Below, piece after piece: positions 1-21,646 of a stretch of 21,646 bases of DNA (the first letter of the stretch is position 1; each line of letters opens with the position of its first letter). The notes under the pieces are model-generated. The model was given only the letters and a program-made list of their open reading frames with translations, ran no database searches and was not told the DNA's origin. The stretch covers positions 1 to 21,646 of the IMG/VR virus record IMGVR_UViG_3300011258_000582. One strand, 5' to 3'. This stretch comes from a virus. The translations under genes were made by a program, and so were the position numbers.

Positions 1-1
1 A

Positions 2-112
2 CGTACGTTTGATACGTATCCGTCTGCTTATGCTAATATGGCTGCATCTAAGTATTGCAAGAATCCTAACTATGCAAAGAAGTCCAAAGGTGGTAAACGT
101 AAAGGAAAGTAA
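2..112 (+). CDS. C-terminal end of a small basic phage protein (partial)
   Basis: An open frame enters from the left edge and stops at the TAA at 110-112, giving 36 residues with no start in the window. The tail is rich in Lys, Tyr and Gly (TYPSAYANMAASKYCKNP, then KKSKGGKRKGK). Short lysine-rich ends of this type are common in small basic virion-associated proteins next to other such proteins in environmental phages. Its stop overlaps the next start (TAATG at 110-114), so the two genes are probably translationally coupled. The function is unknown. Its reality is supported by the clean codon pattern and the coupling. Confidence 0.65.
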   Translation, partial: RTFDTYPSAYANMAASKYCKNPNYAKKSKGGKRKGK

Positions 113-354
113 TGGCTCAACTAAAGCAATGGAGAGAGCAGAACTGGGTAAGGATCGGAACTGATGGATCTATCAAAGGACCTTGCGGAACGTCGAAGGA
201 TAAGAAGAACCCTGACCGTTGCCTCCCTAAAAGAAAGGCTCTCAGCCTCACGAAAGCGGAGAGAGCTAGCACAGCTAGAAAGAAAAAGAAAGCAGGAGCC
301 AGAGGAAAAACAGTCGTAGCAAATACACCTAAAGCAAAGGTAAGAACTAAATGA
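112..354 (+). CDS. Small basic protein, DUF5872-like
   Basis: This 80-aa, strongly basic protein has the core WVRIGTDGSIKGPCGTSKDK followed by KKNPDRCLPKRKALSLTKAE and an Arg/Lys tail. The arrangement W-x-x-I, GPCG(T/R), a Cys-Pro core and an SLTKAERA-type helix is what I recall of the DUF5872 family, found in phages and large DNA viruses. The biochemical role is not known; charge suggests nucleic-acid binding or packaging in the virion, which is inference. The start overlaps the preceding stop (TAATG). Its TGA stop at 352-354 overlaps an ATG at 351 (ATGA), which now opens only a seven-codon frame (see the repeat at 348-370). Confidence 0.7.
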   Translation: MAQLKQWREQNWVRIGTDGSIKGPCGTSKDKKNPDRCLPKRKALSLTKAERASTARKKKKAGARGKTVVANTPKAKVRTK

Positions 355-370
355 GTAAGGAACACAAAAG
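348..370 (+). repeat. Left copy of a 23-bp direct repeat (truncated gene start)
   Basis: The sequence TAAATGAGTAAGGAACACAA and the next three bases match 540-562 at 22 of 23 positions; the difference is T versus G in the second codon. In this copy the ATG at 351 opens a frame of only seven codons (MSKEHKS) before TAA at 372-374. In the right copy the same start continues as the 78-aa gene at 543. The left copy therefore looks like a duplicated, decapitated 5' end of that gene. Confidence 0.8.
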
Positions 371-376
371 TTAATA

Positions 377-535
377 ATGAATAATAAAAATATAAATAAC
401 AGAAAGTTAATTGAGGATTCTGATTTTTACATTAAGAAAAAACCTGGCTCAAAAAACTTAGACCCTGGTTTTTACGTAAAGAAAAAAAAGACTTCAAAGA
501 GCTTAGATTCTGGTTTTACTATAAAGCGCAAGTAA
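377..535 (+). CDS. 52-aa microprotein made of about 15-residue repeats
   Basis: An ATG at 377 opens a 52-codon frame ending in TAA at 533-535. After a short Asn-rich head the protein is nearly all repeat: DSDFYIKKKPGSKN, then LDPGFYVKKKKTSKS, then LDSGFTIKRK, a unit of [LE]D-[SP]-[DG]-F-[YT]-[IV]-K-[KR]-K. The frame is preserved through three units while the bases vary, which argues for selection on the protein. It is AT-rich and lysine-rich, unlike the GC-richer gene that follows. It lies exactly between two copies of the start of the DUF6321-like gene (348-370 and 540-562). I do not recognise a family. Its basic character matches its neighbours, so a virion role is a guess. Confidence 0.6.
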   Translation: MNNKNINNRKLIEDSDFYIKKKPGSKNLDPGFYVKKKKTSKSLDSGFTIKRK

Positions 536-539
536 AAAG

Positions 540-562
540 TAAATGAGGAAGGAACACAAAAG
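540..562 (+). repeat. Right copy of the 23-bp direct repeat
   Basis: This copy contains the intact start (ATG at 543) of the 78-aa gene. It matches 348-370 at 22 of 23 positions. The spacing between copies is 192 bp and corresponds to the microprotein unit. Confidence 0.8.
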
Positions 563-779
563 CAAAAAGGGCGGACTAACTGCCGCCGGCCGTGCCTACT
601 TCAAGCGCAAGACGGGTGCTAACCTCAAGGCTCCGGTCACGGAATCCAAGCCCAAGGGCAAGAAGCTAGCTCGAAAGAAATCATTTTGTGCCAGAATGTC
701 TGGCGTTAAGGGTCCAATGAAGGACGACAAGGGAAGACCAACACGGAAGGCTCTAGCCTTGAAGCGTTGGAAATGTTAA
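543..779 (+). CDS. Small basic protein, DUF6321-like
   Basis: This is a 78-aa, Lys/Arg-rich protein. It shows KKGGLTAAGRAYFKRKTGAN, then LKAPV, then KKSFCARMSGVKGPM and a C-terminal ALKRWKC. The order KGGL-x-x-x-GR-x-(Y/F)-(F/Y), LKAPVTE, SFC-x-R-M-x-G and a terminal (R/K)WKC is the pattern I associate with DUF6321, found in phages and giant viruses. Function is undetermined. Its position directly upstream of the tail or connector gene, with six bases between, suggests co-expression with late genes. The start codon lies in the right copy of a duplicated 23-bp sequence. Confidence 0.7.
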   Translation: MRKEHKSKKGGLTAAGRAYFKRKTGANLKAPVTESKPKGKKLARKKSFCARMSGVKGPMKDDKGRPTRKALALKRWKC

Positions 780-785
780 AAATTA

Positions 786-3212
786 ATGCAAGAATACAGG
801 TCCTACGCTAACTTAGATGATCGCATCCTCAATGACGGGGATGTAGGTTTTGTTGGGTTCAACAATCGGCTTAGACCTGATCAGCTACAGGGGGGCATGC
901 TAGCTGACTCCCAGAACATTCGACTGGATCGTAACGGCGAAGCACAGGTAAGAAAGGGCATCGAGGTTATTGAAGCTCCGTTTGGTGTAGGAGGCGATGT
1001 ACTTCGACTACCTACCTCAGCGGAAATTGGCAATGGAAGCACGACGATGCTTCCGACTACTATTGAATCAGCAACTCTTGTTGGTGCTGACAACCAGGCT
1101 AATCTTATAATCAATGACCCCGCCGTAGAAGCAGGGCATACATTTGCAGCGGACGATGTTGTTACCGTAGAAGGACTAGGACCTAGCGGCTCATCTTTTA
1201 CGGTTGACCCTAATGGACTCAAAACTCTAGTTTCTGTTACCGATAACGGGGATACTAGGACACTCAAATACGCTCTATCGGGTAGTAATGAAACCTATAC
1301 TACCCCAATAGTACTACCGCAACAATTATCATTCACCCTGAATACTAATACCACGCAGGCTGTTATTGGTTTCAAGATGATACTTGACCAAGGGCAAGTT
1401 ACTGAAGTCTACGCAAGTTCGGCATTCAGTGACCCCAATGATAATGCTAGTCAGTACATCCTCATTGCATCTAACTTGAAAGTTGTTGCTAAGAATTTGC
1501 TGACTGATGCTACCGTAGAGATTGCTTATCCATTAAACGAAACGATACCTCCGCAATCATCAATGCTTCAGACCTTTAACAAGGTGTTTATATTTCGTAA
1601 AGGTCAAGTAGCTCTTGAGTGGGATGGTTCCTTTAGTGCGGTAACAGCAGGAAGTTTTGTGGTAGGTAGAACCTATACAATCACGGCTGTTGGAAATACG
1701 GACTTTCAAGCTATCGGTGCTTCGGCAGATACTATAGGTGTCACTTTTACGGCTACGGGTGTTGGGTCCGGAACTGGCACAGCCACATCTGCCTTTTCTA
1801 AAGTTGCAAGCGGAACCTATACTCAACCAGCTATATTAGATATTTCTGGATTTGTTATTACCAATGGACTCGCCACAGCAACCGTAAGCAATACTCTGTC
1901 TCCGGGTGACAAGGTTATCCTTGTAACCGCTGGTGCAAGTACGCTAACCGAAGGCAATCAATTTACTGTTTCTGAAGCTACTGCATCAGCCTTTAAGTTC
2001 TTTGTGGATTCAGCGGATGTATCCAATAAGACAAATGTTGAGTTCACTCAAAAAGTTTCCGTAGGTCTAGGGTTCACACATATGCCTGCCCCGGAGTTTG
2101 CCGTATATCATCAACGCAGGTTGGTTATGCCGTTTCAATTCTCTGTGGATGCAAGTGTTAATTCGTACACATCGAGGGGGATTCTGGATGAGGTTATTGC
2201 TTCAGATATTCTGGATAGCGATACATATGACCAAATCTTTGCTCAGTACAGATTCAATGCAGGTGAGGCTGACTTCACGGTAGGGCTGCACTCATTCTCC
2301 GAGGATAATTTGATGGTGTTCAATCGTAACAGCATTCACTTAATATCTAACACAACTTCGTTGCAATCAGCTAGCACTAAACTATTGACCGATGAAGTGG
2401 GCTGCGTAGCGCGACAAACTATTACACAGGTTGGTAATCAAGTTATATTCCTTTCCGACAATGGTGTTTACAGCACTCAATTCTTTGATGAGTACAACCT
2501 TCGTGGAACCGAAACTCCTTTAAGTGAGCCAATTAACGAAACAATCAAAAGAATTAATAGGGATCAACGGACTCAAGCTGTTTCTGTTTACTTCGACAAT
2601 CGTTACTTTATTGCTGTGCCATTGGATGATGCCCTTCGCAACAACGCTATACTTATTTATAACTTCCTAAATAAACAATGGGAGAGTATTGATAGCGTTA
2701 ATAGCGATGACTGGGACATTGAAAATCTCATTGTTTCGGGTGAAGGAAGCCAGCGGGGTGTTTATGCAATTAACCGATTAGGAGGCATACATAAGCTTGA
2801 CGCTAGGCTACAGGGTGATGACTTAATTAATGTAAGCACCGGAGGCTCTAATGAAACTAAGAATGTCAAAGGCAGTATTACTACTCGTCAATATACATTC
2901 GGTGATATGACCAGGAAGAATTGGAAAGAATTTCAGATGCACGTAGAGAGTAGTGCGGATAATGCTAGCAACTTTGACCTATTAGCGGAGACAGAGAACC
3001 CTGATGGTAACTTTACATTAGGAACCTTAAGCAGCTTTAATGATGGAGTTAATTTACCTAAGGCGGAGGATGTGTCCATACGTGGTAGAATAGGTAACCG
3101 CAGAGGACACGGGATTCAATTTACAGTAAACAATACACAAGGACGGCCAAGAATTAGGTCACTTCAAACTCAAGGATCAACCTCCTTTAGATCAACACAG
3201 AAAGCAGAATAA
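786..3212 (+). CDS. Tail or head-tail connector-like structural protein, 808 aa
   Basis: The N-terminus has the logic of phage tail or stabilisation proteins: a list-like LADSQNIRLDRNGEAQVRKG segment (about residues 38-58), as in tail tubular and P22 gp10-type proteins. The body is rich in beta strands, Asn, Thr and Ser. Residues about 400-640 contain RRLVMPFQF, NLMVFNRNSIHLIS and VIFLSDNGVYS, alternating strands that could form a beta-propeller. Residues about 288-338 contain a GSFVVGRTYTITAVGNTDF motif followed by AIGAS and a GSGTGTAT end. This is a motif seen as a movable insert in many marine phage tail proteins, and it interrupts an otherwise continuous strand-rich region. The last codon overlaps the next start by one base. 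A structural role is likely; the exact part is uncertain. Confidence 0.6.
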   Translation: MQEYRSYANLDDRILNDGDVGFVGFNNRLRPDQLQGGMLADSQNIRLDRNGEAQVRKGIEVIEAPFGVGGDVLRLPTSAEIGNGSTTMLPTTIESATLVGADNQANLIINDPAVEAGHTFAADDVVTVEGLGPSGSSFTVDPNGLKTLVSVTDNGDTRTLKYALSGSNETYTTPIVLPQQLSFTLNTNTTQAVIGFKMILDQGQVTEVYASSAFSDPNDNASQYILIASNLKVVAKNLLTDATVEIAYPLNETIPPQSSMLQTFNKVFIFRKGQVALEWDGSFSAVTAGSFVVGRTYTITAVGNTDFQAIGASADTIGVTFTATGVGSGTGTATSAFSKVASGTYTQPAILDISGFVITNGLATATVSNTLSPGDKVILVTAGASTLTEGNQFTVSEATASAFKFFVDSADVSNKTNVEFTQKVSVGLGFTHMPAPEFAVYHQRRLVMPFQFSVDASVNSYTSRGILDEVIASDILDSDTYDQIFAQYRFNAGEADFTVGLHSFSEDNLMVFNRNSIHLISNTTSLQSASTKLLTDEVGCVARQTITQVGNQVIFLSDNGVYSTQFFDEYNLRGTETPLSEPINETIKRINRDQRTQAVSVYFDNRYFIAVPLDDALRNNAILIYNFLNKQWESIDSVNSDDWDIENLIVSGEGSQRGVYAINRLGGIHKLDARLQGDDLINVSTGGSNETKNVKGSITTRQYTFGDMTRKNWKEFQMHVESSADNASNFDLLAETENPDGNFTLGTLSSFNDGVNLPKAEDVSIRGRIGNRRGHGIQFTVNNTQGRPRIRSLQTQGSTSFRSTQKAE

Positions 3213-3928
3213 TGGCATCACCTATAGTAAAAGGAAACAATTTTGGGGCTACCGATACAGTCACTAACACAACACTTAATAACATTGTTGATAACGCAGC
3301 GTTTAAAGATTTTGACGGAAGTACTGAAGCATTCAACGTAAGTGGTTCAACCGATATAGGAACCTGTGCATTGGCTGGAGGACTTGGAGTTAAGACTACC
3401 ACGGGACAGTTACAGCTCAAAAGCCAGGCTAACCTAACCGCCCTCGGAAATGTATCGGGTGGTGCTGCTGTTCCTACTGCCGTAGCTATCCTTGATGAGG
3501 ACAATATGTCTTCTAACTCAGCTACTTCATTAGCAACTCAGCAAAGCATCAAGAAATATGTTGACGATAATAGTTCAGTGTTAAGCGCTAGCACGGCTAC
3601 AGGAACGATAACCACTACTGGCGCAAATACTTTTCAGGACTTCGATCTTTCTGCGGTTGTTGGATCAAACAAGGCTATGGTCATCATGGAGGTATTCGAC
3701 GGAAACCAGAATGGTAGGACTATATTTTTTAGAACGAAGGGGTCATCCGTCTCGCCCTATGGTGCTTCTGTTCAAGGCGGTTCAAATACAGCTCTTTTAG
3801 GAACTGCTGACAACGGCAACACCGTTATTGTAACAACCGATTCATCGGGATTCCTTGAAGTTCTTACAGGGGCGGTTGCTATAAGTGACGTAAAGTATGC
3901 AGTCCAAGCCTTTCAAGTAATCTCTTAA
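3212..3928 (+). CDS. Short tail-fibre-like protein, 238 aa
   Basis: The protein is rich in Ser, Thr, Asn, Gly and Ala, with repeated short strands, as in fibre proteins. Residues about 100-120 carry MSSNSATSLATQQSIKKYVD, a variant of the S-x-T-x-(L/V)-ATQxSI(K/A)xYVD motif common in phage tail fibres and shared with the next gene. The half after it is a compact beta-rich domain (VMEVFDGNQNGRTIFFRTKG). It may be a receptor-binding or particle-decorating tip; this is inference. The start overlaps the preceding stop by one base, so it is likely coupled to the 808-aa gene. Confidence 0.55.
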   Translation: MASPIVKGNNFGATDTVTNTTLNNIVDNAAFKDFDGSTEAFNVSGSTDIGTCALAGGLGVKTTTGQLQLKSQANLTALGNVSGGAAVPTAVAILDEDNMSSNSATSLATQQSIKKYVDDNSSVLSASTATGTITTTGANTFQDFDLSAVVGSNKAMVIMEVFDGNQNGRTIFFRTKGSSVSPYGASVQGGSNTALLGTADNGNTVIVTTDSSGFLEVLTGAVAISDVKYAVQAFQVIS

Positions 3929-3940
3929 ACATTTAATAAT

Positions 3941-4492
3941 ATGTCCATTTTAACAACAGGAAAAACATTTGCTAATGGCGAACAGCTGTCTGCTAGCAAA
4001 CTTAATCAAGTAATTACCGGGGCGACTTTTGATGCGTCAGGTGCTGTTGATGGTAGCAGCATAACACTTATTGGGGGAGCTATGGCTGTAAATGACGGAG
4101 GCGTAACCTTTGCAAAACTAACAGACGTTATTGACAGCGATACAATGACTGGAGCAAGTGCAACCAAACTAGCTACATCTGAAAGCATTAAGGCTTATGT
4201 GGACAGTAGTCCTAATTTTACTCCGAGTACATATGATAGTGAAGAGAGCGTAACTTTTCCTAATGGTCTAATAATGAAGTTTGGCACAGTAACGGTTTCG
4301 GCTAATACTACCACTGCCGTAAACTTTGGAGCAGCTTTTAATGCTACCGTTAGCGCGCAACTTACTATACAAGAAAACAACACTACCGACAGGGAGAGTA
4401 TAAAAATTGAATCCTTAACTAATTCAACCTTAACCATACGTGAAACTGATTCTTTTGCTGGAACAGTACATTGGCAAGTAATTGGTAGATAA
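3941..4492 (+). CDS. Short tail-fibre-like protein, 183 aa, related to the gene before
   Basis: The protein starts with SILTTGKTFANGEQLSASKL, an N-terminus typical of fibre or spike proteins that attach to a baseplate or tail. Residues about 65-90 contain MTGASATKLATSESIKAYVD, the same motif as in the gene upstream (SATSLATQQSIKKYVD). The two therefore share at least this module, though the C-terminal domains differ. The C-terminus (FNATVSAQLTIQENNTTDRE onward) looks like a beta sandwich. Leader: an AT-rich TTTAATAAT stretch, no Shine-Dalgarno. Its last codon overlaps the next start by one base. Confidence 0.55.
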   Translation: MSILTTGKTFANGEQLSASKLNQVITGATFDASGAVDGSSITLIGGAMAVNDGGVTFAKLTDVIDSDTMTGASATKLATSESIKAYVDSSPNFTPSTYDSEESVTFPNGLIMKFGTVTVSANTTTAVNFGAAFNATVSAQLTIQENNTTDRESIKIESLTNSTLTIRETDSFAGTVHWQVIGR

Positions 4493-4974
4493 TGAACCCC
4501 CTCTTGCAATCAGTTCAACTAGCATTGCAAAATGCTGAACAGAAAGAAGCCATTGCGTTTATAGATAAGGTCGTGGATTTCTGTATTGAACACGAGAACG
4601 GGAAAGTATTGGGCAAGTGGTCTAAGGGTATGATTCGGCTCCTTGTAGCCTATCATATGGCCAAGGATACTTGCATTGTAGAGAAGGACGAAGAGGGCAA
4701 TATCACAGGTTTAGGTATGTGGTATAATTGTAACGAGGACGACGACGAGTCGTTTATTGAAAACTGGATTGCGGATGACCCCGACGGAAACGCAATATTT
4801 ATGGCCTTCTTATTTTCAAATACTACCAAAACTTTTAAACAACTTACACATAACTTTATTAATAAATGCCCTGGTGTAATGCAAAAAAAATTACTAGGAA
4901 TACGGCGCAGGAAGGGTTCTGCCGTTAGGGTGGAATACTCACCTAAAGTTTTTAAAAAAATACTAACAATATAA
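4492..4974 (+). CDS. Unrecognised 160-aa protein downstream of the fibre genes
   Basis: I cannot assign a family with confidence. The protein has an N-terminal amphipathic helical part (LLQSVQLALQNAEQKEAIAF), a central segment GLGMWYNCNEDDDESFIENW with a strongly acidic patch, and a hydrophobic IFMAFLFSN strand. A basic C-terminal part follows (KKLLGIRRRKGSAVRVEYSP). Small acyl- or acetyltransferase-like proteins are often found beside marine phage fibre genes and have a comparable strand order, but I see no diagnostic acetyl-CoA loop, so this is only a weak idea. Overlap of one base with the previous gene and four bases to the next place it in the same transcript. Confidence 0.6.
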   Translation: MNPLLQSVQLALQNAEQKEAIAFIDKVVDFCIEHENGKVLGKWSKGMIRLLVAYHMAKDTCIVEKDEEGNITGLGMWYNCNEDDDESFIENWIADDPDGNAIFMAFLFSNTTKTFKQLTHNFINKCPGVMQKKLLGIRRRKGSAVRVEYSPKVFKKILTI

Positions 4975-4978
4975 CATT

Positions 4979-6760
4979 ATGGGTTCATCAAAATCACCAA
5001 AACAGCCAGCACCTATTGACCCAGGTGAGTCAATGGGCGAATACTTGTTCGGCAAGGACTTCAGTAAGTCGTATCAGGGAATTACGGACCCTAGACTTCA
5101 AGATAGATTGATTGCCGCCGAGTCAACGTATCGTCCGCAATACGCTGGGCTAGAGCTTCAGGACATTAATACATTTGCTCGTGGTCTCGAAGAAAGGGCT
5201 AACCCTGAGTACGCACGAATCCAGACAGAGATTGCTGGGTTAAAGGCGGGGCAGGAGTATGAAAGTCTTTCAGCGAAGGAGCGCAATAAGGCACTTAAAG
5301 CACAGGCTGATATTCTTTTCCCCGATAAAGCGAGAAGTGGGAGTCGGAATAGATTTAACGACTACAGTTTTAATAAACAGCAAAGTATTAAACGAGAAGA
5401 GTTTATTAAGCAAGGAAAAATTGGAATCGGTGACCGAGCTGCAAAGATTGCCGAACTAGAAACACGTCTAGAAGGTACGCCCGAAACGCTTGAAGCTCAA
5501 GGAGGGCTATTCGATTTATTGGAAGAGCAGTCACGCCGTGCGGGTGACTTGCAACGTGAGCAACTAGGGTTGCAACGTGAGTCCGACGTAGCTGCATTAG
5601 AGGAGTTCTCACCTCAAGTAGTGCAGGCTTACCGTGACGCTGACCCCTTTAGCACAGCTTTGGCTGAGGAGGCTTCCGCTAGGGCAATGGACTCAAGCCT
5701 AAGGGATAGAGGCCAGGGTCTTATGAGTTCTGCGTTGCGAGAAGCTAGTGAATCCGAAAGTGCATTGCAATCCAGTGGCATGGCTAACGTAAACGCAATG
5801 CGTGAAGCCGCTAGTGCAGCAGAAAGTGCATTAAATCAGAGCGGATTGTCCAACATAAACGCAAAGCGTGAAGCTGCAAGCGCAGCAGAGCAACAACTTA
5901 ACAAGGTTGGTATGTCTCTATCTGACCTATCTCCGACCGAACAAGAGGCTATATTGTCTGGACGTGGAATGGAGTTCGCTGCATCCACTGGAGAACTTAC
6001 TGCCCTCGAAAAGCGCAGAGCGCAGCAGTCCTCACGGGAAGCTTCTGTTGCTCGTGGACGGGGAATGGATCAAAGTGCTGTGTATGGAGAGATGGAGGCT
6101 CGTATGGCCGAGGAGCTAAACAAGCAGGAGCGTGAGATTGCTCTGGGTGCAAGTTTATTAGGTCAACAGGCTGATATGCGTTTAAATAGATTAAACGCAG
6201 GCGCAGGTATTCTCACTCAAGCTGAAGCTATGGATGCTCAACGCAGAGCAGAGCAGTTACAGCGCCAGAAATTTGGTGCTAGCTCACTTACTCAAGCCGA
6301 AGCTATGAATGCCCAACGTAGGGCAGAACAACTCCAGCGTCAGCAATTTGGTTCTGATCAATTACGTGCCTCAGAATCTATGCTAGCGCAAAGAAGGGCT
6401 GAAGAGTTACAACGCCTACAGCTAGGCGCAGGTTTAATGGGACAGGCTGATCAGCAATTGCAAGGAGCTTTTGGTATGAACCGCAATCTAGCGGGTGACA
6501 TAGGTATGACTATCTTAGGTCGGCCTTCGTCTTCTATTAATCTTGGTAGTCAAACACTATCATCGGCACAGCAGGGTGCGGCAGGTCAAATGGGACCTCA
6601 ACTATTCGACGCTAACGTAGGTTACAATGCGGCATTGCAACAGCGAGGACAGGACGTTACGTTCCAGGGTATGAAGGCTCAGGCTGATGCAGCTAGTAGT
6701 GCTGGATTTATGGGTGGAGTTGGTAGTGCCTTGGGTGGATTTTTAGGAAGACCAGGTTAA
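4979..6760 (+). CDS. Helical repeat protein, probable internal virion (ejection) protein, 593 aa
   Basis: The protein is almost entirely helical, very rich in Ala, Gln, Glu, Arg and Ser, with a glycine-rich end (GFMGGVGSALGGFLGRPG). Two internal repeat sets are visible. One, at residues about 245-310, has three units of MREAASAAESALNQSGLSNI type. The other, at about 408-487, has three to four units of QAEAMDAQRRAEQLQRQKFG type, a regular Ala/Gln/Arg coiled coil. Long Ala/Gln coiled coils ahead of a giant protein with hydrophobic segments are typical of podovirus internal proteins injected with the DNA. That role is inferred from composition and gene order; no enzyme motif is seen. Confidence 0.5.
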   Translation: MGSSKSPKQPAPIDPGESMGEYLFGKDFSKSYQGITDPRLQDRLIAAESTYRPQYAGLELQDINTFARGLEERANPEYARIQTEIAGLKAGQEYESLSAKERNKALKAQADILFPDKARSGSRNRFNDYSFNKQQSIKREEFIKQGKIGIGDRAAKIAELETRLEGTPETLEAQGGLFDLLEEQSRRAGDLQREQLGLQRESDVAALEEFSPQVVQAYRDADPFSTALAEEASARAMDSSLRDRGQGLMSSALREASESESALQSSGMANVNAMREAASAAESALNQSGLSNINAKREAASAAEQQLNKVGMSLSDLSPTEQEAILSGRGMEFAASTGELTALEKRRAQQSSREASVARGRGMDQSAVYGEMEARMAEELNKQEREIALGASLLGQQADMRLNRLNAGAGILTQAEAMDAQRRAEQLQRQKFGASSLTQAEAMNAQRRAEQLQRQQFGSDQLRASESMLAQRRAEELQRLQLGAGLMGQADQQLQGAFGMNRNLAGDIGMTILGRPSSSINLGSQTLSSAQQGAAGQMGPQLFDANVGYNAALQQRGQDVTFQGMKAQADAASSAGFMGGVGSALGGFLGRPG

Positions 6761-6786
6761 TTAATAAAAATTTAAGATAAAATATT

Positions 6787-7479
6787 ATGGCATTTCAATC
6801 AGGAACAACAATTCGACCAGAACTGGCTAACGCAGACTACAGCGGCTTTCAAAATGCCGCTAACATACAGGCGAACGCACTAGCCCAGCTAGGTGCTACC
6901 ATCGGCTCCGCTATACAGGTTGCGGGAGAAAAGAAAAAAGAAAAGGCTCTTAGCAAGCAGGCTCAAGAGATGGTCTTTGGCTTCCTTAAAGGAAATCCAC
7001 AGCAGGCTGAATTTTTTGGTCTTCCAGAGGAATTTGAGATGAGTGACGTAAAACCCGTCGTTGATGTTCTGGGAGCTAAACCTAGCATCTCACTGATGAT
7101 GCAACTCAAGATGGCTAGTATGCAGGCTCAGACACCATCATTACCTAGCGTCACACAGGCTCAAAAATTTGATGAATACCTAGGGACTCTTGGTGGTGGA
7201 AAAGATGTAATCTTGAAAAACGGGATGCTTTATGATGAGGACTTTGGAACGCCCGACGATGTTATCCCTTTTGACGATCCCATTGTTCAGCAAGCTTTAA
7301 GAACCAAAGAAGGTCAAGCATTTCTTACTGGATACAAACTCCCCGAACCCTTAGAACTTAACAAAGAGGATGAGGACATTGATGTAAATGTACCTGTAGA
7401 TGAGTCCGTACAGACTTCTCAAAGAACTCCACCAGAATCTGAGTTCATGAGATTTGGTACATTTGACGCACGGTTTTAA
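6787..7479 (+). CDS. Probable internal virion protein, 230 aa
   Basis: The N-terminus (FQNAANIQANALAQLGATIG) is an Ala/Gln/Asn-rich helix followed by a Lys cluster (EKKKEKALSKQ), resembling the short internal or ejection proteins encoded between larger ones in podovirus-like phages. The middle has QMVFGFLKGNPQQ-like and PEEFEMSD segments, and the C-terminal third is acidic (LNKEDEDIDVNVPVDE). No catalytic motif is visible. It sits between the 593-aa and 1603-aa genes, in the same direction and with short AT-rich gaps, so it is probably part of the same late transcript. Leader: AAGATAAAATATT before ATG, with no Shine-Dalgarno. Confidence 0.45.
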   Translation: MAFQSGTTIRPELANADYSGFQNAANIQANALAQLGATIGSAIQVAGEKKKEKALSKQAQEMVFGFLKGNPQQAEFFGLPEEFEMSDVKPVVDVLGAKPSISLMMQLKMASMQAQTPSLPSVTQAQKFDEYLGTLGGGKDVILKNGMLYDEDFGTPDDVIPFDDPIVQQALRTKEGQAFLTGYKLPEPLELNKEDEDIDVNVPVDESVQTSQRTPPESEFMRFGTFDARF

Positions 7480-7508
7480 TTAGAAATAATATTTAAACAC
7501 ATATTACT

Positions 7509-7525
7509 TTAGCTTCCGGAGCTAA
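7509..7525 (+). promoter_or_regulatory. Small hairpin just before the 1603-aa gene
   Basis: TTAGCT (7509-7514), loop TCCGG and AGCTAA (7520-7525) form a 6-bp stem ending eight bases before the ATG at 7533. No U-run follows, so it is not a terminator. It could control access to the start or mark RNA processing. Confidence 0.35.
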
Positions 7526-7532
7526 TACACTT

Positions 7533-10500
7533 ATGCCTACTTCTACCTTCAGAGATCCAGGAACAGGAAGAACTTTTAGTTTTAAGCACGATAAAGGTCT
7601 TACCCCTGATCAGCTACAGGCACTTGCTAACGAAAAAAAATTTGAGGGTCTAAATAGGGAGGGCAATATTGTCACCCGTAACCTAGCCATAGGCGTTGAT
7701 ACGATTCAACAAAATGTTTTTGGATCAGCCCTAGAAGGTATTGGTAAAAGCTTTGACCTTAAGACTCTCGAGGAAATAGGTGCTAACATTGTAGAGGAGC
7801 AAAAAGGTCAGAAAGAAGATCGACTTAGATTTGCCCCTAAGTCAGAAGGCTTTGTTCCATACGTCACGGAAATGGCTGCTCAATCCGCTCCTATCAGTGC
7901 GGTTGGTCTAGCTGGTGCAGCGGCTGGCGCAAAGGCTGGTGCTGTCATTGGTGCTGGGTTTGGCGGAGCAGGAGCAGCCCCTGGTGCTGTCATTGGGGGA
8001 ATTGTAGGGGGTGTTGGCGCGATGATACCCTTCTTCTACGGAGGAAACAGAGAGCGTCAGAAGGAAGCTATTGAGCGTGGCTATCGTACTGAGGTGGACG
8101 AAGGAGCCGCCCTATTGACTGCTATCCCACAAGCCGCACTGGACTCTATTTTAAATTTGTTTGTTGTTTCCAAGGTTGGTAGGGCATTTGTCCCAGCAGC
8201 CATTCAAAAGGGTGGAGGTATATTTACTCGAGTCGCTAAAGGAACTACAACAGGTGTGCTTACTGAGACTCCTACTGAGCTAGGGCAACAAGTCCTTGAG
8301 CGTTATCAGGCCGGGCTTCCTATGAACACGCCAGAAGCCATTGAGGAATACAAAGCTGCCGCCGCTGGTGGTGCTATTCTTGGTGGTATCCTAGGTGGTG
8401 GTTCTGCTTCTATCTCCAGAAGTACTAATGTTGAAACGGATGTTGAAGAGGATCCGGATAAGACCGAAGAGGAAAAAGAGAGAGAAGATCAAGAGAGGGT
8501 CGGTCAACTTGATGAAGAGATTGGCGGAGGAGAAGAACAGATTTTTAAGGTTGAGTACACTGACCCAGATACCAATGAAAAATTAGTAACCCAGGTAGCA
8601 GCTACTAGCTTTGAAGAAGCCCGTGGATTAGTTGCGGAAGGCACTGGTGCTAATCCTAATACGATAGCACTTGCTCCGGAGATTACCCCAGAGCCAGAGC
8701 CTGCCCCCGAACCTGCCCCCGAACCTGCCCCTACCCCTGAAGAAGAACCTGCTCCTGAACCTGCTCCTGAACCTGCTCCTGATCCTGAGCCAGATTCTAT
8801 CCCAGAAGAAGAACCTGCTCCAGAGCCTGACCCCATCCCTGAGCCAGAACCTACCCCTGATCCTGCTCCAGAACCAGAGCCAGAAGAAGAGCCTGCCCCA
8901 GAGCCAGATCCGATTACCGTAATCGTGCCTGACCCTATTCCAGAGCCAAAGCCTAAGCCCAAACCAGTTCCAAAAGAGTTTAGGCAACAAGTTAAGGACG
9001 CACTCAAGCTAGAAGGAGCTAAAAGCTTTCTGAGAGTTGACCCAGTAACTAGGCAACCGATTTCTGATAAAGATGCTCTTGAAAATAGTCTTCGTGCGGG
9101 AACACCAATCGGTGATGCCGCAACAGATAAAGAGGTTAATGAAAACTTTGATGACCTGCAATTATTCAATGCTATAACTGCGGGACTAAGAAGCGATGTG
9201 GTAAGAAACCCGTCAGCAACTATACGACAAAGGGCAAAACAATTTAATGCTGCAAAAAAGTTACGCAGTAGATTAAAAAGAAAAAGGAAAGAAGAGCAAT
9301 ATGTTCCCACGGATTTAGATAAAGAACTTGAAGCCATTGCTCCTCGAGGAGAAATCATAGAAACCCGTGAACAAGTTAAGGCTATCATTGATAGGTTCCG
9401 ACCCATTGCTAAAAAACTTGGTTTTGATGTAGTCAACAACTCTAGTATCAGAGGCGCGCATTACAACCCCAACAAAAATGTGGTCGAAGTAAATATTACG
9501 GCAATGTTTGATCGGATTACCCAGCAGGGTGAGCGAATGACCGGACGGGGATCTAACTACATTGAATCCGTGATGCGTGAGGAAATAATTCATGGCGCAA
9601 TGGATCAAGTCCTTATCAAAAGAGGTGAATCCAAGGGTGCTTACAACTGGTATAAAAAACTGGGACAATCCCTAAGCAAAGCTCAACGAAACGCACTCAA
9701 TGACAATTATGTAATTCTTGATAGTTATAAGAAGAGGGATGAGGACTTCGGCTACGGTGCGGAATACGCACGGTCAGTAGTCCAGCAGCTTCTTTATGGA
9801 AATGATACTCAATCCTTTACTCAACCAGGCAGTGCTTTGGAGAAGGTTAAGTCCCTCATTAAGTCAGCCCAAGCATATATCACTAAGGCTCTAAAAACTT
9901 TAGCTCCTAAAAACCTAGAGGCCGCTGCTATTATCGCAGAAACCGCTGACCTTGTACGCAAGGCTGACCCTTCTGCTAGGCTGACTAACCAAAAAGATGT
10001 AGCATTATCTGAGTTCCTGTTAAGGCAGGAGAGGGTTAATGAGGTAGAAGGAAAGAAGATTGAGGCAGAAGGAAAGAAGATTGAGGAAGAGGTCGATGAG
10101 TTTTTTGAGGAAGACCCTGAATCCACGTTCCCACAAGCAAGCGCAGCACCTACACCTGTGTCCGCTGAGACAGTTGCGGAATCAGACAAACCACCGAGTC
10201 AGCGTAAGGGCAAGGAGGAGATAACTACAGTTGATAGGTATCTAAAAACCATTAGTTCATTGCTTCGTACTATGCACCCTCGACTAGCCTTGTTAGTTGA
10301 TAAGTACTACAATGACATTGACTCAAAGGTTCTCGGTTACATGACCAAGACAAAGCCCTTCTTTGAGAAAATAAATAAGATCAAGAATAAGAAGGATAGG
10401 AAACGCTTGACTCAGCTTATCTACTACAGCCGTAGCCTTGAGAGGGATCCAAAGCAAGGCGAACTAAGAATCAAGGAGCGTGATCTTCTGTTAAGGAAAT

Positions 10501-12344
10501 ACGGAATGTATAATGACTTCCACCTTCGGGTGAGAGTTACTCTTAATAAGGTACGCACGGAACTTGTGAATGCTGGATACGAACCAGGCAACCTTGACGA
10601 TTATTTCCCTCGTAAAATTCTGGATCTCAAAAAGGTAAAGGAATACTTTGGTGACACTGTCAAAAAGCCCTTTAGTAAATTTATTACTGAACTGAACTTC
10701 GTTACTAATGCCCGTCAACTTGTTGTCGCAGCCAGAAAGGGCAGCGGAAAAGAACCGTTTAGCGCGGCCGAGCTAGCGGTTGAGGTTGAAAAGAAATTAA
10801 GGGCGATGAGTCTATCCCTTGAAAAGCCAGAGATGGCTTTGGATTTTGATACCGTCAAAAAACTTTTACCCCTTGACCAAGGAGTGATTCTTAAACTTGG
10901 GGACAAGAAGACTCTAGAGATTGAGTCCATGTTGTTTGATCAATTCATGCGCCGAGGTCTTTATACTAATTACAGTAAAGGTCTTAGTAACTTAAAGAGG
11001 AGAAGCATTGACATCATACCTCCTGAATTGATGGATGCCTATGCCTCACCTGGTGAAGCGTTTGAGTCCTATGTCTATGGTGCTACTCAGGCAATAGAAA
11101 CTAGTAGGCTCATAGGCCGTAGGTTCATTCTTGATGGCGGGGGTGACAAAGCCGAAAGAGCAAGTGAACTTGCACGAGAACTCCGAGAGCTAGAGAACAG
11201 CGGAGCTATTACCCCGGAGGACACTGAGACTGCTTATGATGTTTTCCGCGTCATCCTTACTCCGCAAGGTAAGGAATCAAAGTTCTTCTCAGGACTTAGA
11301 GCGGCTAGTTACTTTACTTTGCTAGTGGAGTTCACCTCCACACTATCGCAAGTATTTGATATGCCATTCATCATGGCTCGAGCAGGTATTGATAATACCT
11401 TCAAGGCATTGATCTCCCAAAAACTTGGAGTTGATTTACTTGGCATTGATTCAAAGCGTGTATCCGAGGAGTTCCGTGATCCGTTGTTCATGGACAAGGC
11501 TGTTCGCTTGGGTCTAAAGGTTACTGGATTCACTCGCATGGATCAGTTCATGAAGGAGACTAACATCACGGCTAACTTTATGCGCTTCAGAAAGATAGCG
11601 AAAGCCGCAGCCAACACTCCCAATGGACGTAGGTTCCGGGCGGAGATGGAGTTCATGGGATTCAATGATGTGGAAATCATAAAGCTAAAGGCTGCACTCC
11701 AGAAGGGTGATAGTAATAACGCATTGGTAAGACTCGCACTCTTCTCAAGATTGTCTGAGACACAACCAACCTCCAAGGCTCGTATGCCACTCAAGCAGGC
11801 CGAGAATCCAGATACTAGATTGTTGTACACAATGAAGTCCTTCTTGGTGAATCAATTAAATCTTACTAATGATTTATATATTCAGCAGATGAAAAATGGA
11901 ACTCGTCAGCAGAAAGCTGAAGCATTTCTTAATCTTAGTAAGTTGATAGTATTCATGGCAATGGTTGGTATGCCCGTGGATATGCTAAAGGATTTAATCG
12001 CGGGACGCTTGGGTTACCTCCCGGACTACGCAGTTAATAATAGCCTTCGTATCTTTGGTATCTCTAAATATTCTGCTTACAAAATCAAACGAGATGGAGT
12101 AGGAGCCTTTGCTCTTAACTACTTCCAACCAGTTGCCTTGCAACAATTCGTTGACATAACAAAGTCCGTGCAACAACTAGCTGAGGGAACTCCCGTTGAG
12201 AGGACTAAGCTAATGACCCTTGCTCCTATGTCCGATGTCCTTAACAGAATCTTTGGGTTCACGAAGCAGAAGGAACAAAGAGAATTCAAGCGCAGGATTA
12301 AAAAGGGAGAGCGTCCATTCTTGATTCCTCCTGGAGCCTTATAG
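7533..12344 (+). CDS. Giant internal virion protein, 1603 aa
   Basis: Order of regions: an N-terminal domain ([20 protein letters not shown]); a Gly/Ala-rich hydrophobic stretch at about 113-170 ([20 protein letters not shown]), able to enter a membrane; and a second at about 274-290. A Pro-Glu stalk follows at about 383-475. Next comes a globular domain at about 570-760 with a degenerate zincin-like EEIIHG (residues 683-688), where HExxH would have His first. Then a Lys/Glu linker holds a duplicated EGKKIEA unit. The last 700 residues, mostly helical, have hydrophobic segments near 1251-1276 and 1465-1489. Size, helicity and membrane-like segments match podovirus ejection proteins and the large polyvalent proteins of environmental phages. 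The role in genome delivery is inferred. It ends the rightward block. Confidence 0.6.
8680..8980 (+). repeat. Pro-Glu hexamer/dodecamer repeat inside the 1603-aa gene
   Basis: The region is built from units such as CCTGCTCCTGAA and CCAGAGCCTGAC and encodes about 95 residues of (A/E)PEP, EEPAPEP and DPIPEP type. Pro-Glu stalks are stiff and extended, and probably separate the N-terminal membrane-like part from the globular domain. Slippage in such repeats gives length variation between relatives. The same repeat creates long false frames on both strands. Confidence 0.85.
10044..10085 (+). repeat. 21-bp tandem duplication in the 1603-aa gene
   Basis: Two adjacent 21-bp copies (10044-10064 and 10065-10085) differ at one base and encode EGKKIEA and EGKKIEE in a charged linker. 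It is in frame. Confidence 0.8.
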
Positions 12345-12345
12345 C

Positions 12346-12383
12346 AAAAAGGGCTGCTCCGGATATGTATCACGGAACAGCCC
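12346..12383 (-). terminator. Strong intrinsic terminator of leftward transcription
   Basis: Read leftward, GGGCTGTTCCG (12383-12373), an 11-nt loop and CGGAGCAGCCC (12361-12351) form an 11-bp stem followed by five U (12350-12346). One pair is U·G on this strand and would be C·A on the other, and only this strand has a U-run, so it is oriented leftward. It sits immediately after the stop of the rightward 1603-aa gene and ends either the long leftward operon or the predicted small RNA starting near 12504. Confidence 0.85.
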
Positions 12384-12504
12384 CTCCAAGGACTGAACAA
12401 AAGCGTGGTCCATGAAAACCTCGCTGCGCCTGGGATTACTCCTTCGGCTTACCTTGTATTACTATATGAACCAACTAACACACGAACCATTTGTGTGGTA
12501 GAAT
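12346..12504 (-). ncRNA. Predicted small RNA at the convergent junction
   Basis: A promoter at 12511-12538 and a terminator at 12346-12383 bracket about 155 nt without a credible gene. The only frame is a 13-codon ATG frame starting near 12490 with no leader resembling other starts. The stretch contains an imperfect stem (ACACAAATGGTTCGTGT) near its start and the 13-mer TAGTAATACAAGG at 12464-12452. That 13-mer recurs at 21363-21351, at nearly the same distance from another TTGACA promoter. I know no RNA family that matches. It could be a regulatory RNA, or simply the end of the leftward operon with a boosting promoter. Confidence 0.45.
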
Positions 12505-12510
12505 AATTAT

Positions 12511-12538
12511 AACATAGGTGTCCTATGTTTTCTGTCAA
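12511..12538 (-). promoter_or_regulatory. Leftward promoter with palindromic operator-like site
   Basis: The minus strand has TTGACA (12538-12533), 16 bp, then TATGTT (12516-12511). A perfect inverted repeat AACATAGG-ACA-CCTATGTT (12529-12511) fills the spacer and covers the -10 box. Such placement suits a repressor site. The -35 box overlaps the stop codon of the HNH gene. A TATAAT lies just downstream but at 21 bp, too far for the same -35. Confidence 0.6.
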
Positions 12539-12786
12539 GAGGAATGCTCCAGCCTGTGGCAATTTGCACATAGAAGTTCGCACTTCTCTAGCTCCTCAAT
12601 GAACTCCTGACGGTTCCCCGTTCTGGCGAAGTCCCTGATGGCTCTCACCTTCTCATACCCAGGCAGGTGATGACAGTCAAATTGAACTGCCTTGCCCTTG
12701 AATCCGCACTCACCGCAGACATAGCCACCGAAAAAATCCTCAATGATTTTATGGTAACGAGCTGTCCGCTTCTGGTGAGGCTTCAT
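12535..12786 (-). CDS. HNH endonuclease-like protein, 83 aa
   Basis: This short protein has a zinc-ribbon HNH layout: CGEC at residues 24-27, DCHH at 37-40 and CANCH at 73-77, ending in RLEHSS. The DCHH/CANCHR pattern gives the metal-binding and catalytic histidines of the HNH fold. Free-standing HNH proteins in phages act as nicking or homing endonucleases or in packaging; here the position directly downstream of the helicase (one base between stop and start) suggests a replication-linked or merely parasitic role. It is the last protein-coding gene of the leftward operon. The substrate is unknown. Confidence 0.75.
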   Translation of the reverse strand: MKPHQKRTARYHKIIEDFFGGYVCGECGFKGKAVQFDCHHLPGYEKVRAIRDFARTGNRQEFIEELEKCELLCANCHRLEHSS

Positions 12787-12787
12787 A

Positions 12788-14074
12788 TCAAATGAACTGT
12801 GAGTGATCCTCCATTTTCTGAGTGCCTTTGTTAAAGAGTATGCGGCCTTGGGTATATCCCATGCCCTCCCTCTGTTTGGCTAGAGTCCATCGGACGTAGT
12901 CCATCTTCTGTTCCCTCTCTGATAACGTCTGCCACAGGAATATGATACTGTCAGCATCCTGCTCCAAGGCTCCACTCTCACGGAGGTCGGACATGATAGG
13001 CGAGCGGTCATCCTTTTCGGATTCACGGTTCACCTGTGCTAGTAACAGGACGGGTATATCGAGATCCTTGGCGAGTAGCTTTAACTCACGGCTGATCTCT
13101 GCGACCTGCTGCTCTCTGGATATGTTCTTGGACATGGGCTTTATCAGCTGGCAGTAATCAATAATGATTCCATTTACCTTATGCTTTCTGTGCATACCCC
13201 TAGCTGTTGCTAGTATGTGGTCCAGTCGATATACGTTGTCACGGATCCAGCAGTTCCAACCCTTCACGGTTTCTGTAGTCTTCCTAAGTGCCTGCATCTT
13301 GTCCGCCGGAGCTAGCCCGTCCTCGAACCTACGCATATGAAGTCCTGACTTGATGCTGAAGATACGTTTCATTATCTGATTCGCACCCATCTCAAGATTG
13401 AAGAGTAACATACCGTTGCCTGTCGTGCAGGTGTTGCTCAAGAAGTTCAAGGCGTATGCGGTCTTGCCGCACCCTGGCCGTGAAGCTAGGACGCACAGCT
13501 GACCTGATCCGTAGCCACCTCTGTAGAGAACATCATCAATTGATTGGATGCCAGTCCGTAGGTATTTAGAAAAATCTACCTTACCTGTAACATCCTCAAA
13601 TGTTTGATCAACAATGGCTTGTAGATTATCTCTAGTAGGAGTCAACGAGGATATGGAATCGCACTGACCCTGTATAGTAGTAAGGATCTCTTCGGAGTCC
13701 TTACCCTCCTGTAAGCCGTCCTTGATAACCAGCGATAGACGGGAGAGGTTCCGTGTCCTGTGGGACTCCACCATGTCATCCGTTAATCCCTTGAAGTGCA
13801 ACTCGCTTAGACCTTTGTCATGCGTAGCCCATACCGAGTTAGCATCGAGTCCCTTCTGACCCTTGGACATATCCGTGAACAGGGACATCGTGCCAAGGAT
13901 AACTCCCTTGGAGTCCAGCTTGCACATGGCCTCCCACATTGAGCGAGTGTCGTGAGCCGTAAAGAAGTCAGCGTTTATACCGGACTCCTTTGCTTCATTC
14001 AGTAGGGCGTTGCACCCATCGTTTATCTCAGCCTTTAGGATTGTTCCCAGTAGGCTTTTCTCTAATTCTTTCAT
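12788..14074 (-). CDS. dnaB: Replicative DNA helicase, DnaB family
   Basis: This is a 428-aa hexameric-helicase-type protein. The N-terminal helical domain (about 1-150) mediates hexamer and primase contacts in the family. The RecA-like C-terminal domain has Walker A SRPGCGKT (198-205), an aromatic-acidic FNLEMG motif (225-230), Walker B GIIIDYCQL (302-310), motif H3 VLLLAQVNR (342-350) and motif H4 SDLRESGALEQDAD (362-375), with a downstream KQREG segment (400-404). It would unwind the fork for phage replication on the lagging-strand template. The start overlaps the stop of the upstream small gene by four bases (ATGA). No primase is fused, so the phage would use a separate or host primase. 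Confidence 0.93.
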   Translation of the reverse strand: MKELEKSLLGTILKAEINDGCNALLNEAKESGINADFFTAHDTRSMWEAMCKLDSKGVILGTMSLFTDMSKGQKGLDANSVWATHDKGLSELHFKGLTDDMVESHRTRNLSRLSLVIKDGLQEGKDSEEILTTIQGQCDSISSLTPTRDNLQAIVDQTFEDVTGKVDFSKYLRTGIQSIDDVLYRGGYGSGQLCVLASRPGCGKTAYALNFLSNTCTTGNGMLLFNLEMGANQIMKRIFSIKSGLHMRRFEDGLAPADKMQALRKTTETVKGWNCWIRDNVYRLDHILATARGMHRKHKVNGIIIDYCQLIKPMSKNISREQQVAEISRELKLLAKDLDIPVLLLAQVNRESEKDDRSPIMSDLRESGALEQDADSIIFLWQTLSEREQKMDYVRWTLAKQREGMGYTQGRILFNKGTQKMEDHSQFI

Positions 14075-14325
14075 GGCTGTGATACAAGGAAGCAGGGTGT
14101 CCGGTCACCAACCCACGCGCCTATTTGGTTATATTCAAAGTATTCGACGGCCTCCTCTTGATCCATGCCATCGGCGATCATCTGGTCAATGACCTTAGCC
14201 TTGTCATAGCATATGATGGGGTCCTGTCCTATTCTTTCTACGACCCCCGCAATGCAGTCATCAAAGCCGTCCATCTTTAGTAGCGGTTCTCCCGCGTCAA
14301 TGTATCCTTGTAGTAATTCGTTCAT
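14071..14325 (-). CDS. Conserved small phage protein, 84 aa
   Basis: The protein is acidic, with MDGFDDCIAGVVERIGQDPI, then CYDKAKVIDQMIADGM and EAVEYFEYNQIGAWVGDRTP. The pattern (F/Y)DD/EAIxG-x-x-x-RxGQ-x-x-(I/V)-x-YD...EA-x-(E/D)-(F/Y)-x-(E/Y)-N-x-x-GA(W/Y)-x-G is shared by small early proteins in many phages, next to replication genes. I know of no established function. Coupled to the helicase by an ATGA overlap. The leader is GAACCAAAAACAAAAACC immediately before ATG, one of the recurrent AACCAA leaders. Confidence 0.7.
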   Translation of the reverse strand: MNELLQGYIDAGEPLLKMDGFDDCIAGVVERIGQDPIICYDKAKVIDQMIADGMDQEEAVEYFEYNQIGAWVGDRTPCFLVSQP

Positions 14326-14354
14326 GGTTTTTGTTTTTGGTTCAGTTAGTTGAG

Positions 14355-14585
14355 CTACATACGCTCACGGTTAGTGTGACTAAAGGTTCCCATTGGGTTC
14401 CATCGATCCTTTCCCTGCACTACCCATTGTTCTAAGTAAGCTAGGTCCTCGGAGTAAAGTGGTTTATCAGAATCAATGGAAGTGAATCCATCGAATGTTC
14501 CAGACGCATCGGTCCGGAACTTAACAACAACGTGACAGGACTCCGCCTTTTCGTTGTCCATGTTGAGCATATAGGTGTATCTCAT
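14355..14585 (-). CDS. Unrecognised 76-aa protein
   Basis: The short protein has CHVVVKFRTDASGTFDGF, then SEDLAYLEQWVVQGKDRWNP and a TNRERM end. It looks like a small alpha/beta domain; no motif allows assignment. It lies after an internal terminator and before the helicase gene cluster. The leader is GAACCAACAAAAACAAAAA then TATAAAT before ATG; no Shine-Dalgarno. Confidence 0.6.
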   Translation of the reverse strand: MRYTYMLNMDNEKAESCHVVVKFRTDASGTFDGFTSIDSDKPLYSEDLAYLEQWVVQGKDRWNPMGTFSHTNRERM

Positions 14586-14630
14586 ATTTATATTTTTGTT
14601 TTTGTTGGTTCATGTAATTAAGTAAAGAAT

Positions 14631-14659
14631 AAAAAGGGGAGAGGTGTGACCCTCTCCCC
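14631..14659 (-). terminator. Internal intrinsic terminator between recombination and helicase genes
   Basis: Read leftward, GGGGAGAGG (14659-14651), loop GTCACA and CCTCTCCCC (14644-14636) form a perfect 9-bp GC-rich stem, followed by five U (14635-14631) and then AUUC. I see no convincing promoter between it and the next gene, so it must be leaky, or be overcome by antitermination, for the helicase genes to be expressed from upstream. Confidence 0.85.
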
Positions 14660-14678
14660 CTTGATAATCAAGTGACCC

Positions 14679-14957
14679 TTAAAAAGGATCGTCTCCCGCT
14701 GGGGCGGCGGAAGGAGCTGCTGTGGGCTGGTTGGGGATACCATCCCTGCGGTATTGCTCTGGCTGTTTGTCCTCATCGAGACGAGTCAAACGGATGTTCA
14801 TAACAGGACCAGATTGGCTCTGGTTCTTCCAAGCCGCCGCACGGTACTTGCCCGGTGCTGTGACTTCAAGTGTTCCTGTGGCGTGAGGCGATGAGTCCGA
14901 CTCACGTTTGCTTTCTGGGAATAGAACCCCAGTATTTTCGTTGTTGTACTTTGGCAT
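14679..14957 (-). CDS. Small SSB-like protein with acidic C-terminal tip, 92 aa
   Basis: From MPKYNNENTGVLFPESKRES the protein continues with TGTLEVTAPGKYRAAAWKNQ, then MNIRLTRLDEDKQ, a Pro/Ala linker and a terminal GDDPF. Short beta-rich phage proteins beginning N-x-x-(S/T)-G-x-LF are common next to recombination genes. The DDPF end mimics the acidic tip of SSB proteins that recruits partners, so a single-strand-binding role is likely but unproven. The frame extends upstream to 15191, but that would overlap the ERF gene by more than 200 bases, and the codons there read as an ERF shadow. Start 14957 has the leader ACACCAATAATACA. Confidence 0.65.
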   Translation of the reverse strand: MPKYNNENTGVLFPESKRESDSSPHATGTLEVTAPGKYRAAAWKNQSQSGPVMNIRLTRLDEDKQPEQYRRDGIPNQPTAAPSAAPAGDDPF

Positions 14958-14973
14958 TGTATTATTGGTGTTA

Positions 14974-15447
14974 TTAGAATTCAAAGTCCGATTCAGCGTT
15001 GGCTGGCTGGCTTGTCTTCTTGGTTTGTGTTGTTGGCTTCTTGCCGTGATTGTTGGTAGCATCAGCGTCCTTTGTATCGTCGATAGCAAAGAGTCCATTG
15101 AGTGCATACTTGCGAGCGTAGGAACTAGCTGACCCGGTAATCTGTGAGTCATCCATCCCCTTGCGAGTCTCTGCTTCTCTAGCGAATCCACTTACTTGTA
15201 TTGTGTAATCGCCTTCAGTATCTGCTAGCACGGTTGTAGCTTTGACGTATACACGCCCTCCTACTTCGACCATGTCGTCAGTGATAACAAGTGTGCAGTC
15301 CCACTCATTGAGCAGAGGTTTGACAGCTGTTAGTATGTCCTCAGCGGAGCGGTAAGCGTACCCTCCGAACTTATTAGTCTGCCCCTTGGGAGCTTTGAGG
15401 GACCATTGAATCCCTTTTAGTTTTGAATGTATATTCAATTTATTCAT
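14974..15447 (-). CDS. erf: ERF-family single-strand annealing protein
   Basis: The 157-aa protein has the ERF layout: SLKAPKGQTNKFGGYAYRSA at about 16-35, a DILTAVKPLL helix, a strand pair with CTLVITDDMVEVGGRVYVKA, and the signature GSASSYARKYALNGLFAIDD at about 105-124. ERF proteins anneal complementary single strands during phage recombination and genome circularisation. It ends in an acidic tip (ESDFEF), like SSB tails. It overlaps the endonuclease VII-like gene by eight bases and stands next to the SSB-like gene; a PD-(D/E)XK exonuclease lies upstream, giving a complete annealing-type recombination set. The leader is GAACTAACTAAACATAAAC. Confidence 0.85.
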   Translation of the reverse strand: MNKLNIHSKLKGIQWSLKAPKGQTNKFGGYAYRSAEDILTAVKPLLNEWDCTLVITDDMVEVGGRVYVKATTVLADTEGDYTIQVSGFAREAETRKGMDDSQITGSASSYARKYALNGLFAIDDTKDADATNNHGKKPTTQTKKTSQPANAESDFEF

Positions 15448-15880
15448 GTTTATGTTTAGTTAGTTCACGGAATAGTTTGGTTCGTTCCGAGGCATTAGAA
15501 CATTCCATGAGTTGTTTTCGTTTCGCCCCTAGATCTACTAAACTGGCCTTTTGTTTTTCGGATGTCAAGGATTTAAATCTTTTTGAAAGTTGAGTCAGTC
15601 CCACGGGGTGCAATACATCCAGCTGCTCCTGCTCCAAGTAGTCCGCGATTGCTCTAAGCACGTTGGGTAAATGACTCTGGCTCACCTGGCATCTGCGGTA
15701 AGCAAAGTTCTCTATCTTACCTAACAAGGAGTTACCGACCCTCGATACTACACCTCGGACCATACCGGATTTGTGGCAATGATCCACTACCCAGTCCGAA
15801 GTTTTCCGTAGTAACAGGGGACAGCTCTTGGGTTTATGTTTAACCCTCCAGTCCTTAAGTTTATTTTGTGGAAGATACAT
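15440..15880 (-). CDS. Endonuclease VII-type Holliday junction resolvase
   Basis: The 146-aa protein has CPLLLRKTSDWVVDHCHKSG (20-39), then MVRGVVSRVGNSLLGKIENF (40-59). This is the VxDHxHxTGxVRGxL...N...GK core of T4 gp49-type recombination endonuclease VII. D33, H34 and N50 correspond to the catalytic residues. The second zinc Cys pair of T4 gp49 is replaced (SRVG for CxxC), as in a clade of podovirus members. The C-terminal part is a Lys-rich helix (SLTSEKQKASLVDLGAKRKQ). It would cut branched DNA before packaging. It overlaps the coiled-coil gene by 20 bases and ERF by eight. Confidence 0.8.
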   Translation of the reverse strand: MYLPQNKLKDWRVKHKPKSCPLLLRKTSDWVVDHCHKSGMVRGVVSRVGNSLLGKIENFAYRRCQVSQSHLPNVLRAIADYLEQEQLDVLHPVGLTQLSKRFKSLTSEKQKASLVDLGAKRKQLMECSNASERTKLFRELTKHKHE

Positions 15881-16046
15881 TGAGTTCCGTGAGTAAATCC
15901 TTGAGAGTATTCTTCTCCTGGGTCAGTTGCTTACGCTGCTCAAGCATTCTCTCCATCCTAAAGGACAGAGTCCGTGATTCCTGTCGGATCATATCGATCC
16001 TAGTTTGTATTCGTTCTACGTTACTTTCTACTTGTGACATACTCAT
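15861..16046 (-). CDS. Small coiled-coil protein, 61 aa
   Basis: Nearly the whole protein is a charged amphipathic helix (QTRIDMIRQESRTLSFRMER, MLEQRKQLTQEKNTLKDLLT), with Leu/Met/Ile at heptad spacing. Such tiny coiled coils occur in phage early operons, but no function is known for this one. It overlaps the previous gene (ATGA, 16043-16046) and the resolvase gene by 20 bases, strongly suggesting translational coupling. It may be an adaptor or oligomer partner; this is inference. Confidence 0.65.
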   Translation of the reverse strand: MSMSQVESNVERIQTRIDMIRQESRTLSFRMERMLEQRKQLTQEKNTLKDLLTELNVSSTK

Positions 16047-16219
16047 AATTCTAACGCAGGAAGTGTTTCATTTATAGCTTCTAGTTTGCTAACTTCAACC
16101 AGTATGTCGAGTAACTCACTGTAGTCCGGACTTATGCCACTCCTATCTTCGCATGCAGAGCTTATGTCTTCACGGATTTGAGTATCGATCATGTTTCGTA
16201 TTTTATCTGATGTTTTCAT
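16043..16219 (-). CDS. Small acidic helical protein, 58 aa
   Basis: An ATG at 16219 opens 58 codons to the TGA at 16045-16043. The sequence is helical and acidic: MKTSDKIRNMIDTQIREDIS, then SGISPDYSELLDILVEVSKL and TLPALEL at the end. The stop overlaps the next start in an ATGA. The leader TAACCTAATAAATAAATACAT before ATG is a variant of the recurrent AACCAATAAA leader. These two facts support expression. No family is recognised. Confidence 0.6.
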   Translation of the reverse strand: MKTSDKIRNMIDTQIREDISSACEDRSGISPDYSELLDILVEVSKLEAINETLPALEL

Positions 16220-16237
16220 ATGTATTTATTTATTAGG

Positions 16238-16708
16238 TTATTTTTTGAAAGGACGGAGTTGGTTCTGCTCGAGTGCGTAACCCTTTCCGTAACCTAGATC
16301 CTTTATGTTCTTTTTGTTTATTAGTTCATCCTTCCAGCACCAGCCAACCATCTTTACTGTCCAACGATCCGGTGTGAGGCACATGATATACATGTCCACA
16401 TCGGGGTTGTCCTTGAGGGTTGCCAGTAACTTTCCGAAGGCGTGGTGAGTGCTTTTGACATCATAGGAGTGACCTTTCATTACTCCATCGGCTGACCCAG
16501 CTCGAGGGCTGAGGCCGAGGTCAAAGAATACATTCAAGTGCTTTGCTACAGCATACTCAGCGGTAACACCTTGGGCATCTATATCCAGACCAGCCATGTT
16601 GGACTGCTTTCTGTCCTTAATATTGTTGCCTCTGGACAGCACCGATCTCAGGTGTCCAATGTGCTGGCACATCATGACTTCGTCGTCAGTTAAGTTAATC
16701 TCAATCAT
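16238..16708 (-). CDS. PD-(D/E)XK nuclease-like phage protein, 156 aa
   Basis: In the central part, GVTAEYAVAKHL (E51), SADGVMKGHSYDVKST (D74 and D83-x-K85) gives the E...D...DxK spacing of the PD-(D/E)XK nuclease fold, resembling the phage and restriction type. The substrate is unknown; in a recombination operon it could trim or cut DNA. I choose the start at 16708, which overlaps the stop of the upstream gene in an ATGATTGA arrangement (16701-16708). The frame also has an ATG at 16735, which adds nine residues but overlaps the upstream gene more. Confidence 0.55.
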   Translation of the reverse strand: MIEINLTDDEVMMCQHIGHLRSVLSRGNNIKDRKQSNMAGLDIDAQGVTAEYAVAKHLNVFFDLGLSPRAGSADGVMKGHSYDVKSTHHAFGKLLATLKDNPDVDMYIMCLTPDRWTVKMVGWCWKDELINKKNIKDLGYGKGYALEQNQLRPFKK

Positions 16709-17108
16709 TCCGTGGTTCCATTTTTGTATGAACATTGTCTATTATTTCGACAGCCTTTTCATTGAGTTCTTTTATAATATTTGGAGTTGGAGCAGGTCTA
16801 TCGTCTGTCCAGTTACCCCTCATGATTGAGTCCCTAAGAACTATAAGTCCAGTAATGGCGTGAGCTATATGATGAACTCCTGAATCAGGGTCATTGTCCT
16901 CTCCTTCGTACCATGCGCCTATATGTCGGAACGCGGCATCGTAATACACGGAGCCACGAACTCCCATTTCCCTCCAGTTGAACCTACCATACTTCAGGTC
17001 CCCGTGAAGTTTCACTAGGCCAGCCTCAAGCAATACGTTTACTGGCATACCTGAGATCGGAACCTTTTTAATTCCACAAGCATCCTTTGGATTAGTTTCT
17101 TTGCTCAT
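16701..17108 (-). CDS. dATP/dGTP diphosphohydrolase-like protein (DUF5664, MazG-like)
   Basis: The 135-aa protein shows NPKDACGIKKVPISGMPVNV (6-25), KYGRFNWREMGVRGSVYYDA (39-58), RHIGAWYEGEDNDPDSGVHH (61-80) and HAITGLIVLRD (83-93). This is the pattern of phage DUF5664, named after the dATP/dGTP diphosphohydrolase of 2-aminoadenine phages (MazZ), a MazG-like all-alpha pyrophosphatase. It would remove or reshape nucleotide triphosphates. Many phages with this domain do not use 2-aminoadenine, and no PurZ or DatZ gene is in the window. It starts two bases after the exonuclease stop. Confidence 0.75.
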   Translation of the reverse strand: MSKETNPKDACGIKKVPISGMPVNVLLEAGLVKLHGDLKYGRFNWREMGVRGSVYYDAAFRHIGAWYEGEDNDPDSGVHHIAHAITGLIVLRDSIMRGNWTDDRPAPTPNIIKELNEKAVEIIDNVHTKMEPRND

Positions 17109-17110
17109 GG

Positions 17111-17890
17111 TTATTGTTTTACGATGGGTTGCATTCTTAGCATCCAGAACAGGCTAGCCGCGGCTTTAGCTACACGGATACCCCACTGGCTCTCTTCGTC
17201 CGTCCACTCGTAGTGCATATGTTCTGCTGTCTCGCAGTCCACAATTACGGATCTTATCTTAGGAAGATAAGGTAACTTCTGTAGGTGCATCAGCATATAC
17301 GCTTCAATGGCTAGCTGACAGCAGTCCTTCTGGTATCGTTTAGCTTTACCTTTAGTATTAACACGGCACTTGTAGTCCGCGAGAAAGATTCTGGAGTCCT
17401 TGATTCCTATGAAATCAACGGAGCCAGCGATCTTGATTCCGCCGTGACTGACTATCTTTTCACAGCCCAATGCCTGAACATTGTTGTCATCAATCCAGTT
17501 AAGAAACGGCATGGCCCACTTGTCCCAGCATGATTGACCGGGATGCTCATCAATGCCTAGCACGTGATGATTAATCATACGCTCTATGGTTCCGTGAACA
17601 GATGTTCCGAACTCATGCGACGGGATTAACTCTCCATCCTTTGGGTGCGGTCTCGTTCCGTAAACCATCTCAGCAAGGTCGGACCAAGTCCGATTCGGAT
17701 GCTCTCTGGCTAGGTCAGTAATCATCCTTGGCTTATAAACCTCGTCAAGAAACGGATCCTTGACTATGCCCAGCACGGTTGTGACTGACGGGTAAACGTC
17801 TGCTCCAGCTTTACGAGCCTGTGCAGGAGTCCCCACCTCGGCCTCGAACTGAGGCTCCGATGGGTTCTGGCAGTTATAGAAGTGACTCAT
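17111..17890 (-). CDS. Cas4/RecB-type PD-(D/E)XK exonuclease
   Basis: This 259-aa protein has the order of this nuclease family: VYPSVTTVLGIVKDP (32-46), FGTSVHGTIERM (94-105, His of motif I), ALGCEKIV (140-147, Glu144), GSVDFIG (156-162, Asp159), FLADYKCR (169-176, Asp172-x-Lys174) and CCQLAIEAYML (190-200, Gln192). All active-site residues are present. It would degrade one strand of double-stranded ends, giving 3' or 5' tails to the ERF protein encoded downstream. It overlaps the gene before by four bases (ATGA at 17887-17890) and the diphosphohydrolase gene starts two bases after its stop, so all three are co-translated. Confidence 0.85.
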   Translation of the reverse strand: MSHFYNCQNPSEPQFEAEVGTPAQARKAGADVYPSVTTVLGIVKDPFLDEVYKPRMITDLAREHPNRTWSDLAEMVYGTRPHPKDGELIPSHEFGTSVHGTIERMINHHVLGIDEHPGQSCWDKWAMPFLNWIDDNNVQALGCEKIVSHGGIKIAGSVDFIGIKDSRIFLADYKCRVNTKGKAKRYQKDCCQLAIEAYMLMHLQKLPYLPKIRSVIVDCETAEHMHYEWTDEESQWGIRVAKAAASLFWMLRMQPIVKQ

Positions 17891-18264
17891 AGTTCCTCCT
17901 GATCAAGGATAAAGTTGAGTCCATCGCGGAGAGCATCGAGGTCAGAGTATTCATTCATATCGTAGTCCGCTTGCCATAGGGTTCCGCCATCAGAAGTAAG
18001 AAGCAGTAGCGTCTTGCCCTCTGGTTCTACTACGTTGTCCACGTAACAAGTCCGAAGGTGTCTCTGCGCCATCAGAGCAAGTAGCTGCGTGTCGGAGCGA
18101 GGTTCAAGCGTTGTCTGAATCGGCATAATATACTGATCCCCAGCTTCAAGTTGTCCAATACGAGCATCGGAGAATCGCCCCCGTAGTCCCATGGTGGATA
18201 CGATTTCATCTTTAGGCAGACCCAAAGCAGGCCCATCTGGATAGGTGTGTATTTTTATTTTCAT
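17887..18264 (-). CDS. Unrecognised 125-aa protein, first gene of the core operon
   Basis: The protein has MKIKIHTYPDGPALGLPKDE, a middle helix QLLALMAQRHLRTCYVDNVV and an acidic C-terminus (EYSDLDALRDGLNFILDQEE). I see no known domain. I choose the ATG at 18264 rather than 18294 because it has the recurrent leader AAACCAACCGACTAAACAT directly before it and nothing comparable lies upstream of 18294. It is first behind the promoter at 18393-18422 and its stop overlaps the exonuclease start. Function is unknown; its place suggests a role in recombination or early regulation. Confidence 0.6.
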   Translation of the reverse strand: MKIKIHTYPDGPALGLPKDEIVSTMGLRGRFSDARIGQLEAGDQYIMPIQTTLEPRSDTQLLALMAQRHLRTCYVDNVVEPEGKTLLLLTSDGGTLWQADYDMNEYSDLDALRDGLNFILDQEEL

Positions 18265-18392
18265 ATGTTTAGTCGGTTGGTTTTTTGTAGGCACAGCTTT
18301 ACTTAAAAAGTGTGCAGTAAAATCTGAGTAATATGATGGATCATTCTAGTGCTATGTTAGAGTATCTAATTAACATAACTTACATCTGATTC

Positions 18393-18422
18393 CATATAGG
18401 CATACCCTAGCTTTCCTGTCAA
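18393..18422 (-). promoter_or_regulatory. Leftward sigma-70-like promoter of the core operon
   Basis: Minus strand: TTGACA (18422-18417), 18 bp, TATATG (18398-18393). A 125-nt leader follows before the ATG at 18264. The flanking CCTTGACAGG resembles the other -35 regions of this phage. It would drive the exonuclease-to-helicase genes. Confidence 0.6.
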
Positions 18423-18462
18423 GGAGAAGTTATGTAAGTCAATGAATGACAAATACATTTAA

Positions 18463-18939
18463 CTAGTTCGGAAGATTATTTATATGAGGTAAATTTAACC
18501 TACCCTTGGCGGCATAGTATTGATTTTCATCAATCGTGCTATCCTCTAAAGCATCCTTTAGGGTCATGTGACTGCTCCGGGCTAGCTTGTTCACTCGCTT
18601 GGCTTCATCGTTTACCTTTTTAGTAATCTCGTCCTTCTTAGCCTTCAGCATCTTTGTGCTGTAGATACCGCGACGGACTGCAAGGTGACGAAGTGCTTCG
18701 GGTCTACCCTCCCACGGAGTTCCCATGGCCGCATTGTTCCAACTCATTTTCTCCTTTTCAATTCGCTTTATTACTAGCGATAGCCAGTTAGCCTCAGCCT
18801 CTGGATCAACACAGATTTTTTGCCTGTTAGGTCTACGTTCGACGGCATCGGTTATGTCCGCAGTCTTGAGGAGTTCGTGATATTTTTCTGTCATGGACTG
18901 GCAAAAAGCCAGCGCAGATTTGGCGTGTCCGTTATACAT
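18463..18939 (-). CDS. Unrecognised 158-aa basic helical protein
   Basis: The protein has SALAFCQSMTEKYHELLKTA, then ANWLSLVIKRIEKEKMSWNN, a charged helix (KMLKAKKDEITKKVNDEAKR) and MTLKDALEDSTIDENQYYAA near the end, where the helix-turn-helix-like spacing is weak. I cannot name a family. It stands alone between two promoters (upstream TAGACA region with a 14-bp tandem repeat, downstream the core promoter), a position often taken by a regulator, but this is inference only. Leader: AACTAACAACAACTAAAT before ATG. Confidence 0.6.
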   Translation of the reverse strand: MYNGHAKSALAFCQSMTEKYHELLKTADITDAVERRPNRQKICVDPEAEANWLSLVIKRIEKEKMSWNNAAMGTPWEGRPEALRHLAVRRGIYSTKMLKAKKDEITKKVNDEAKRVNKLARSSHMTLKDALEDSTIDENQYYAAKGRLNLPHINNLPN

Positions 18940-18965
18940 ATTTAGTTGTTGTTAGTTGTTATTCC

Positions 18966-18993
18966 GCGCAGTCTCGTTTGCGCAGTCTCGTTT
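18966..18993 (-). repeat. Perfect 14-bp tandem repeat in front of the 158-aa gene
   Basis: GCGCAGTCTCGTTT occurs twice head to tail (18966-18979 and 18980-18993 on the plus strand). It lies immediately downstream of a possible leftward promoter and before the leader of the gene starting at 18939. Two direct repeats at such a place are typical for a repressor or activator site. Confidence 0.8.
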
Positions 18994-18995
18994 TA

Positions 18996-19023
18996 ATGCT
19001 AATAAAATTAATAGCTTTGTCTA
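18996..19023 (-). promoter_or_regulatory. Possible leftward promoter before the 158-aa gene
   Basis: Minus strand: TAGACA (19023-19018), 16 bp, TAGCAT (19001-18996). The region is AT-rich and directly follows a terminator, so a new promoter is needed. It is weaker than the TTGACA promoters elsewhere. Confidence 0.4.
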
Positions 19024-19025
19024 CT

Positions 19026-19055
19026 AAAAAAGCCCACACCCCGAAGAGTGTGAGC
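19026..19055 (-). terminator. Intrinsic terminator of the early small-gene cluster
   Basis: Read leftward, GCTCACAC (19055-19048), an 8-nt loop and GTGTGGGC (19039-19032) form an 8-bp stem with one U·G, followed by six U (19031-19026). The U·G pair would be C·A on the other strand, which confirms the leftward direction. It lies seven bases after the stop of the membrane microprotein. Confidence 0.85.
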
Positions 19056-19061
19056 CTAGCC

Positions 19062-19190
19062 TTATAGGTAGTGCATGATTATTGACACCGCTAGCAGTAT
19101 GCCTGCGATGATGATGCTCCAGAATACGATGAACGCACTCTCCTCCTGCTTGTCTGTTTTGACTAGCTTGTTTGGTTTATGTATTTTCAT
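19062..19190 (-). CDS. Single-pass membrane microprotein, 42 aa
   Basis: ATG at 19190, TAA at 19064-19062. The N-terminus is basic and charged (MKIHKPNKLVKTDKQEES) and residues 19-38 are an uninterrupted hydrophobic segment (FIVFWSIIIAGILLAVSIIM), followed by HYL. This predicts one membrane helix with a positive, probably cytoplasmic, N-terminus. The leader AAACCAATAAACGATACT and a terminator right after the stop support expression. Small phage membrane proteins can serve in lysis timing, superinfection exclusion or takeover; nothing here decides which. Confidence 0.65.
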   Translation of the reverse strand: MKIHKPNKLVKTDKQEESAFIVFWSIIIAGILLAVSIIMHYL

Positions 19191-19198
19191 AGTATCGT

Positions 19199-19384
19199 TT
19201 ATTGGTTTACTGTTTGCTGAAGCTCTGCCCTATAATCAACTTCGGACGTTGAGATTTGAACGTCTGCATCCCTCCCTGCTGAAACATAGATGCTCCCGTC
19301 ATCTTGGTATGCTTGTATGTCGTTTTCCTGAAACCATTGCAAGGCTAAGGTAATTTTTGGTTCTGTTTGTATTTCGTTATTCAT
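19199..19384 (-). CDS. Unrecognised 61-aa acidic protein
   Basis: The protein has MNNEIQTEPKITLALQWFQE, then YQDDGSIYVSAGRDADVQIS and ends EVDYRAELQQTVNQ. It may fold as a small strand-helix domain; no family is recognised. Its final AAC CAA TAA codons are also the AACCAATAAA leader of the next gene. Its own leader is TAACGCAACAAACC before ATG. Confidence 0.55.
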   Translation of the reverse strand: MNNEIQTEPKITLALQWFQENDIQAYQDDGSIYVSAGRDADVQISTSEVDYRAELQQTVNQ

Positions 19385-19395
19385 GGTTTGTTGCG

Positions 19396-19545
19396 TTATT
19401 TATTAAGAAATAAAACTTTAGGTTGAAACTCGCTGAACGGCTTAAAACCTAAGTCTTTTAATGTCAGCAGCTCTCCGTCATTTAACATGACGTGACCAGA
19501 TTTATTTCCGTTTATAATAATAGTGTATTCTGTTTTCGTTTTCAT
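19396..19545 (-). CDS. Unrecognised 49-aa protein
   Basis: ATG at 19545, TAA at 19398-19396. The protein is MKTKTEYTIIINGNKSGHVM, then LNDGELLTLKDLGFKPFSEF and QPKVLFLNK: two strands, a turn and a helix, plausibly a tiny alpha/beta fold. No family is recognised. The leader TAACCAATAAACGAACC is the best example of the recurrent motif and supports this short frame as real. Confidence 0.55.
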   Translation of the reverse strand: MKTKTEYTIIINGNKSGHVMLNDGELLTLKDLGFKPFSEFQPKVLFLNK

Positions 19546-19552
19546 GGTTCGT

Positions 19553-19684
19553 TTATTGGTTATCTAGCTTGGTGATTAAGTCCTGCATTTTGATTAAGTC
19601 CTGCTCCGTTACTTCGCTTGGCTCGTCGAGTAAGCAAGCTATGTCGATGGACAGGTCGGCTATTATTTCGGTGATCGTTTGCAT
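19553..19684 (-). CDS. Unrecognised 43-aa acidic helical protein
   Basis: ATG at 19684, TAA at 19555-19553. The sequence is MQTITEIIADLSIDIACLLD, EPSEVTEQDLIKMQDLITKL, DNQ: two amphipathic acidic helices with a Pro turn between. No family is recognised; a helical hairpin that binds a host protein would be a typical phage early product, but that is a guess. The last codons overlap the leader of the next gene (AAC CAA TAA). Its own leader is AAACCAAGGGTAAGAACC. Confidence 0.5.
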   Translation of the reverse strand: MQTITEIIADLSIDIACLLDEPSEVTEQDLIKMQDLITKLDNQ

Positions 19685-19689
19685 GGTTC

Positions 19690-19905
19690 TTACCCTTGGT
19701 TTGCGATGCGTTGAATAGTCATGGCGATATCTTCAATGTGATTATATAACAAATCTGCGCTGAAGCCTTCAAAGGGTTCCCATGCGTGGTCTTGGAGGAA
19801 CTCGTTAAGCTTCTCCTCCTCCCATTCATGAAATCCCTTAGGCAGGTCTGTGAAAAGCACATGTGATGATGCGGCGATGAAGTAGTATTCTAGTTGTTCG
19901 TTCAT
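19690..19905 (-). CDS. Unrecognised 71-aa acidic protein
   Basis: From MNEQLEYYFIAASSHVLFTD the protein continues LPKGFHEWEEEKLNEFLQDH and ends ADLLYNHIEDIAMTIQRIAN plus QG. It is acidic and rich in aromatic residues; no family is recognised. The frame is open to 19971, but I take the ATG at 19905 because it has the leader GAACCAATAAAAATACC, and the residues upstream of it do not look like a protein start. Its stop lies inside the leader of the next gene. Confidence 0.6.
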   Translation of the reverse strand: MNEQLEYYFIAASSHVLFTDLPKGFHEWEEEKLNEFLQDHAWEPFEGFSADLLYNHIEDIAMTIQRIANQG

Positions 19906-19932
19906 GGTATTTTTATTGGTTCTTGTTAAGTT

Positions 19933-19947
19933 GACGGAGTGTCCGTC
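19933..19947. other. Perfect short inverted repeat
   Basis: GACGGA-GTG-TCCGTC (19933-19947) lies between two small early genes, upstream of the AACCAA leader for the gene starting at 19905. There is no U-run on either side. It might be a protein-binding site or an mRNA hairpin. Confidence 0.4.
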
Positions 19948-20005
19948 TACCCCAAAACCCACGCGACTCAACAGAGAAGGTGGGCAAGTGGTTATGTGCT
20001 AGGAC

Positions 20006-20215
20006 TTAAAGATTTACCATTGCACGGCTATCCCACGCGAGAGGCTCGCTAAAGTCAATGACTTGAACGCGGCACGCCTTGCAACCGTGCTTATTGGTTA
20101 GAAGTTGAACGGTGTCGTTAGCGTGTTGCATGGTTTTAATGTTTGCTTTCTCGCTAACTAGGATCGTTTCGCTTATGTCGTTAGGTGATATTCCCCAAAT
20201 AATGTATTCCTTCAT
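20006..20215 (-). CDS. Unrecognised 69-aa protein
   Basis: The protein has MKEYIIWGISPNDISETILV, then SEKANIKTMQHANDTVQLLT and HGCKACRVQVIDFSEPLAWD, ending RAMVNL. The strand-helix-strand order with a CKAC pair near the end looks like a small alpha/beta fold of a type seen in phage early proteins, but I cannot name it. The two Cys could form a metal site only with a partner. Leader: TAACCAGCAAAGCAATACAA then T before ATG. Confidence 0.6.
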   Translation of the reverse strand: MKEYIIWGISPNDISETILVSEKANIKTMQHANDTVQLLTNKHGCKACRVQVIDFSEPLAWDSRAMVNL

Positions 20216-20236
20216 ATTGTATTGCTTTGCTGGTTA

Positions 20237-20632
20237 TTATTTAGAAACTATGATGCCACCGTCAAACTCTAGCAACGTGCCATTGTCGCGAATATATTCC
20301 TCTATATTACGCAAGACAGTTTCGTGAATGTTACCGTCACAATCAAAGGTCGATTGCGTGTCAGTTTCACCAGTCATAGGGTTTTCGTAATCAATGCCGA
20401 ACTCTTCTTGCCAACTCATAAAGCTGTCGTCGGCATAATCAATAAAGCTTTCATATTCGGCATACTCACTAGCAAGGCTGACAGCATCTAATTCTATTTC
20501 CGTGCCGCAATCATCTTCAATTGATTCGATAAATTCGACAAGGGTTTTAGTGCCTTCGTAAGTGAATGAGTTAAAGCAATCGTATTTGCCTAATTCGTTT
20601 ACTGCTTCGAGTGTAGATAGTGTGTTTTTCAT
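20237..20632 (-). CDS. Conserved acidic early phage protein, 131 aa
   Basis: The protein is strongly acidic. Residues about 26-60 carry the pattern TKTLVEFIESIEDDCGTEIE followed by LDAVSLASEYAEYESF. The arrangement (L)xxYxExxEEDxGxxIExDxVxLxxE(F/Y)xEY is common in small phage and plasmid proteins whose function is unknown. The C-terminal part ends LLEFDGGIIVSK, also typical (xxxGGxIVx). High negative charge over the whole length suggests a DNA mimic or inhibitor, which is speculation. Leader: AAACCAACTACACAAAAAAC. Confidence 0.65.
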   Translation of the reverse strand: MKNTLSTLEAVNELGKYDCFNSFTYEGTKTLVEFIESIEDDCGTEIELDAVSLASEYAEYESFIDYADDSFMSWQEEFGIDYENPMTGETDTQSTFDCDGNIHETVLRNIEEYIRDNGTLLEFDGGIIVSK

Positions 20633-20673
20633 GTTTTTTGTGTAGTTGGTTTGTTATTAGTGATTAGTGTGAA

Positions 20674-20940
20674 TTAGTAGCCCAGCCATGCTAGAACCTC
20701 CTGAGCGTCGTAGGTGTCCTTATCACCCATCTCATTAAGAAACTCGTCGTAAGTGACGACCCCATGGTTGTCTAGCTCATTGAAAGCCCGTGAACGAGTG
20801 ATTGTGATTTCCTCTGCTGATTCGTAGTAGTCCATATATGTTTGATTAGTGCTTAGTTTCGCTTTGCTGATTTGCTTGCGATACAAACAATAAAGCATAC
20901 TTCCCAAACCCCTACAAGCTTTTATTTCCAGATAAGCCAT
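20674..20940 (-). CDS. Unrecognised 88-aa protein, first gene of the early leftward cluster
   Basis: The protein begins MAYLEIKACRGLGSMLYCLY and ends with an acidic helical part (ELDNHGVVTYDEFLNEMGDK, TYDAQEVLAWLGY). The start is uncertain. The ATG at 20940 gives the longest product after GAAAGAAAT, a weak Shine-Dalgarno-like stretch. An ATG at 20835 (MDYYESAEEITITRS) follows an A/C-rich stretch resembling the other leaders and would give 53 residues. No family is recognised. It is the first gene after a 470-nt leader from the promoter at 21411-21439. Confidence 0.5.
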   Translation of the reverse strand: MAYLEIKACRGLGSMLYCLYRKQISKAKLSTNQTYMDYYESAEEITITRSRAFNELDNHGVVTYDEFLNEMGDKDTYDAQEVLAWLGY

Positions 20941-21350
20941 ATTTCTTTCGGGGACTCCCGTAACTCCATGACAATCAACATACTCTCAATTAAACTTTTT
21001 TTCGGCTAAGTTCCGTGACAGGATACAATCGACGCTTAACGATACCCTTAAACAGCTAACCCATGGCAGACAGTCGGACTGACTCAACGGTGGACTGAGT
21101 AGCCCCTATGAATGAATGAATGATGGCACTTAATCCATCTCGCCGATCGAGAAGAAAAAGATGATTCATGCATGAGCAAGGCCGGGCCAGGTGCCAGCCT
21201 AGCCTAGTGCTATCGAGTGGACAAGTGTCAGCGTGGCTACCCAGCTGAGGGGGGGAGGGGATCAGCAACATGCGCGACTAGAATCGTATATATCATCAGA
21301 CACCCCTTTAAAAAATAGATGACTCATAAGCCATACCATCCGCATACTAC

Positions 21351-21363
21351 CCTTGTATTACTA
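21351..21363 (-). repeat. 13-mer TAGTAATACAAGG shared with the small-RNA region
   Basis: The identical 13-mer is at 12452-12464. Here it begins 47 nt downstream of the -10 box of the leftward promoter; there it begins 46 nt downstream of its -10 box. A weak 6-bp stem (ATGGCT/AGTCAT, about 21333-21318) and a run of six U (about 21315-21310) follow in this copy. Confidence 0.6.
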
Positions 21364-21410
21364 GGTAGGGTTACTGCTCTAATGCTCCTTTGTTCCAGCG
21401 GAGATTCCGG

Positions 21411-21439
21411 ATTCTATGTAGCACGAAAACCTCTGTCAA
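21411..21439 (-). promoter_or_regulatory. Leftward early promoter
   Basis: Minus strand: TTGACA (21439-21434), 17 bp, TAGAAT (21416-21411). This near-consensus sigma-70-type promoter points to the early gene cluster beginning at 20940 with a long leader. Confidence 0.75.
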
Positions 21440-21479
21440 GCAAAAAATCCAATTATTTTTGATCCAGGGTAAGAAAAGC

Positions 21480-21508
21480 TTGACATGTGTCTAAGTACTT
21501 CCTATCAA
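21480..21508 (+). promoter_or_regulatory. Rightward promoter at the right edge
   Basis: Plus strand: TTGACA (21480-21485), 17 bp, TATCAA (21503-21508). The start of transcription would fall at about 21515, one base before the ATG at 21516, so the mRNA may be leaderless. Confidence 0.6.
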
Positions 21509-21515
21509 AGACATA

Positions 21516-21646
21516 ATGAGTACCCTAAATCCTACCCCTGAGGAGATGCGACTGGACCTAATGGCCAGTATATCTGAGAGTATTCAGGCCGTAAGCAAGG
21601 AGAAGGAGACTATGAAGGTCAATAGTCTAAGCCGTGCTAACCCAGG
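21516..21646 (+). CDS. Start of a rightward gene (partial at the right edge)
   Basis: The ATG at 21516 opens 43 codons that run off the window: MSTLNPTPEEMRLDLMASIS, then ESIQAVSKEKETMKVNSLSR, then ANP. The piece is helical and charged. A small terminase subunit or a DNA-binding early protein would suit the position after the structured region, but the fragment is too short to decide. No Shine-Dalgarno precedes it, and the promoter predicts a leaderless or nearly leaderless message. Confidence 0.55.
   Translation, partial: MSTLNPTPEEMRLDLMASISESIQAVSKEKETMKVNSLSRANP

Follow-up and report, generated by a model that had tools for sequence, protein, structure and literature searches.

Gain of a small lysine-rich reading frame, flanked by a duplicated gene junction, between two tightly packed phage genes

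How does a phage genome whose neighbouring genes overlap by a few nucleotides come to carry an additional reading frame between two of them, and what becomes of the neighbours? The question is raised by a marine phage, represented by a 21,646-base virus record from IMG/VR (hereafter the window, meaning the whole stretch of DNA that was analysed), in which a lysine-rich frame, mid52, lies between an 80-aa basic gene, up80, and a 78-aa DUF6321 gene, dn78 (Table 1). The gene that follows encodes an 808-aa protein that is 36% identical, over the full length, to the 'head closure' protein of Phage C75C1, and its relationship to P22-type head closure proteins indicates that the locus belongs to the head-tail module of a tailed phage. 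Several larger phage protein families (phrog_10346, phrog_3477, phrog_28131 and others) resemble the DUF6321 protein at their C-terminal end, so that it occurs both alone and as a terminal domain. Farther along the window, an in-frame 75-nt repeat (TQAEAM.AQRRAEQLQRQ.FG; 6215-6352) is found in a 593-aa protein (4979-6760) that has no PHROG match, and a long proline-glutamate repeat region (8300-9000) lies within a 1603-aa protein (7533-12344) with weak similarity to the virion structural protein family phrog_6958.

Table 1. Features of the locus, in window coordinates.
Feature	Position	Strand	Remarks
up80, 80-aa basic gene	112..354	+	Intact; phrog_23735; relatives up to 97% protein identity
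Left junction copy	330..370	+	Matches the single junction of relatives; 3' end of up80 and start of the DUF6321 gene
Stub frame, MSKEHKS-stop	351..374	+	Truncated start of the DUF6321 gene; TAA at 372-374, 2 nt before the next ATG
Insert core	371..521	+	151 bp, about 26% GC; no counterpart in relatives
mid52, lysine-rich 52-aa frame	377..535	+	15-residue tandem repeat; from translation; no homologue
In-frame 45-nt tandem units of mid52	416-460, 461-505, partial 506-532	+	DSDFYIKKKPGSKNL / DPGFYVKKKKTSKSL / DSGFTIKRK
Right junction copy	522..562	+	Continuous with the intact DUF6321 gene
dn78, 78-aa DUF6321 gene	543..779	+	Intact; Pfam PF19846, E 2.1e-28
808-aa protein gene	786..3212	+	Relative of the P22-type head closure protein Hc3; phrog_578, E 1.7e-9

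The initial annotation of the sequence had pointed to a 23-bp repeat containing the start of the 78-aa gene, present in two copies 192 bp apart (348-370 and 540-562, 22 of 23 positions identical). This repeat is confirmed, and it proves to be the core of a longer one: the two junction copies form ungapped 41-bp direct repeats at the same spacing, with 35 of 41 positions identical (85%), which reach into the 3' end of up80 as well, each copy comprising the final 21 nt of that gene and the initial 20 nt of dn78. The top repeat score in window positions 1-1500 was 23, against at most 14 in 200 dinucleotide shuffles. Each neighbour finds in the duplicated segment exactly what it needs, up80 its end and dn78 its start. 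In the left copy the ATG at 351 overlaps the stop codon of the 80-aa gene (352-354), and the DUF6321 reading is cut after seven codons, with the 52-codon frame filling the space that follows, as had also been described; no other start truncated to MSKEHKS-stop was found in the viral contigs searched.

Related loci were collected from IMG/VR by searches with the 78-aa, 80-aa and 808-aa proteins, and the comparison that had been proposed at the outset, a search for empty sites with a single copy of the repeat, was answered. In 26 distinct relatives, counted as different sequences in which both small genes have at least 85% protein identity, there is one junction copy and no insert, the 80-aa and DUF6321 genes either overlapping by 4 nt (ATGA) or abutting (TAATGA); the loci L084 and L027 likewise show an empty site with a single repeat copy. 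The nearest relative, L165, has no insert; its DNA is 95.4% identical to the window in up80, 94.5% in dn78 and 95.7% over the initial 300 nt of the 808-aa gene. In the relative G024 (locus L126), one 40-bp stretch (4681-4720) aligns to both window 331-370 and window 523-562, and none of the fetched loci gave a DNA alignment over window 371-521. Since the relatives have an uninterrupted single junction, the window shows a net gain of 192 bp by insertion, a derived state that is private to this record among the sequences searched. The suggestion that an insertion had duplicated its target and left the downstream gene intact is supported by these empty sites, and the upstream gene is intact as well.

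The inserted DNA differs from its surroundings in base composition, with about 26% GC over 371-535 compared with about 45-50% in the flanks, and 24-30% in 100-base windows over the insert compared with 40-58% around it. The core encodes most of mid52, whose predicted product has a pI of 10.2 and contains about 2.6 units of a 45-nt (15-codon) tandem repeat, the first two of which are 71% identical; the differences between these two full units, counted by eye, are spread evenly over the three codon positions (4, 4 and 5). A frame of this length arose in 20 of 2000 shuffles of the core when three frames were considered (1%) and in 103 of 2000 over six (5%), and the open frame is thus moderately unusual in relation to chance. 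The final codons and stop of mid52 (AAG CGC AAG TAA) are supplied by the up80 remnant of the right repeat in a different reading frame, and an original gene of greater length, if there was one, must therefore have been cut at the join. No homologue of mid52 was detected in viral contigs, whether by protein, by a repeat profile of the rearranged units or by two degenerate DNA patterns, nor in GTDB prokaryote genomes or 32 related records; searches of phage records and plasmids gave none of significance (tblastn to E 10), and there was no family match at the Pfam or PHROGs cut-offs. The product is predicted from the frame to be a basic repeat peptide of recent origin, which is more likely to be dispensable than functional.

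Taken as a whole, the locus is best read as the outcome of a single event in which foreign DNA was gained where two closely packed phage genes meet, a reading to which we give a probability of roughly two in three. In the ancestral state, up80 and the DUF6321 gene would have overlapped by 4 nt or abutted, as they do in the relatives; an AT-rich fragment of about 150 bp would then have been joined between them by illegitimate recombination, probably during recombination of two related phage genomes, and the joint would have left a junction segment on either side, made up of the final 21 nt of up80 and the initial 20 nt of the DUF6321 gene. With a segment on each side, both old genes would remain complete and the insert would inherit a ready-made translation start region. 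The two junction copies differ in a way that bears on this mechanism: at sites 339, 344 and 347, the left copy has the junction allele of L084 and L106, and the right copy that of L167 and L177 (GTAAAAAGTAA). Because the copies resemble different natural alleles, they point to illegitimate recombination between phage genomes and not to transposition, and such recombination appears to be the simpler reading of the allele pattern; if both copies came from one target, one of them would have been exchanged later or changed in parallel. The three sites lie in an A-rich stretch, and the pattern could also reflect later exchange or parallel change of this kind. Sites in the left flank form a mixture of L165-like and L084-like states, the last change falling between 332 and 339, which no more than hints at a clean mosaic break between left and right. 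The right join may have been guided by the short motif TAAAG, which the repeat units have in common with the 3' end of up80, although five bases prove little.

Gene gain at this position is tolerated, as is apparent from two relatives that carry other genes at the same up80/DUF6321 junction: L089 has a 199-aa gene (phrog_18251; 1006-1605), and L105 has two neighbouring paralogues (phrog_18771; 3234-3808), the second frame of which overlaps the DUF6321 start. None of the other insertions, between up80 and dn78 or between dn78 and the 808-aa gene, has a comparable doubled junction (best scores 6-12, compared with 23 in the window), so the doubling belongs to one event and is not a rule of the site; an insert with a doubled junction was encountered once (n = 1) in the data searched. 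The remaining direct repeats of related loci almost all represent in-frame repeats within proteins or pairs of paralogues. The locus L120 was considered as a second doubled gene start and rejected, being a tandem gene duplication instead; its tandem paralogues (3248-4823 and 4825-5070) are preceded by the 80-aa gene and followed by a different gene, small, basic and cysteine-containing (MADKKKMKCNVPRR...), that occupies the place of the DUF6321 gene. In L088, L090, L101, L117 and L148, too, a replacement gene of similar type comes after the 80-aa gene. A variable basic low-complexity gene, often starting MRKE.FRRGTAAYRLAKAQGRLPSQ, is present between the DUF6321 and 808-aa genes in at least ten relatives (L165, L167, L003, L006, L041, L183, L186, L188, L189 and L191) and absent from the window.

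Several other origins can be envisaged. A ready-made small gene might have come from a third phage by crossing over at the shared junction, an unequal exchange having doubled the junction and the newcomer encoding a working peptide. The different alleles on the left and right agree with such a history, as do the 15-residue repeat kept in frame and the exchange of small genes seen here in L089, L105 and, after dn78, in at least ten relatives; however, no donor was found in the collections searched, the frame shows no sign of selection, and its end is an up80 remnant, so that the original gene, if there was one, was cut. We regard this origin as doubtful. A tandem duplication of the junction region, the inner part of which diverged into the 52-aa frame, would on its own yield two junction copies, and tandem gene duplications are known in related phages (the two neighbouring paralogues of L120). 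It leads one to expect copies of up80 and the DUF6321 gene between the repeats, but in its similarity to up80, dn78 and the 808-aa gene the core (371-521) does not exceed shuffles and its GC content is only half as high, and as the flanks are still 95% like L165 there has been no time for a tandem duplicate to decay completely. Of the previously suggested tandem duplication followed by replacement, the version by decay is not supported by the sequence, the core being unlike both neighbours, whereas outright replacement is indistinguishable from insertion; divergence of a duplicate is, in our view, quite improbable.

The initial annotation had further described the unit as a minimal and possibly mobile protein-coding cassette, that is, a transposable or homing-like unit that would have duplicated 41 bp of its target on insertion. 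Such a unit would leave clean empty sites and long direct repeats at its edges, as are seen here, and in general form the locus resembles the insertion of restriction-modification genes with long target duplications as it is outlined in PMC1643837 and PMC3031569. Mobility is nonetheless not supported. The 192-bp unit, sought at other loci as had been recommended, is absent elsewhere in the window's own record and in 31 related records, and was not recovered in protein or pattern searches of viral contigs, phage records, plasmids or prokaryote genomes; its content is the 52-aa frame, with no recombinase, transposase, nuclease or terminal inverted repeats, and no inverted repeats of at least 14 nt occur in window 1-1500. 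No Rfam match was obtained in the window, and the fold of the unit is not unusual (z-score 0.07). Moreover, what has been duplicated is the gene junction itself, no such repeat accompanies the two other insertions at this place, and the two copies match different natural alleles, which together make a mobile cassette very improbable. An assembly chimera has to be weighed because the structure is unique and comes from a single metagenome contig, namely the record itself; it is extremely unlikely, since the core matches nothing in any collection searched, the joins share few bases with the flanks while misjoins by an assembler normally need a long shared word, and the flanking old genes are whole and, on both sides, contiguous with the same phage lineage (that of L165). 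Just as far from probable is a more general proposal, in which very small coding cassettes without a transposase would spread among phages by recombination at overlapping junctions, the duplication of the junction giving the newcomer a start region and sparing both neighbours. The one-off gain of foreign DNA remains the preferred reading.

The new arrangement would be translated by termination-reinitiation coupling. Ribosomes would enter at the old DUF6321 start (351), read the seven codons of the stub and stop at 372-374; they would restart at 377, two nucleotides beyond the stub stop and aided by the AAGGA of the stub, stop again at 533-535, and restart at 543 to make the DUF6321 protein. 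Coupling of this type needs short overlaps or very short distances, and reinitiation in other gene pairs is established to depend strongly on such close spacing (PMC10666635). The stop-start distances in the window are a 4-nt overlap (351-354), 2 nt (374 to 377) and 7 nt (535 to 543), the last of which exceeds the usual overlap. The best anti-Shine-Dalgarno pairing is -5.3 kcal/mol for the start at 377, where it is the AAGGA of the stub that pairs, -3.9 for that at 351 and -0.2 for that at 543; given the poor pairing at 543, the DUF6321 start probably depends on ribosomes that finish mid52 7 nt before it. A simple consensus scan of the insert revealed no promoter-like or terminator-like site on the + strand above chance.

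The locus offers a clear snapshot of a compact phage genome that gains a frame between two overlapping genes and breaks neither. As the duplicated piece is a translation start region, the newcomer would likely have been translated at once. On a small scale, the birth or capture of an orphan gene can also be tested here; as a single case that does not recur, the locus is a good example and not a new system.

Known systems share some of these features. As in phage mosaicism and where small genes have been acquired between others by illegitimate recombination (morons in the broad sense), an extra small gene of differing base composition separates two genes that lie side by side in relatives. A classical moron brings its own promoter and terminator; the insert has neither in recognisable form on the + strand, and its expression is predicted to depend on the neighbours. 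It also differs from the insertions found at the same place in L089 and L105 in that the junction is duplicated. The ATGA overlap between up80 and the old start, and the 2-nt gap between stop and restart, are like those of genes coupled by termination-reinitiation (PMC6728339, PMC10666635), whereas here the putative coupling element is a seven-codon remnant made by the insertion itself. In bacterial chromosomes, restriction-modification genes have been described as inserting with long target duplications (Nobusato et al. 2000, as cited in PMC1643837 and PMC3031569). As far as these citing accounts describe it, the resemblance lies in foreign DNA that is flanked by long direct target repeats, at a position where relatives have no insert, and the differences in the phage setting, the 151-bp core, the orphan 52-aa frame and the two copies that match different alleles. 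The window appears to hold a further case of a known event, insertion with target duplication, in an unusually tidy form.
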